64,000 nt of DNA. Origin: Gammaproteobacteria bacterium (GTDB lineage: Bacteria > Pseudomonadota > Gammaproteobacteria > Steroidobacterales > JABDKV01). Where the stretch lies: positions 62,001 to 126,000 of the forward strand of contig JABDJB010000078.1 in assembly GCA_013003425.1 (NCBI GenBank), in the 5' to 3' direction. Under the pieces are notes generated by a model, which was not told the origin of the DNA, made no database searches, and saw only the letters and a list, made by a program, of their open reading frames with translations. Positions 1-64,000 of this stretch are shown here, in pieces. Position 1 is the first letter of the stretch; each line of letters opens with the position of its first letter. The translations under genes and the position numbers were made by a program.

Positions 1-876
1 GTTTAGCTCCGGCGTGACACCGAGCAGCTCAAGATTTGCGGACCAATAGGACTCTACCGTGCCGACATCCCGCCAGTAAGCACGTTGGCCGGTTTCCGGA
101 TCGCGGAATGGAAAGGCTGCGACGTGATAGTGGTCAATACAGGACGGAATGATGTCCTTGCCAAAGTCATGACTGGAATCGCCATCATCAGCATCACTGG
201 CCAGCAGCTCACACAGCAGCCCTGTCTCGAACACGTAAATACCCATCGAGGCCATCGCATGGGTGGTGCTGCCCGGCAATGGCTGCGGCTCAGCCGGCTT
301 CTCCTGGAATGCCGTAACGCGGTTTTGCCCGTCGGTCTGCATCACCCCGAAACCCTTGGCATCCTCCAGTGGCACCTCGATGCACCCGACAGTGATGTCG
401 GCACCTGTTTCGGCATGAAATGCCAGCAGATTACCGTAGTCCATTTTGTAGATGTGGTCGCCACCGAGTATCAAAACGTAGCGCGGGTTATGACGGCGGA
501 TTATGTCGATATTCTGGTAGATAGCATCAGCCGTGCCGGCATACCAGCCAGTGTGCAGATGCTGCATGGCGGGCAACAACTCGACAAACTCATTGAGCTC
601 TGCACGCAGGAAGCCCCAGCCCTGTTGAATGTGCCGGATCAGCGAGTACGCCTTGTACTGGCTGAGCACGCCAATCCGCCGCAGGTCAGAGTTGATGCAG
701 TTGGACAGGGGAAAATCGATTATGCGGAATTTGCCACCAAAGGGCATTGAAGGCTTTGCCCGCCAGCGCGTCAGGTCCAGCAGTCGGGTGCCACCACCGC
801 CGGCAAGGATCAGTGCCAGCGTGTCCTTCGTCAGACGGCTAACAAACCTGGGTGTTTGTCTCGCGGGGGTACTCAT
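1..876 (-). CDS. glgC: Glucose-1-phosphate adenylyltransferase (ADP-glucose pyrophosphorylase), 3' part outside window
   Basis: Makes ADP-glucose from glucose-1-phosphate and ATP, the first committed step of glycogen synthesis, in the cytosol. About 292 N-terminal residues are visible; the C-terminal part lies beyond base 1. Reading the minus strand gives MSTPARQTPRF, then the nucleotide-binding loop ALILAGGGGTRL at about residues 22-33, followed by RAKPSMPFGGKFRIIDFPLS, typical of bacterial GlgC. The later segments GGDHIYKMDY, VGCIEVP and FQEKPAEP also fit. The ATG at 874-876 follows GGAG about six bases upstream. It diverges from glgA across a 155-base gap. The usual GGRGTRL loop reads GGGGTRL here, a tolerated position in other nucleotidyltransferases. 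Incomplete only because the window ends. Confidence 0.95.
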   Translation of the reverse strand, partial: MSTPARQTPRFVSRLTKDTLALILAGGGGTRLLDLTRWRAKPSMPFGGKFRIIDFPLSNCINSDLRRIGVLSQYKAYSLIRHIQQGWGFLRAELNEFVELLPAMQHLHTGWYAGTADAIYQNIDIIRRHNPRYVLILGGDHIYKMDYGNLLAFHAETGADITVGCIEVPLEDAKGFGVMQTDGQNRVTAFQEKPAEPQPLPGSTTHAMASMGIYVFETGLLCELLASDADDGDSSHDFGKDIIPSCIDHYHVAAFPFRDPETGQRAYWRDVGTVESYWSANLELLGVTPELN

Positions 877-924
877 CAATTACTCCATTCCAGACTTAAA
901 GTCGGCGTAGCGCGTTACCCCGGT

Positions 925-953
925 TTGACACGGCCGGCAACAAACAAGACCAT
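925..953 (+). promoter_or_regulatory. Candidate sigma-70 promoter in the glgC/glgA divergent gap
   Basis: A perfect TTGACA (925-930) is followed after 17 bases by GACCAT, a poor -10 match. It would give a leader of about 70 bases before glgA. The rest of the 155-base gap (877-1031) shows a TATAGT at 999-1004 with no matching -35, and no repeat. Weak evidence, offered only as the best candidate. Confidence 0.3.
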
Positions 954-1031
954 TGTTGCGCCCGCGGGCAGTTCCCTGCGCCGGTTAAACGTCGTCTTTA
1001 TAGTACCGGGTGGCGCTAGCGAAGCAAGAAA

Positions 1032-2501
1032 ATGCGAATTTGCCTGATAAGTTCGGAATTTACCCCCTTTGCCAAGACCGGCGGGTTGGGTGATGCCGTT
1101 GCCGCGCTTTCGTCGCGGCTCTATCGCAATGGCCACGATGTCCGCGTTTTCATGCCGCTGTACAACAGCATCAGCGAACGACGCGATGCAATCGTACCGG
1201 TCGATTTCCTGCAGGATCTCGAAATCCAGGTCGGCGACGGCGGGCTCGGGTTTTCGGTACATACCGGACCACAACAGGACGACATGTGGCTGTATTTTAT
1301 CAACTGCCCCGCCCTCTACGGGCGGACGGACCTTTATACCGCTGACGAGGATGAATTCCTGCGCTTCGTCATGCTTTCACGAGGAGCGCTGGAGTGCTGC
1401 CAGCGCATGGCGTGGTCGCCGGAGCTTGTCGTATGCAACGACTGGCAAGCCGCGCTGACGCCTCTGTATCTCAAGTCGGTCTATGCGTGGGACAGTCTGT
1501 TTGCCGCCACCAGCAGCGTGGTCAGTATTCACAATATCGGTTACCAGGGTGTTTTTGGCAGCCACATACTCGAACCTGCCGGCCTGGCCGATCATCAGCA
1601 TCTGCTTGACCAGAATGAACTGGCGCAGGGAAGAATCAACTTCCTGCAAACGGGAATCCTGCATGCCGACAAGATCACGACCGTCAGCCCTACCTATGCC
1701 GGTGAAATCTGTACACCCGAATACGGCATGGGTCTGGAACACCTTTTGCAGCAGCGTCGGGAGGATTTACACGGCATTCTCAATGGTGTGGATTACGACA
1801 TCTGGGACCCGGGCCACGACACCCTGATCCCGCATCCTTACAACGCCAGCAATCTGCAGGGCAAGAACCAGAACAAGACAGCACTGCAAAACCGGTTTGG
1901 TCTCACACCTGATCCGGCCGCTCCCCTGATTGGCATCGTATCGCGACTGGCCAGCCAGAAGGGTTTCGAGCTTGCTTACAATGTACTTCCCGACTTGCTG
2001 CGTGACGGCCGAATCCAGCTGGCGGTGCTGGGCAGCGGTGAATACCGGTACGAAGAGTTTTTCTCCTGGCTGGCACAGGAATTTCCCGAGCGCGCCGGAT
2101 TCTGGCGTGGCTTCAGCAATCCGCTGGCTCATCTGATCGAAGCGGGCAGCGACATGTTCCTTATGCCGTCGCTGTACGAGCCTTGCGGTTTAAACCAGAT
2201 GTACAGCCTGCGTTACGGAACGGTGCCGGTGGTGCGCAGGACCGGAGGACTTGCCGATACCGTGATCCCGCATACCGCGGCAGGCGGCAACGGCATTGTA
2301 TTCGACCATGCGGACGAAGCGGGCTTACGCTGGGCGCTGGAAACTGCTCTGGAGATGTACGCAACACCGGCGCACTGGCGCAAACTGATGGTCAATGGAA
2401 TGCGGCAGGATTTTTCGTGGGAGCGACAGGTGCTGCTGTACGAAGAACTGTTTTCCAGCCTGCTGCCAGAACCCGAACCCGATGATCAGGCGGCCGGCTG
2501 A
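1032..2501 (+). CDS. glgA: Glycogen synthase (ADP-glucose-dependent)
   Basis: Transfers glucose from ADP-glucose to the non-reducing end of alpha-1,4-glucan (GT5 family). The 489 residues match the usual length of about 480. The N-terminal KTGGLGDAV motif (residues 15-23) binds ADP-glucose. The C-terminal half carries the second Rossmann domain, with GIVSRLASQKGFEL and the acidic site EPCGLNQMYSLRYG followed by RRTGGLADTV. It is the only glg gene here on the plus strand, diverging from glgC and meeting malQ tail to tail with a 16-base overlap of the two coding ends. No strong ribosome binding site is seen before the ATG, but the start fits the family. Confidence 0.97.
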   Translation: MRICLISSEFTPFAKTGGLGDAVAALSSRLYRNGHDVRVFMPLYNSISERRDAIVPVDFLQDLEIQVGDGGLGFSVHTGPQQDDMWLYFINCPALYGRTDLYTADEDEFLRFVMLSRGALECCQRMAWSPELVVCNDWQAALTPLYLKSVYAWDSLFAATSSVVSIHNIGYQGVFGSHILEPAGLADHQHLLDQNELAQGRINFLQTGILHADKITTVSPTYAGEICTPEYGMGLEHLLQQRREDLHGILNGVDYDIWDPGHDTLIPHPYNASNLQGKNQNKTALQNRFGLTPDPAAPLIGIVSRLASQKGFELAYNVLPDLLRDGRIQLAVLGSGEYRYEEFFSWLAQEFPERAGFWRGFSNPLAHLIEAGSDMFLMPSLYEPCGLNQMYSLRYGTVPVVRRTGGLADTVIPHTAAGGNGIVFDHADEAGLRWALETALEMYATPAHWRKLMVNGMRQDFSWERQVLLYEELFSSLLPEPEPDDQAAG

Positions 2502-4687
2502 GCCGAAGTCTGGCTTCGTTCCTCGTTCAAGACCGTAAATAACTGCTGCGCAGCAGGATGCTCCAGCATGCTGTCGATGTCCTGCGACAGCTTCCTCCGC
2601 CAGTTGTGATAGGTCGACGATGTTGTTCCGGGAATATTGACCGCTTCGGTCATTCCCAGCCAGTCCTCAGGCTGGCACATCACCATGGCAGCCCGGCTAC
2701 GCGCCAGGAAAGCGTGGATCGCGCACATCAGCTCGGTGTTCATATTGTCCGTTTCGTTTACAGCAAGTCCCTGCTGCCGCAGCGCCTGCACGATCGACGC
2801 CCGGTCGCGGCTGCGCCCGGCAACGGTGTGATTGGCTGTCTGCTCGTCCGGATACAGGCTCAGCTGCTGCCGCAGCCGAATATCAGACCCGTCCCAGAAA
2901 CTGTAAAGCGGCGGCAGATCATGGGTGCTGGCCGTTGCGACTGCCCGGCGCGGGTACGCGTGTGGCTCTGCAAAGGTGCCCGCCTGGTCCTTCTCGAACA
3001 TCAGAACACGATAGGAATAGACGCCGCTGGCCGGAAGTACATCGCGAATCTGCTCGGGAACGGTACCCAGGTCCTCGCCGATTACAAGGCAACGGGCTCG
3101 CTGGCTTTCCAGGGCCACGATCCCCAGCAGGTCCTCGAACGGGTAATAGACGTAAGCGCCCTCTGTCGCATCTGCGCCCGATGGCACCCACCACAGGCGT
3201 AACAGGCCCATCACGTGGTCGATGCGCAGCGCACCGCAATCACGCATGTTGTTACGGATCAGGTGTACGAACTCGGCATAGGATTGCTGTTCGAGGCGTT
3301 TTGGATGCAGTGGCGGCAGCCCCCAGTCCTGTCCTCGCAACGCGAGCGCGTCCGGTGGCGCACCAACGGTCGCATCAGCAATGTAAAGCCGCTGATTGGC
3401 CCAGGTTTCTGATCCGTCCGGCGAAACCCCGACCGCCAGGTCACGATAAAGCCCGATGGTCATACCCGCATCCAGCGCCGCGGCATGCGCCTCGGCAAGC
3501 TGGGCATCGGCTATCCATTGCAGGTATTGGTAAAAATCGATTACATCGCGATGCCGCAGGGCAAAACGCATCACCACATCCGAACACGGATCCTGGTAAT
3601 CCGCTGGCCAGTCGTGCCAGCCGGCTGAACCGCCGTTGCGCCGCGCGAAATGTGCATGCAGGGCATCAAACAGCGCATGTGTTTCCAGCGGTGGGCCTGC
3701 CTCTGTGACGAACTGCTGGAATTCGCGCGCGCGCGCCGTTGCCTGACGCAGGTGATTACTGCGGAAGTCCTCGTACAGTAAACGCAGTGCAGCCAGTTTC
3801 ACCTCGGTTACTGCCGCGTAATCAATGCGATCGGCATCACGCAGGTATTCGATTTGCGCACGGAATGCCGGATCGCGCACCAGTTGCTCGAGAGCGGCGC
3901 ACCCCGGTGCTTCCGGCACGCCGGGCACGTCGATGTACAGCACGTTCAGGAATGAACGGCTGGATGGACGGTAAGGACTGTAAGCTTCCGGGTGCGCCGG
4001 AAAAGCCGCATGCAGCGGATTCAGGCCGATCGCCTGCGCCCCTGCCCTGCCTGCTTTCCAGGCCAGCCGTTTGAGATCGCCAAAGTCACCGATACCCCAG
4101 TTGCGCCCGGAACGCAGGCTGTACAGCTGTACCGCGATACCCCACGCGTTTTCGCCGCCGGTAATTGCGGGCGGTTCATAACAGCGCGCGGGAACCACGA
4201 TAATCCTGCAAGTCCAGCCTTCGCTGCGCCCGGGGGCATGGATTACCAGTTCGTGATAACCCGGACCAAGATCGGCAGGCAGCGGTGATTCGCAACAAAC
4301 ATAGCGGGTGCCCTGAATGTCGCGTTGCCCCGCTTGCCCGAGCGTGTCCGGTTGCAGATGCCCGGTAAGCAAACGCCCGTCTTCGTACCACAGCCGCCAG
4401 TGCAGCCTGGTTTCGAGCTGCCGCTCGGTCATGCGCAGCGGAACAGCCCGTTTGCCATTCTCGCGCACGATGCAGACCGGTGGAATCAGCCGCTGCCAGC
4501 TGTCGTCTTCCAGTCCCAGAATTGCCGCGCTCTGGCTTTCCGCATCACGATCGTCGAAGCCCATCGCCGCAAGGATATGGCGGCATGACGATGCCGGCAC
4601 CGTACGATGCTCACCACGGAAATCGTAGTAACCGGTTTCCACACCCGCTTTCTGCGCGAGTTGATCGAGGGCTGGTGTGTCGCCCAT
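2486..4687 (-). CDS. malQ: 4-alpha-glucanotransferase (amylomaltase)
   Basis: GH77 disproportionating enzyme that moves maltodextrin segments between chains and releases glucose; here it probably recycles short glucans left by GlgP and GlgX. The family active site is visible: ALRIDHVMGL (nucleophile Asp), VIGEDLGTVP (acid/base Glu) and ASTHDLPP (third carboxylate). The N-terminal domain, with DFRGEHRTVPA, is the beta-sandwich extension of the E. coli-type enzyme. The start is set at MGDTPALDQ (733 residues) because AAGGAAG lies upstream at suitable spacing; the open frame extends 17 codons further. It is the last gene of the zwf-pgl-glgP-glgB-glgX-malQ series and overlaps the end of glgA. Confidence 0.95.
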   Translation of the reverse strand: MGDTPALDQLAQKAGVETGYYDFRGEHRTVPASSCRHILAAMGFDDRDAESQSAAILGLEDDSWQRLIPPVCIVRENGKRAVPLRMTERQLETRLHWRLWYEDGRLLTGHLQPDTLGQAGQRDIQGTRYVCCESPLPADLGPGYHELVIHAPGRSEGWTCRIIVVPARCYEPPAITGGENAWGIAVQLYSLRSGRNWGIGDFGDLKRLAWKAGRAGAQAIGLNPLHAAFPAHPEAYSPYRPSSRSFLNVLYIDVPGVPEAPGCAALEQLVRDPAFRAQIEYLRDADRIDYAAVTEVKLAALRLLYEDFRSNHLRQATARAREFQQFVTEAGPPLETHALFDALHAHFARRNGGSAGWHDWPADYQDPCSDVVMRFALRHRDVIDFYQYLQWIADAQLAEAHAAALDAGMTIGLYRDLAVGVSPDGSETWANQRLYIADATVGAPPDALALRGQDWGLPPLHPKRLEQQSYAEFVHLIRNNMRDCGALRIDHVMGLLRLWWVPSGADATEGAYVYYPFEDLLGIVALESQRARCLVIGEDLGTVPEQIRDVLPASGVYSYRVLMFEKDQAGTFAEPHAYPRRAVATASTHDLPPLYSFWDGSDIRLRQQLSLYPDEQTANHTVAGRSRDRASIVQALRQQGLAVNETDNMNTELMCAIHAFLARSRAAMVMCQPEDWLGMTEAVNIPGTTSSTYHNWRRKLSQDIDSMLEHPAAQQLFTVLNEERSQTSAQPAA

Positions 4688-4753
4688 TCGGTGGTCTTCC
4701 TTGCTGCGTGCCCGGGGCCGGTCCCGGGTGGCAGGCATTGTAGCAAAGGGCGC

Positions 4754-6838
4754 TCAGCCGTTCGGGCTGAGCAGCAAAACCACGCTGCGTGGTGACAGCC
4801 GGTAGCTCCCCTGCGGCTGCGCCGCTGCCGGCATGCTTTCGACAGCAACCTGCCATGGCCCGGTGCCCATGGGCATGTCAAAAACTGTGTCGGTATCGGC
4901 GCCATTGAACAGCAGCAACGCGTCATCCGCATCCAGCCGGTAGCGTGGGCTGATGGCGTCTGCCGCGAGATCTCCACGCAACAACATTGCAAAACAACGG
5001 TCAGCCTCGTCACGCCAGTCTGCCAGCTGCATCGGCATTCCGGAGCGGGTCAGCCACTGCACATCATGCACCGCCGCACCACCAGGAAAGGCACCAACCA
5101 GGAATTCGCGCCGGCGAAATACGGCGTGGTTGCGCCGCAAAGCGATCAGCCGGGCCACATACTGCGCCAGCGACCAATCGGCGTTTTCCCAGTCGAGCCA
5201 GCTGATTTCGTTATCCTGGCAGTAGGCGTTGTTATTACCGCGCTGGCTGCGACCCAGTTCATCACCGGCCAGCAACATTGGTATGCCCTGCGAAAACATC
5301 AGCGTCGCCAGCATTGCCCGCACATCACGCTGACGTTTCAGTAAAATCCCGGGATCGTCAGTTTCACCCTCGACACCATTGTTCCAGCTGTTGTTGTGCT
5401 GCTCGCCGTCGCGGTTATCTTCGCCGTTCGCCAGATTGTGTTTTTCTTCATAACTGACGGTATCGGCCAGCGTGAAACCGTCATGAGCGGCCACGTAGTT
5501 GATGCCCGCAACAGGTCCACGCCGGGAGAAAATATCGCTCGAGCCAGCCAGTCTCGAAGCCATTCGCCCGATAAGGTCCTGGTCGCCGCGCCAGTACTGC
5601 CGCACGGTGGCGCGATAGCGGTCATTCCACTCGCTCCAGCCCGGCGGGAACTGGCCCAGCCGGTAACCGGCGTGCCCCACATCCCAGGGCTCGGCAATCA
5701 GTTTCTTCTTCGACAAGACGGGATCCTGGTAAAGCGCCTGAAGGAATGGCGCGTGATAGTCATACTCGCCGTGCACGCGTGCCAGCGCCGGTGCCAGGTC
5801 GAAGCGAAAACCGTCGACGTGCAAAACCTCGGCCCAGAAGCGCAGGCTGTCCAGCACCAGCCGCAACACTGCGGGGTGGTGAGTATTGAGCGAGTTCCCA
5901 CAGCCGGAATTGTTGACATACGCTGACCGGTCATGCTGCCGCAGTGAATAATAGGCTGCATTGTCTATCCCGCGGAAACTATAGGTAGGCCCGCGCGCGC
6001 CCCCTTCGGCCGTGTGGTTGTAAACAACATCGACGAGCACTTCGATACCGGCATCGTGCATTGCACGAACCATGGACTGGAACTCGCCAATCGGGTCGCC
6101 ACAGGAATACGCCGCGTGCGGCGCGAAAAACGACAAAGGATTGTAGCCCCAGTGATTCGTCAGATTACGTTCGAGCAGGTGAGTTTCAGACACGAAACTG
6201 GCGCACGGCAGCAACTCGATGGCGGTGACGCCGAGCTGCTGCAGATACTCAATCACGACAGGCTGTGCCAGTCCAAGATAGGTCCCGCGTAGCTGCTCTG
6301 GCACCTGCGGGTGACGCGCAGTGAATCCACGTACGTGCAGCTCGTAAATAACGCTGTCCTGCAGCGGCACGGCGGGTGCTGAGACACCCTGCCAGTCAAA
6401 CTGGCTTTCGACTACGACCGCTTTTGGCATGACCGCCGCATTGTCGCGCGGGTCTGGTCGCCACGAGCGGGCATCGGGTTCGAAATCCATCAGCCGCTCG
6501 TCTGCCACAAGCGCGCCTTGCAGCTGCCGTGCGTACGGATCGATCAGCAGTTTGGCAGGATTGAAGCGATGCCCCTGCCCCGGCTCGTAAGCGCCGTGCA
6601 CCCGGTAACCGTAAACCAGGCCGGCCCCGGCGCCGGGCAAGAAGCCATGCCAGATGCCATTGTGGCATTCAGGCAAGGCATAACGGGTTTCCTCGTCGCC
6701 GGAAAAAACACACAACTCTACCTGCTCGGCGTTCTCCGACCACAGGGCGAAATTGACTCCGATTCCGCTGTCGTTCACGACACAATGAGCGCCGAGCGGC
6801 AGTGGCTGGCCCGGACCGATTTGGTTTGTGTAACTCAA
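4754..6838 (-). CDS. glgX: Glycogen debranching enzyme (isoamylase type)
   Basis: GH13 enzyme that removes the short alpha-1,6 branches left by glycogen phosphorylase. 694 residues. An N-terminal CBM48-like beta-sandwich (about residues 10-110) precedes the catalytic barrel, with DVVYNHTAEGG, DGFRFDLAPAL (nucleophile), LIAEPWDVG (acid/base) and AAHDGFTLADTV (third Asp). The start is TTG, and its codon overlaps the glgB stop as TTGA (6835-6838), implying translational coupling to GlgB. A gap of 66 bases separates it from malQ. The C-terminal domain is followed by no visible terminator. Confidence 0.95.
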   Translation of the reverse strand: MSYTNQIGPGQPLPLGAHCVVNDSGIGVNFALWSENAEQVELCVFSGDEETRYALPECHNGIWHGFLPGAGAGLVYGYRVHGAYEPGQGHRFNPAKLLIDPYARQLQGALVADERLMDFEPDARSWRPDPRDNAAVMPKAVVVESQFDWQGVSAPAVPLQDSVIYELHVRGFTARHPQVPEQLRGTYLGLAQPVVIEYLQQLGVTAIELLPCASFVSETHLLERNLTNHWGYNPLSFFAPHAAYSCGDPIGEFQSMVRAMHDAGIEVLVDVVYNHTAEGGARGPTYSFRGIDNAAYYSLRQHDRSAYVNNSGCGNSLNTHHPAVLRLVLDSLRFWAEVLHVDGFRFDLAPALARVHGEYDYHAPFLQALYQDPVLSKKKLIAEPWDVGHAGYRLGQFPPGWSEWNDRYRATVRQYWRGDQDLIGRMASRLAGSSDIFSRRGPVAGINYVAAHDGFTLADTVSYEEKHNLANGEDNRDGEQHNNSWNNGVEGETDDPGILLKRQRDVRAMLATLMFSQGIPMLLAGDELGRSQRGNNNAYCQDNEISWLDWENADWSLAQYVARLIALRRNHAVFRRREFLVGAFPGGAAVHDVQWLTRSGMPMQLADWRDEADRCFAMLLRGDLAADAISPRYRLDADDALLLFNGADTDTVFDMPMGTGPWQVAVESMPAAAQPQGSYRLSPRSVVLLLSPNG

Positions 6839-9036
6839 ACTGGCAGCCAGGCAGTGAAAGCAAGCGGTGGCAGGTCGAGCGCCAGTGAATGCTCGCGCCC
6901 GTGGCTTGATACGGGGCTGCTCGTGGCATGCGCCTGACTATTGCTGCCGCTGCCCCCGAACTCAGTCGCGTCACTGTCAAACAGCTTTTGCCATTGCCCT
7001 GCCTGCGGGACACCCACCCGATAGCCGGGTCGTGGCACTGGCGTGAAATTGAAAACGCACAGGATTGGCGGATTGCTGCCTGACGGGTCGCGGCGCAGAA
7101 ACGCGTAGACGCTGTTGTCAGCATCCTGGCACTCCACCCATTCAAAGCCATCATGCGTAGTATCGCCGACGAATAATTGCGGATGGTCGCGATAAAACCG
7201 GTTCAGTTCGCGACAATGAGACTGCAATTGCAGGTGGCCATCCTGTTCCAACAGGTGCCAGTCCAGCGACCGGTCCTCGCGCCACTCATCTATCTGACCG
7301 AACTCCTGACCCATAAACAACAGCTGCTTGCCAGGATGCGCAATCATAAAGCTGAGGTATAACCGCAGGTTTGCCCGCTGCTGCCACTCATCTCCCGGCA
7401 TTTTGCCCAGCAAGGACTGCTTGCCGTGCACCACTTCATCGTGGGAGATCGGCAGGATGAAGTTCTCCGACCAGGCATAGACCATGGCGAAGGTCAGCAG
7501 TGAGGCGTGATGCTTTCGGTGTATCGGGTCTTCAGCGATGAACCTCAGCGTGTCGTTCATCCAGCCCATGTTCCATTTGAAGTTGAAACCCAGGCCGCCG
7601 GCGTCGGGCGGGTTGGTTACGCCAGGAAATGCCGTCGATTCTTCGGCTATCGACAGGATGCCGGGGTAGTAGCGGAATATAGCCTGGTTGTACTGCTGCA
7701 GAAATTCGATGGCCTCGAGGTTTTCGCGGCCGCCGTACTGGTTCGGTATCCACTCGCCAGCCGGTCTGCTGTAATCGAGGTAGAGCATCGACGCAACAGC
7801 ATCCACGCGCAGCCCGTCGATATGATAGTACTCGAGCCAGAAAAGCGCATTCGCGACGAGAAAATTGCGCACTTCGTTGCGTCCGTAATTGAACACCTTT
7901 GTGCCCCACTCGACGTGCTCGCCGCGGCGCGGATCTGAATGCTCGTACAGATAGGTTCCATCGAAGCGGGCAAGTGCAAAGTCATCGCGCGGGAAATGCC
8001 CCGGTACCCAGTCCATTATCACGCCAATGTCGTTCTGGTGGCAGCGATCGATAAAGCGCATCAGCTCATGCGGAGAACCGAATCTCGAATTGGCGGCGTA
8101 ATAGCCCGTCACCTGGTAGCCCCACGAGAGATCCAGCGGATGCTCTGCCAGCCCCATCAGCTCAATGTGCGTGTATCCCAGGTCGCGCACATATGGAATA
8201 AGCCGGTCGCCAAGCTCGTTCCATGAGAAAAACTCGCTCCCATTCCGGCCCCATGACCCCGGATGTACCTCATAGATATTTACTGCTGCCTTCAGCGGAT
8301 CGGATTCTTCGCGCCGCGTAATCCAGTCCGCATCATCCCATTCATAGCCCTCCAGGTCGGTGACTATTGAACAGGTTCCCGGACGCACCTCCATACCGAA
8401 TCCGTACGGATCGCACTTGACGCGAATCTGGTTATCAAAACCCAGTATTTCAAATTTGTATTTCTCGCCGGCATCGACGCCCGGGACGAACAGCTCCCAG
8501 ACTCCGCTACTGTCGCGCGCATGCATTGCATGCCGGCGCCCGTCCCAGAAGTTGAAGTCTCCGACGATGCTGACCCGACGCGCTGTCGGCGCCCATACCG
8601 CAAACAGCGTGCCCTTCACGCCTTCGCGCTCGCACAGATGTGCTCCCATCTTCTTGTAGATATGGTGATGCTTGCCGGCACCAAACAGGTACAAATCGAG
8701 CTCGCCCAGCTCCGGTGCGAAGTAATAATGATCGTAGCGCTGCTCGGAGCGGCCATTCTTGTAGGTCAGTAGCAGCTGGTAGGGCCTAAGTGGCGGTGAC
8801 GGCTCGACCACCAGCTCGAAAAGCCCTGCCGGGTGCAGCCTGCGCGTTGGCAGTGGCTCACCATCTCCGTCCCAGACCACGCTGACGTCCTCGGCTTCGG
8901 GTTCGAAGATCCGGACTACCCAGCGCTGGTCATCTCCCGACCCAATTTCGTGAAAACCAAGCACAGACCTGGGATTGGCATGACTGCTGCTGACAATACG
9001 TTCAATATCATCGCTGCTGAGTTCCGGGCCGGTCAT
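6835..9036 (-). CDS. glgB: 1,4-alpha-glucan branching enzyme
   Basis: Cuts alpha-1,4 chains and rejoins them as alpha-1,6 branches (GH13). The 733 residues fit the E. coli length of 728. Domain order: N-terminal module (SSHANPRSVLGFHE), CBM48 (FAVWAPTARRVSIVGDFNFW), then the catalytic barrel with GLRVDAVASMLYLDYSR (nucleophile Asp), ILSIAEESTAFPGVT (acid/base Glu) and LPISHDEVVHGK, and a C-terminal all-beta domain. It begins four bases after the glgP stop and overlaps the glgX start by four bases, so it is firmly inside the glycogen operon. Confidence 0.97.
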   Translation of the reverse strand: MTGPELSSDDIERIVSSSHANPRSVLGFHEIGSGDDQRWVVRIFEPEAEDVSVVWDGDGEPLPTRRLHPAGLFELVVEPSPPLRPYQLLLTYKNGRSEQRYDHYYFAPELGELDLYLFGAGKHHHIYKKMGAHLCEREGVKGTLFAVWAPTARRVSIVGDFNFWDGRRHAMHARDSSGVWELFVPGVDAGEKYKFEILGFDNQIRVKCDPYGFGMEVRPGTCSIVTDLEGYEWDDADWITRREESDPLKAAVNIYEVHPGSWGRNGSEFFSWNELGDRLIPYVRDLGYTHIELMGLAEHPLDLSWGYQVTGYYAANSRFGSPHELMRFIDRCHQNDIGVIMDWVPGHFPRDDFALARFDGTYLYEHSDPRRGEHVEWGTKVFNYGRNEVRNFLVANALFWLEYYHIDGLRVDAVASMLYLDYSRPAGEWIPNQYGGRENLEAIEFLQQYNQAIFRYYPGILSIAEESTAFPGVTNPPDAGGLGFNFKWNMGWMNDTLRFIAEDPIHRKHHASLLTFAMVYAWSENFILPISHDEVVHGKQSLLGKMPGDEWQQRANLRLYLSFMIAHPGKQLLFMGQEFGQIDEWREDRSLDWHLLEQDGHLQLQSHCRELNRFYRDHPQLFVGDTTHDGFEWVECQDADNSVYAFLRRDPSGSNPPILCVFNFTPVPRPGYRVGVPQAGQWQKLFDSDATEFGGSGSNSQAHATSSPVSSHGREHSLALDLPPLAFTAWLPV

Positions 9037-9040
9037 CGTG

Positions 9041-11509
9041 TTACTCCGGGACGACGGGCGCTATTTTCCAGATCCTGCTGGCGTACTCGGCGATTGACCG
9101 GTCACTGGAGAATGGCCCCATATTTACCATGTTGAGAACAGCCTTGCGCGTCCATTCGTCGGGATTGCTGTAAAGATCGTCTACTTCGTTCTGGCTCCGT
9201 ACGTAAGCCTCATAGTCTGCCAACACCAGGAAATGTTCGCCGTCGTGCAGCAACTGATCGATAAGGCCGCGAAACTCGTCCGCCTGGTTGGGACTGAAAT
9301 AGCCCGATGCAATCAGCTCCAGCGCGGCGCTTAGCTCCGCATTTTGGGCGGCGATTTCTGCCGGACGGTAGCCTGCTTCGCGCTGCGCAAGTACCTCGGC
9401 AGCCGTCATACCGAAGATAAAGATGTTGTCTGCGCCAACCGCATCCATGATCTCGATATTCGCGCCGTCGAGGGTGCCGATTGTCAATGCGCCGTTCAGG
9501 GCCAGCTTCATGTTGCCGGTTCCCGAAGCCTCCATTCCTGCGGTTGAGATTTGCTGGGACAATTCGGCTGCCGGGATAATTTTCTGCGCTATTGTCACGC
9601 TGTAGTCCGGGACAACCACCAGCTTCAACATGTCGGACGTGTCCGAATCATTGTTGATCACACGAGCTATGTTGTTTGCCAGCTTGATAATCTGCCGCGC
9701 CACCATGTAAGCAGGGGCCGCTTTGCCGGAAATAATGACCGTGCGCGGTATCCGATACGCGGCCGGATCCTGTTTGAGGCGCTGGTATCGCGTAACAACG
9801 TAAAGCAGATTGAGAAGCTGGCGTTTGTACTCATGAATACGCTTGATTTGCACATCGAACATGGAATCCGTGCGCACGGTTACTCCCAGCGTGTCATCTA
9901 AATAGCGGGCAAGACGCTCCTTGTTACGATGCTTGATTGCGGCGAACTGCGCACAAAATTCCGGGTCGGACGCCAGCGGCTCCAGTTTCTTCAGGCGACT
10001 CAGATCGCGCTCCCAACCCGACACCCGGGTGCCCGCCAGCTCGGCAAGTTCGGGGTTTGCTTCATTCATCCAGCAGCGCGGCGAAATACCGTTGGTTACA
10101 TTAGTGAACTTACCGGGGTAGTAGGCATGGAAATCAGCAAAGACGGAGCTCTGCATCAGGCCCGAATGAATTTCGGCAACGCCGTTCACTGTATGGCTGC
10201 CGACGATTGCCAGGCTGGCCATGCGAACATTGCGGGTAGCCTCGTCGATTAACGACATCCGGTTCATGACCTCTGTGTCATGGTCATACTTTTCGGCCAC
10301 ATCCTCCATCAGATGCCGGTTTATCGTGAATATTATTTCCATATGGCGTGGAAACAATCTCTCGAAGGTTGCCACTGGCCAGGCCTCCAGGGCCTCCGGC
10401 AGAAGGGTGTGATTGGTGTAACTGAACACGGCGGTGGTTATTTCCCAGGCGCGTTCCCAACTGTATCCGTGTTCATCGATACAGATGCGCATCAGCTCCG
10501 GTATGGCGAGCGCCGGATGCGTATCATTCAGCTGAATGGAGACCTTGTCGGCAAGGTTGTCCAGGCTCTGGTGCCGGGCGAGATGCTGACCGAGGATGTC
10601 CTGCAAACTCGCGCAGACAAAAAAGTACTGCTGCCGGATACGCAGCTCCCTGCCCTGCTCGGTGCGATCATCCGGATAGAGCACCTGCGACAGGTGCTCG
10701 GCGGCATTCATTTCCGACATGGCTTCGGCATGTTGCCCGGCGTTAAACAAGGACAGATTAAAATCGCTCGACGCCTGGGCTGACCACAGCCGCAGGTGGT
10801 TTACGGTGCTGGAATAGCCCGGCACCGGAAGATCGTAGGCAACCGCGATGAACTCGTGTGCATCGACCCAGTCACGACCGGCGTCATCGGCATCGTCACG
10901 CGCTACGACACGCCCGCCGAAACGAACCGGATAGCGCAGGTTCTCCCGCGCCAGTTCCCACAGGTGCTGATAACGCAGCCAGTTATTGGGGCGTTCGATC
11001 TGCTCACCATCAGGACCGAATGCCTGGCTGAAAATGCCGTAGTCGTAACGTATGCCATAGCCAAAGCCCGGTAACTGCATTGTTGCCAGCGAATCGAGAA
11101 AACAGGCAGCAAGCCGGCCCAGCCCGCCATTTCCAAGCCCTGCATCCGGTTCCACGGCGCACAGCTCTTCCAGCTCGCGACCGAGGTGCGTTAATGCGGC
11201 ACGCAGCTCGCTTTCCATGTTCAGGTTCAGCGCCGCGTTGGCAAGGTTGCGCCCCAGCAGGTATTCCAGCGACAGATAGTAGACTCGCTTGCAGTCTGCT
11301 TCGTCATAAGCCCTCTGAGTGCGCAGCCAGCGCATCATGATTCGATCACGCAGCGCCCGGGTGACGGCGTTGTACCAATCCCGGTCACTGGCCGCAGCGG
11401 CGCTCAGGCCCATCCGGCTCAGCTCACCGATAATTGATTCGCGCAGACCACCCGCGTCCATTGCCGGCTCGGTGGGTCTCAAATCTATTTTTGCTTGTTC
11501 GTCGTTCAC
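9041..11509 (-). CDS. glgP: Glycogen/starch phosphorylase
   Basis: Phosphorolyses alpha-1,4-glucan ends to glucose-1-phosphate using pyridoxal phosphate (GT35). The 822 residues match bacterial GlgP (about 815). The PLP-lysine segment is clear: GMEASGTGNMKLALNGA followed by LTIGTLDGANIEI. N-terminal landmarks EYLLGRNLANAALNL and GLGNGGLGRLAACFLDSLA are also typical. The start is GTG, overlapping the pgl stop as GTGA (11506-11509). Placing phosphorylase directly after 6-phosphogluconolactonase ties glycogen breakdown to glucose-6-phosphate oxidation. Confidence 0.97.
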   Translation of the reverse strand: MNDEQAKIDLRPTEPAMDAGGLRESIIGELSRMGLSAAAASDRDWYNAVTRALRDRIMMRWLRTQRAYDEADCKRVYYLSLEYLLGRNLANAALNLNMESELRAALTHLGRELEELCAVEPDAGLGNGGLGRLAACFLDSLATMQLPGFGYGIRYDYGIFSQAFGPDGEQIERPNNWLRYQHLWELARENLRYPVRFGGRVVARDDADDAGRDWVDAHEFIAVAYDLPVPGYSSTVNHLRLWSAQASSDFNLSLFNAGQHAEAMSEMNAAEHLSQVLYPDDRTEQGRELRIRQQYFFVCASLQDILGQHLARHQSLDNLADKVSIQLNDTHPALAIPELMRICIDEHGYSWERAWEITTAVFSYTNHTLLPEALEAWPVATFERLFPRHMEIIFTINRHLMEDVAEKYDHDTEVMNRMSLIDEATRNVRMASLAIVGSHTVNGVAEIHSGLMQSSVFADFHAYYPGKFTNVTNGISPRCWMNEANPELAELAGTRVSGWERDLSRLKKLEPLASDPEFCAQFAAIKHRNKERLARYLDDTLGVTVRTDSMFDVQIKRIHEYKRQLLNLLYVVTRYQRLKQDPAAYRIPRTVIISGKAAPAYMVARQIIKLANNIARVINNDSDTSDMLKLVVVPDYSVTIAQKIIPAAELSQQISTAGMEASGTGNMKLALNGALTIGTLDGANIEIMDAVGADNIFIFGMTAAEVLAQREAGYRPAEIAAQNAELSAALELIASGYFSPNQADEFRGLIDQLLHDGEHFLVLADYEAYVRSQNEVDDLYSNPDEWTRKAVLNMVNMGPFSSDRSIAEYASRIWKIAPVVPE

Positions 11510-12216
11510 TGGTCAGCCGCCCAATAAACATCAACGGGTACCTGCCGCTGATGCAGTATCGCCCTTACCGGCATTGCTTTCTGATCATCCCCGGCCAGTG
11601 CTTCCTGGTATACCTGCCACTTCGCGCTGCCACGTAACAGGAGAACAATTCTTCGGGCCTTCAACAGCTGCCGCAATGACAAGGTCAACCTGGCCTGCTC
11701 CACACCGGTGGGTGCTACTGCCACACAGCTACGGTCTCCCGTCATCGCCTCATCCAGACCATCGGCATGCGGGAACAGCGAAGCCGTGTGACCGTCTGTT
11801 CCCATACCCAGGATTGCTACGTCCCAGCGGGAATTCAGTTCGTCCAACTCACTACTGACCCGGTCTGCCTCGGCGGCGATAGTGTCGGCAGACTTTGCCA
11901 TCGAAACCATTGCGACGCGCGGCTCAGCCGGCAGGAGTTCGCGCAGCAACATTCCCTCGTTGCTGGCGTCATCGCTCGGCTCCACCCAGCGTTCATCCGA
12001 CAGGCATAGTTGCAGCGCTTCCCAGGGCAGCGGCAACTCGCGCAGGACGTTATACAACGGCACGGGTGTGCTGCCACCGGACAAGACTATTGCGGCGCTA
12101 CCGTTCTCCTCTACGGCAGTTTCAACCAGGTCCCACAGCTGCGCAGCCAGGGCAACCGTAAGCTCGTCAAAATGCGCGAACCTGCTTTCGCTGTTTACCT
12201 GCAGCTGGTTGGTCAT
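11506..12216 (-). CDS. pgl: 6-phosphogluconolactonase (DevB type)
   Basis: Hydrolyses 6-phosphogluconolactone, the product of Zwf, to 6-phosphogluconate. The NagB/RpiA-like fold shows AAIVLSGGSTPVPLYNVL, LCLSDERWVE and the diagnostic ILGMGTDGHTASLFPHAD. The start is set at MTNQLQVN (236 residues), whose ATG overlaps the zwf stop by one base (TGATG); seven extra upstream codons are open but would run further into zwf. It is the second gene of the operon and overlaps glgP by four bases. Confidence 0.95.
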   Translation of the reverse strand: MTNQLQVNSESRFAHFDELTVALAAQLWDLVETAVEENGSAAIVLSGGSTPVPLYNVLRELPLPWEALQLCLSDERWVEPSDDASNEGMLLRELLPAEPRVAMVSMAKSADTIAAEADRVSSELDELNSRWDVAILGMGTDGHTASLFPHADGLDEAMTGDRSCVAVAPTGVEQARLTLSLRQLLKARRIVLLLRGSAKWQVYQEALAGDDQKAMPVRAILHQRQVPVDVYWAADQ

Positions 12217-13676
12217 CAGCGTGATCCCGCATCCCATTCGCGTCCATCACGTGCCAGCAGCGAAGCCGCCTCAGTCGGCCCCCAGGTCGAGGCAACGTAG
12301 CGTTCCGGGCTGCGTCCCTGCTTACGCCAGCGGTCTGTAATCGGCTCAACCCATTCCCAGGCGGCTTCGAGTTCGTCACGACGAACGAACAACGTGGCCC
12401 GTCCGCGCACGGCATCGAGCAGCAGACGTTCGTAAGCGTCCGGCACATGATCCACGCCACGCTGATCTTCATCGAGGTGCAGCGACAAATCGCGCACATC
12501 CATCCCCGTCCCGATTCTTTTTCCTGACAGCTGCAATCGAATTTCTTCTTTCGGTTGCAACCTGATCGTCAGTTTGTTGGCCGGGATATCGGTCGCGCCG
12601 AATATCGAGTGCGGCACATCCTTGAACTGCACAACAATTTTGGACACCTGTCGTTCCAGCCTTTTGCCGGTACGCAGATAAAACGGCACCTTCGCCCAGC
12701 GCCAGTTATCTATATAGGCCTTCATCGCGACAAATGTTTCTGTCGTTGAAGCATCGTCAACGTCGACCTCGTCGACATATGACGGCACCGGCTGCCCGTC
12801 AACGGCGCCCGCCTGGTACTGGCCACGAATAACGTACTTGTCGACATCACGACCTGTTATAGGGCGTAACGAACGAATCACTTTGAGCTTTTCGTCACGC
12901 ACCACGTTGGGCTCGATGCTCGGCGGCGGCTCCATCGCGATAATGCACAGCAACTGCAGCAGGTGACTTTGCACCATATCTCTCAGGGCGCCGGTATTGT
13001 CATAGGTGCCGGCCCGCGTGCCGACTCCGATATTTTCAGCGACAGTTATCTGGATATGATCGACATAAGTCGAATGCCACAGCGATTCAAACATGGTGTT
13101 GCCGAATCGCAGCACCATGAGGTTTTGCACCGGCTCCTTGCCCAGATAGTGGTCGATACGAAATACCTGGCTTTCATCGAAGCAGGTCAACACCTGTTCG
13201 TTAATAGCCCGCGCGCTTTCCAGATCATGACCCAGCGGTTTTTCCAGCACAACGCGTGACTGGTCTGTAATCAGGCCGCCGTCCCTCAGCGTCTCGCAGA
13301 TGGGAGCGAAAATTCGTGAACCGGTCGACAGGTAATAAATTCGTACCCGGTCCGGGTACTCCGCCAGCTTTTCTGCCAGACCGGCGTAGGTGTCCTTCTT
13401 GAAAGCATCAATTGTAAAGTAGTCGATACGCTCGAGAAATTCCCGCCACTCAGGACCCGCCCGGTCCGCTGCGGGGATGAATCGTTCAGCAGCTGCCTCG
13501 ACCATGCCGATAAATCCGTCGCGATCGAGCTCTGATCTCGAGGCACCCAAAATGCGGCCGGCTGGCAGCTCGCCATCGCGGCAGCGGTAATACAGGGCTT
13601 TAAGCAACTTGCGCATGGCCAGGTCGCCCGTAGCGCCAAATATGACCATGTCAAATTCCTGCAAAGATTCGTTCAA
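12216..13676 (-). CDS. zwf: Glucose-6-phosphate 1-dehydrogenase
   Basis: Oxidises glucose-6-phosphate to 6-phosphogluconolactone with NAD(P)+. The cofactor loop VIFGATGDLAMRKLL lies near the N-terminus and the active-site motif RIDHYLGKEPVQN is present. The start is set at the TTG at 13674-13676 (LNESLQEF), which follows AGGGG at good spacing and gives 486 residues, close to E. coli Zwf at 491; the longest open frame would add 31 atypical residues. It is the first gene of the leftward operon and diverges from edd, so the shared control region lies in 13677-13794. Confidence 0.96.
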   Translation of the reverse strand: MNESLQEFDMVIFGATGDLAMRKLLKALYYRCRDGELPAGRILGASRSELDRDGFIGMVEAAAERFIPAADRAGPEWREFLERIDYFTIDAFKKDTYAGLAEKLAEYPDRVRIYYLSTGSRIFAPICETLRDGGLITDQSRVVLEKPLGHDLESARAINEQVLTCFDESQVFRIDHYLGKEPVQNLMVLRFGNTMFESLWHSTYVDHIQITVAENIGVGTRAGTYDNTGALRDMVQSHLLQLLCIIAMEPPPSIEPNVVRDEKLKVIRSLRPITGRDVDKYVIRGQYQAGAVDGQPVPSYVDEVDVDDASTTETFVAMKAYIDNWRWAKVPFYLRTGKRLERQVSKIVVQFKDVPHSIFGATDIPANKLTIRLQPKEEIRLQLSGKRIGTGMDVRDLSLHLDEDQRGVDHVPDAYERLLLDAVRGRATLFVRRDELEAAWEWVEPITDRWRKQGRSPERYVASTWGPTEAASLLARDGREWDAGSR

Positions 13677-13706
13677 ACCGGTATCCCCTGCCGTGGTGGT
13701 GGCGCA

Positions 13707-13736
13707 AGTATACCGACTGCTGGCAATCCCGCCAGC
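13707..13736. promoter_or_regulatory. zwf/edd divergent control region: candidate -10 and an inverted repeat
   Basis: Reading leftward, TATACT (13707-13712) is a good -10 box about 30 bases before the zwf TTG. The best -35 (TTGCTG) sits at a long 20-base spacing, so the promoter is uncertain. Just beside it is an inverted repeat GCTGGC-N6-GCCAGC (13719-13736), placed where an operator for both zwf and edd could lie. It does not match the HexR consensus I know (TGTAATTAAATTACA-like). Confidence 0.3.
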
Positions 13737-13794
13737 AACGGCGAGGCCGCAGCAGGTATCATGATGCACATCCCCTGAGCTGGAGATCCCGACT

Positions 13795-15633
13795 ATGGCA
13801 TCGCTGAATCCCGCCGTTGCGGAGGTGACGACCCGAATCTGCAGGCGTAGCGAGAAGGCGCGTACCAGCTATCTCGAGCATATCGATGGCTGGCGCCGAC
13901 GTGGTCCGCGCCGTGCCATCCTCGGCTGCACCAATCTTGCACATGGCTATGCAGCAGAAGATGCCGGCAGCAAGGAGCTGCTACGCAAACTCAGGCAGCA
14001 TCCTAATGTTGCCATCGTATCGGCTTACAACGACATGCTCTCGGCGCACCAACCGCTGCGAGATTACCCCGAGCAGATAAAGCAGACGCTGCTGGAAAAT
14101 GGCGCAACGGCGCAGTTTGCCGGTGGCGTGCCGGCGATGTGCGATGGTGTGACCCAGGGTCAGCCGGGAATGGAGTTGTCATTATTCAGTCGTGATGTCA
14201 TTGCAATGGCAACCGCGGTAGCGCTGTCGCACGAGATGTTCGACGGCGCTCTGATGTTGGGCGTGTGCGACAAGATCGTGCCGGGCCTGCTGATTGCTGC
14301 ACTTCGCTTCGGCCATTTGCCCGTGATATTTCTGCCGGCCGGGCCGATGACTTCCGGAATATCCAACAGCGAGAAAGCGCATACCCGCGAGTTATATGCA
14401 GAGGGCAAAATCGACCGCGAGGAACTGCTGAGGTCAGAAGAAAAGTCCTACCACAGTGCCGGCACATGCACGTTCTATGGCACCGCAAACAGCAATCAGA
14501 TGCTGATGGAAATTATGGGGCTGCATATTCCAGGCGCGGCCTTTTTCAACCCACATACGCCAATGCGGTCAGCGCTGAATGCAGCGGCTGCAAAGCGCGT
14601 CATCGAGATTACTGCTCTCGGCGATGAATACCGTCCGGTCGGGAAGATAATTGACGAACGTAGCATTGTTAATGCCATTGTCGGACTACTTGCAACGGGC
14701 GGGTCGACTAACCACACGCTGCACCTCATAGCTATAGCGCGAGCCGCCGGCATCCGCATTGACTGGAACGACTTTGCACAGCTGTCAGACACCGTCCCGT
14801 TACTGGCCCGTGTCTACCCGAATGGCAAGGCCGACGTAAACCACTTTCACGCTGCCGGCGGACTCGGCTGCATCATTCGCCAGCTGCTGGATGCGGGCAT
14901 GCTGCATGCCAATGTAAACACGGTCATGGGTGAAGGGCTCGACTACTATGCCCGTGAACCGGTGCTGGACAATGAAACGCTAGCATGGCGAGAGTCCCCG
15001 GCCAGGGGGCTGGATGACAATATTATAGGTAGCATCACAACACCTTTTGATTCCACCGGGGGTATCCGATTGCTGACCGGAAACCTGGGCCGCGCGATTT
15101 TCAAGACGTCGGCCATTCCGCCGGACCGAAACGTTGTTGAAGCACCCGCGCGGGTATTCGATCGTCAGGAAGATGTCATTGCGGCATTTACCGCCGGTGA
15201 ATTTACCGAGGATGTAGTCATCGTCGTTCGCTTTCAGGGCCCCGCTGCCAACGGCATGCCGGAATTGCACAAGCTGTCGCCGCCACTCGGCGCGCTACAG
15301 GAACGCGGGTTGCGGGTTGCACTGGTTACCGACGGGCGCATGTCTGGCGCCTCCGGAAAATTCCCCGCCGCGATTCACCTGACTCCCGAGTGCGCAGCCG
15401 GTGGCCCGCTGCAGCGCGTCCGTGACGGTGACGTCATTCGCGTTGATGCCCGCAACGACAGTCTGGAAGTACGGGTCAGCGATGCCGAACTGGAACAGCG
15501 CGAGCCTGCAACGGTGCCGCAGCCGGCCGGCGGCCTTGGCCGCGAGCTGTTCCAGGTTTTCCGCAGTGCCACCAGTGATGCCGAAAGTGGTGCATTATCT
15601 GTTCTCGAAGATATGTACCCATCAGTCGGATGA
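13795..15633 (+). CDS. edd: Phosphogluconate dehydratase
   Basis: Iron-sulfur dehydratase of the IlvD/Edd family that converts 6-phosphogluconate to 2-keto-3-deoxy-6-phosphogluconate (KDPG), the key Entner-Doudoroff step. The 612 residues match full length (about 603 in E. coli). Cluster-binding cysteines are in [34 protein letters not shown] and [11 protein letters not shown]; the C-terminal [16 protein letters not shown] segment is also typical. It diverges from zwf. The gene expected next, eda, survives only as a fragment 21 bases downstream. Confidence 0.97.
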
Positions 15634-15653
15634 GGCAGTAAACGAGCAGGCTT

Positions 15654-15923
15654 ATGGAAACCAGCGAACAGAGCTTCGAATACCTCAAGTTCGTTCCCGC
15701 CGAAGCCGCGGGTGGCGCCAGGCTGCTACGCGGTCATGCGGCTGTATTTCCTTACAGCAGGTTCTGCCCGACCGGTGGCATCAAGCCTGCGAACATGGAG
15801 GATTACCTGGCACTGGACAATGTCGTATGTGTCGGTGGATCATGGCTGGCGCCGCGTGACCTGGTTGCGACCGGCGATTGGGGGGCCATCGGTAAGCTGG
15901 CCACAGCTGCAACACGACAGTAA
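15654..15923 (+). pseudogene. N-terminally truncated KDPG aldolase (eda remnant)
   Basis: The 89 codons correspond by eye to about the last 85-90 residues of the 210-residue KDPG/KHG aldolase. The fragment keeps the Schiff-base lysine region (YLKFVPAEAAGG, Lys12) and the phosphate-binding RFCPTGGIKPANMEDYLAL and VVCVGGSWLAP. The first ~125 residues, which hold the catalytic Glu and the first barrel strands, are missing. There is no room for them: edd ends at 15633, and the gap holds only the lead-in to the ATG. Either a deletion removed the 5' two thirds, or the 89-residue product is a domain kept for another use. It cannot form a complete TIM barrel alone. An intact eda would be needed elsewhere. 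Confidence 0.8.
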
Positions 15924-15935
15924 AGTTGGGCGCTT

Positions 15936-17423
15936 ATGGGACTGGCAATAGAAAAAGACAGTTTCGAGGAATGGGAGTTTGACCGTTTCGAGCGTCGGCT
16001 GTACGAGAACCTCGAAGCCCTCGAATTGTTGCTGCAGCGCGATGGCTTCGGCGAGGGCGAATCATCGATCGGTGCTGAGCTGGAGCTGCACCTTATTGAT
16101 TCCGACGGCGCGCCGCTGACAGTCAATCGCGCAGTCTTGTCTGAACATATAGACGAGCGGCTGCAGCTGGAGCTCACCCGCTTTAACCTGGAGTACAACC
16201 TCTCGCCCGTGCCTTCCGCTGGCAAACCCTTTGGCGCCATTCAACAGGAAATGGAGCTCGCACTGAGCTCGCTCGACCGGCCGGTAGCTGAGCACGGCGG
16301 TCGCGTAGTGACCATAGGCATACTGCCAACACTGCGTCTCGAACAGTTGCAGAGTTCCGCCCTCACCGACCTGCCACGCTACCGGGCATTGTCTTCGGGC
16401 TTGCGGCGAATACGCCGGGCACCATTCCGAATCCGCATCGATGGTGACGAGCCACTCGATGTCACCTGTGATGACGTCACTGTGGAAGGCGCCAACACGT
16501 CCTTCCAGGTTCATCTGCGGGTCAACCCGGCTGATTTTGCCGACTATTACAACGCTGCCCAGCTGGCTACTGCGCTGGCTGTCGCGGTCAGCGGAAACTC
16601 GCCGATATTTCTCGAGCATCGACTGTGGGAGGAATCTCGTGTTGCCCTGTTCAAACAGGCCGTTGACGCCCGCAGTGCGAGCACCGGCGAATGGCGTCGT
16701 GCAGCACGGGTTCCATTCGGGCACGGCTGGGTTAGATCTGGTGCCTTTGAATTGCTCGCCGAGGCAGTGCGGCTTTATCCGCCAATCCTGCCTGTCTGCG
16801 ACGACGAAGACCCATTGGAGGCAGTGAAAGCCGGGCGCATACCGCGACTGGCTGAATTGCGGCTGCAGCAGGGCACCGTATGGCAGTGGAATCGGGCCGT
16901 TTACGATCCGGCCTCAGGCGGCCACCTGCGCATCGAGTTTCGCGCGCTGCCGTCCGGACCCACGCCTCTCGATATGATGGCGAATACCGCCTTTATTGTC
17001 GGCCTGACCGCTGGGCTGTCCGGCCAGATCGAATCGTTGCTGCCCGCCTTCCCGTTCCGTTACGCCGAGTACAATTTCTATCGTGCCTCGCAGGACGGGC
17101 TGAAGGCACAGCTGTTGTGGCCGAAGGAACACGGAATTTCACCACGACAGATCGGCGCGGGAGACCTGGTCATGGAAATGCTGCCAGTTGCCCTGGAGGG
17201 GCTGTCGCAACTGGGCGTCGACTCGCAGGAAGCCGAAACCCTGATTGCGGTAATCGAGGAACGGGTGCGTAGCGGGCAGACAGCATCGCGGTGGCAAAAA
17301 CGCACACTGCAAAAACTGGACAGTAATATGGAACGGCGCGACGCTCTGGCCGTTATGCTTTCACGCTATGTGGATCTGTCACACAGCGGCCTGCCGGTAA
17401 GCGACTGGCCGATAGACAGCTAG
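15936..17423 (+). CDS. GCS2-family glutamate-cysteine ligase-like protein
   Basis: A 495-residue protein of the GCS2 (glutamate-cysteine ligase type 2, carboxylate-amine ligase) family. It shows the acidic N-terminal motif SSIGAELELHLID (about residues 46-58), NLEYNLSPVP, the central FQVHLRVNPADFADYYNAAQ and LRIEFRALPSGPTPLDMMAN. Such proteins form gamma-glutamyl or similar amide bonds using ATP, but the true substrate of this subgroup is unknown. It follows the eda remnant by 12 bases and meets the ExeA-FHA gene tail to tail. A role in thiol or glutathione-like metabolism is only a family-level inference. Confidence 0.75.
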   Translation: MGLAIEKDSFEEWEFDRFERRLYENLEALELLLQRDGFGEGESSIGAELELHLIDSDGAPLTVNRAVLSEHIDERLQLELTRFNLEYNLSPVPSAGKPFGAIQQEMELALSSLDRPVAEHGGRVVTIGILPTLRLEQLQSSALTDLPRYRALSSGLRRIRRAPFRIRIDGDEPLDVTCDDVTVEGANTSFQVHLRVNPADFADYYNAAQLATALAVAVSGNSPIFLEHRLWEESRVALFKQAVDARSASTGEWRRAARVPFGHGWVRSGAFELLAEAVRLYPPILPVCDDEDPLEAVKAGRIPRLAELRLQQGTVWQWNRAVYDPASGGHLRIEFRALPSGPTPLDMMANTAFIVGLTAGLSGQIESLLPAFPFRYAEYNFYRASQDGLKAQLLWPKEHGISPRQIGAGDLVMEMLPVALEGLSQLGVDSQEAETLIAVIEERVRSGQTASRWQKRTLQKLDSNMERRDALAVMLSRYVDLSHSGLPVSDWPIDS

Positions 17424-17434
17424 CTGGTTCTCAA

Positions 17435-18685
17435 TCAGGCCGAGTCTGCCTGGTCGTCCTCAACAGGCTGGTCCAGCACCGTGGTATCCCGCCACTCGGA
17501 AAGTTCCGCTGGTTCATGAGCCTCAACGCGGCTGTTGCGGTCGTGGAATACCAGCTCATGATAGCCAAGCGCAATGCGATCACCGTCGTTGAGCATGCAG
17601 CGCTGGATCTTGTGCCGGTTGACGTATACGCCGTTGGTACTGTTGAGGTCCTTAACCCAATAGCGGCTGTCATGGTCCATCACAACCTGCGCATGATGAC
17701 GACTGATGTACTCGCTGACGATGGTGATGTCGTTATCCGAATCACGCCCGATCATCACGCGTGTATCTTCCAGGGCGATCTCGCCGGCAGGCTGGCCTCT
17801 TTCATACAGGCTCAGCCGGACACCAGCAGTATCGTCAGCCTGTTCGTCAATGTCGACCAGATCCGGGTCGGCTTCCGCCACGTGCTCCAGCTTCAGCTCC
17901 TCGATAGCCGTTGCCAGTATTTCGGGCGTGATACGTAAACTGTCCTCGACGTAGGCTGCCGTCATCGCGGTGTCGCAAAGATTGACGATCAGTCGTGGCA
18001 CGCCACCGGTGTGGCTGTAGATCAGGGGATAAACAGCATCATCGAACGGCGACTCGGGGCAGCCGGCCTCCTCCAGCCGATGACGGATCATCCGTATGGT
18101 GCTTTTCTGGTCCAGCGGCTCGAGGTGCGCGCTGCACGTAACGCGCTTTGCCAGCAGCTTCAGCTCCCTGTCCCGCAGCCGTTCAGTCAGCGAAGGTTGC
18201 CCGACGAGGATGACACTGATCAGCTTTTCGCTGTCAGCATCAACATCGACAAGGTCAAGAACAATATCGAGCACAGCCTTGCTCAGGTTCTGCGCTTCCT
18301 CGATGATCAGTACGACCGGACGCTCGCGCACATTTTGTGCAAACAGGAAGTTATCGAGTAACCCCATCAGCCGGTCGCGACTTCGTTCGAACGGTTCAAA
18401 ACCATACTGTGACAATACCGACTGCAGAAACTCCTGCGAATCAAGATTTGTCAGCGTGAGCCGGGCGACCGCCGCGTCATCGGGCATTCCTGCAAGCACG
18501 CGATTTACCAACGTCGTCTTGCCGCAACCGACGTCGCCGGTGACAACAACAAGTGCGTCACGTCTGGCCCATGCCTGTTCCATAGCCGCTTTTGCACGGC
18601 CGTGCTGCTCCGACAGATACAGGAATTCCGCATCCGGAGTCAGCCGGAACGGATGGTCCCTCAAATTGAAGTGTTCCAGGTACAT
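17435..18685 (-). CDS. ExeA-like AAA ATPase with C-terminal FHA domain
   Basis: The N-terminus MYLEHFNLRDHPFRLTPD is the signature of ExeA/GspA-type ATPases. Walker A is GDVGCGKTT (about residues 44-52), Walker B is VVLIIEEAQN, and THTGGVPRLIVNLCD-like residues form the sensor region (SHTGGVPRLI). After an acidic linker, residues about 300-390 form a forkhead-associated domain with MIGRDSDNDI, EYISRHHAQV and KDLNSTNGVYVN, the phosphothreonine-binding loops. The start at 18683-18685 removes 12 codons of the longer frame and follows GAGG. The known ExeA partner (ExeB, peptidoglycan binding) is not adjacent. The protein probably assembles an envelope complex under phospho-signal control; this is inference. 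Confidence 0.85.
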   Translation of the reverse strand: MYLEHFNLRDHPFRLTPDAEFLYLSEQHGRAKAAMEQAWARRDALVVVTGDVGCGKTTLVNRVLAGMPDDAAVARLTLTNLDSQEFLQSVLSQYGFEPFERSRDRLMGLLDNFLFAQNVRERPVVLIIEEAQNLSKAVLDIVLDLVDVDADSEKLISVILVGQPSLTERLRDRELKLLAKRVTCSAHLEPLDQKSTIRMIRHRLEEAGCPESPFDDAVYPLIYSHTGGVPRLIVNLCDTAMTAAYVEDSLRITPEILATAIEELKLEHVAEADPDLVDIDEQADDTAGVRLSLYERGQPAGEIALEDTRVMIGRDSDNDITIVSEYISRHHAQVVMDHDSRYWVKDLNSTNGVYVNRHKIQRCMLNDGDRIALGYHELVFHDRNSRVEAHEPAELSEWRDTTVLDQPVEDDQADSA

Positions 18686-18844
18686 GATCCTCGCGGGTTT
18701 GTTGTCTTGTCGCCGCTGCATCTATATTAGCAGGGCAAGGCGGTCGATTCGCAGGCGGTTTGGCATAAATGTGTGCTTTTCCCGCCGTTTTTCACCGGCG
18801 AGTTGCCTGTTATGGTTACGCTACCCGGCTGGAGTCACAACGAC

Positions 18845-20491
18845 ATGACAGGCAGACCCCGCTCGATACTGCTCCTGGCGACGCTGATGCTGGCCGCAAT
18901 CCCGGCGCTGGCCGACAGCCTGCTGGTAAACGTTAATGGGTATACCTGGAGTGCCGACGGCGCTTTGCAGCGCTTTGGCGCATTGCGCTTTGACGCTGAC
19001 GGTGCGGTAACCGCCACTTACGCTGCCGGCCAGCATCCGGCCGACACCGGTGCGGCAATGCTGGACGGAGGCGGACGCACGCTGATACCAGGGCTCATTG
19101 ATGCACACGGGCACGTACTCAACCTTGGTCTGCTGCGCAGCCGGGTCGACCTGACCGGTTCAAAGTCACTGTCTGAAGCGCTCCAGCGCATTGCCGCCTA
19201 TGCCAGGCAGCATCCCGATGTTCCCTGGATTCTCGGCCGCGGCTGGAACCAGGAGCTGTGGCCGGAGCGGAAGTTCCCCAATGCCGGCGACCTCGATCAA
19301 TTGCAGCTGGGCCGACCGATCTGGTTGCAGCGGATCGACGGTCATGCCGCCTGGGCTGACAGCCTGGCGATGAAAACCGCAGGCATTACGAAACGTACCC
19401 CTGACCCGCATGGCGGCCGCATCCTGCGTGACAGCCGGCGACGCGCAACGGGCATATTCATCGATAACGCCGAGGCCCTGGTCGATGCAGCGGTTCCCGC
19501 CCCGACGCCAGCGCAGCAACGCAAGGCGCTGCAGGTGGCCTTGCAGCAGTTAGCCAGTGTCGGACTGACCGGAGTACACGACGCCGGGATAGATCTTTCA
19601 ACCGCCAGACTGTACCGAAAGATGGCAGCGGCGGGAGAACTGCCGATACGTGTTTATGCCATGTTGAGTGAGCAGGTATCTGAGGGTTTTGGCGCGCCAC
19701 TGGTCGACGATGGACGTGGATTCCTGACGATACGCAGCATAAAGGTCTACCTCGATGGCGCCCTGGGCAGTCGCGGTGCTGCCCTGCTCGCACCCTACTC
19801 TGATGCCAATGACAATACCGGACTGTTGTTCCGTCAGACAGACAAATTTGCCGGGCTGGTCATCGCGGCCCAAGAGCGGGGTTTCCAGGTAAACGTTCAC
19901 GCCATCGGCGATGCAGCAAACCGCGTTGCGCTGGACGGGTTTGCCGCGGCACCCGCTGCCACCGCCCTGCGCCATCGCATTGAGCATGCGCAGGTGATCG
20001 CGCTGTCGGATATCCCCAGGTTTGCCGGGCTTGGCATTATTGCGTCAGTGCAACCGACACATGCAACAAGTGACAAGAACATGGCCGAGGATCGGGTTGG
20101 CAGCAAACGCATACTTGGTTCGTATGCGTGGCGCCGCCTGCTCGATGCCGGCGCACGCATTGCAGCCGGATCTGATTTTCCTGTTGAACCGGAGCAACCC
20201 CTTTACGGGCTGCATGCTGCAGTCACCCGCCAGGACCGTGACGACCAGCCGCCGGGTGGCTGGTACAAGGAGCAGGCCCTGACCCTGGAAGAAGCACTAC
20301 GCGCGTTTACCCTCGATGCTGCCTATGCCGCACACCAGGAACAACACCTGGGCTCACTCGAACCCGGCAAGCGCGCTGACTTTGTGCTGCTGGATCGCGA
20401 TATATTTGCGCTGCCCGCAGCGCAGATCTGGCAGGCCCGGGTCAGCGAAACCTGGGTCAATGGCGTGTGCATCTACCAGGCACCGAATTGA
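18845..20491 (+). CDS. Exported metal-dependent amidohydrolase (YtcJ-like)
   Basis: A 548-residue amidohydrolase-3 family protein. The ATG at 18845 is chosen because it opens with a clear signal peptide (MTGRPRSILLLATLMLAAIP, cleaved after ALA) and GGAG lies ten bases upstream; the frame is open 24 codons further. Metal ligands are visible in LIDAHGHVLNLG (HxH), FQVNVHAIGDAAN, RIEHAQVI and AGSDFPVEP. The C-terminal SLEPGKRADFVLLDRD is typical. It likely hydrolyses an amide or cyclic amide in the periplasm; the substrate is unknown. It overlaps the downstream FGGY kinase by four bases if that gene starts at its TTG. Confidence 0.85.
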   Translation: MTGRPRSILLLATLMLAAIPALADSLLVNVNGYTWSADGALQRFGALRFDADGAVTATYAAGQHPADTGAAMLDGGGRTLIPGLIDAHGHVLNLGLLRSRVDLTGSKSLSEALQRIAAYARQHPDVPWILGRGWNQELWPERKFPNAGDLDQLQLGRPIWLQRIDGHAAWADSLAMKTAGITKRTPDPHGGRILRDSRRRATGIFIDNAEALVDAAVPAPTPAQQRKALQVALQQLASVGLTGVHDAGIDLSTARLYRKMAAAGELPIRVYAMLSEQVSEGFGAPLVDDGRGFLTIRSIKVYLDGALGSRGAALLAPYSDANDNTGLLFRQTDKFAGLVIAAQERGFQVNVHAIGDAANRVALDGFAAAPAATALRHRIEHAQVIALSDIPRFAGLGIIASVQPTHATSDKNMAEDRVGSKRILGSYAWRRLLDAGARIAAGSDFPVEPEQPLYGLHAAVTRQDRDDQPPGGWYKEQALTLEEALRAFTLDAAYAAHQEQHLGSLEPGKRADFVLLDRDIFALPAAQIWQARVSETWVNGVCIYQAPN

Positions 20492-22050
20492 CCAGCACTG
20501 AACCGCTGCTGCTCGCGATTGATTTCGGCACCCAGAGCGTCCGTGCCATCCTGTTCGACCCCCACGGACACGAACATGCCACTTCTGCCGTAGCGATCAA
20601 GGAGCCGGATGCACCGCAACCCGGTTACGCCGAACAGGATGCCGACTATCTGTGGGATGCACTGTGCAGCGCCTGCCAGGGGGTATGGCAGGAGCCGTCG
20701 TACAAAAGCCGTGTCGCAGCCGTCGCCCTGGCCACCATGCGTGCCAGCATGGTACCGGTTGATGCTAACGGGACCGCTTTGCGGCCAGTCATCGCCTGGC
20801 CCGACCAGCGACGCACCCGCGGCGTGCCACCGGTCGGCGGGCTGCAGGGGCTTGGGCTGCGACTGGCCGGCGTGGCCGATACGGTTGCCTATTTCCAGGC
20901 CGAAGCGGAGGCAAACTGGCTCGCAACTCATGAGCCCGATAACTGGCGGCGCACGGCGCGCTACCTGATGTTGTCCGGTTACTTCGTGCGTCGGTTGACC
21001 GGCGAGTTTCGTGACTCAAGCGCGGCGCAGGTCGGCTATGTCCCATTCGATTTTCGCCAGCGCCGCTGGGCACGCAGCTCAAGCTGGAAATGGCGCGCAT
21101 TGCCATGGTTAAACCCGGACCTGCTGCCGGAACTGGTTCATCCGGGGCAAACGATTGGACCGGTCAATGCCATCGCAGCCGCCGCCACCGGGATTCCGCA
21201 GGACACGCCGCTGATCGCAGCGGCCGGTGACAAGGCATGCGAAGTGCTTGGCACCGGCGCGATTGAAGGCGATGTTGCCTGCCTGTCCTATGGCACTGCC
21301 GCGACCGTAAATGTTGTATCGACCAGGTACGTTGAGCCGATACCACTGGTACCCCCTTATCCGGCTGCATTACCTGACGCCTGGAACCTGGAAATCCAGA
21401 TCAGTCGTGGCTTCTGGCTGGTGAGCTGGTTCAAATCTGAATTCGGGCAACCGGAAACAGAGCGGGCGGCGCAAATTGGGGTCGCACCCGAAGTGTTGAT
21501 GGACGATTTGCTCCACAAATCGGTGCCCGGTGCCATGGGGCTGCTGGCACAGCCGTACTGGTCGCCGGGCCTGCGCTCGCCCGGTCCGGAAGCACGTGGC
21601 GCAATTGTCGGATTCTCTGCGGTTCATACGCGCGCCGATATTTATCGTGCGCTGCTGGAAGGCGTAATGTATGCGCTGCGCGAGGGCAAGGAACGCATCG
21701 AGCGTCGCGCCAGTTGCCGGATCGATCGCCTGCATGTTGCCGGCGGCGGGTCTCGCGGCGACAGCGTTATGCAGCTGACTGCTGATATTTTTGGCCTGCC
21801 GGCTGCCCGTCCGCATACCAGTGAAACATCAGCGCTTGGAGCGGCAATCATTGCCGCGGTTGGTGCAGGCATTTACCCGGATTTTCGCCAGGCTGTTGCC
21901 GCGATGACCCGGACGGGTGATGTTTTCGACCCACAGCCCAATACCAGCGAGCTGTACCAGGCACTGTACAGCGAAACCTACCTGCCGCTGTACAGCCGGC
22001 TCAAGCCCATTTACCGCAGAATGCGGACGCTGACGGGATTCAGGCCGTAG
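20488..22050 (+). CDS. FGGY-family carbohydrate kinase
   Basis: ATP-dependent sugar or polyol kinase. The N-terminal lobe has LLLAIDFGTQSVRAILFD (ATP phosphate loop) and the C-terminal lobe has LHVAGGGSRGDSVMQLTAD and TSETSALGAAIIAA, the FGGY signature region. The 520-residue form begins at a TTG whose codon overlaps the amidohydrolase stop as TTGA; an upstream GTG at 20467 would add seven residues. The subtype (xylulokinase, ribulokinase, erythritol or autoinducer kinase) cannot be decided by eye. No sugar transporter or isomerase is next to it. Confidence 0.85.
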   Translation: MTSTEPLLLAIDFGTQSVRAILFDPHGHEHATSAVAIKEPDAPQPGYAEQDADYLWDALCSACQGVWQEPSYKSRVAAVALATMRASMVPVDANGTALRPVIAWPDQRRTRGVPPVGGLQGLGLRLAGVADTVAYFQAEAEANWLATHEPDNWRRTARYLMLSGYFVRRLTGEFRDSSAAQVGYVPFDFRQRRWARSSSWKWRALPWLNPDLLPELVHPGQTIGPVNAIAAAATGIPQDTPLIAAAGDKACEVLGTGAIEGDVACLSYGTAATVNVVSTRYVEPIPLVPPYPAALPDAWNLEIQISRGFWLVSWFKSEFGQPETERAAQIGVAPEVLMDDLLHKSVPGAMGLLAQPYWSPGLRSPGPEARGAIVGFSAVHTRADIYRALLEGVMYALREGKERIERRASCRIDRLHVAGGGSRGDSVMQLTADIFGLPAARPHTSETSALGAAIIAAVGAGIYPDFRQAVAAMTRTGDVFDPQPNTSELYQALYSETYLPLYSRLKPIYRRMRTLTGFRP

Positions 22051-22065
22051 TGGCATAATTGCCCG

Positions 22066-22341
22066 ATGACGCGCTACACCCACAGCATCCTGTTTTTCTT
22101 CGCAATCGCCCTGGCCCTTCTGTGCAGCTCGGTGCTGATGCTGTACCTGCAGCGGGTATGGGACGGGGCCTCTTTTGGCGCCCTGACCGGAACCGCGCTC
22201 GTGGTTGCAGTGTTACCTCCGCTGGCGGGCTCCCTGGCGAGCCTGCGACTGGTTCGCTGGCAGCAGCCCGCCACGGCCTGGGCGGTCTGCTTCGGGGTCC
22301 TTGTCATAATCACCGGCGCGGTCGCCAGCCGTCTGTTCTGA
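22066..22341 (+). CDS. Small hydrophobic membrane protein, unknown function
   Basis: 91 residues with three hydrophobic stretches (about residues 7-27, 39-61 and 70-88), so a small inner-membrane protein. No known motif is recognised. It begins 15 bases after the FGGY kinase stop, in the same direction, and could be co-transcribed. The ribosome binding site is weak. The hydrophobic pattern and the tight spacing are the only support that it is real. Confidence 0.55.
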   Translation: MTRYTHSILFFFAIALALLCSSVLMLYLQRVWDGASFGALTGTALVVAVLPPLAGSLASLRLVRWQQPATAWAVCFGVLVIITGAVASRLF

Positions 22342-22425
22342 CGTCGGGAAATCTTACAGCACGCTATAAAGCTGACTTTAAGAAAGTTATATAAGCCTCT
22401 GAATTAACGGGCTTATAAAGCTTGC

Positions 22426-22440
22426 TGGCACGTTTGTTGC
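22426..22440 (+). promoter_or_regulatory. Consensus sigma-54 promoter
   Basis: TGGCACG (22426-22432), four bases, then TTGC (22437-22440): an exact fit to the sigma-54 -24/-12 consensus, with GG and GC 12 bases apart. The upstream 60 bases are AT-rich and contain TATAAAGCT twice (once after GC, once after CTTA). These could bind IHF or an enhancer-binding activator. The predicted transcript start falls at about 22451-22452, right at the ATG of the next gene. Confidence 0.75.
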
Positions 22441-22452
22441 TCCATTCAGGGC

Positions 22453-22929
22453 ATGAACAGACCACAAGCCAGTGACTTAGCTTCGGGGCGACGCTTTGCC
22501 GATGATCGCCGTCTATCCCTCCAGGCGGTTAATCTGCGGCATCTTGGGCTGCAGGGACGGCGCCAGTCACCGCGTCGGGCCGAGGAAAACGGCGGCGGCT
22601 ACGTCGACTGGTATGAGCCGCAGCTGGCGCTGCTCGGTATCGCCATCATCCTGTGCTCCTGCCTGGATGCCTTTTTCACCATCAACCTGATGCAGGCAGG
22701 CGCTGTGGAACTGAACGTCCTCATGGCCCGCCTGATCGAGACCGATATCCAGAATTTCGTCAACGCGAAAATCGCCCTGACCTGCCTGTGCGTCACGCTG
22801 CTGGTGATACACAAAAATTTCCGTGTATTCATGGGAATGAGCGTCAAGACGCTGCTGCAATGGATCCTCGTCGGCTACGTGACGCTTATCGGCTGGGAGC
22901 TATTCCTGCTGAGTAACCCGCCGGTCTGA
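22453..22929 (+). CDS. DUF5658-type membrane protein behind a sigma-54 promoter
   Basis: 158 residues. A polar, Arg-rich N-terminal 55 residues is followed by three predicted membrane segments. The segment CLDAFFTINLMQAGAVELN resembles the DUF5658 family, which has a conserved Asp-Ala-x-x-T and a Glu-Leu-Asn. Function is unknown for the family. The ATG sits one or two bases after the predicted sigma-54 start point and has only AGGG one base upstream, so either translation is leaderless or an unusual start is used; no other ATG, GTG or TTG lies in frame before the first membrane segment. Confidence 0.7.
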   Translation: MNRPQASDLASGRRFADDRRLSLQAVNLRHLGLQGRRQSPRRAEENGGGYVDWYEPQLALLGIAIILCSCLDAFFTINLMQAGAVELNVLMARLIETDIQNFVNAKIALTCLCVTLLVIHKNFRVFMGMSVKTLLQWILVGYVTLIGWELFLLSNPPV

Positions 22930-22999
22930 AAGCTGCTGTAGCGAACCAAATCCGGCTGAAACGCTCTATCATTGATACCTCGCCAGCCGGGAGGCATCG

Positions 23000-23836
23000 A
23001 TGTTGCGACAATTAGCCTTTTTTCTGCCCGTTTTCGTTGCGGGAATTGTCCTGGGCGCGTGGGCACGTGAGCCCGCTGAACCGGTCCCGCAGTCCGCACG
23101 TGATTTCGATCACGCAGCCGACTACCAGCGGCTGGAAACGATGATCACATCGCTCACCGAGATCGTTAACCTCGAAGTCGCGGAGAGACGCCGGCTGGAG
23201 GAACAACTGTCGAACCTGAATGACAAGGTTGCCGGCCTGGTGGGTGAAAGCGCGGAGCGTCGCCAGGCGGCGGCGAAAACGGAAACTTCCACCACCCGGT
23301 CCGCCGCCCCGAAACCCGTCGAGCGTCGGGTCCCCGGGGAAGTCGATGCAGCGCGGTTCGAGGCGGCCGGATTTGCCCCGGATGTGGCGCAGCGTCTGAA
23401 GCGTGATATGGACCAGATTGCGCTGGACCGGCTGTTTCTTCGCGACCAGGCTGTGCGTGAAGGCTGGCTCAATTCCAGCCGCTACCGCGAACAGCTTCGC
23501 GCGCTCAACCAGCGGCAGGAGGACCTGCGCAAGGACCTCAGTCCGGCAGACTACGATCGTTACCTCTACGCGCTCGGTCGCCCCAACCGGATCGTGATCA
23601 GCTCGGTTCTATCGGGATCGCCTGCCGATACGTCCGGGCTGCAGCCGGGGGACGCGATTCTCAGCTACAACGGCAACAGGGTTTACTCGCCGTCCGAAAT
23701 TCGCCGTGAAACCAGCCGCGGCGATGCCGGCAGCGTGGTCCCTGTCGAGGTGCTGCGCAACGGACAAACCGAGGTAATTTACCTGCCGCGCGGCCCCCTC
23801 GGGGTAAATATGTCGTCTCTCAGTGCCCGCCCCTGA
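23000..23836 (+). CDS. PDZ-domain envelope protein with coiled coil
   Basis: 278 residues. It has an N-terminal membrane anchor or signal (RQLAFFLPVFVAGIVLGAWA) and a charged helical stretch (about residues 40-85) likely to form a coiled coil. A further helical region follows, then a C-terminal PDZ domain (about residues 195-270) with VLSGSPADTSGLQPGDAILS and VVPVEVLRNGQTEVIYLP. No protease domain is present, so it is probably a periplasmic scaffold or adaptor rather than a DegP-type enzyme. GGGAGG lies five bases before the ATG. Confidence 0.8.
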   Translation: MLRQLAFFLPVFVAGIVLGAWAREPAEPVPQSARDFDHAADYQRLETMITSLTEIVNLEVAERRRLEEQLSNLNDKVAGLVGESAERRQAAAKTETSTTRSAAPKPVERRVPGEVDAARFEAAGFAPDVAQRLKRDMDQIALDRLFLRDQAVREGWLNSSRYREQLRALNQRQEDLRKDLSPADYDRYLYALGRPNRIVISSVLSGSPADTSGLQPGDAILSYNGNRVYSPSEIRRETSRGDAGSVVPVEVLRNGQTEVIYLPRGPLGVNMSSLSARP

Positions 23837-23908
23837 GGCGCGAACCAGGTCCTTCAAAAGCGGCTACGGCACGGGCATAGTGTGGCTGCCGAGAAGCAGG
23901 GAGACAGT

Positions 23909-24655
23909 GTGTCCAACGTCATTATCATGACCGCCGGTCTGGCGGGCAGCTCTGTCCTTACCGGGCTGGTAGCCCGGGCAGGCTACTGGACCGGTCGCGA
24001 GACTTTCAGGAAGGCCGACTACAACACCTACGAAAATCATCGGCTGATCGAGCTGAACCAGTCGTTATTCAAGGAAGTTGGATTTGATGGCAATTACACT
24101 GAAATTTTTCCCGGCTGGGTGATCGACGCCCTGCAGCACAAGGCAGACAAGATAGACGCAGGACCGTTCCTGGAGTTCATCGCAGAATGTGATCGCAACG
24201 GGCCGTGGATCTGGAAGGATCCGCGCCTCAACCTGACCATGCAAACCTGGGCACGATGGCTCGATCTGGAAAACATGCGCTTTCTCATGATAAGCCGGGA
24301 GCTGGGTCAGAGCTGGATCTCTTCGACCCTGCGCCGGCAAATCCAGACCTACCGCTACCACGCCGTTTACAACGATCGCGTCAGGCGTGCCATTCAGGCG
24401 TTTTTTGACCGGCACGGATTATCTCACCTGCCTATCATTTACGAGGACCTGATCGTGCACCCGGAGGACACGATCGACAAGCTCAATCAATACATCGGCA
24501 CCAGTATCAGTATCGAAGACCTGAAGCAGATTTACTTCCGGGATTTATACAAGCGCCAGCATGGTTTGCGCAACATGACCAAGGCGACGATGATTTATCT
24601 GAAAAACTATCGCGCGCGGCGCTTTCTGGATTACGTTCCACAGACTGCAGACTAG
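23909..24655 (+). CDS. Sulfotransferase-family protein
   Basis: Residues VIIMTAGLAGSSVLTGLVAR at the N-terminus form the phosphosulfate-binding loop of sulfotransferase folds. GPWIWKDPRLNLTMQTW and ISRELGQSWISSTLRR fit the 3'-phosphate site. The GTG at 23909 is preferred because GGGAG lies just upstream, giving 248 residues; nine more codons are open. It probably transfers sulfate from PAPS to a sugar, lipid or protein, substrate unknown. It meets the next sulfotransferase tail to tail, sharing CTAG as both stops. Confidence 0.7.
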   Translation: MSNVIIMTAGLAGSSVLTGLVARAGYWTGRETFRKADYNTYENHRLIELNQSLFKEVGFDGNYTEIFPGWVIDALQHKADKIDAGPFLEFIAECDRNGPWIWKDPRLNLTMQTWARWLDLENMRFLMISRELGQSWISSTLRRQIQTYRYHAVYNDRVRRAIQAFFDRHGLSHLPIIYEDLIVHPEDTIDKLNQYIGTSISIEDLKQIYFRDLYKRQHGLRNMTKATMIYLKNYRARRFLDYVPQTAD

Positions 24656-25503
24656 CCGAGCCATCCGGACAGGTCGCGTCCGGTCATCGCCGCGACCCGC
24701 TCAATATCATCGCAATACAATTCTCCCAGCCTGGCGCGCAGCTCCGGCTGCATAACCGGAGCCCGCCGGCTGTTGGCCGCCAACATCCAGTGCCCAAGCC
24801 GGCGTACAGGTCGCGGGACAAAGGCCGACACGCGATGGCGCATGAGTTTGCTGGTCAATACAATATTGAGTGGCCTGAAGCGTGGATAGCTCGCTACGTT
24901 GTGACGCCGGGCATAACTTTCCGAAACAAAATGCTCAATACCGATAAAATCGAAAATCGAACGCATTACGTTTTCAATATCGGACTTGATGTCATCAAAA
25001 AACACAACTTTCAGTCGATCGCCGAATACGCTTTGGTAAGCGCCTAGCTTGTCAGCGTAAAAGCCACCGGAAATATAGCGTGCTGCTGGATCAACGAAAT
25101 CCTTCTCAGCGACCGGTTTTTCCCCCTCACGGATGTGCATCAGGTAGCCGGACCAGGCGCGTTCGCGTGGGTCCCGCAGCGAAACAAGGATCTTTGCGCT
25201 CGGTAATTTCTCGGCGATCCTGGCCGGCGCCATCGGGCTATCAAAATAAATTGGTGATGCTTCGAATGCCAGCTGATCATCGCCGGCTGCAGCGAAACAC
25301 TCGCAATATTCCTCCCACGATCGAATCGGGAACGGCAGGTCTGGCCAGCCCGCCGCAACAACCGGATCGTCGAGCGCAAAGTAGTTCAGCTCCTTGTGCC
25401 GGGTTGCGAACACCCGCGGGTGTTCACTCAGGTATCGGTGCAGCGAAGTCGTGCCGCACTTGGCGGCACCGGCGATCAGGAAATCAGGCGTGCGTGGCAA
25501 CAA
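24652..25503 (-). CDS. PAPS-dependent sulfotransferase
   Basis: 283 residues. The N-terminal FLIAGAAKCGTTSLHRYLSE is the classic 5'-phosphosulfate-binding loop, and ILVSLRDPRERAWSGYLMH is the 3'-phosphate-binding segment (Arg and Ser). It belongs to the heparan/Nod-factor type sulfotransferase superfamily and probably sulfates a glycan or lipid. The start is TTG with GGAAG about five bases upstream. The convergent neighbour is a second, dissimilar sulfotransferase, so the two may act on the same product. Confidence 0.88.
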   Translation of the reverse strand: MLPRTPDFLIAGAAKCGTTSLHRYLSEHPRVFATRHKELNYFALDDPVVAAGWPDLPFPIRSWEEYCECFAAAGDDQLAFEASPIYFDSPMAPARIAEKLPSAKILVSLRDPRERAWSGYLMHIREGEKPVAEKDFVDPAARYISGGFYADKLGAYQSVFGDRLKVVFFDDIKSDIENVMRSIFDFIGIEHFVSESYARRHNVASYPRFRPLNIVLTSKLMRHRVSAFVPRPVRRLGHWMLAANSRRAPVMQPELRARLGELYCDDIERVAAMTGRDLSGWLG

Positions 25504-25633
25504 GGGTACTTCCAGCGATTGCTCCGAGCGTCATAGCTTACACACCGCTGTAGCAGCGTGCATGGCAGCATGAAATCCATCCTGCTTTGCCGTAGGCTCT
25601 GCCAGCCTGATTGTCTCCGCAAGGACCGGATCC

Positions 25634-26329
25634 ATGCAGCTGCCCGTGCACGACATAAAGATCCACTTACCCGAACAGGAAGTGGATGTAAGCGGCCTGG
25701 TGTTGCGGCCGGAGAACGCCCGATCAATGCTGGTAATCGGGCATGGGGCGGGCGCGGGGATGACTCATGCATTCCTCGACTCTCTCACTCAGTTGCTGGC
25801 AGCAGCAGACGTTGCAAGCCTGCGCTACAACTTCCCGTACAAAGAACACGGCGGCAAGCGCCCCGACCGCACCCGCGTCCTGACCGATACGGTAAAAGCG
25901 GCCGTATCCGCGGCACGCGAACACGCAGGTGCATTGCCGCTTTTTGCGGGCGGCAAGTCCATGGGCGGGCGCATGACCTCGTTACAGCTGGCGGAGGACG
26001 GTCTGGAAGGCGTTCAGGGACTGGTGTTCTTTGGCTTTCCGCTGCACCCGCCGGGCAAGCCCGGAAAAACCCGGGCAGATCATCTCGCACAGGTCCATAC
26101 ACCCATGCTGTTTCTGCAGGGCAGCCGCGACCGGCTGGCTGATATCGGACTGATGCGAAACGTCGTTACAGACCTGGGCTCCTTTGCCACACTGCACGTG
26201 ATCGAAGATGCGGATCATTCGTTCGCCATGCTGAAACGGTCGGGTCGCAGTAATGCCGATGCGCTGGCGGAACTCGCCACACAAGCTGGTCAATGGATCG
26301 ACAGCCAGCTGGATCAACCGCCCGCCTGA
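25634..26329 (+). CDS. Alpha/beta hydrolase of the KANL3/Tex30 type
   Basis: 231 residues. The oxyanion segment is MLVIGHGAGAGMTHAFL and the nucleophile elbow is AGGKSMGGRM (Ser in GKSMG). MLFLQGSRDRLAD carries the likely acid, and EDADHSFAML the catalytic His. These are the features of the bacterial dienelactone-hydrolase-like/Tex30 group. The substrate is unknown. AAGGA sits eight bases before the ATG. It stands alone between the sulfotransferases and the prkA operon. Confidence 0.8.
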   Translation: MQLPVHDIKIHLPEQEVDVSGLVLRPENARSMLVIGHGAGAGMTHAFLDSLTQLLAAADVASLRYNFPYKEHGGKRPDRTRVLTDTVKAAVSAAREHAGALPLFAGGKSMGGRMTSLQLAEDGLEGVQGLVFFGFPLHPPGKPGKTRADHLAQVHTPMLFLQGSRDRLADIGLMRNVVTDLGSFATLHVIEDADHSFAMLKRSGRSNADALAELATQAGQWIDSQLDQPPA

Positions 26330-26658
26330 ACCATTTCTGAACCTGCCCGGTTCGACCCCACCGTGTCACAGAAGTGTCGGCTTTCTGGCGCAATGACGCC
26401 GGAACACGGGTCCGCTTTTCCCGTTCTAATCCGGTAAGGCCCGCTGCAGGCGCCTTCTGCGGTGCCAGACAGCCTTCAGGCCGGTGGAATCGTGCTGCCA
26501 AAGCAGCTTTTTCCGGTGGTTAAACCGTGACTCTGGTCACGGAATGCAGCCGCAGCCGGACGGTAATTTATGTAAAGCCAGAGAACCTCTCTGGCCTGAT
26601 GGATGACACACGGGCCGTGTCGTCCGCAGCTACGTAGCAGACGCAGGGGTAACCAGGC
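26330..26658 (+). promoter_or_regulatory. 329-base leader of the prkA operon with three palindromes
   Basis: No gene is seen. Three perfect inverted repeats stand in the last 135 bases: CCGTGAC-N4-GTCACGG (26525-26542), GCCAGAGA-N3-TCTCTGGC (26577-26595) and ACACGG-N1-CCGTGT (26608-26620). The first and third have the look of regulator operators. The second could be an RNA hairpin. I searched for a sigma-54 site (prkA homologues in enterics are nitrogen controlled) and found none. The promoter is not identified. Confidence 0.5.
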
Positions 26659-28617
26659 ATGTTGACTGACGCACCAACGGCAAAATCATCGGCAAAGGAT
26701 ATTTTCAGCCGCCATCTGGCACGCTATGAACGGACGCAGGAAGATGTCATCTCGCTGCAGGAATATCTCGACATCTGTCGCGACGATCGCATGGTGTATG
26801 CGCACGCTGCCGAACGATTACTCGCTGCGATCGGCGAACCTGAGCTGGTCGACACGCGTGAAGACCCCCGCCTGAGTCGCATTTTTTCGAACAAGATCAT
26901 AAAGCTCTACCCTGCGTTCAAGGATTTTTATGGTATGGAAGACACGATCGAACAGATTGTGTCGTACCTGCGTCATTCGGCCCAGGGCCTGGAAGAAAAC
27001 AAGCAGATTCTCTACCTCCTTGGCCCGGTAGGCGGCGGCAAGTCTTCCCTCGCAGAAAAACTCAAAGCGCTCATGGAAGAAATGCCCTTTTATGCGCTGC
27101 AGGGATCACCGGTAAATGAAACGCCGCTGGCGCTGTTTGACCCCGATGAAGACGGCGCGATCCTCGAGGAAGACTACGGTATACCGCGTCGCTATCTCAC
27201 ATCGATCATGTCGCCGTGGGCCGTCAAGCGCCTGCAGGAGCACAACGGGGACGTGACAAAATTCAAGGTCGTGCGGCGCTATCCGTCACGGCTGCAGCAG
27301 GTTGCCATTGCGAAAACCGAGCCTGGAGACGAAAACAACCAGGATATCTCCTCGCTGGTCGGCAAGGTGGATATCCGCCAGCTCGAGCATTTTGCCCAGC
27401 ATGACCCCGACGCCTACAGCTATTCGGGCGGCCTGTGCCTCGCCAACCAGGGCCTGCTGGAATTCGTCGAGATGTTCAAGGCCCCGATCAAGGTTCTGCA
27501 CCCGTTGCTCACCGCAACGCAGGAAAGCAACTACTGCGGCACCGAGGGCATGGGCGCCATACCGTTTGACGGAATAATTCTTGCCCACTCCAACGAATCA
27601 GAGTGGCAGGCATTCAAGGGCAACAAGAATAACGAGGCTTTTCTCGACCGTGTCTGCATCGTCAAGGTGCCCTACTGCCTGCGTACGACAGATGAAATTC
27701 ATATTTACGAGAAATTGCTGCGTGAGAGCTCCCTGTGCGAGGCACCGTGCGCTCCCGATACACTCAAGATGTTGTCGCAGTTCATGGTCCTTTCACGGCT
27801 CAAGGAACCAGAAAACTCCAGCATCTACTCAAAGATGCGTGTGTATGACGGCGAGAACCTGAAAGACACCGATCCAAAAGCCAAGTCTATTCGTGAATAC
27901 CGCGACTATGCCGGCGTCGACGAAGGTATGAATGGTCTGTCCACCCGCTTTGCCTTCAAGGTGCTTTCCAAGGTTTTCAACTTCGATCATTCCGAAGTGG
28001 CGGCCAACCCCGTGCATCTGCTGTACGTCCTGGAGACACGCATTGCCAACGAGCAGTTTCCTCCAGAGGTCGAGGAACGGTACCTGAGCTATATGAAGGA
28101 ATTCCTTGCGCCCAACTATGCGGAATTCATCGGCAAGGAGCTGCAAACCGCTTATCTCGAGTCATACCACGAGTACGGCCAGAACCTGTTCGACCGGTAT
28201 GTGACCTACGCGGATTTCTGGATCCAGGACCAGCAGTATCGCGATCCGGATACCGGCGAGCTGCTCGATCGCAAGGCTCTCAACGAGGATCTCGAGAAGA
28301 TCGAGAAACCAGCCGGCATCAGCAATCCCAAAGACTTCCGCAACGAGGTTGTCAATTTTGTTTTGCGTGCCCGTGCCAAGAATTCCGGCAAGAACCCCAA
28401 CTGGACCAGCTACGAGAAACTGCGGGTAGTCATCGAGAAGAAGATGTTCTCGAAGACCGAAGACCTGCTGCCGGTTATCTCATTCAACCCGAAGTCGTCT
28501 GAAGACGACCAGAAGAAACATCGCGACTTTGTCGATCGGATGGTTGAGAAAGGCTATACACCCAAACAGGTTCGGCTGCTGTCCGAATGGTACCTGCGCG
28601 TCCGTAAAGCATCCTGA
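26659..28617 (+). CDS. prkA: PrkA serine protein kinase (YeaG)
   Basis: 652 residues, the size of E. coli YeaG (644). An N-terminal AAA-type domain carries Walker [17 protein letters not shown] (about residues 122-137). The C-terminal half (PrkA C-domain) has the helical region with [20 protein letters not shown]. PrkA/YeaG acts as a stress-linked kinase or AAA protein under nitrogen starvation and stationary phase in enterics. It is the first of three genes, prkA-yeaH-spoVR, a conserved trio. Confidence 0.96.
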
Positions 28618-28631
28618 GTGGTAAGCACCGG

Positions 28632-29903
28632 GTGACACACGTTGTCGACAGGCGTCTCGATGGGCGCAACAAGAGTGCTGCAAACCGGCAGCGCTTTCTG
28701 CGCCGGTTCAAGAAGCAGCTCAAGCAGGCCGTGGCTGATGCGTCCGCGAAGCGGAGTATTACCGACATGGATCGCGGTGAGCAGATTACGATTCCTGCCG
28801 ACGACATATCCGAGCCTATTTTCAGCCACGGGCGTGGTGGCAGCCGCGAAAACATCCACCCGGGCAATAAGGAGTTTATCCAGGGCGATCGGGTCGCGCG
28901 GCCACAGGGTGGCGGAGGTTCCGGTGGTGACGGCGAGGCGAGCGACTCCGGTGAGGGCGAAGATGAGTTTGTCTTTGAACTGTCACGCGACGAGTTTCTC
29001 GATCTGTTGTTCGAGGACCTGGAGTTGCCAAACCTGGTAAAACGCCAGCTGGCACGTGACCCGGAGTTCAAGCGAGTACGAGCCGGCTACACCAGCGACG
29101 GCATGCCATGCAATATCAATGTTGTGCGCTCACTGCAGCAATCCCTGGCCCGGCGCATCGCGCTGACGGCTGGGCCAACGGCACGGCTGCGCCAGGCTGA
29201 ACGAGAGCTTGAAGCAAAGCTGGTCATAGCCGGCGAAGACAGCGAAGACGAGGATACAGCCACGCTGCGGGCAGAGGTAGATACGCTCAAGCGCCGCATT
29301 CGGGCGGTGCCGTTTATCGATACGTATGACCTGCGCTACAACCATCGGATCCAGCAGCCGCAGCCCAGCACGCAGGCAGTAATGTTCTGCCTGATGGATG
29401 TTTCCGGCTCAATGGACCAGGAACGCAAGGATCTCGCCAAGCGATTCTTTACTCTCCTCTACCTGTTCCTCCAGCGAAACTACGAGCGGATCGATGTGGT
29501 CTTTGTGCGCCACCATACCGTGGCGTACGAGGTCGATGAGGAAGAGTTCTTTTACGCCCGTGAGACCGGTGGCACGGTGGTGTCCAGTGCGCTGCACCTG
29601 ATGCATGACATCGTGCGTGAACGCTACCCCAGCTCGCAGTGGAACATCTATGCCGCACAGGCGTCCGACGGCGACAACTGGCGCGACGATTGTCGCGGCT
29701 GCCGCAATCTTCTGGTCAGCGACCTGATGCCGCTGGTGCAGTATTTCTCGTATGTCGAGATAAAACCGCTCCGGCACCAGCTGCTGTGGCACGAGTATCA
29801 GAAAATTGCTGACGCGTTCCCGAATTTCGCCATGCAGCAAATCGACGGCGCCGGCGATATTTACCCGGTATTTCGCGAGCTGTTCAAGCGGGTCGAATCG
29901 TGA
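28632..29903 (+). CDS. yeaH: YeaH/YhbH family (DUF444) protein with VWA domain
   Basis: 423 residues (E. coli YeaH 427). The N-terminal part is basic ([20 protein letters not shown]), then a Gly-rich segment ([20 protein letters not shown]). The C-terminal half has a von Willebrand A-like fold, with [19 protein letters not shown] forming the DxSxS metal site. It starts with GTG 14 bases after prkA and overlaps spoVR by four bases. It is the usual partner of PrkA; the molecular role is not settled. Confidence 0.95.
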
Positions 29904-31396
29904 GCCGGGACAGCTACATTTCCACCAGCTCCGAGTGGACATTTCCGCTGCTGATGGCCTATGACGAAAAGCTGGGCGAAATCGCCGCGGAGTTCGGTCT
30001 GGATACCTACCCGAACCAGATCGAAATAATCACTGCCGAGCAGATGATGGATGCTTACGCGTCATCAGGTATGCCGATTGGCTACCATCACTGGTCGTAC
30101 GGCAAGCAGTTCATGAACGTAGAGAAGACCTATCGGCGCGGCCGTATGGGCCTGGCTTTTGAAATAGTCATCAATTCCAACCCGTGTATTGCCTACCTGA
30201 TGGAGGAAAACACGATGGCGATGCAGGCGCTGGTGATAGCGCACGCCTGCTACGGCCACAATTCTTTTTTCAAGGGCAACTACATGTTCCGCACCTGGAC
30301 TTCGGCGGATGCGATCATCGATTACCTGGTCTTTGCCCGCAACTACATCAGGCAGTGCGAGGAGCGTTATGGCACTGACGAGGTCGAGAAGCTGCTTGAT
30401 TCATGCCACGCGCTGATGAACCAGGGCGTTGACCGCTACAAGCGGCCTGCCCCGCTGTCGCTGGGCGAGGAACAGCAGCAACAGCGTGACCGGGCAGAGT
30501 ACCTGCAGTCGCAAGTCAATGAGCTGTGGCGCACCGTGCCACAGCGGATGCGGGATGAAGAGCTGGCCGAGGAAGCACGCTTCCCGGCGGAACCACAGGA
30601 AAACCTGCTCTATTTTGTTGAAAAGCACGCACCGCTGCTGGAACCGTGGCAGCGTGAGATTGTCCGCATCGTGCGCAAAGTGGCGCAATACTTCTATCCG
30701 CAGCGCCAGACAAAAGTCATGAACGAGGGCTGGGCCTGTTTCTGGCACTACACGTTGCTGAACGAACTGTACGATCGCGACCTGGTCGACGAAGGTTTCA
30801 TGCTGGAATTTCTGCAGTCACATACAAATGTGTTATCGCAGCCCGGCTTTGACAGCCCGTTCTACAGTGGATTGAACCCCTACACACTGGGCTTTCACAT
30901 GATGATGGATATTCGTCGTATCTGTGAAGACCCGACAGACGAAGACCGATACTGGTTTCCCGATATCGCCGGCACCAACTGGAACGAAACACTCGATTTC
31001 GCCATGCGCAATTTCAAGGATGAGAGCTTTATTGCCCAGTTTCTGTCGCCAAAGGTAATCCGCGACCTGAAGCTTTTCGCCGTGCTCGACAATGATCAGC
31101 GAGAGGAACTGGAGATTTCGGCAATACACAACGAGCAAGGCTATCGCCGCCTGCGCGCCGCACTGGCTGACCAGCACAACCTGCACAGCCTCGAACCAAA
31201 CGTGCAGGTGTACGAAGTACAGCATCGCGGTGACCGCTCCCTGACGCTACGTCACGACCAGTACCAGCGCCGCCCGCTGAACGACGACACGCTGGCAGAA
31301 ATGATGCGCCACATGCACCGTCTGTGGGGCTTTCCGGTACGCCTGGAGACCTCTGATGACGGCGCGCGCTACGAGATGGCTGCGGAGTGCGGCTAG
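29900..31396 (+). CDS. spoVR: SpoVR family protein (YcgB)
   Basis: 498 residues (E. coli YcgB about 510). Typical segments: [51 protein letters not shown] and [17 protein letters not shown], with conserved His/Glu that look metal-binding. Named for a Bacillus spore-cortex gene but widespread in non-sporulating bacteria together with PrkA and YeaH. The start GTG overlaps the yeaH stop (GTGA), so translation is coupled. Its stop shares CTAG with the convergent regulator gene. Confidence 0.95.
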
Positions 31397-32043
31397 TCCC
31401 CTGACTTCAGCCCGCCGTTTTCGCGGGCAAACTGCAGCGCTGTTTCAAAGGCCCCTCGGGTAAACTCGAGCACTCTTGCGTAGGCTTCATCGCTCAGCTC
31501 GCGTGCATCATCATTGCTGCGATAGACGTTGATGAACTGGCGTTCCCGCTCAAGCTGCAGCGGCAGACGACCTATGCCCCAGTTCTGCAGCACGCCCCAG
31601 GCCTCAGGGTTGTAGGTACGCAACATCCGCAGCACAAACGGTACCGGGTCGTTGCGCGCGACCAGGGAAGCCATGCGCAGGATCGTCTCGAAAGGCAGCG
31701 TTGCGGTGCCCGACTCTACCGCCTCGAGCAGGCTGGCATCGCGCATATCCAGCGCACTGGCCAGGTCCTTGACGGTCAGCCCGGCAACCTCGCGCAGGTC
31801 ACGCAGATAGCGGCCTGCGTCGTACATCATTTTCAGATGATCAGGCTGGAACTCACCGGGTTCGCGCTTTTCCGCCAGCACTGCCCGCGCCACACGCAGT
31901 GGCACCTCGCTGGTGCGTGAAGCGAGCTGCAGCGCGCTCTGGGTCATGGCAGCGGCAACCGCTGTCACCAGTGCACCGATTTGTACGTCTTCGTCGCCCC
32001 GGGGCTCGTCAGTACCGTCGTTTTTTTTGTCTTCCGTTGTCAT
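31393..32043 (-). CDS. HTH (XRE-like) DNA-binding protein
   Basis: 216 residues from the ATG at 32041-32043, with AGGT just upstream. A helix-turn-helix of the Cro/CI type is seen in YLRDLREVAGLTVKDLASAL followed by DASLLEAVESGTATLP (about residues 80-115). The C-terminal part, rich in Arg and Glu, has no recognised domain. It starts one base after the znuB stop and so is the last gene of the SDR-znuA-znuC-znuB operon. It may regulate that operon, but no operator was found. Its stop overlaps that of spoVR. Confidence 0.75.
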   Translation of the reverse strand: MTTEDKKNDGTDEPRGDEDVQIGALVTAVAAAMTQSALQLASRTSEVPLRVARAVLAEKREPGEFQPDHLKMMYDAGRYLRDLREVAGLTVKDLASALDMRDASLLEAVESGTATLPFETILRMASLVARNDPVPFVLRMLRTYNPEAWGVLQNWGIGRLPLQLERERQFINVYRSNDDARELSDEAYARVLEFTRGAFETALQFARENGGLKSGD

Positions 32044-32044
32044 T

Positions 32045-32863
32045 CTACCTGTCCCGCTGGCGGCCAACTAACAGTACTCCAAGGTAACCCAGCCCCGCCA
32101 GCACAATAATTGTCGCACCTGCCGGCAGGTCCGGGCCATACGACAAGGCCAGCCCGGCAATTGTGAGCAGCGCCCCGATGATCGAGGCCCGCACCATCAT
32201 TCCCGACAGGGTCGAACTGAACTGGCGTGCGATTGCCGCCGGCAGCGTCAACAGGGCAATAACCAGGATCAGCCCCACTACTCGTATCAGCACCACGATG
32301 GTGAGCGCGACAAGCACCAGCAGCAGCAGGTAGTAGAACGACACGTTCAACCCGCGCGCCCGCGCGAATTCCTCATCGAAAGCTACCGCGAGAAATTGCC
32401 GGTAGAACAGCAGAACCACTACAACAATAATTGCGTTGAGCGCAGCCAGGAAAATCAGATCGGCGCGATTGATCAGCAGGATATTGCCGAACAGATAGCC
32501 CATGAGATCGGCTGTATAACCCGGCGTTTGCGAAATAAACAACACACCGACAGCCATTCCTACAGCCCACAGGGCAGCAATTATTGTGTCCTCTTCCTCG
32601 CCAAAGCGCAGCCGTACCCAGCCAATGATCAGTGCGGCAATTACCGCGGCCACCAGTGCGCCCAGCAGCGGGCTCTGGCCGAAAAAGTACGCCACCCCCA
32701 TGCCACCCAGCAGCGCGTGAGCGATACCGCCGGCCAGCAAACCGAGACGCTTGACCAGAACATAGGGGCCGATGATGCCGCATGCCAGGCTGGCGAGCAG
32801 CCCGCCCGCCAGCGCGTACTGCAGAAAGCTGTGATTTACCAGTGCGGCGGCAAAGTCGCTCAT
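32045..32863 (-). CDS. znuB: Zinc ABC transporter, membrane permease
   Basis: 272 residues with about eight hydrophobic segments (ABC-3 family). FLQYALAGGLLASLACGIIG at the start and GLLAGGIAHALLGGMGVAYF are characteristic. It forms the membrane channel for zinc with ZnuC and ZnuA. It overlaps the end of znuC by four bases (ATGA) and precedes the HTH gene. Confidence 0.93.
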   Translation of the reverse strand: MSDFAAALVNHSFLQYALAGGLLASLACGIIGPYVLVKRLGLLAGGIAHALLGGMGVAYFFGQSPLLGALVAAVIAALIIGWVRLRFGEEEDTIIAALWAVGMAVGVLFISQTPGYTADLMGYLFGNILLINRADLIFLAALNAIIVVVVLLFYRQFLAVAFDEEFARARGLNVSFYYLLLLVLVALTIVVLIRVVGLILVIALLTLPAAIARQFSSTLSGMMVRASIIGALLTIAGLALSYGPDLPAGATIIVLAGLGYLGVLLVGRQRDR

Positions 32864-33609
32864 ACGAGGTCTCCGCCAGCAGCACTGTGATCAATAACGC
32901 GCACACCGTGCCCGTATAGATCATGCAGCACTTCCGGCGTAATTTCGGCAGTATGATGACAGGCCACCGTCTGGTTGACGCAGGCCACTCGCGAGACATA
33001 GGCGGAAACAAAGCCCAGATCGTGCGACACCAGGACGACTGCCATGGTTTCGCTCAGCTCGCGCAGGAGTCCGAATATGCCCTCTTCTGCCGCCACATCG
33101 ACATTAGACGTCGGCTCGTCAAGCAACAGGATACGCGGCTGGCCTGCCAGGGCTCGTGCAATCAGCACTCGCTGCAGCTCGCCTCCGGACAGATCGCCGA
33201 TCGGTTTTGCCCGCAGGCCCCAGACGCCAACCTGCGTGAGCGCCTGCTGTGCAGCTGCGCGGTCCACTGCCGAGTAACGGCCAGGCGTCATGCCCGGCTG
33301 CAGCCGGCCCAGCAATACAGTCTGCTCGACCGAAATAGGGAAATCCCGACGAAACGTCGCGAATTGCGCCACGTAGCCGATAGCTCCGTGCGCCTGGCCG
33401 GGTGATTGCCCCATCACGCTGACCTTGCCGGCGACAGGAGTCACCAGCCCGAGGATTACACGCAGCAGCGTGGTCTTGCCGCTGCCGTTCGGTCCAACGA
33501 CCCCGAGAAACTCGCCGGCATGGATATCCAGATCGACATCCCGCAGCACGGCCGCGCCGGACAACGAAACCGAAACGTTGCGCAATGAAACCAGCACTTC
33601 GGTCACCAC
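32860..33609 (-). CDS. znuC: Zinc ABC transporter, ATP-binding protein
   Basis: 249 residues. Walker A VVGPNGSGKTTLLR, signature LSGGELQRVLIARAL, Walker B RILLLDEPTSNVD and switch His VLVSHD are all present. It powers ZnuB. The start is GTG, overlapping the znuA end by seven bases. The C-terminal tail (CHHTAEITPEVLHDLYGHGV) is His-containing, as is usual in ZnuC. Confidence 0.94.
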   Translation of the reverse strand: MVTEVLVSLRNVSVSLSGAAVLRDVDLDIHAGEFLGVVGPNGSGKTTLLRVILGLVTPVAGKVSVMGQSPGQAHGAIGYVAQFATFRRDFPISVEQTVLLGRLQPGMTPGRYSAVDRAAAQQALTQVGVWGLRAKPIGDLSGGELQRVLIARALAGQPRILLLDEPTSNVDVAAEEGIFGLLRELSETMAVVLVSHDLGFVSAYVSRVACVNQTVACHHTAEITPEVLHDLYGHGVRVIDHSAAGGDLV

Positions 33610-34421
33610 AATACTCCGGCAATCGCCTGCGCCGCCTGGCGCAGGTTGTTTATGTAATCACCGTTCAGTGGGTCAACTGTTACCAGCTCCACGCCGAGAT
33701 CAGCGGCAAAGCGGCGCGCATGCTCGGCCGAACTTTGCGGCTGCACGAGCATAAAGCGGCCGCCACCGGTGGCAACCAGTTCGCGCAGTCCGGCGAGCGA
33801 ACGGGCGCCAGGCTCCTTGCCGTCGTGCTCGACCGCCACCTGCTGCAATCCATAACGCGCGGCAAAATGACTCCAGGCCGGATGGTAGACAAGAAACCGG
33901 CGCCGTTCCTGTTCGGCCATCAGCAGGCTGATACTGTTGTCCAACGCGGTGAGACTGGCTACCAGGATCGCGTGATTTTCATCCAGCCTGGCCCTCGCAG
34001 CAGGCAGCAACTGCACCAGTTCCGCATGAATGATGTCACTCATCACAATGGCCTGCTGCGGGTCTGTCCAGCGGTGAGGATCGCCGTCGTCCCCGGCCGG
34101 GTGCAGCGTGACGATTTTTACATCCGGCAACAGACCGGTCAGTTTGGGCAGCCAGACACTCTCGAATGGCATTCCCAGGCTGAAATAAATGGCGGCGCGA
34201 TCGGCATCGGCAAGCTGACGTGGCTGCGGCTGGTAGTGTTCAGCGTTCTGGTTGGCGCCGACCATGGTCACCACATCGAGCCGGTCACCGGCAATCTGCT
34301 GAACCAGGAACGCGACCGGTGCCAGCGTTACCAGCACGGTGGGTCGTGACGCACTTTCAGGCGCTGACCCATTGCATCCGGCCAGGGAAAGTAAAAAGCA
34401 CAATGCCACGAGCGGCTTCAC
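33603..34421 (-). CDS. znuA: Zinc ABC transporter, substrate-binding lipoprotein
   Basis: 272 residues. The N-terminus ends in the lipobox LSLAGC (Cys16), so this is a lipoprotein rather than a soluble periplasmic protein. Metal-ligand His residues are expected in NQNAEHYQPQP, GDPHRWTDP and VYHPAWSHFAARYGL. The His-rich flexible loop of E. coli ZnuA is nearly absent here. It starts with GTG, overlapping the SDR stop by four bases. Zinc versus manganese specificity is inferred from the lack of that family's Asp-rich site and from the ZnuBC neighbours. Confidence 0.88.
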   Translation of the reverse strand: MKPLVALCFLLSLAGCNGSAPESASRPTVLVTLAPVAFLVQQIAGDRLDVVTMVGANQNAEHYQPQPRQLADADRAAIYFSLGMPFESVWLPKLTGLLPDVKIVTLHPAGDDGDPHRWTDPQQAIVMSDIIHAELVQLLPAARARLDENHAILVASLTALDNSISLLMAEQERRRFLVYHPAWSHFAARYGLQQVAVEHDGKEPGARSLAGLRELVATGGGRFMLVQPQSSAEHARRFAADLGVELVTVDPLNGDYINNLRQAAQAIAGVLW

Positions 34422-35179
34422 GCCAGGAAGCCTCCGTCGACAGGCAGACTGGCCCCGGTCACGTAAGATGCAGCATCGGATACCAGGAACAGCACGGCCG
34501 GCGCAATTTCCTCCGGTCTGGCGATGCGGCCCAACGGGATCAGCGGCAGCACTGTTTTCAGAACCTGTTCATTGCGCGTGATGGCAGACGCGAATTTGGT
34601 GTCGGTCAGGCCGGGTAACACGGCATTAACGCGGATACCATCGGCTGCGCACTCCCTGGCGAAGGACTGCGTCATGTTGATGATGGCTGCCTTTGTCACC
34701 GAGTAGATGCCCTGCCAGGGCGCCGGGCGCACGCCATTGATTGACGCGATATTCACGATCGCGCCACCACCGTGTTCCCGCATCCAGCAGCCGGCCTGAC
34801 GGCTGAAATAGAAAAAACCGCGCAGGTTGACCTCGATGGTTTTGTCTACCGAACCCATGTCGGTGTCCAGCACCGGTCCGAAGTACGGGTTGGCGGCGGC
34901 ATTGTTCACCAGAATATCGAGCCTGCCGTGTTGCGAAGTTACTTCGCCCACGAGCCGGTCGATGTCGTCGGTGCTGCCGGCATGGCAGACAGCAGCCTCG
35001 GCTGAACCACCGTCGGCGCGAATTGCCGCGGCAACGGCTTCTACGCCTTCCTGGCGGCGGCTGCTGACTACGACGTGGGCGCCGTGGGCCGCAAGCAGCC
35101 CGGCAATGGCCTGGCCGATTCCGCGGCTGCCGCCTGAAACCACGGCAACACGTCCGTTAAGATCAAACAGGCCGGCCAT
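34418..35179 (-). CDS. Short-chain dehydrogenase/reductase at the head of the znu operon
   Basis: 253 residues from the ATG at 35179, with GGGAG six bases upstream; 18 further codons are open. Cofactor motif VSGGSRGIGQAIA, NNAAANPYFG and the catalytic YSVTKAA with upstream Ser (NIASING) show a classical SDR. C-terminal ASYVTGASLPVDGGF is typical. The substrate is unknown. It overlaps znuA by four bases, which is an unusual partner for a zinc importer. It diverges from a second SDR across 87 bases. Confidence 0.88.
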   Translation of the reverse strand: MAGLFDLNGRVAVVSGGSRGIGQAIAGLLAAHGAHVVVSSRRQEGVEAVAAAIRADGGSAEAAVCHAGSTDDIDRLVGEVTSQHGRLDILVNNAAANPYFGPVLDTDMGSVDKTIEVNLRGFFYFSRQAGCWMREHGGGAIVNIASINGVRPAPWQGIYSVTKAAIINMTQSFARECAADGIRVNAVLPGLTDTKFASAITRNEQVLKTVLPLIPLGRIARPEEIAPAVLFLVSDAASYVTGASLPVDGGFLA

Positions 35180-35266
35180 ATATTGCTCCCGGGGCAAAAA
35201 CCGCACGGTAGAGACCTGCCGTGATCGTGTCAAACCTCTGCCGTCGCGCTACACTGCCGGCCAGTT

Positions 35267-36097
35267 ATGGCTGAGCGCTTCCCGCAAAAACGCGTATTCA
35301 TTACCGGTGCCGGCAGCGGCCTGGGCCTGGCCATAGCACGACAGTTCGCCACCAATGGTTGGCGCGTGGCGGTCACGGACGTTGACCCTGCCCGGGCTCG
35401 CACGGCGCTGGAAGAAGTACGCTCTTGTGGCGGCGACGGCTTCTGGGCTGAGTGTGACGTGCGCTCCGCTGACCACATGGAGCAAGCCCGGGAGCGGCTG
35501 CAGCAGGAATGGGCCGGTGTCGACGTTATTGTCAATAACGCCGGCGTGGGCAGCGCCGGCACCGTTATCGATACCCCGCTGGAAGACTGGGAATGGGTAC
35601 TCGATATCAACCTGATGGGGGTGGTCCGTGGCTGCCATCTGTTCGCCCCACTCCTCGCCGCGCAGCGCAGCGGCCATATCGTCAACATCGCCTCGTTTGC
35701 AGGCATAGCGCAGGCACCCGCCATGGCTGGCTACAACGTGGCGAAAATCGGCGTCATCGGCCTGTCAGAGAGCCTGCGGGCCGAGATGCAGCCACACGGG
35801 GTAGGCGTATCGGCGGTCTGTCCGTCGTTTTTCAAGACCAATATTCTTGAGCAGTTCCGCAGCCCCGATCCCAGGCTGCGTGATGTGGCCGACAAGCTGG
35901 TCAACCGGGCCTCTGTAACGGCTGACGACGTGGCCAAAGATATCTTCAAAGGCGTGCAGAAGAACCGATTCATGATCATTCCGCATGCCGAGGCGCGCTG
36001 GTTTTACCGCTTCAAGCGCTTCGCCCCCGAGCTTTTTTTCAAAATCCTGGGCCCGCAGGCCGCCCGCATGATGGGCGCCGACAAATCCGGCCGGTAG
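35267..36097 (+). CDS. Short-chain dehydrogenase/reductase
   Basis: 276 residues. VFITGAGSGLGLAIARQ binds the cofactor, with VTDVDPARAR after it suggesting NAD(H); VNNAGVGSAG and the catalytic YNVAKIG follow. The C-terminal extension (HAEARWFYRFKRFAPELFF) resembles that of SDRs acting on lipids or steroids, with a possible membrane-associating helix. The substrate cannot be named. It diverges from the znu-linked SDR. Confidence 0.88.
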   Translation: MAERFPQKRVFITGAGSGLGLAIARQFATNGWRVAVTDVDPARARTALEEVRSCGGDGFWAECDVRSADHMEQARERLQQEWAGVDVIVNNAGVGSAGTVIDTPLEDWEWVLDINLMGVVRGCHLFAPLLAAQRSGHIVNIASFAGIAQAPAMAGYNVAKIGVIGLSESLRAEMQPHGVGVSAVCPSFFKTNILEQFRSPDPRLRDVADKLVNRASVTADDVAKDIFKGVQKNRFMIIPHAEARWFYRFKRFAPELFFKILGPQAARMMGADKSGR

Positions 36098-36150
36098 GCC
36101 CGACTCTATTGCGGGCCTGCCCGAATAGTCTGCACAGCATCGGTTTGGCC

Positions 36151-36510
36151 ATGCAGCGAATGGAACAACGACAACGGCAGGTTCGTACTACCGCAGGCAG
36201 ACCGCGGTCACTAGTGGCGCCTCTGGCATGGCTTGCCACTGGCCTGGCCCTGCTGAGCGGTTGCGCTGTCAACGAGTGGACAAAGTCGACACCCTGTTCG
36301 TCCGAGTGGAATCGCGAAGTGGAGACTCTGTTGGGAACCGGTGATGGTCAGGGGCACGGTCCGGATGTCGGATCCATGGAATGGCGCTCCGTTGTGGAGT
36401 TCAGGCTCGGGATCCGGGAAAACCCGGGCGTACCCGCTCGCGGCTCTCAGGAGTGGTGCAGCTTCATAGATCGAACGTTGGCAAAGCGGCGCTACCAACA
36501 CCGGCCATAA
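36151..36510 (+). CDS. Small lipoprotein with a three-fold Glu-Trp repeat
   Basis: About 119 residues; the start is uncertain (ATG at 36151 or 36160, or a longer frame from 36109). A basic N-region and hydrophobic stretch end in LALLSGC, a lipobox. The mature part holds three related units, SSEWNREVETLLG, GSMEWRSVVEFRLG and GSQEWCSFIDRTL. There are two Cys besides the lipid one. No family recognised. It lies upstream of the convergent terminator of the first surface module. Confidence 0.55.
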   Translation: MQRMEQRQRQVRTTAGRPRSLVAPLAWLATGLALLSGCAVNEWTKSTPCSSEWNREVETLLGTGDGQGHGPDVGSMEWRSVVEFRLGIRENPGVPARGSQEWCSFIDRTLAKRRYQHRP

Positions 36511-36596
36511 GCAATCCATGCCCTCGTTTTCATTTCCTGACCGGGATGTCCTGGCCACGAAGTCGCTGTGCGCCGTGTGCTGTTTCCTGCACGCAT

Positions 36597-36630
36597 ATAA
36601 AAAAAGGCCTGCGTATTGCTACGCAGGCCT
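36597..36630 (-). terminator. Rho-independent terminator after the first OMP/TSP3 module
   Basis: Reading leftward: an 11-base-pair perfect stem AGGCCTGCGTA (36605-36615 and 36620-36630) with a four-base loop, then a run of seven T (36599-36605). It ends the leftward transcript of the beta-barrel gene 20 bases after its stop. Confidence 0.9.
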
Positions 36631-36649
36631 CTGATGCATCAGCTTACGT

Positions 36650-37312
36650 TTACTGGTGGCCCGCTGCGAAGCGATACTCCACACCGGCTGACCAGTAGCT
36701 TGTTGAGTCGGCCAGGTTGAACACTTCAAAACCGAGAACGCCGCGCCATTGCGGAGTGAAGTCCCAGCCGACGGCAAAACCGTAGTACGGATCGGCCTCG
36801 ACTTCATCCTTGCCGCGAACGCCGTTGACCTTGCGTTCTGAATCGGCATCGATCATGCCGAGCTTGGCAGCAACGCTGAACTTCTCGGCAGCCGGCCCCT
36901 GCATGCCCATGCTGGCCAGCGTACCGCGGGCAACAGCCGCCAGGGTGATGCCGCGCGGCATTACGGGCAGGCTGTCCGCGACGTCCTGCGTGAACTGGGC
37001 CGCGCTAGTCGGTGCGATGTTTCCCGTCACAGACGAATTCACTTCGCCCAGGTCGACCCAGCCCAGCTCTACAGCAAACAGGCTGGTAAACCTGAGACCA
37101 ACATGAAAGCGCCAGCCGCTGTCCTCGGCGTCAATGGTGGCGCTGGTTACGTCATAACCCTTCGCCACCAACCCGCTGACCAGTGCAGCGGCGTTCGAAT
37201 CGGCATCGGATTCACCGCCGCTGATGCCGCCATACCACTCATGTTCAGCCGCGGCCGGCCCGGCAATAACAACTGACGCCAGCAAGATTACTAAACCATA
37301 CAGTTTCTTCAT
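36650..37312 (-). CDS. OmpA-like outer-membrane beta-barrel, module A
   Basis: 220 residues. Signal peptide KLYGLVILLASVVIAGPAAA is followed by EHEWYGGISGGES, the alternating strands of an eight-stranded barrel and the C-terminal WSAGVEYRF ending near an aromatic residue, as in OmpA/OmpW-type barrels. The ATG at 37310-37312 has AAAGGAG eight bases upstream, inside the end of the large TSP3 gene; an alternative GTG directly precedes it. It is closely related to the barrel at 47735-48388 (shared LGMIDADS, DPYYG/SPYYG, FEVFN/YEVFN, YWSAGVEYR/FWSAGVEYR). It is probably co-transcribed with, and possibly a surface partner of, the TSP3 protein. Confidence 0.85.
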   Translation of the reverse strand: MKKLYGLVILLASVVIAGPAAAEHEWYGGISGGESDADSNAAALVSGLVAKGYDVTSATIDAEDSGWRFHVGLRFTSLFAVELGWVDLGEVNSSVTGNIAPTSAAQFTQDVADSLPVMPRGITLAAVARGTLASMGMQGPAAEKFSVAAKLGMIDADSERKVNGVRGKDEVEADPYYGFAVGWDFTPQWRGVLGFEVFNLADSTSYWSAGVEYRFAAGHQ

Positions 37313-37315
37313 CAC

Positions 37316-40300
37316 TCAGGCTCCTTTCTGGATACGACGGCCGCGCATAAACCACAGCCAACTGGCGAAGATGAGCAGCCACGGCGCCGTGGCACCGTTG
37401 CCACCGCCATCACCGACGAGGTTGGTAACGACGGTACCCGGATCTACTGTGATTGCGAAGCTCTGCACCGACTGCTGCGGTACAAAGCCGTTATCCGCAG
37501 CCTGGACGCTGACCTGGTTGGAACCGATATCACCTTCACCGGGGGTACCGCTGATAGTGGCAGTGCCATCGCCATTGTCAGTCAGGGTCAGCCACGACGG
37601 CAGCATTAATGCCTCAAAGCTGATGCTGCCACCATCGGCATCGGTGGTGGTGATGGTAAAGCTGAACGGCTGACCGACAATTGCATCAGCTGCCGGCGGC
37701 GAACTGGTAAATGCCGGCGCGCTAATGTTCGAATTCTTTGCCAAACCCAGAGGCACTACGATCTGGCCATTAGCGGCGAAATCGGCATCACCGGGATTAC
37801 CATCCTCCAGCATGATGATCACCTCATTTGGTGTCCCGCCCAAGGTAAAGGGTAGCGACACCCATCCATCGGCGGCATTCCAGACGAACAGGAAGTCCAT
37901 CGCAGGATCGTATTCAGACGGCAGCGTCAAGGTTAACGTCGTTGCACCGCCGGTTTCGACACCATTGATGATGGCGCGGAAAAAGCCGTCTATGAAATCA
38001 ACACCTGCGGGTACGCCCGGTTGTGCCGATGCCGGCAACTGGTCTACCCCGAGCGCCTCAAGGAAAAATGCAACGCCGCCCGCAGCGCCAATCGTGGCGA
38101 TGCCGGTGTCGGTCGCAGTCTGGACCGGCGCCGCGGAAACGCGTTTCGCAACGATACTACGGACGCCAGTCGCCTCCTCATGGTCGGCTCGCTCCTGCAG
38201 CAGAGCCCGCCCGCCGTCCAGTGGCACGTAGTTATTACCCGTTCGGCTCTCGGCGGTTTCCGAGACGAGGATCGGCTCCGATGCTGTGCCAGTGCTCGTA
38301 TCGTAGGACATGAAATACACCGGCGCCGAGCCATAGCCACCACCCTCGTTCCAGGTGATATCAATAACACCCGGCGTGGCGCTCATGCGTGACTCCACAT
38401 ACCAGGGATGACTGCCATCAGGCTCGGTAAGCATGGTTATCGGGGTTGCGGTAATCGCTTCGGCCGATGCCGCATCGCCACTCTGGTCGTCAAGTGATGG
38501 ATCCAGCGCCATGTAGGTTATTGCGGCGAAAGAGCGGTAGTTGCTGCCACCACGGGTTTCCGGGGGCGTGTCGTCGCCAAAACCGAAAACAATATGCACG
38601 ATATCATTGGCGTCAACCGACAAGGTGCTGTGCTTGGCACCGCTGAGACTGCCTTCCGGCGTCACGGGAGTCGGCGCGATCAGGGTCGAGCCATCTGCAC
38701 CGCTCAGCATGCCGTAGTACAGCCGGAAGCGTACCGGGAAATCATCGTAGTCGCTGCTGTAGACGTAATGCACGTCACCAGCGCTGTCTACGCCCAGGCC
38801 AATTGTCGGGTGACAGGAGTCCAGGTCGTTGATAACGGAAACCTCCGGAAAAATGTCCGCGCCGTCAGGGCCAACCTTGAAATAACTGATAGTGCGCGTG
38901 CCATTGCATCTCTCGCCAGCCATGATGTGCGCGTTACCGTCGGCATCGAGCGTCATCGCGCTGTGGGCCAGAAACAGTGATGAATTGAGCGGGCGCTCGG
39001 CGATGGGGCCAATGACCATCAGGTCAGCCGCACTACCATCCTGGTCATCAGCAGTAATATCCAGGACCTTCAGGTGCAACTTCGGAACACTGCTACCATT
39101 CTCCTGCCACACGACATAAACAACACCGGCATCTGTGGCCGCCACCTGCGCCCGGACGTTCTGACCCGTGCCGGGGCCGCCAACGCCCGTCGCGCTGACC
39201 TGTGTTGGCGCAATAAGCATGCTGCCATTACTGTCGAGCAGCGTGTAGTAAACCTCTTCGCCTGAACCGCCACGCTCCGGGCTCAATTCCCGTGCGGTAT
39301 ACACAATGTGCAATTTGCCGGCAGCGTCTTCCCAGACTTCCGGTATTTGTGCGTTGTCGAGCCCCTCGCTTAGCAGCAGCGGTGCAAGGCCCGCATTCGC
39401 CACCAGTGGATCCAGGCCACTATTAACCTCGCCCGAATCGGACACACCGTCCCCATCTGTATCGGACTTGGCTGGATTTGTCCCCAATGCGACTTCATCT
39501 CCATCACCGAGAGTGTCACCGTCGGTGTCGGTCTCGGTGGGATCCGTGCCAAGATTATATTCTTCCAGGTTGGTGAGACCGTCGCCGTCGAGGTCGCCTG
39601 CGGCATCGGCCATGTTATTCGGGTCGAGGCCGAATAGCGTCTCGTAAACGTTAGGCAGACCATCCTCGTCGTCATCTGCAAAATTCCAGTTCTGAATCTG
39701 CCCGAGAACCGCACCAAGGCCAAGATAGATCTGCGGATAGTCCAGATTGGCCAACGCATTTGCCGAGGTTGTTGCGTCTTCCGCAGTTACATCCATCGCC
39801 CCCAGCGTCATATAAGTGATGGTTTCACCCGGCTGCACCGTTACGCTGTCCCAGGTCCAGTCGACATCATCGTTGCCGCCCAGTGGTACTGAAACGACAT
39901 CCGCCGTATCCGCGCCGCCGGTACCGTCCCAGACATGCGTCACGATCGGGTCATTGGTGTCACCGTTAGTGACTATCCACGAATCTTCAGTAGTCGCTAA
40001 CGCGTCGCCACTCGAGCTGGTAACGATGGTTGTACGGCTGTCTGACCCGAGGTCGGTTTCATTAGACACGGCCACCGTGATCGCTTCCGTCCCGGGATTC
40101 GTCAGCGTGTTGATGTATCGGACGAAATTGACTTCCTGCGGCACAAAGACCCTGCGAACCACATCAAGCCCCGACATGGACTGCACAGGAAACGTAATTT
40201 CCCGACCACTCTCGTCGAATTCCGGTGTACCGGGTGGGTCGTACCGGGTCCCGTCGATACGCATGTCCCAGCAGTCATCGCAGGCATCACTCAGTGAGTC

Positions 40301-40465
40301 GACACCATCGGTCCACCGACCATCATCAAGACCGCCTTCGTTCTCATTAATATCGTAGGTGAACCCAGCGTCGTTAACGAGATCGATATCGGCGAAGGCG
40401 GGAAATGCGGCCAGCGCAAAAAACGGAAACAGAACAAAGGTTCTGAAGAGGCGAGAGATCGGCAT
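37316..40465 (-). CDS. Large secreted TSP3-repeat protein with GlyGly-CTERM-like tail, module A
   Basis: 1,049 residues from the ATG at 40465, with AGGAG eight bases upstream. A signal peptide (FVLFPFFALAAFPAFA) is followed by an N-terminal beta-rich domain with a CDDC pair. Residues about 265-355 carry calcium-binding type-3 repeats (DLDGDGLTNLEEY, DTDGDTLGDGDEV, DTDGDGVSDSGEV). A long repetitive region has units such as EVYYTLLDSNGSMLIAPTQV, suggesting a beta-propeller. Near the C-terminus is a putative Ig-like domain (LPSWLTLTDNGDGTATISG). The end is GDGGGNGATAPWLL, a hydrophobic helix, then RGRR: a GlyGly-CTERM-like sorting signal. Paralogue of 48385-51501. Function unknown; the acidic repeats imply calcium-dependent surface folding. 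Confidence 0.85.
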   Translation of the reverse strand: MPISRLFRTFVLFPFFALAAFPAFADIDLVNDAGFTYDINENEGGLDDGRWTDGVDSLSDACDDCWDMRIDGTRYDPPGTPEFDESGREITFPVQSMSGLDVVRRVFVPQEVNFVRYINTLTNPGTEAITVAVSNETDLGSDSRTTIVTSSSGDALATTEDSWIVTNGDTNDPIVTHVWDGTGGADTADVVSVPLGGNDDVDWTWDSVTVQPGETITYMTLGAMDVTAEDATTSANALANLDYPQIYLGLGAVLGQIQNWNFADDDEDGLPNVYETLFGLDPNNMADAAGDLDGDGLTNLEEYNLGTDPTETDTDGDTLGDGDEVALGTNPAKSDTDGDGVSDSGEVNSGLDPLVANAGLAPLLLSEGLDNAQIPEVWEDAAGKLHIVYTARELSPERGGSGEEVYYTLLDSNGSMLIAPTQVSATGVGGPGTGQNVRAQVAATDAGVVYVVWQENGSSVPKLHLKVLDITADDQDGSAADLMVIGPIAERPLNSSLFLAHSAMTLDADGNAHIMAGERCNGTRTISYFKVGPDGADIFPEVSVINDLDSCHPTIGLGVDSAGDVHYVYSSDYDDFPVRFRLYYGMLSGADGSTLIAPTPVTPEGSLSGAKHSTLSVDANDIVHIVFGFGDDTPPETRGGSNYRSFAAITYMALDPSLDDQSGDAASAEAITATPITMLTEPDGSHPWYVESRMSATPGVIDITWNEGGGYGSAPVYFMSYDTSTGTASEPILVSETAESRTGNNYVPLDGGRALLQERADHEEATGVRSIVAKRVSAAPVQTATDTGIATIGAAGGVAFFLEALGVDQLPASAQPGVPAGVDFIDGFFRAIINGVETGGATTLTLTLPSEYDPAMDFLFVWNAADGWVSLPFTLGGTPNEVIIMLEDGNPGDADFAANGQIVVPLGLAKNSNISAPAFTSSPPAADAIVGQPFSFTITTTDADGGSISFEALMLPSWLTLTDNGDGTATISGTPGEGDIGSNQVSVQAADNGFVPQQSVQSFAITVDPGTVVTNLVGDGGGNGATAPWLLIFASWLWFMRGRRIQKGA

Positions 40466-40543
40466 ATTCAAGTTCTCCTGGTTGCCTGGTCAGCGCGCCT
40501 GGACGCGCGCGTCATTGCCGCTGACCTGTCTCGGACGGACGTA

Positions 40544-40572
40544 ACCATAATTAAGTTATACAGATATCACAA
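40544..40572 (-). promoter_or_regulatory. Likely sigma-70 promoter of surface module A
   Basis: Reading leftward: TTGTGA (40567-40572), 17 bases, TATGGT (40544-40549), about 70-80 bases before the ATG. The -35 overlaps the stop codon of modC. The region between is AT-rich around the -10. No terminator separates modABC from this point, so read-through is also possible. Confidence 0.5.
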
Positions 40573-41667
40573 CGTTTCACGAACCTGCCCGAAAGGTTTC
40601 ACGGCGACGCCTTTTATCTGAGCCGTAACCTGTCTGCCCTCGGCCAGCGCGAGTTCATGAAGTGACATACGGGAGATATTCGCCAACAGGCGAGCTTTTC
40701 CCCCGACAATAAGTTCAATCTGTACGTACGGCCCGCCAGTGTCTGTGACACAGTTCACAGTTGCCCGGAGCTGGTTGAGAATCGAACTGCTCCCGGGCTG
40801 CTGCAATGACAGGCTGACATCACGGGCCAGCACACGAACCCGGACCCGGCCGTTTGCGGCAACCAGGTCGCCGGGCACGCGTAGCGTACCGCCCTCAAAG
40901 GTTAACGTTGTTACCTGGCTTGATGGATCGTGGCTTTCCACCATTGCGTCGATAAATACGCCCGTCTCATCGCTGCCGAAAATGGCCGGGTCGCTCAGCA
41001 GTGCCGCGACGCTGCCTGCCGCAGTGATGACGCCGTCACGCATCACGATCAGATGGTCACAGAGGTGGGTGATCTCGTCCACGCTGTGACTGACATACAG
41101 GATCGGAATGGCCAGCTCCGAATGCAGCCGATCAAGGAATGGCAGGATCTGGCGTCGACTGTCGCTATCCAGCGCCGCCAGCGGCTCATCCATCAGCAGC
41201 AGCCGCGGTGCTCGCAACAGCGCCCGCGCGATTGCCACCCGCTGGCGCTCGCCACCCGACAGCTGGGCAGTCGGCCGCCCGACCAGCCGGTTGATGCCGA
41301 GCAGTTCACAGACCTGTTCACGGCCCGGTTCAGGTCGCTGTGACGCCCGCTTCAACCCGTAGTCGATATTGCCTGCCACATCCAGATGCGGAAACAGCCG
41401 TGCATGCTGGAACACGTAACCTACTTCCCGGTGATGTGGCGGAACGAAAATCTTCGCGCTGCTGTCCTGCCAGGTAGCACTGCCAACTTCGATGCGGCCG
41501 CCTGCGTGTCGCTCAAGGCCCGCCAGACAACGCAGCACCGTGGTCTTGCCACTGCCGGAGGCCCCGAACAGGCCGGTGATGCCCCGTGCCGGCAGGTCAA
41601 ATCCGGCCTGCAGCCGGAAGCCCGGCCGCTTCAGTTCGATATCGCAACGGCCGAGACGCTCAGGCAT
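40567..41667 (-). CDS. modC: Molybdate ABC transporter, ATP-binding protein
   Basis: 366 residues. Walker A LFGASGSGKTTVLRCLAG, signature LSGGERQRVAIARALL, Walker B LLLMDEPLAALD and YVSHSVDEI are present. The C-terminal third is a TOBE/MopI-like molybdate-sensing domain (QLRATVNCVTDTGGPYVQIE), which distinguishes ModC from other importers. It overlaps modB by eight bases, is last in modABC and energises ModB. Confidence 0.95.
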   Translation of the reverse strand: MPERLGRCDIELKRPGFRLQAGFDLPARGITGLFGASGSGKTTVLRCLAGLERHAGGRIEVGSATWQDSSAKIFVPPHHREVGYVFQHARLFPHLDVAGNIDYGLKRASQRPEPGREQVCELLGINRLVGRPTAQLSGGERQRVAIARALLRAPRLLLMDEPLAALDSDSRRQILPFLDRLHSELAIPILYVSHSVDEITHLCDHLIVMRDGVITAAGSVAALLSDPAIFGSDETGVFIDAMVESHDPSSQVTTLTFEGGTLRVPGDLVAANGRVRVRVLARDVSLSLQQPGSSSILNQLRATVNCVTDTGGPYVQIELIVGGKARLLANISRMSLHELALAEGRQVTAQIKGVAVKPFGQVRETL

Positions 41668-42364
41668 GACGGCGCGGCCGGTTGATCAGGTAAAGCGACA
41701 GCAGCGCCACGAAAGCGAATGACAGCAGGATCCCTGACAGCACGTGGGCGCTTTCGTAGTTGAGGCTCTCGACATGATCGTAAATGGCAATCGATATCAC
41801 CCGCGTTTCACCCGGAATGTTGCCGCCGACCATCAGCACCACACCAAACTCGCCCAGGGTGTGTGCGAAACCCATCACTGCGGCCGTCAGGTACCCACGC
41901 ACGGATTGCGGTACCGCCACGGAGAAAAACACATCCAGCGGCCGGGCACCGAGCGTTGCGGCGGCCTCCAGCGTACCCTCGCCCACCGACTGGAACGCAT
42001 TCTGCAGCGGCTGCACCACGAACGGCAGGCTGTACACACATGATGCGATCACCAGTCCGGTAAACGAAAAACTCAGCGCCTCGCCGGTGAGCGAGACCCA
42101 GAAGCGACCCACCGGGCCCGCCGGCCCCAGCAGTATCAGCAGGTAGAAACCCATCACTGTGGGCGGGAGCACGATCGGCATGGCCACGACGGCTTCAACC
42201 GGTGCGCGCCACGCACCGCGGGTGCGCGCCAGCCACCAGGCCAGAGGCGTACCCAGCACGATCAGAATGACTGTCGTGATACCGGCCAGCTGCGCCGTCA
42301 GCCATAACGGGCCGGCACCGGGGAAATGCGGCAGCCAGCCATCGAGCCCGACGCCGTCAGTCAT
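41660..42364 (-). CDS. modB: Molybdate ABC transporter, permease
   Basis: 234 residues with five or six membrane segments. The EAA coupling motif is seen as EGTLEAAATLGARPLDVFFSVAVP, and the ModB-type LPPTVMGFYLLILLG is present. It forms the channel for ModA-delivered molybdate. It starts 18 bases after modA. Confidence 0.95.
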   Translation of the reverse strand: MTDGVGLDGWLPHFPGAGPLWLTAQLAGITTVILIVLGTPLAWWLARTRGAWRAPVEAVVAMPIVLPPTVMGFYLLILLGPAGPVGRFWVSLTGEALSFSFTGLVIASCVYSLPFVVQPLQNAFQSVGEGTLEAAATLGARPLDVFFSVAVPQSVRGYLTAAVMGFAHTLGEFGVVLMVGGNIPGETRVISIAIYDHVESLNYESAHVLSGILLSFAFVALLSLYLINRPRRHA

Positions 42365-42382
42365 TACTGCCTACCCGCTCGC

Positions 42383-43144
42383 TCACCTGGGCAGCTGGTA
42401 ACCGCGCTGTCGGATGATCTCCAGCGCAGCATCGGTACGCAGGCTGGCGAGAAACGCCCGCGCTGCCTTATTAGTCTCAGCCCGTTGTAACAAAAGACCC
42501 TGCTGCAGAATCGGCGCATGTCCGGCAGGCGGCACCGCGTAGCTGCAGGTTCCCTCAGGGATCCGTTCGTCGACAAGCTGCGCGGCCGCTATCAGACCGA
42601 GATCGGCGTTGCGGGTCGCTGTGAAATGAAATGCCTGGCCGATGTTTTCGCCGGTAACGATCTTCTTCCGCAGCTTTTCCCACAGGCCGAGGCTCCGCAG
42701 CCACTGCCTTGCCGCCGCCCCGTAGGGAGCGGTAAGCGGATTGGCGATAGCCAGGTGGCGAAAATCGAGGTCCTTCAGCACCGCCAGGCAGTCCTTCCCG
42801 GCATACCTGCTGTTCCTTGACCACAGCACCAGCGTGCCCTCGGCATAACTGATGCGGGTTCCCGGCACGGCCAGCCCCTCATGCTCGATGCGCTCGGGCC
42901 GCTCTGCGTCGGCGGACAGAAACACATCAAATGGTGCACCATTGATGATCTGCGCATACAGCTTGCCGGAGGAACCTGCGCTGACCCGGATACTGTGGCC
43001 CGTCTTCTGGTTGAATTCCTTTGCCAGCAGGTTAGCGGTTTCGCTGAAATTACTGGCAACGGCCACGGATGCGAGTTCTGCGTACGAGAGCTGGGCCCAG
43101 CCCAGCAGCACGGCCCAGAAAACCGCATTTGTTAGTATTCGCAT
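42383..43144 (-). CDS. modA: Molybdate ABC transporter, periplasmic binding protein
   Basis: 253 residues. Signal peptide (ILTNAVFWAVLLGWAQLSYA) is followed by SVAVASNFSETANLLAKEF, VSAGSSGKLYAQIINGAPFD and FLSADAERPERI, the oxyanion-binding features of ModA. The ATG at 43144 is only 24 bases from the start of the divergent ECF-like gene, so the promoters must overlap each other or lie inside the coding ends. Confidence 0.95.
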   Translation of the reverse strand: MRILTNAVFWAVLLGWAQLSYAELASVAVASNFSETANLLAKEFNQKTGHSIRVSAGSSGKLYAQIINGAPFDVFLSADAERPERIEHEGLAVPGTRISYAEGTLVLWSRNSRYAGKDCLAVLKDLDFRHLAIANPLTAPYGAAARQWLRSLGLWEKLRKKIVTGENIGQAFHFTATRNADLGLIAAAQLVDERIPEGTCSYAVPPAGHAPILQQGLLLQRAETNKAARAFLASLRTDAALEIIRQRGYQLPR

Positions 43145-43147
43145 TTA

Positions 43148-43157
43148 CCGTATACGG
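43148..43157. promoter_or_regulatory. Palindrome between modA and the divergent ECF-like gene
   Basis: CCGTATACGG, a perfect ten-base palindrome, fills the middle of the 24-base gap between the two divergent ATG codons. It does not match the ModE box (ATCGCTATATA-type half-sites). It may be an operator or may just be chance in so short a gap. Confidence 0.35.
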
Positions 43158-43168
43158 GCGACGCGCCG

Positions 43169-44341
43169 ATGGTGACGCTGAAAATAATATATCTCATCGC
43201 GCTCGCGGTCGCATTGTTCATCCCCCGTGACCCGCTGGTGCTTGCGCTGCTGCTGGGCGCGCACGTGCTGCTGTGGTTGATGTCCGGATTGTCGGTGTCG
43301 GGACTGTGGCGTGCGGTGCGCCGGCTGCGCTGGTTCATTCTGGTTATTTTCGTTTCCTACGCGTTCATCAGCACCGCGGAGCCCGACTGGTACCGCTTCA
43401 CAATTGGTCCGTGGCAGCCGGCAATCAACCTGGCCGGTCTGCAGCTGGCCGCACTCATGTCTATCCGCGTGCTGATCATGGTGATCACCAGTGCCTGGGT
43501 ACGTGAGACCTCGCCCAAAGGGGCTTTTGTCGTGGCAATGCGCCATATAGGCATTCCACAAACGGTTGCTGTCGGTGTTGATGCCACGCTGGACATGGTC
43601 AGTAGCGGTGGTGGCCGCGGCGATGGCAGTGGTGGCGGCAAGCGGCGAAAAAAGACCGCGTCATTGTCTTTCGCCAGTATCCGGTCCGGGGACCTGTCCT
43701 CTTTTACCCGGCTGCTGGACCAGAAGTTTGCCGCAGCCCGGCAGCGTATAGGGGCGTCGTACCCGGAACTCCCGGAACGACGTATCCACGATATTACGGT
43801 GGTGCTTACCGTTGGCCTCGTCGTGATGGGATTGAAGGTGCTGCAGGTCATGCCCGGTCTGCCGGTTGCACCCGGGCACAAGAATTTGCTCATCGTGCCG
43901 CTGCTGCTGTTCGCGGCACGGGCCACCCACATGCCGCTTGGCGCGACCGCGGCTGGCCTGACGACCGGCATCGTGTCCTTCCTGCTCGGCTACGGCAAGT
44001 TCGGCGTGCTGGAGATCAGCCATTTCGTGGTGCCGGGGCTGCTGGCCGACCTGTTGATGCCACTGGCCCGGGCGCGCAGCCGGCCGGGACAACTGGTACA
44101 GTACGCCGCCATCGGCGCCGTGCTGGGGCTGGGTCGCTTTGCAGCGAACTTCCTGGTCATCGTGCTTGCCGGCGCGCCATGGACGGCATTCGTGATTTAC
44201 CTGCCGATGCTGTTTTCGCAGATCGGCTTTGGTGCCCTGAGCTGCCTGGTCAGCCCGCTGGTTGTCGACCGCGGACTACCGGATGCAGCCCCGGGCGACA
44301 AACATATTGAAAACCGTCATTCCGGGGAGAGTACCGAGTGA
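43169..44341 (+). CDS. ECF-transporter-like membrane protein, T and S components apparently fused
   Basis: 390 residues. The first ~140 residues hold four or five membrane segments and resemble EcfT/CbiQ proteins. A Gly-rich linker (146-157) and basic patch KRRKK (158-162) follow, then a soluble helix with AAARQRIG that loosely resembles the EcfT coupling motif. Residues 207-365 form five or six more membrane segments (GATAAGLTTGIVSFLLGYG, FVVPGLLADLLMP) of the kind seen in substrate-binding S components. No ECF ATPase is nearby. Its stop overlaps mosA by four bases (GTGA), so it is made together with the storage proteins. A role in molybdate or tungstate movement is inferred from context. 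An alternative is an unrelated paired membrane protein. Confidence 0.6.
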   Translation: MVTLKIIYLIALAVALFIPRDPLVLALLLGAHVLLWLMSGLSVSGLWRAVRRLRWFILVIFVSYAFISTAEPDWYRFTIGPWQPAINLAGLQLAALMSIRVLIMVITSAWVRETSPKGAFVVAMRHIGIPQTVAVGVDATLDMVSSGGGRGDGSGGGKRRKKTASLSFASIRSGDLSSFTRLLDQKFAAARQRIGASYPELPERRIHDITVVLTVGLVVMGLKVLQVMPGLPVAPGHKNLLIVPLLLFAARATHMPLGATAAGLTTGIVSFLLGYGKFGVLEISHFVVPGLLADLLMPLARARSRPGQLVQYAAIGAVLGLGRFAANFLVIVLAGAPWTAFVIYLPMLFSQIGFGALSCLVSPLVVDRGLPDAAPGDKHIENRHSGESTE

Positions 44342-45186
44342 GTGATTTATTGAGCGGCGATGGCCGCACCCACGTGCGCAGCGGATTGATGCGCGAGAGC
44401 CTGGTCAGCAGCAAGCTGATCGCAGAAACCGATGCAAAAAAAGTGCGGCGCATGGTGCCTGATGTCTGCATGGTCGCCATAGGCGGGCGCAGCATCATGG
44501 ATCGCGGGCGCGAGGCAATTTTGCCGCTGGTTGACGAAATTGCCGGCCTGAAGGAACGGCACAAGATTGTCATGGGTGTCGGTGGCGGCGCCCGCGCGCG
44601 GCACACCTACGCGATCGGACTGGACCTTGGCCTGCCGCTTGGCGGGCTGGCACGCATCGTCGGCGGCGTCGAAGAAAACAACCGCGACATCCTGCAGTTT
44701 TTGCTGGCACCGCACGGCGGCATTACGTTTATCAAGGATCACTTCCAGGACCTGCAGTTGTTCCTGGCCAACGGCATGATCCCGATCTGTATCGGGCAGC
44801 CGCCCTATCATTTCTGGGAGCCACCGTCGAAAGAACCCGGCCGGCTCCCGGACAACGGCCCCGACGTAGGCCTGTTCCTGCAGGCCGAAGTAATTGGTGC
44901 CGAGCGAATGGTTTACGTCAAGGACGTAGACGGTGTATTCACCAACGATCCGCATAAAGACGACAGCGCGACGCTGATTGAAAAAATCGGCGCTGCCGAA
45001 CTGCTGGAACGCAAGCTGCCTGACATGCCGGTAGAACGCGAGCTGCTGCGGACACTGGAAAACGCCCGTTCGCTGACCTCTGTTCAGGTAATCAATGGCC
45101 TCGTGCCAGGAAACATTGGCCGGGCGCTCGATGGCGAACCCGTCGGGACCATAATTTATTCAAGCCGTGACGGTGACCGCTCATGA
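44338..45186 (+). CDS. mosA: Molybdenum storage protein, alpha-type subunit (amino-acid-kinase fold)
   Basis: 282 residues with the nucleotide-kinase (UMP kinase-like) fold: VAIGGRSIMDRG (48-57), MGVGGGARARHTYAIGLDLG, YVKDVDGVFTNDP and VQVINGLVPGNIG. These segments resemble Azotobacter MosA, a member of the cage that stores molybdate as oxide clusters using ATP. PPYHFW with His158 lies where MosA has PPYHHH, near Mo-binding histidines (from memory, to be checked by alignment). It starts with GTG overlapping the ECF-like gene and overlaps mosB by four bases. The N-terminal 35 residues are longer and charged. Uridylate kinase is unlikely because the pair, the RARH motif and the context all fit MoSto. 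Confidence 0.78.
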   Translation: MSDLLSGDGRTHVRSGLMRESLVSSKLIAETDAKKVRRMVPDVCMVAIGGRSIMDRGREAILPLVDEIAGLKERHKIVMGVGGGARARHTYAIGLDLGLPLGGLARIVGGVEENNRDILQFLLAPHGGITFIKDHFQDLQLFLANGMIPICIGQPPYHFWEPPSKEPGRLPDNGPDVGLFLQAEVIGAERMVYVKDVDGVFTNDPHKDDSATLIEKIGAAELLERKLPDMPVERELLRTLENARSLTSVQVINGLVPGNIGRALDGEPVGTIIYSSRDGDRS

Positions 45187-46010
45187 ACAAGCGTGAAGGC
45201 AAGATCTGGATTGACGGCATGCAGAACGTGCTGGCCGGTGAAACACTGGCGGCAACCGATATCCGCGAGCGGCTCGGTGACAGGCACAGCGTCGACGTAC
45301 TACCTGATGTATGGGTGCTGAAAATCGGCGGCCAGAGCATCATGGACCGCGGCGGTGAGGCCGTTCATCCGATTCTGGAAGAACTGCGCACCGCACAGAA
45401 AAACGGCACCAAGTTTGTCATTGGCGCCGGTGGCGGCACGCGTGCACGGCACGTCTACGCACTGGGGCTGGACCTGGAAATGCCCACCGGGATGCTGGCC
45501 CGACTCGGCAGCTCGGTGCCGGTGCAAAACGCCCGTATGCTGCAGATGCTGATGGCAAAAGACGGTGGCATCATGATGTACCCGGATGACTTCGAAAAAC
45601 TGCCATTTTTCCTCAATGCCGGCTGTATCCCGATCATGTCGGGTATGCCACCAAACGAGTTCTGGGAAAAATCTGCATCAGTCGGGCTGCTGCCCACCAA
45701 CCGCACCGACGCCGGCGTCTACCTGATGGCGGAATTCCTTGGCGCAAAGGGTGTGCTGTTTATCAAGGATGAAGATGGTCTTTATACGGACGATCCCAAA
45801 AAGAACCCGGACGCAAAACTGATACCCGAAGCCAATGCGGCCGAACTGCTGGCCAGCGGCCAGGATGACCTGATCGTCGAACGGGTGGTGCTGGAATACA
45901 TGACACGCGCCGAGAAGGTTAAGGAAATCCGGATCATCAACGGGCTGAAACCCGGTCAGGTAACCGCGGCGCTGAATGGTGAACAGGTCGGCAGCGTGAT
46001 CCGCGCCTGA
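45183..46010 (+). CDS. mosB: Molybdenum storage protein, beta-type subunit (amino-acid-kinase fold)
   Basis: 275 residues. Segments VLKIGGQSIMDRG (45-57), IGAGGGTRARHVYALGLDLE, LARLGSSVPVQNARMLQML, TDAGVYLMAEFLGAKG, FIKDEDGLYTDDP and IRIINGLKPGQV closely resemble Azotobacter MosB. Together with the upstream subunit it should form the alternating hexameric cage that takes up and holds molybdate or tungstate. The segment aligned to the MosA Mo-site reads GMPPNEFWE here, without His, as expected for division of labour. It ends exactly where the convergent rhomboid gene ends. Confidence 0.8.
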   Translation: MNKREGKIWIDGMQNVLAGETLAATDIRERLGDRHSVDVLPDVWVLKIGGQSIMDRGGEAVHPILEELRTAQKNGTKFVIGAGGGTRARHVYALGLDLEMPTGMLARLGSSVPVQNARMLQMLMAKDGGIMMYPDDFEKLPFFLNAGCIPIMSGMPPNEFWEKSASVGLLPTNRTDAGVYLMAEFLGAKGVLFIKDEDGLYTDDPKKNPDAKLIPEANAAELLASGQDDLIVERVVLEYMTRAEKVKEIRIINGLKPGQVTAALNGEQVGSVIRA

Positions 46011-46943
46011 TCAGGCAAAGGCCAGCATCCAGGCAAGCAGGCACACGCCCGGCGTTACCAGGCCCGCAATGAGCTGGCGGCGATCGTCATGCAGCCAGTC
46101 CTGCGGCAGCTGCGCGGCGATAATGCCGCCACCCATGCCGGCGGCAAACCCGGTCAGGTGCGCCACGATGTCGGTGCGCTCATCGCCGGTGCCCAGGTAC
46201 GCCAGCAGCACCGCCCCGCTGATGAGCGGTGCAATTCGATAGGCCGCATGGAACCGCGAATCGCGGCGATGCATCCAGGTATAAGCCGTCAGCACTCCCA
46301 GTGCGGCAAACACCGCGGTCGAGGCACCGACGGCGCGATGTATCGGGTGCTGCAGAAGGACATTGACGATGTTACCCAGCGCACCACCAGCAAGGATCAG
46401 GCCCCAGCCAAAGCCCTGCCCGATCAGCTGACCCAGGAACATGCCAAAGATGGCGCCGATCACCGCATTACCGGCCAGGTGTGCAGCATCGGCGTGCAGC
46501 ATCAATGCGGTGACTGCCCGAAACCACTCGCCGGCACGCATCAGCCGGCCGTCCACCCGTCCCTCGACATACCAGTCGAAGCCAAACGCCGGCGCATTAG
46601 ACATCCAGTGCAGCACCAGCAGGAGCGTCATGTAGCACATCGCGCCAACAACACCGCCAGACACTCGTGGAAGCTGTTTCAGTACCGGCGGCCAGCCACG
46701 GTTTTCCTTTTCGTACAGTGCCAGCTGCCGGCGTGCTTCATCGGCAAGCGATGAATCCACAGCAAGCGCGTAAAAGCCATCCAGCTGAATAATTTCGTAA
46801 GGCAGGTTCAGTGCATGCAGTACCAGGGCATGCTCGTGGCAAACCGGGTATGAGCCGGTCTCGTAGACAACCGTGAGGTTCCTGGTCACATCAGCCACAC
46901 GTTCCGATTCATGGGTGCTGGCGAACGCAGTTGTTCGAAACAA
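46011..46943 (-). CDS. Rhomboid-family intramembrane serine protease
   Basis: Up to 310 residues; the first codon is TTG and a GTG 16 codons in (VADVTRNL) is also possible. A cytosolic N-terminal domain (about residues 25-85, with YPVCHEHALVLHALNLPYEI) precedes six or so membrane segments. The catalytic pair is visible: GASTAVF with Ser208 and HLTGFAAGMGGG with His262, plus HADAAHLAGN (His150, His155, Asn159). It is longer than typical rhombosortases, so its substrate class is uncertain. It lies between the two modules whose large proteins carry GlyGly-CTERM-like tails. Confidence 0.85.
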   Translation of the reverse strand: MFRTTAFASTHESERVADVTRNLTVVYETGSYPVCHEHALVLHALNLPYEIIQLDGFYALAVDSSLADEARRQLALYEKENRGWPPVLKQLPRVSGGVVGAMCYMTLLLVLHWMSNAPAFGFDWYVEGRVDGRLMRAGEWFRAVTALMLHADAAHLAGNAVIGAIFGMFLGQLIGQGFGWGLILAGGALGNIVNVLLQHPIHRAVGASTAVFAALGVLTAYTWMHRRDSRFHAAYRIAPLISGAVLLAYLGTGDERTDIVAHLTGFAAGMGGGIIAAQLPQDWLHDDRRQLIAGLVTPGVCLLAWMLAFA

Positions 46944-47005
46944 TCAGTGTCGCAGGTATCGCGGCAAAAACCACGCACCGGCTGAACCGCCAATATGGAA
47001 GGGAA

Positions 47006-47518
47006 TCACTTGTCTTTTCGACCAGCCTTGTCGCGCTTGTCGGTCCGCCGGGATCGGGACGGTCGTGCTGAGCCGTCATCCTGCGATGCAGGAACCAGCA
47101 CAATTCGCCCGATGTTCTTCATACCCTTGCCACGCTCTACCTGACCGGATGCGCTACCCAGCTTGAAACCACGATAGTTCGTCGCGATAAAATATAGCTC
47201 GTTTTTTCCGGATTCGAGTTCGGCGCGTTCAAAGCGCTTGTGCCGAGGCCGGCATGATTCAAACTCTATCGCTACGATATCGGGCCGCAGATGCAGCAGC
47301 GATCGCAGCGGCAGCGCACCAAATCCCCTGATCCCGGGCAGTTGCACGAGCCCGTCCATTTCGCGAATCTCACTGCTGGTCTTGTGCCATATCAGCTCTT
47401 CGCCGTAGAACAGAGCCACGGTGCCATCGCATGCCAGCCGGTTATCCGCGTCTTCCTTCGACTCCGCCAGCACGCCGTGCGACACAGCCATCAACAGCAG
47501 CACAACCAGCAGGCGCAT
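47006..47518 (-). CDS. Small exported protein, paralogue of 51538-52032
   Basis: 170 residues from the ATG at 47518, which opens a signal peptide (MRLLVVLLLMAVSHGVLA). The mature domain has LACDGTVALFYGEELIWHK, LPLRSLLHLRPDIVAIEFES, CRPRHKRFERAELES, FIATNYRGFKLG and GKGMKNIGRIVLVPASQDD. The last three blocks recur in the gene at 51538. The tail is very basic (SRRTDKRDKAGRKDK). The pattern, a PLRSLL segment followed by beta-strands and IVLVP, faintly recalls compact molybdopterin-domain proteins, but no cofactor motif is certain. It lies beyond the terminator of module B and probably has its own transcript. Confidence 0.7.
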   Translation of the reverse strand: MRLLVVLLLMAVSHGVLAESKEDADNRLACDGTVALFYGEELIWHKTSSEIREMDGLVQLPGIRGFGALPLRSLLHLRPDIVAIEFESCRPRHKRFERAELESGKNELYFIATNYRGFKLGSASGQVERGKGMKNIGRIVLVPASQDDGSARPSRSRRTDKRDKAGRKDK

Positions 47519-47688
47519 TACGAGCCACCTCTCTGCTGCCGCCATGAGTGGTCTGCCGTGCTGAGACAACAATGGCCACCGCTCTTCCGGGCACCCCGCG
47601 ATGGCGCGGCCGAAAAACCGGGCTTGAACCTGATAATCAACATCGGCGGATCATACATCGATTGTGCCCGGCAGAGAAAACACCCAAT

Positions 47689-47722
47689 AAAAAATCCCTC
47701 CCCCGCAAGCGAGGGAGGGATT
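47689..47722 (-). terminator. Rho-independent terminator after surface module B
   Basis: Reading leftward: a stem of ten pairs AATCCCTCCC (47693-47702 with 47713-47722), with possible extra CGC/GCG pairs in the loop, followed by six T (47689-47694). It lies 12 bases after the barrel gene stop and closes the four-gene series beginning at 52565. Confidence 0.88.
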
Positions 47723-47734
47723 GTCTTTACTGCA

Positions 47735-48388
47735 TCACTGGTTTTTCGGGATCCGGTATTCTACCCCGGCCGACCAGAAACCAGCCCGGTCGTCCATGTT
47801 GAACACCTCGTAACCCACCGAGCCACGCCAGTTGTCGTTGAAATCCATGCCCAACGAAACGCCGTAGTACGGTGAGGCATCCGACTCATCGCGGCCGGAG
47901 GCACCGGTCGCATCGCGATCGGAATCTGCATCGATCATTCCCAGCCTCAGCGCCACACTGAGCTTCTGCGCTAATGGCCCAGTTGCGCCCATATCGGCAA
48001 AACCAAAGCGTGCAACGCCGGCCAGTGTCAGCCCGGCGGGCATCACTGGCAATGCATTGGCCACATCAGTGGCAAACTGCGCCGTTTCTGATGGCGATAT
48101 ATCCGCGGCGACATTAGTCGACACGTCGCCCAGGTCCGCATAGCCAAACTCGATAGCAAGAATGTCCGTGAACGTCAGGCCGACGTAAAAGCGCCAGCCG
48201 GTGTCATCACCATCGACGCTGACACTATCGACATCGTAGCTACTGAGCCTGGCCGCAACATCGGAACCCCTTGCCTCAGAGTCGGATTGGCCAATGGCGA
48301 GCCCGGTATAGAACTCGACGTCGGCGCTGACATGCCCTGACGCCAGGAGCATGGGTAAAAAAGCCAACAGAATTTTACGCAGCCTCAT
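47735..48388 (-). CDS. OmpA-like outer-membrane beta-barrel, module B
   Basis: 217 residues. The start MRLRKILLAFLPMLLASGHV (ATG at 48388) gives a signal peptide and overlaps the TSP3 gene stop as ATGA; the open frame runs 20 codons further into that gene. The barrel shows VEFYTGLAIGQSDS, alternating strands and a C-terminal FWSAGVEYRI. It is the paralogue of 36650-37312; LTLAGVARFGFADMG and LGMIDADSDR have close counterparts there. Tight coupling to the large protein suggests the two act together at the outer membrane. Confidence 0.87.
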   Translation of the reverse strand: MRLRKILLAFLPMLLASGHVSADVEFYTGLAIGQSDSEARGSDVAARLSSYDVDSVSVDGDDTGWRFYVGLTFTDILAIEFGYADLGDVSTNVAADISPSETAQFATDVANALPVMPAGLTLAGVARFGFADMGATGPLAQKLSVALRLGMIDADSDRDATGASGRDESDASPYYGVSLGMDFNDNWRGSVGYEVFNMDDRAGFWSAGVEYRIPKNQ

Positions 48389-51300
48389 GATTGCACCTCC
48401 CGGCGCGCACGGGCCCAGAACAGCCCGACACCGAGCAATAACAGCCATGGTGTGGTGGCGCCGTTGCCGCCGCCGTCACCGCTGATATTCACCCGCACTG
48501 CCGACGCGGCCACGTTGATGCTGAAACTCTGCATCTGCGACTTTGCAACGCCACTGTTGTCAGTGATCATAATGACAACCTGACTGCTTCCGATATCACC
48601 GGCAGTGGGTGTTCCGCTCAGCGTTGCGGTGCCGTCACCGTTGTCCACCAGCGTCAGCCAGGATGGCAGCGTTGGTGCTGAAATCGTCAGGGTGTCGCCA
48701 TTGGCATCCGTTGCCTGGACCGTGTAACTGTAAGCACTGTCTTCGGTCGCTGCCGTAACCGGGCTGCTGGTCACGCTCGGCGCAGTGTTGGTGTCAGCAG
48801 CAGGGCCTCCCAGCAGAACAATCTGGCCATTAACGATGCCATCGGCATCGCCGGCACCACCATCAACCAGGGTAAGGACTGCCTCCGGATCGGTGCCTGC
48901 CGTGAAGTCGAACAGCTGCCAGCCATTGACTGCATCCCACAGGAAGTAGACTGCGCTGGCATCAAGCGCAGTGGGCAGCTCGACAGAGACTGTAACCGTG
49001 GCGCCTGGCGCGCTGTCGATCACCAGCCTGAACAGCCCATCGGCAAAATCGACGTTCCGCGGAGCAGTCGCCTGCGCGCCAGTGGGCAAATCAGCCACAA
49101 GCGCCACATCGATCGCAGCGGCAGTGCCGATATCGTTCTCGAATGTTGCCGTTCCGGTTCCCGTCGCGGTCATAACGCTGGTCAGACCCAGCGAGCGCCC
49201 TACTATGGTGTCAAAGCCGTCGATAAACTCCGACCAGAAAACCTGGCCGCCGGCGATGGCGGTATAGCGATTACCGGTACCGCCGGTGGCAACATCAGTC
49301 AGTGTCGACACAGGCTCGACGACATTGCCGGAGGTGTCCAGGACCATGCGCTTCAGCTCGTCGAAGCGACCGCGATCACGAAAACCGTCGCGGCAGGTTG
49401 CGCCATCGTTCCAGGTTATTTCCAGGTTGCCATCGTCATTCAGCCCGGACCACGTGTACCAGCTGTGCCGGCTGTCGTCGACGCTGACTGCTGTTTCGCC
49501 AACCACCCGGATCACACCGGGATCGGCTGCGTCACCGCTCTGGTCATCGAGCGACGGATCGAGTGCCAACCGATAAACTTCACCATCCTGACAGTTGCCG
49601 TTGTTGCTGCCGCCCTCGGGGACCGCACTGCCATACACAACATGCAGGATGCCGCTGGCATCGAAGTTACCCGTGGGGTGCTTGGATCGGAACCCGTCGT
49701 TGATCGCAATCAGCGTCTCGTCGATCAGCTTCGCACCCGTCGCGCCATCGATCATCATGTAGTGCACTTCCTCGTCGGTGCCGCCACGAATCGGTGCGGT
49801 GACGGGGTCGCGGGTGTAAACGATATGCACGTTCCCGTCGCTGTCGATCGAGAGATCCGGGTTAGCGTGACAGTCATTGAAGGATGCCACCAGGGTCGTC
49901 TCGGCGATCAACTCGTTACCATCGCCATCAAACTTGGAGTAATTCAGCGGAGCGCCACAGGGGTTGTGACCGGCAAAATGCAGGTTGCCGTCGGCATCAA
50001 TGGCGATTCCCGAATGACCGCCCGCGCTGGCCAACACTGTTGTCTCGGCCACGGCCATCAGCGTCAAAGGATCAGCAGCATCACCATTCTGGTCGTCCGT
50101 CTCAGGGTCCAAACGAGCCAGCTTGGAAATATTGCCGTCCTGTACCCACAGAACAAATGCCCGGTTGGAGGCGTCAGTTACGATGCGCGGTCTGACATCA
50201 CTACTCACATTCTCGGTAAGCCGGGTCGGACCAATTAGTGCCTCACCCGTCGGACCTAACAAACTGTAATAGATTTCGAAGTCGCCCTCGTCGAAGCTAG
50301 CCCCCGGATCCTGCATCCAGACCACGTGGGTATTACCCAGGGAATCCACCGCAGCACGTGGCAGCCAGGCATCTTCGCCCATGCTGATTTGCGCCAGGGT
50401 TGCAGAAACATCGCCAGGATCCAGCGGGTCACCGCCGGTGTTGATTTCGCCGCCGTCACCGAGGCCATCGCCGTCCGTGTCGGAATTGTTCGGATCAGTG
50501 CCATGGGTATTGACCTCGTCGCCATCGCTCAGACCGTCGTCGTCAGTATCGGTGTCAGTCGGGTCAGACGAGTTGTCGAACTCGGCCAGGTTGGTCAGGC
50601 CATCACCGTCCAGGTCGGTTGCCGCATCAGATGGATCATTGAGGTCGAGACCAAAATTGGTCTCGAAATAATCCGGCATGCCGTCGCTGTCCGTATCCGG
50701 GAATGACCAGTTCTGAATCTGCTGGATCTCAGCATCACTTATCCCGGCAAACTGCTCAATAAAATCGACAAGGTTGAACAGGTCTTCTGTAGTTGCCTGG
50801 GCGGCGGCATCGTCAACTTCAGCAGTGTAAAACGCCATGAAGATGTACGTCTCACCAGCGGGAACCGTAACGGCAGACCAGCCCAGTTCCAGCGACGTAT
50901 CGCCGCCGCGGTTCGTTGCCGGTGCGCCCTCAAAAGTGAGCTGGTCCACAGCAGTGCCACCGGCATTGCCCCACACCATGCCGTGGCGGGCGTGCTCCGG
51001 GTTCGTCTGCCAGGTTGCCCACAGGTCGTCCAGGGCTACGATGTCATCACCACTTGAACTCGCGACGGAAGTTAGCGAGTTAGTGCTGTCAAAAAACTGG
51101 TTATCAAGAAGAATGTTTACGGCGACATCTGCGCCGGTGGTGTTCTCCAGGATTGTCAGACTGCGCACCCAGTTGGCTTCAACCGGAACGTAGGTACGCC
51201 GGGTTACCGTCAGCGCCGTTGTCAGATTGGCATCAACGCCCGACAGCGCCTCGCGGCCATTCAATCCGACTGATGAACTGTCGCCATTGAAATTTATTCC

Positions 51301-51501
51301 GTCGACGCGCAAGAAAAAGACGTCGTTGCATCCATCCTGGACTCCCGGCGGTTCGCAGTCGGTTATGTTTCCTTCGCTGGGATCGACCTCGTAAAGGACG
51401 CCATCGCCATTTGTAAAATTGATGTGATCGGCCAACACCGGTCCGGCGATTAGCAGCGCAAGCCCGCCAGTCAGTGCTCTACTTAGCCATCGAATGCTCA
51501 T
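48385..51501 (-). CDS. Large secreted TSP3-repeat protein with GlyGly-CTERM-like tail, module B
   Basis: 1,038 residues; GGGAG lies seven bases before the ATG. Signal peptide ALTGGLALLIAGPVLA; an N-terminal beta domain with a Cys pair; TSP3 calcium repeats at about 268-360 (DTDSDGMPDYFE, DLDGDGLTNLAEF, DTDDDGLSDGDEV, DTDGDGLGDGGEI). A long region of repeats follows (EIYYSLLGPTGEALIGPTRL; VHYMMIDGATGAKLIDETLI), perhaps a beta-propeller. An Ig-like domain (LPSWLTLVDNGDGTATLSG) comes near the end. The C-terminus is SGDGGGNGATTPWLLL, a helix and ARARR. The same domain order and tail as 37316-40465 shows a module duplication. No enzymatic motif is seen. Confidence 0.87.
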   Translation of the reverse strand: MSIRWLSRALTGGLALLIAGPVLADHINFTNGDGVLYEVDPSEGNITDCEPPGVQDGCNDVFFLRVDGINFNGDSSSVGLNGREALSGVDANLTTALTVTRRTYVPVEANWVRSLTILENTTGADVAVNILLDNQFFDSTNSLTSVASSSGDDIVALDDLWATWQTNPEHARHGMVWGNAGGTAVDQLTFEGAPATNRGGDTSLELGWSAVTVPAGETYIFMAFYTAEVDDAAAQATTEDLFNLVDFIEQFAGISDAEIQQIQNWSFPDTDSDGMPDYFETNFGLDLNDPSDAATDLDGDGLTNLAEFDNSSDPTDTDTDDDGLSDGDEVNTHGTDPNNSDTDGDGLGDGGEINTGGDPLDPGDVSATLAQISMGEDAWLPRAAVDSLGNTHVVWMQDPGASFDEGDFEIYYSLLGPTGEALIGPTRLTENVSSDVRPRIVTDASNRAFVLWVQDGNISKLARLDPETDDQNGDAADPLTLMAVAETTVLASAGGHSGIAIDADGNLHFAGHNPCGAPLNYSKFDGDGNELIAETTLVASFNDCHANPDLSIDSDGNVHIVYTRDPVTAPIRGGTDEEVHYMMIDGATGAKLIDETLIAINDGFRSKHPTGNFDASGILHVVYGSAVPEGGSNNGNCQDGEVYRLALDPSLDDQSGDAADPGVIRVVGETAVSVDDSRHSWYTWSGLNDDGNLEITWNDGATCRDGFRDRGRFDELKRMVLDTSGNVVEPVSTLTDVATGGTGNRYTAIAGGQVFWSEFIDGFDTIVGRSLGLTSVMTATGTGTATFENDIGTAAAIDVALVADLPTGAQATAPRNVDFADGLFRLVIDSAPGATVTVSVELPTALDASAVYFLWDAVNGWQLFDFTAGTDPEAVLTLVDGGAGDADGIVNGQIVLLGGPAADTNTAPSVTSSPVTAATEDSAYSYTVQATDANGDTLTISAPTLPSWLTLVDNGDGTATLSGTPTAGDIGSSQVVIMITDNSGVAKSQMQSFSINVAASAVRVNISGDGGGNGATTPWLLLLGVGLFWARARREVQS

Positions 51502-51537
51502 CTGTTTTCTCCCTTTCTTGCCAACACGTATTCCGGC

Positions 51538-52032
51538 TCACGATGCCGGCTGAACTGATTTCGAACGCTTGCCAGAGCGCAGCGTGCCTTCATCCTGTGA
51601 TGCAGGAACAAGCACGATGCGCCCGATATTCTTCATTCCCCGGCCTCTCTGGCCGCCGGCGATATTGCGTAACTTGAATCCACGATAATTGGTTGCAACC
51701 AGATAAAGGCCACTACTACGCTGAGATTCCAGTTCGGCTCTCTCGAAGCGGCGTTGCCGCGGCTTGCACGATTCGAGCACGACGGCCACGATATCCGGCT
51801 GCAGCGCCAGCAGCGAGCGCAGCTGCAAACCGCTTTTGCCCTTGTGTTCCTTGAGTTTGACCAGCCCTTCCAGTTGCCGGATTTCGCCGGACCCCTTGGT
51901 CCAGAGCAATTCATCGCCGTAATACAGCTTTACCATTCCGTCGCAGGGCAATCGTCCCGGACGTCGTTGTGGCGGTTCTGCCAGCAGTTGCAGCGGAATA
52001 AGCAGGCAAAGCAGCAATATGAACCTTGTCAT
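51538..52032 (-). CDS. Small exported protein, paralogue of 47006-47518
   Basis: 164 residues with a signal peptide (MTRFILLLCLLIPLQLLA). Mature blocks LPCDGMVKLYYGDELLWTK, LQLRSLLALQPDIVAVVLES, CKPRQRRFERAELES, LVATNYRGFKLR and GRGMKNIGRIVLVPASQDE parallel the gene at 47006. One Cys near the start and one in ESC[KR]PR are kept in both copies. Its ATG overlaps the preceding gene stop (ATGA). A 36-base gap separates it from the TSP3 gene, so it is part of the module B operon. Function unknown. Confidence 0.75.
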   Translation of the reverse strand: MTRFILLLCLLIPLQLLAEPPQRRPGRLPCDGMVKLYYGDELLWTKGSGEIRQLEGLVKLKEHKGKSGLQLRSLLALQPDIVAVVLESCKPRQRRFERAELESQRSSGLYLVATNYRGFKLRNIAGGQRGRGMKNIGRIVLVPASQDEGTLRSGKRSKSVQPAS

Positions 52033-52565
52033 GACCCGCCCCTGTGACGCTGACGCTCTCGGTCGAGGCGACGTTCATCCGGCGTCATAAAGCGCCGTCT
52101 GCCACGTTTGCCCTCATCGTAATCGAGCTCTGGCTGACCGTTATTTACTGCCGGGGTTGGAGTCGGGGCCGGCGAGTCGACGCGGGATGAGCGCACCGGG
52201 TGATAGACAATCGGATCGCCAGTGGCCAGAAACCGCACCTTGCTGATGCGCCGACCTCCGTCGCAGTCGGGGTCGGCCACCGTGCTGACGATAATATTGT
52301 CCTCGCGGGTAAGAGACTCGATGAGCTCGACGGGCAACTGCTCGATATCTGCACTGATCGGCCTGTCTGCCCCCTTGAAGTGAAGTTCAAACCCCAATTC
52401 TTCGGCGAGACCCTTAAATACTGCAGAAAGGTGGACGTCATCGGCTACCAGGCGGACAACTCCGCCGCAGCCATTTGCCGTTATCGAGAGGTAGTCGGGC
52501 GCGCCGGCCCCTGTTGCAGGTGCCAGCGTCATCACAGCCAGCCAAAAGCCAGTGATGATCCGCAT
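52029..52565 (-). CDS. Exported protein with STN/secretin-N-like domain
   Basis: 178 residues from MRIITGFWLAVMTLAPATGA, a signal peptide. Residues about 40-95 (VHLSAVFKGLAEELGFELHF, followed by PISADIEQLPVELIESL) have the beta-alpha-beta look of an STN or secretin-associated domain, found in TonB receptors, FecA and secretins. The C-terminal third is proline-rich then basic (KRGRRRFMTPDERRLDRERQ). A longer start at 52619 is open; a GGAAGC/GCTTCC hairpin (52569-52586) lies just before the chosen ATG. It overlaps the small exported gene by four bases. The assignment is by pattern only. Confidence 0.6.
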   Translation of the reverse strand: MRIITGFWLAVMTLAPATGAGAPDYLSITANGCGGVVRLVADDVHLSAVFKGLAEELGFELHFKGADRPISADIEQLPVELIESLTREDNIIVSTVADPDCDGGRRISKVRFLATGDPIVYHPVRSSRVDSPAPTPTPAVNNGQPELDYDEGKRGRRRFMTPDERRLDRERQRHRGGS

Positions 52566-52623
52566 CCGGGAAGCATAGCAGCTTCCGGGCTGTTTGCCCG
52601 AAATTATCCTGCTAACCATACAG

Positions 52624-53991
52624 TCAGCCGGTCAGTGAAAAAACAAGCAGGACAGCGATAACCAGTGGAGCAACGTAACGGGTGAGAAAGCGCCAGGTCT
52701 GGAACAGCAACCCGTCACTCATTGAAAGGCTCTGTCGCGTGGTCTCAGCAGTTAGTTTCCAGCCGGCGAATATTGCGTAGAGCATACCGCCCAGTGGCAG
52801 GCAGATATTGGACACAAAGTAGTCAAACAGTTCGAACAGGTTGCGGCCAGCCACCGGACGAAAGTCCTGCCAGACGTTGAATGAAAAAATTGTCGACAGC
52901 CCGAACAGGGTGATTGCCCCGCCGACCAGCAAAGTTGCCTTCGGGCGATTGATGTGACCGATCTCTTCGGCCCGCGCGACCATTGGTTCCAGTATCGCTA
53001 TGCAGGATGTCAGTGCCGCCACGAAGACCAGCAGGAAAAACACGGTGCCCAGTACGGCCCCGCCACTCATCTGCGCAAATGCCGCCGACAGCGTGACAAA
53101 TATCAGGCCGGCGCCCTCGCCCGGGTCCAGCCCGTAAGCAAATACGATAGGAAAGATCGCCAGCCCCGCCAGCAGTGCCACCAGCGTGTCGGCACCGGCC
53201 GCAATCGTGGCCGATCGGGCCAGCGGGACCTCCTTCGGCAGGTACGCCGCATAGGTCAGCATCACGCCCGTGCCGACGGTCACTGAGAAAAACGCCTGGC
53301 CGACCGCTTCCAGCATCACACGCGGCGTCAGCTGACTGAAATCCGGTTCGAACAGGTATTTCAACGCCGCGGCAACATCGCCAACACGCAGTGCATAGAT
53401 CACCAGGCCGACCAGCACCGTGAAAAAGAGCGGCATCAGGACGCTGGTCACGCGTTCGATGCCGCTGCTTACGCCGCGTGACACGATAAACATCGTGAGC
53501 ACCATAGTGACAACGTGCCAGCCAAGCAGCTGCGCCGGTTTGCCGAGATGCCCGGTAAATGCAGCCTCGACCTGCGAGATTTCGAGCCCGCTGAGCATGC
53601 CGCTACCCAACTTGATAACGTAAGCCAGGGTCCACCCTGCAATGACACTGTAGAAGGACAGCACCAGGAACAGCGTCAGCATGTTCAGCCAGCCGAGCCC
53701 GACCCAGGCAGAAGAGCTGCCTGATTCCCGCGCCAGTTTGCGCAATGAGTTCGGCGCACTCATGCCACCAGCCCGGCCGACGGACATTTCCGCCAACAGC
53801 AGCGGCAAGGCGATCAGCAGCAGAGCTGCCAGGTAGGCAAGTACAAACGCGCTGCCGCCGTTATTCCCCACCGCATAGGGAAAACGCCAGATATTACCCA
53901 GGCCAATGGCGCCACCCACGGTGGCCATAATGAAGCCAAAACCGGAGCTCCAGCTCCGTTCGGCAGAAAGATTGCTGCTTGAAGTAGTCAT
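52624..53991 (-). CDS. Sodium-dependent transporter of the NSS (SNF) family
   Basis: 455 residues with about eleven or twelve membrane segments. The N-terminal GGAIGLGNIWRFPYAVGNNGGSAF is the LeuT-type substrate and sodium site. It imports an amino acid or related amine driven by sodium. It is followed, 58 bases on, by the STN-like gene of module B and may share a transcript; no terminator lies between. Substrate unknown. Confidence 0.93.
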   Translation of the reverse strand: MTTSSSNLSAERSWSSGFGFIMATVGGAIGLGNIWRFPYAVGNNGGSAFVLAYLAALLLIALPLLLAEMSVGRAGGMSAPNSLRKLARESGSSSAWVGLGWLNMLTLFLVLSFYSVIAGWTLAYVIKLGSGMLSGLEISQVEAAFTGHLGKPAQLLGWHVVTMVLTMFIVSRGVSSGIERVTSVLMPLFFTVLVGLVIYALRVGDVAAALKYLFEPDFSQLTPRVMLEAVGQAFFSVTVGTGVMLTYAAYLPKEVPLARSATIAAGADTLVALLAGLAIFPIVFAYGLDPGEGAGLIFVTLSAAFAQMSGGAVLGTVFFLLVFVAALTSCIAILEPMVARAEEIGHINRPKATLLVGGAITLFGLSTIFSFNVWQDFRPVAGRNLFELFDYFVSNICLPLGGMLYAIFAGWKLTAETTRQSLSMSDGLLFQTWRFLTRYVAPLVIAVLLVFSLTG

Positions 53992-54397
<406 letters not shown>

Positions 54398-54458
54398 ACG
54401 GGAACCGTCCACCCATTCGCCGCACGCGACAATTCAGCAAACGACCCCTGGAAAAAGT

Positions 54459-54815
54459 TTATCGACGGAGAATCTTGAGGATCTCTTCGAGCTCCGACCT
54501 TACCTGGCGGATGATCTGCTGGCTCTGGTTGAGGTCTTCGCGGGCCTCTTCCCCCGTCAGCCGCTGTCGTGCGCCACCGATCGTAAAGCCCTCGTCGTAG
54601 AGCAGGCTGCGGATCTGGCGGATGATCAGTACATCCTGTCGCTGGTAATAGCGCCGGTTTCCACGCCGCTTGACCGGTTTGAGCTGCGGGAACTCCTGCT
54701 CCCAGTAGCGCAGCACGTGGGGCTTTACCCCGCAGAGCTCGCTAACTTCCCCGATGGTGAAATACCGCTTGCCGGGGATTGGTGGTAGTTCGCTATTGTT
54801 CCCGGGTTCCAGCAT
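54459..54815 (-). CDS. MerR-family transcriptional regulator
   Basis: 118 residues. The winged-helix motif [20 protein letters not shown], then [20 protein letters not shown], is at residues about 18-57. The C-terminal helical dimerisation region has no metal-binding Cys, so it is of the MlrA-like non-metal type. Its start lies 23 bases inside the end of ihfA. Its position after ihfA and before tRNA-Pro is conserved in many Gammaproteobacteria; the targets are unknown. Confidence 0.92.
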
Positions 54816-55095
54816 ATGCCTCTACTCGCGCTTTAAGTTTTTGACCAGGACGGAAGGTGACGACACGGCGGGCCGTAATGGGTATCTCCTCGCCGGTTTT
54901 CGGGTTCCTCCCGGGTCGTTCGTTTTTATCGCGCAAATCAAAGTTGCCGAACCCAGACAGCTTGATCTGCTCGCCGCTCGCCAGGGCGACGCGCAAATCT
55001 TCAAAGAAACAGTTCACCAGTTCTCTGGCCTCGCGCTTGTTCAACCCAAGTTCGTTGAACAACGATTCGGCCATGTCTGCTTTAGTCAGCGCCAT
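54793..55095 (-). CDS. ihfA: Integration host factor subunit alpha
   Basis: 100 residues. [20 protein letters not shown] at the N-terminus and [20 protein letters not shown] with [20 protein letters not shown] in the beta-arm, including the DNA-bending Pro, are typical of IHF-alpha (99 residues in E. coli). It binds and bends DNA at promoters, including sigma-54 promoters such as the one seen at 22426. It follows pheT by two bases. Confidence 0.97.
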
Positions 55096-55097
55096 CG

Positions 55098-57469
55098 TCA
55101 GTCTCTTATTTTTGCGTTAAGGTCCTTGACCAGGCCGGTACTCACTGCTGCTACAGCCGAGTCCGCCTCCCCGTCAGTTAGAGTGCTGCAATAGTCCTGT
55201 AGAATCAAGCCTAAAGCGACACTTTTTAGCCCGGAATCTACTCCTTGATCGCGATAAACATCGAATATTTTGATTTGACGTAATACCTCGGGCGCATGCT
55301 TTTTCACACACGCCAGCACGGATGCGGCGCTGACAGACTCGTCCAGAAACAGAGAAATGTCGCGTCGGACCGCTGGATACCGTGAAATCCCCCCACTGAC
55401 CGGAATCTTCGCACGGAATGCGTCGTCCACCAAAATCTCGAACAGAAATGGCGGTTTGGCCAGCTCCAGCGCGTGCTGGTGTGCCGGATGCAGCGCTCCA
55501 AGCCAACCCACAACAGCATCACCGCGGGTGATGCGGGCCGCCTGACCTGGGTGCAGGGTCGGATGGCTGGCCGCCTCGAAAGCGAACGCGCCAGGCTCGC
55601 CGGTCAGCTGCAGCAGCGCCTCGACCTCGCCCTTGGCATCAAAGTAGTCGACCTCCTCGCCGCCCGCGCCCCACTGCTCCGGGTAGCGCGTGCCATAAAC
55701 AAGACCAGCCAGGCACTTTTCCTGTTTAATTTCCGTGTCTTGTGGGATATATCTCAAACCAATCTCAAATATACGTGCACGCTCCTGCTGCCGGCTCAGG
55801 TTTCGCCTCAGCGTATCCAGCAGGCCGGGCAACAGCGACGTGCGCATGACTGACTGTTCCGACGAAATCGGATTACTCAGGGCAAGCGCGTCGGCACCGG
55901 GATCCAGCAAGGTCTGCAACCGCGGATCGATAAAACTGTAGGTCACCACCTCGCGGAAACCCCGCGCCATCAGCAGTGACTCAAGCTCGCGTTCCGGTAC
56001 CCGCGTTTCGCTATCGGGTCGGGCCGGCAGCTGCTCTGTGGCATCGGTCTCGGGGATCCTGTCGTAACCGTAGATACGCGCGACCTCTTCGATCAGGTCA
56101 GCTTCAATTTCAATGTCGAAGCGAAATGCCGGCGGGGTCGCATGCCAGCCCTCTGCGTATTCTTCGACGGTCATTTCGAGGCGCTGCAGTATTTCGCTCA
56201 CGTCGCTGTCAGGTACGTCGATACCCAGCAGGCGGTGCAGCTGTGAGCGGCGCAATGAGACAGCGTCTCGTGCCATCTCGCCACCCGTGTCGGTTAATTC
56301 GGCAGGCCCGGGTTTTCCACCGGCTATTTCCAGCAACAATTCGGTGGCGCGCTCGACCGCAGCCAGCTGGCCACCCGGCATGACGCCGCGTTCAAACCGG
56401 TGCGAAGCGTCGGTGTGCAGGCCGAATCGTCGTGCCCGACCCGCGATAATCAGCGGTTCGAAAAAAGCCGCTTCAAAAAAGACATCGACGGTGTCATCGC
56501 GCACCCCGGTGTCCTCTCCGCCCATGATTCCTGCCAGGCCTTTCACGCCGGAGGCGTCGGCAATGACCAGCACGTCCTCGTCCAGCTTTACATCGCGCCC
56601 GTCCAGCAAGGTGAGCTTTTCACCGGGCTGTGCGCGTCGTACGTTGATACCACCATCGAGCGTGCGCAAGTCGTAGCCGTGCATCGGCTGACCGGACTCG
56701 AGCATCACATAGTTGGTGACATCCACCACCGGCGAAATCGGCCGGATGCCACCCCGCCGGAGCCTTTCCTGCAGCCACGCAGGCGTGCTCGCCGCCGGAT
56801 CGATCCCGCGAATGATCCGGCCGGCAAATATCGGGCAACCGGCGCCCTCGGCAAGCGTGACCGGAAACACATCATCCACCGCCTGTGGAACGGCAGGCGT
56901 ACTGATAGCGGTAACATCCAGACGATTGATGACGCCCACTTCGCGGGCGATGCCGGCCATGCCGAGGCAATCGCCCCGGTTCGGTGTCAGCTCCACTTCT
57001 ATAATGTTGTCGTCGAGCTTCAGGTAGTCGCGGAACGGATCCCCGGGCCTGCCCTTGCCGGCCAGCACCATGATGCCATCGGCGTCATCACCCAGGCCCA
57101 ATTCCCGCGCCGAACAGATCATGCCGTTCGACTCCACGCCGCGCAGCTTCGCCTTACGAATTTTCAGGTCGCCCGGAAGCTTTGCTCCCACAATAGCCAC
57201 CGGTACCAGCTGGCCTGCCGCGACATTTGCCGCGCCACAAACGATATTCACAGTCGCGTCGCCTGTATCGACCTCACAAACGCGCAGCTTGTCGGCATCC
57301 GGGTGTGGTGCGACGGCTTTCACACGACCCAGCACCACCCCGCTGAAGTCCGGCGCAGCAGGATCAATGGCGGCTACCTCGAGCCCTGCCATGGTCAGTT
57401 GCGCGGCCAGCTCCGTGGTATCGACTGGCGGATCCACCCATTCGCGCAGCCAGGCTTCGCTGATGCGCA

Positions 57470-57470
<1 letters not shown>
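55098..57470 (-). CDS. pheT: Phenylalanine-tRNA ligase beta subunit
   Basis: 790 residues (E. coli 795). The N-terminal EMAP-like tRNA-binding domain ([20 protein letters not shown]), B3/B4 editing domain, B5 and the C-terminal anticodon-binding FDX-ACB domain ([19 protein letters not shown]) are in order. It pairs with PheS in a heterotetramer. Its ATG overlaps the pheS stop by one base (TGATG). Confidence 0.97.
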
Positions 57471-58887
<1,417 letters not shown>

Positions 58888-58898
58888 GTCTGTTCCCC

Positions 58899-59096
58899 CT
58901 AGCTGTACGGCAGCATGCGGCGTACGGCTTTGACGTCGCTCTCTGCCACCTGCAGGGTGGCACGCAACTGGCGCTTACGCTTTGGCTTTTTCTTGGTAAG
59001 AATATGGTTCAGGTGCGACTGCTTGCGCTTGTAGCCACCAGAACCAGTGCGACGGAACCGCTTCGCGGCCCCGCGATTGGTCTTCATCTTCGGCAT
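58899..59096 (-). CDS. rpmI: 50S ribosomal protein L35
   Basis: 65 residues beginning [20 protein letters not shown], the L35 signature, with [18 protein letters not shown] later. The 71-base gap from infC would be the place for L20 translational control; no clear pseudoknot was identified by eye. Confidence 0.97.
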
Positions 59097-59167
59097 TTTC
59101 GTGCTCCTTCAATTAGCCGCGGCACGACAACCTATGCGTGACGGGCGAAACGCAGCCGTAGCTGCGC

Positions 59168-59692
59168 TTACTTTTTCTTTGGCGCTATCACCATGACCAG
59201 CTGGCGGCCTTCCATTTTTGGATACTGCTCGACGGTGCCAAGATCTTCGAGATCTTTCTGGACCCTATCGAGCATGGCCCGCCCCAGATCCTGGTGCGCC
59301 ATCTCGCGACCGCGGAAACGTAACGTAACCTTGGCCTTGTCTCCACTGCTCAGGAACTTTGTCAGGTTCTTCAGCTTTACCTTGTAATCACCGTCGTCCG
59401 TTCCCGGGCGAAACTTAACTTCCTTGACGTGAATCTGCTTCTGTTTCTTGCGTGCTACCTGCGCCTTCTTCGATTCTTCGAAGAGGTACTTGCCGTAGTC
59501 CATGATGCGGCAAACCGGTGGTTCCGCATTCGGTGAAACTTCTACCAGATCCATCGCGGCACTTTTCGCCAAGTCACGGGCCTCTTCGATAGTCATAACG
59601 CCCGCCTGCTCTCCGTCAGAGCTAATTACACGCACACTCGGCGAAGTAATTTCCTGGTTACGTTTTGCTCTCTTGGCTTTAGGTGCTGCTAT
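59168..59692 (-). CDS. infC: Translation initiation factor IF-3, AUA start codon
   Basis: 174 residues, the normal length. The conserved body is [36 protein letters not shown] and [13 protein letters not shown]. No ATG, GTG or TTG gives the N-terminal domain: the first GTG (59635) would cut off [18 protein letters not shown], which is the expected IF-3 leader. The frame extends to an ATA codon at 59690-59692, preceded by GGAGG eight bases upstream. IF-3 genes are known to use AUU-type starts that IF-3 itself rejects, giving autoregulation. It starts four bases after the thrS stop. Confidence 0.9.
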
Positions 59693-59695
59693 GTT

Positions 59696-61621
59696 TCAGT
59701 CCTCCAAACTAATGCGGCCGCGGCGCGCGCAATCTTCGGCCAGGCGCCCGGCAAACTTGTCTGTCGACATGCCGCCAAGGTCCTCGCCACTGCGCGTGCG
59801 CACGGCCACGACTTTGTCCGCCTGCTCCCGGTCGCCAACGACCAGCAGATAGGGGACGCGTTGTATCGTGTGCTCGCGGATTTTAAGCCCGATTTTTTCG
59901 TTTCTCAAGTCAGTTTCGACTTGAAAACCCTGTTTTTTCAGGGATTGCGCCACTTCTTCAGCATAGGCTGCCTGGCGGTCGGTAATGGTCAGGACCACCG
60001 CCTGCACCGGAGCCAGCCAGGGAGGCAGTGAACCGGCGAAATGCTCGATCAATACGCCAATAAAGCGCTCCAGTGAGCCCAGAATCGCCCGGTGCAGCAT
60101 GACCGGCACCTGGTGTGAGCTGTCCCGGTCGACGTATTTGGCCCCCAGCCGGGCCGGCATGGAGAAGTCCAGCTGCACCGTGCCCAGCTGCCAGACCCGG
60201 CCAATGCTGTCATGCATGAAAAAATCGATTTTCGGCCCGTAGAAGGCCCCCTCGCCCTCCTCGACCCGGTGTTCCAGGCCAATCTGCTCGAGGGCCTGAG
60301 CCAGCGCCTGCTCCGCCTTGTCCCAAAGCGCGTCCTCACCGACCCGCTTTTCCGGGCGGGTGGACAGGGCCACCGAGACGTCGTCGAAGCCAAAATCGGC
60401 ATAGACGCTCATCAGCAGCTCGATAAACCCGGCAACCTCCTGCTGGATCTGGCCCTCGGTGCAGAAGATATGCGCATCATCCTGGGTGAAATTGCGCACC
60501 CGCATCAGCCCGTGCAGCGTGCCGCTGGCCTCGTTTCGATGACACGAACCAAATTCCGCCATGCGGATTGGCAGGTCGCGGTAGCTGTGCAGGTGCTGGT
60601 TGAATATCTGCACGTGGCACGGGCAGTTCATCGGCTTGATGGCGTACTGCCGGTTTTCCGAACCGGTGGTGAACATGTTCTCGCCGTACTTGCCCCAATG
60701 CCCTGATTTTTCCCACAGGCTGCGGTCGAGGATTTGTGGCGTGTGTACTTCCTGGTAGCCGGCCTCCTCCAGCCGGGTACGCAGGTAGTCCTGGATTGTC
60801 CGGTAAAGCCGCCAACCCTTGTCGTGCCAGAACACCATCCCCGGGGCCTCGGGCTGGGTATGAAACAGGTCGAGCAGCTTGCCAAAGCGCCGATGGTCGC
60901 GCTTCTCGGCCTCTTCCAGACGGTGCAGATAGGCCTTCAGCGCATCCTTGTTCGGCCAGGCCGTACCGTAAATCCGCTGCAGCATTTCGTTGTTCGAATC
61001 ACCGCGCCAGTAGGCGCCGGCAAGCTTTGTCAGCTTGAAGGCTTTTATTCTTCCGGTGCTCGGCACATGTGGCCCGCGACACAGATCTTTCCAGTCGCCT
61101 TGCCGGTAGAGGCCAATCTCCTCATCTGCAGGGATCGCCTCGATTATTTCCGCCTTGTAATGCTCACCCTCACTGCGGAAGTACGCGATCGCCTCGTCGC
61201 GTGCCAGGACTTCCCGCTGTACGGGCAAATCTGCCGCGGCAAGTTTCTTCATCCGCGCCTCGATCTTTTCCAGGTCTTCCGGTGTAAACGGGCGTTCAAA
61301 CGAAAAATCGTAATAAAAGCCATCGTCGATTACCGGGCCGATGGTGATCTGCGCCGACGGAAACAACTCCTTTACCGCCTGTGCCAGCAGGTGCGCAGTT
61401 GAATGCCGCAGTACTTCCAGCCCGTCCTCGTCCTTCGCGGTGACGATTGCCACTTCGGAGTCTTCGTCGATGACGTGCGAGGTATCGACAAGCTGTCCAT
61501 CGACGCGGCCGGCAAGCGCCGCGCGCGCCAGCCCGGGACCAATGTCTGCGGCCAGGTCTGCGACAGACACCGGTGTATCGAAACTTCTTTTGCTGCCGTC
61601 AGGCAGTGTCAGTACCGGCAT
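59696..61621 (-). CDS. thrS: Threonine-tRNA ligase
   Basis: 641 residues (E. coli 642) from the ATG at 61621, [15 protein letters not shown]; 13 upstream codons are open. TGS domain, then the editing domain with [16 protein letters not shown] and DGFYYDF, the class II core ([40 protein letters not shown]) and the anticodon-binding C-terminus are in order. Its end contains the infC ribosome binding site. Confidence 0.97.
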
Positions 61622-61679
61622 GGGATTGGTCTGTAATGGCGCAAAAACTAAGGGGCGCAACAGCGCCCCACGGTGAACC

Positions 61680-61754
61680 TGGTAGGCGCGGGCGGGATCG
61701 AACCACCGACCACTACCATGTCAAGGTAGTGCTCTACCACTGAGCTACGCGCCT
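61680..61754 (-). tRNA. tRNA-Val (anticodon GAC), CCA encoded
   Basis: 75 bases. Acceptor AGGCGCG/CGCGCCT, D-arm GCTCAGTGGTAGAGC, anticodon arm CTACC-TTGACAT-GGTAG (anticodon GAC), T-arm GGTGG-TTCGATC-CCGCC and CCA at the end. It lies between uvrB and thrS on the same strand. Confidence 0.96.
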
Positions 61755-61812
61755 CAAGGGCGGTACAAGATACCGGAAGCCCCCGTTCGGCGGCAAGTGG
61801 CCGCTGCCGTCC

Positions 61813-63876
61813 TCAGCCGGTACCGGTTTTGGCCTGCCGCCGGGTGGGGCTGCCGGCTGTGCCGCCGGGCAAGCCCAGGCCGTAGCGGCGCACCCGTTCT
61901 ATTTCATCCCGCAGCCTTGCGGCATCCTCGAACTCCAGGTCGCTGGCGTGCTTGTACATCTGCTGTTCCAGCCCGTCGATGTGCTGCTTCAGCTCACCCG
62001 CACTCATGCGCTGGTAACGGGCCATTTCCTCGGCCACCTTGCGCGGGGTGCGCCGTCGGGGATCATGCGCAGCGTGCGCACCCTCCATTATGTCGGCCAC
62101 CGCCTTGTTGATGGACTGCGGCGTGATGCCATGCTCCTTGTTATGCGCCACCTGCCTTTTGCGCCGCCTGTCAGTCTCGTCGATGGCCCTCTGCATCGAC
62201 CCGGTCATCCTGTCGGCATACATGATCGCCCGGCCATTTATGTTGCGCGCCGCCCGACCGACCGTCTGAATCAGTGAGCGATCCGAACGCAGGAACCCTT
62301 CCTTGTCGGCATCGAGGATCGCAACCAGTGATACTTCCGGCATATCCAGGCCTTCGCGGAGCAGATTTATGCCGACCAGCACATCAAATTTACCCAGACG
62401 GAGGTCACGGATAATCTCTGTGCGCTCAACGGTATCAATGTCCGAGTGCAGATAACGTACCCGCACGCCATGTTCACGCAGGTATTCGGTCAAATCCTCC
62501 GCCATGCGCTTGGTCAGTGTCGTTATCAGCACCCGCTCGCCATTTTCGACTGTCGCATTGATTTCGGACAGCGCATCGTCCACCTGCGACGAGACCGGGC
62601 GCACCTCCACGACGGGATCAACCAGCCCGGTGGGCCGCACCACCTGCTCGACGGTATTGTCGGCATGCTCGCGCTCGTACTGGCCGGGCGTGGCCGACAC
62701 AAAAATGGTCTGCGGCGCCAGGCGTTCCCACTCATCGAAGCGTAGGGGCCGGTTGTCGAGCGCCGATGGCAAGCGGAAGCCAAATTCGACCAGCGTTTCC
62801 TTACGCGAACGGTCGCCGCGAAACATCGCGCCAAGCTGGGGCACCGTGGCGTGACTTTCGTCGACTATCAGCAAGGCGTCGTCAGGCAGGTAGTCGTACA
62901 ATGTAGGTGGCGGTTGACCTTCCGCGCGGCCGGACAGGTAGCGCGAGTAGTTTTCGATGCCCGAGCAGTACCCGAGCTCATTGATCATTTCGATGTCATA
63001 CAACGTGCGCTGAGCCAGCCGCTGCGCCTCAAGCAGCTTGTTTGCGCTACGCAGTTGGTCCAGTCGAATGCGCAGCTCATCCTTGATCTGATCAACAGCA
63101 CGCAACATCGTTTCGCGCGGCGTAACGTAGTGCGTACCAGGGAAGATAGTGAACCGCGGTATCTTGCGCACGACCTCGCCGGTCAGCGGGTCAAACAGGC
63201 TCAGTGACTCCACTTCCTCGTCGAACAGCTCTATCCGCAATGCCTCCCGTTCGTTTTCTGCCGGGAATACATCAATCAGGTCGCCACGGACGCGGTAAGT
63301 GCCCGGGCGCAGCTCTATCTCATTACGCTTGTACTGCATCTCGGCCAATGACCGCAAAATTTCCCGCTGGTCGATAATCTCGCCACGCGACAGGTGCAAC
63401 ACCATGCGGAAATACATCTCCGGATCGCCCAGCCCGTAGATCGCTGACACTGTCGCCACAATGATGACGTCCGGGCGCTCCAGCAACGCCTTTGTCGCCG
63501 ACAGCCGCATCTGCTCGATATGCGAGTTTATCGAGGCATCTTTCTCGATAAATGTATCGGTCGATGGTACGTAGGCTTCCGGCTGGTAGTAGTCGTAATA
63601 GGAAACAAAGTACTCCACGGCGTTTTGCGGGAAAAACTCCCGCATCTCACCGTAGAGCTGCGCAGCAAGCGTCTTGTTATGCGCCATGATCAATGCCGGG
63701 CGCTGCTGTGCCTGAATGATGTTGGCCATGGTGAACGTCTTGCCGGAGCCGGTTACACCCAGCAGGGTCTGCCGTGCAAGCCCGTTTTCAATGCCTTCGA
63801 GCAGCCCGGCTATCGCAGCCGGCTGGTCGCCGGCCGGCGCGAAGTCCGCCTGCAATTTGAACTGGTGGTGAGCCAT
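61813..63876 (-). CDS. uvrB: UvrABC system protein B (excision nuclease subunit)
   Basis: 687 residues from [20 protein letters not shown]; the open frame continues 36 codons upstream without family similarity. Walker [14 protein letters not shown], the beta-hairpin [24 protein letters not shown]-like [10 protein letters not shown] and helicase motif VI ([15 protein letters not shown]) are present. The C-terminal UVR domain ([17 protein letters not shown]) binds UvrC. It loads onto damaged DNA in nucleotide excision repair. No LexA box was seen upstream. Confidence 0.97.
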
Positions 63877-63931
63877 GGTTGTCTGGCTTAAGATACCCCG
63901 CTCGCATCGCAACTGACAATCGGAGCCTGAC

Positions 63932-64000
63932 GTGAGCATAGACCTGTCGCGGAGGATCAACCGCATCAAAGCTTCCGCCACCATGGCGGTTACAGCGCTT
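63932..64000 (+). CDS. Class I PLP-dependent aminotransferase, first 23 codons only
   Basis: Starts at GTG with CGGAG six bases upstream: [19 protein letters not shown] matches the N-terminus of aspartate/aromatic aminotransferases of the AspC type. It diverges from uvrB across 55 bases. The rest lies outside the window, so the substrate group is not known. Confidence 0.7.

Follow-up and report, generated by a model that had tools for sequence, protein, structure and literature searches.

A possible ECF-derived molybdate or tungstate carrier encoded directly ahead of MoSto-type storage genes in five related bacterial genomes

ECF transporters, the type III ABC importers, are known for vitamins, cobalt and nickel. 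The molybdenum storage protein (MoSto) has been described in a nitrogen fixer and discussed as a supply for nitrogenase. In the MoSto of Azotobacter vinelandii (MosA/MosB, PDB 2OGX and 4F6T), which consists of two paralogous amino-acid-kinase-fold subunits encoded side by side, a Mo8 cluster is bound by His156 of the alpha subunit together with Glu129 (PMC4504029). The protein has been called "rather unique", with no known homologues in the protein databases, and high-affinity molybdate transport independent of storage was inferred for this organism (PMC6448029). Some S-components, among them certain BioY and BtuM proteins, have been recorded to transport with no ECF module, and sensor kinases and MreD have the same fold as S-components (PMC11109136). 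No paper naming ECF and molybdenum storage together was found among the open-licence literature; an earlier description is possible.

The window, a stretch of 64,000 nucleotides from a gammaproteobacterial genome that is 95.5% complete, carries three consecutive forward-strand genes that bring these themes together. A membrane fusion protein of 390 amino acids (43169–44341), with an EcfT-like half and an S-component-like half, is followed by a MoSto-type subunit of 282 amino acids with a GTG start in the mosA position (44338–45186) and by a second of 275 amino acids in the mosB position (45183–46010), with 4-base overlaps at both junctions. Back to back with these, on the reverse strand, lie modA for the molybdate-binding protein (42383–43144), modB for the ABC permease (41660–42364) and modC for the ABC ATPase (40567–41667), each above its NCBIfam equivalog cut-off (TIGR01256, TIGR02141 and TIGR02142, respectively). 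The preliminary description of this DNA had the gene order, coordinates and 4-base overlaps right; its placing of the three genes as facing modABC did not hold, since the operons are divergent, the start codons of modA and the fusion gene lying 24 bp apart. ModABC is adjacent to the fusion and probably shares its substrate, but its fold is that of a type I ABC transporter, it has a periplasmic binding protein, and it is unrelated to the fusion. An Rfam search around modA and the fusion gene found no riboswitch or other RNA, two tRNAs being all that were found in the window.

The N-terminal half of the fusion matches the Pfam family CbiQ (PF02361) over residues 3–136, with 32 bits against a cut-off of 25. 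Among the relatives of the fusion this model is also above its cut-off in locus L033, and is below it in L007 and L030. Model positions beyond 141 of 216, the coupling-helix region, are unmatched by the fusion. At the place of the ATPase-coupling helices there is instead a Gly/Lys/Arg-rich linker (residues ~146–163, 43604–43657, +), present in all five relatives while its sequence drifts, and the stretch that follows is only 23–40% identical between relatives, less than the rest of the protein. No conserved pair of the Ala-Arg-Gly coupling motifs of T-components was seen in the alignment of the fusion relatives. An IRSGDL-like motif around residues 171–176 contains an invariant Gly close to a basic residue. 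The part of the T-half that would couple to an ATPase looks eroded. In the AlphaFold model of the full protein, which like the others was built from three sequences and has a pLDDT of 68 (below 50 at residues 147–164, the linker region), the best PDB fold matches are chains D of the ECF transporters 7nnt, 7nnu and 6zg3, with 5d3m at rank 7; these chains are read here as EcfT chains.

The C-terminal half (residues 199–369, 43763–44275, +) is the most conserved part of the protein. Its 171 residues align without gaps in the five genomes and 69 of them are invariant, against 20 of 198 in the N-terminal half. The invariant polar residues include H237, K238, N239, H254, K277, E282, H285, D294, R305 and R323. 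Six helices are predicted between residues 203 and 360 in the full model; the model of the isolated half merges helices and has a pLDDT of 63. The top fold match of this isolated model is 5EDL, the S-component YkoE of Bacillus subtilis (PMC5037267), at a probability of 1.00, an E-value of 0.07 and a TM-score of 0.53, with the next match at a probability of 0.18. No fold match reaches E<0.001 for either the full protein or the C-terminal half. An S-component fold is supported by these models, albeit weakly and short of proof. Family models place one half of the protein and not the other: the EcfT character suggested earlier for the N-terminal half is borne out by PF02361 and by the EcfT chains heading the fold list, and the proposed Gly-rich, Lys/Arg-rich linker is present ahead of the six predicted helices. 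The C-terminal half in the window has no Pfam or NCBIfam match, its proposed S-like nature being backed by the 5EDL fold match to a low-confidence model; no unrelated permease family was matched.

The two storage-type proteins were compared with PDB sequences. The mosA-position protein matches MoSto beta at E 4e-57 and alpha at 1e-47, with the best UMP kinase at 2e-7; the mosB-position protein matches MoSto beta at 6e-65, with the best UMP kinase at 6e-9. In a tree that included the MoSto of A. vinelandii and Azospirillum, MoSto-like proteins from two other gammaproteobacteria, two UMP kinases and the five fusion loci, the five mosA-position proteins form one clade and the five mosB-position proteins another (support 100/100 each). 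The mosB-position clade tends to group with the beta subunit (support 89/95), and the UMP kinases lie past a very long branch. Identity as UMP kinases, the outcome that the preliminary description had set against a MoSto assignment, is ruled out by the E-values and the tree. The window MosAB are deep branches on the MoSto side, with ~40–45% identity to known subunits. They are MoSto-type proteins with a putative storage role. As in A. vinelandii, two paralogous subunit genes stand side by side in all five fusion loci and the position of alpha His156 is kept, as PPYH, in 5/5 mosA-position proteins. They differ from A. vinelandii MoSto in forming their own clade, in their linkage to the membrane fusion and modABC in genomes without nifH, and in alpha Glu129, which has no clear equivalent in the mosA-position proteins, where an acidic residue and a His are found nearby.

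A survey of mosAB loci, proposed with the first description of the region, was positive for the fusion. The fusion gene immediately precedes mosAB in four further genomes, G002 (locus L006, apparently MAG Ww579), G266 (L007, apparently HTCC5015), G237 and G057, so that all five fusion loci carry mosAB and the arrangement is more than chance. Divergent modABC genes are present in G002, G266 and G237 as well as in the window, while the G057 contig begins at the fusion. The five genomes span four families (f1, f10, f101 and f179). Among 369 genomes of the class, the window's included, the fusion was found in three and mosAB in five, with mosAB in all three fusion genomes; in a phylum sample of 378 genomes, the window's genome was the only one with the fusion or mosAB. 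The exact 4-base overlap of fusion and mosA is particular to the window's genome; elsewhere the two genes overlap by 8 bases (L006, L007) or are separated by 1 base (L033) or more (L030). In two gammaproteobacterial genomes, G230 and G316, mosAB occurs without the fusion and with other neighbours (L031, 3263–4917; L032, 7326–8222). No plasmid-borne fusion was found. Plasmid mosAB was seen only in Azospirillum, where two loci have no fusion or molybdenum transporter annotated alongside.

Other genes recur around these loci. A large secreted protein is encoded next downstream of modC in the window (37316–40471, −), in L006 (2215–5388) and in L030 (13142–14326), and near modC in L007 (1125–3530), with an IS-disrupted copy between. 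A further large secreted protein is encoded in the window at 48385–51501 (−). The copies in the window show choice-of-anchor U and thrombospondin-3-like matches, and their tail has a Gly-rich stretch, a transmembrane segment and Arg. This protein is a conserved part of the molybdenum neighbourhood. A rhomboid protein adjoins mosB in the window (46011–46943, −) and is also found in L006 (10853–11458); it matches rhombosortase weakly (22 bits, with the cut-off at 84) and is a candidate for processing the Gly-rich tails just described. Two small, probably secreted families without a Pfam match also recur around the fusion, mosAB and modABC loci (window 47006–47572, 51538–52032 and 52029–52619, −; L033 2905–4187; L007 59–1079).

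Relatives of the S-component-like half also occur as standalone proteins. In G050 the standalone relative is 32% identical to the S-half over 85 residues, and comparison of the fused and standalone profiles with hhalign gave E 5e-6 and a probability of 86% over 65 columns. Four such loci were found, in G050, G397, G177 and G190. A TonB-dependent receptor adjoins the S-like gene in every one, by family model in G050 and by reading of the sequence in the other three, and a weakly matched methanogenesis marker 11-like protein adjoins in three of them (G050 and G397 by model, G190 by reading). The cassettes of TonB-dependent receptor and S-like protein lie at L053 6081–9784, L061 5389–9465, L059 1438–3459 and L063 7826–11277, and represent a possible molybdenum or tungsten uptake system. 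The surroundings in G397 include formate dehydrogenase alpha, FdhD and YqeC. A permease there belongs to the NF038017 subfamily and has TupB as its second-best model, with a score under the cut-off of that model, and another protein combines stretches resembling ModE with stretches resembling molybdopterin biosynthesis proteins. This cluster links the S-like family to molybdenum or tungsten without reference to mosAB, a hint given by this single locus. G050 also encodes a standalone EcfT-like protein (L004 1192–1869, −) with 24% identity to the T-half and no ECF gene seen beside it; it lies elsewhere in its genome and gave no clue to function.

The lack of an ECF ATPase near the fusion, pointed out in the preliminary description, extends to the whole of the window's genome, in which no EcfA reaches the TIGR04520 cut-off of 315 bits (the best match has 146) and no second CbiQ/EcfT was found. 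Nine of the ten best ATPase matches were scanned, L045 being left out. Seven have their best fit in other ABC families (MacB-like, two MsbA-type, PhnT2/PotA-like, dipeptide, LolD and DrrA-like), and two match no family at E<=1e-75. ModC is an ordinary ModC by its family model and is in the middle of the list against the ECF ATPase model, at 99 bits. A hidden EcfA or second EcfT was rejected on these results. The nitrogenase gene that had not been visible in the window is likewise absent from the genome as judged by nifH, which is far below cut-off here and in six other mosAB genomes, two of the seven being only 73% and 82% complete. These include G230 and G316, which have mosAB without the fusion, and a nitrogenase context for mosAB was rejected for the seven. 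Molybdopterin oxidoreductase matches are present in 10 of the 11 genomes searched, with three such matches in the genome of the window, so the metal has other uses.

The fusion resembles ECF transporters through its N-terminal half by sequence (CbiQ) and its C-terminal half by predicted fold (YkoE). It differs in having T and S in one chain, in the Gly/Lys-rich linker at the coupling-helix region, and in a locus without vitamin, cobalt or nickel context. It is not classed here as an ECF transporter, because conserved coupling motifs are lacking and the genome has no EcfA above cut-off; it is better described as ECF-derived and may work like a solitary S-component. It is similar to these in its S-type domain and in the lack of a detectable ECF motor, but has the attached EcfT-like half, and its putative substrate is an oxyanion.

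The preferred reading, held tentatively and at slightly less than an even chance, is that the fusion is an ECF-derived molybdate or tungstate carrier tied to storage, with substrate, direction and energy source all inferred. The EcfT-like scaffold, permanently joined to the S-component-like domain, would sit in the inner membrane. The S-component-like domain would bind molybdate and/or tungstate, and the oxyanion would be handed to the MosAB cage encoded next door. MosAB would spend ATP to pack it into clusters, so that storage acts as the sink and could drive uptake, while ModABC would remain the ordinary high-affinity importer. An ordinary ECF motor is unlikely, because the genome has neither an EcfA above cut-off nor a second EcfT, and because the coupling region is a poorly conserved Gly/Lys-rich linker; the carrier would most likely work without EcfA, for which S-components without an ECF module are a precedent. 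The carrier reading is supported by the position of the fusion before mosAB in 5/5 genomes, with divergent modABC in the four whose contigs reach, and by the MoSto kinship, the CbiQ match and the ECF proteins heading two fold lists. It is further supported by the conservation of the S-half with its invariant polar residues, and by standalone S-like relatives near TonB-dependent receptors, one of them in a molybdenum/tungsten cluster. Against it, the fold matches miss E<0.001 on models of modest pLDDT, the molybdenum/tungsten context of the standalone relatives is one locus, the second Mo8 ligand Glu129 has no clear equivalent, and with a complete ModABC alongside, a second route of uptake seems superfluous.

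If the fusion were an importer driven by ATP, with ModC or some other ABC ATPase borrowed to stand in for EcfA, it would provide a second ATP-driven route for molybdate or tungstate. The divergently adjacent modC in 4/5 loci would suit this, and the IRSGDL-like motif, with its invariant Gly and basic residue, could be the remnant of a coupling motif. The unmatched CbiQ positions beyond 141 and the low identity of this stretch among relatives (23–40%) argue otherwise, however, as does a ModC that is ordinary by its family model and falls so far short on the ECF ATPase model, and such borrowing is considered improbable. A similarly small chance is given to the possibility that the fusion, rather than importing, acts as a sensor or release valve, or docks MosAB on the membrane. 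The cationic linker, kept in 5/5 relatives despite its drift in sequence, could hold the anionic cage or an anion at the membrane, sensor kinases and MreD use the S-component fold too, and no motor was found in the genome. Yet no signalling domain is attached to the fusion, and the standalone relatives beside TonB-dependent receptors indicate a transport context.

The substrate itself may be questioned. Carrier and storage protein might cooperate on another oxyanion or a nucleotide-like compound, as the depth of the MosAB branches (~40–45% identity to known subunits), the unclear conservation of Glu129 and the lack of nifH above cut-off would allow. This is slightly less probable again, given modABC beside 4/5 fusion loci, His156 as PPYH in 5/5, the molybdenum/tungsten cluster around one standalone S-like gene and the molybdopterin enzymes in 10/11 genomes. 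Far less probable than any of these is that the C-terminal half is an unrelated permease-like domain, with an ECF likeness that is merely that of small helical membrane proteins. Its missing Pfam and NCBIfam matches and the weak fold E-values leave some room for this, but CbiQ is above its curated cut-off in the window and L033, and ECF proteins top two separate fold lists, the S-component having a probability of 1.00 against 0.18 for the next match.

For the ECF-derived carrier of molybdate or tungstate preferred here, a more specific form can be proposed, which in full detail is rather unlikely: an ATPase-free carrier with T and S in one protein, for which MosAB pays the ATP, within a broader, undescribed S-like family of molybdenum or tungsten carriers that has standalone members partnered by TonB-dependent receptors. 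The joint gene layout suggests that metal entry and storage may be built as one unit. The presence of MoSto-type genes with a dedicated membrane protein in genomes without nifH means that storage may serve other molybdenum or tungsten enzymes. If the carrier needs no ATPase of its own, it would be well suited to testing cleanly how ECF parts manage transport on their own and whether uptake can be driven by a storage cage.
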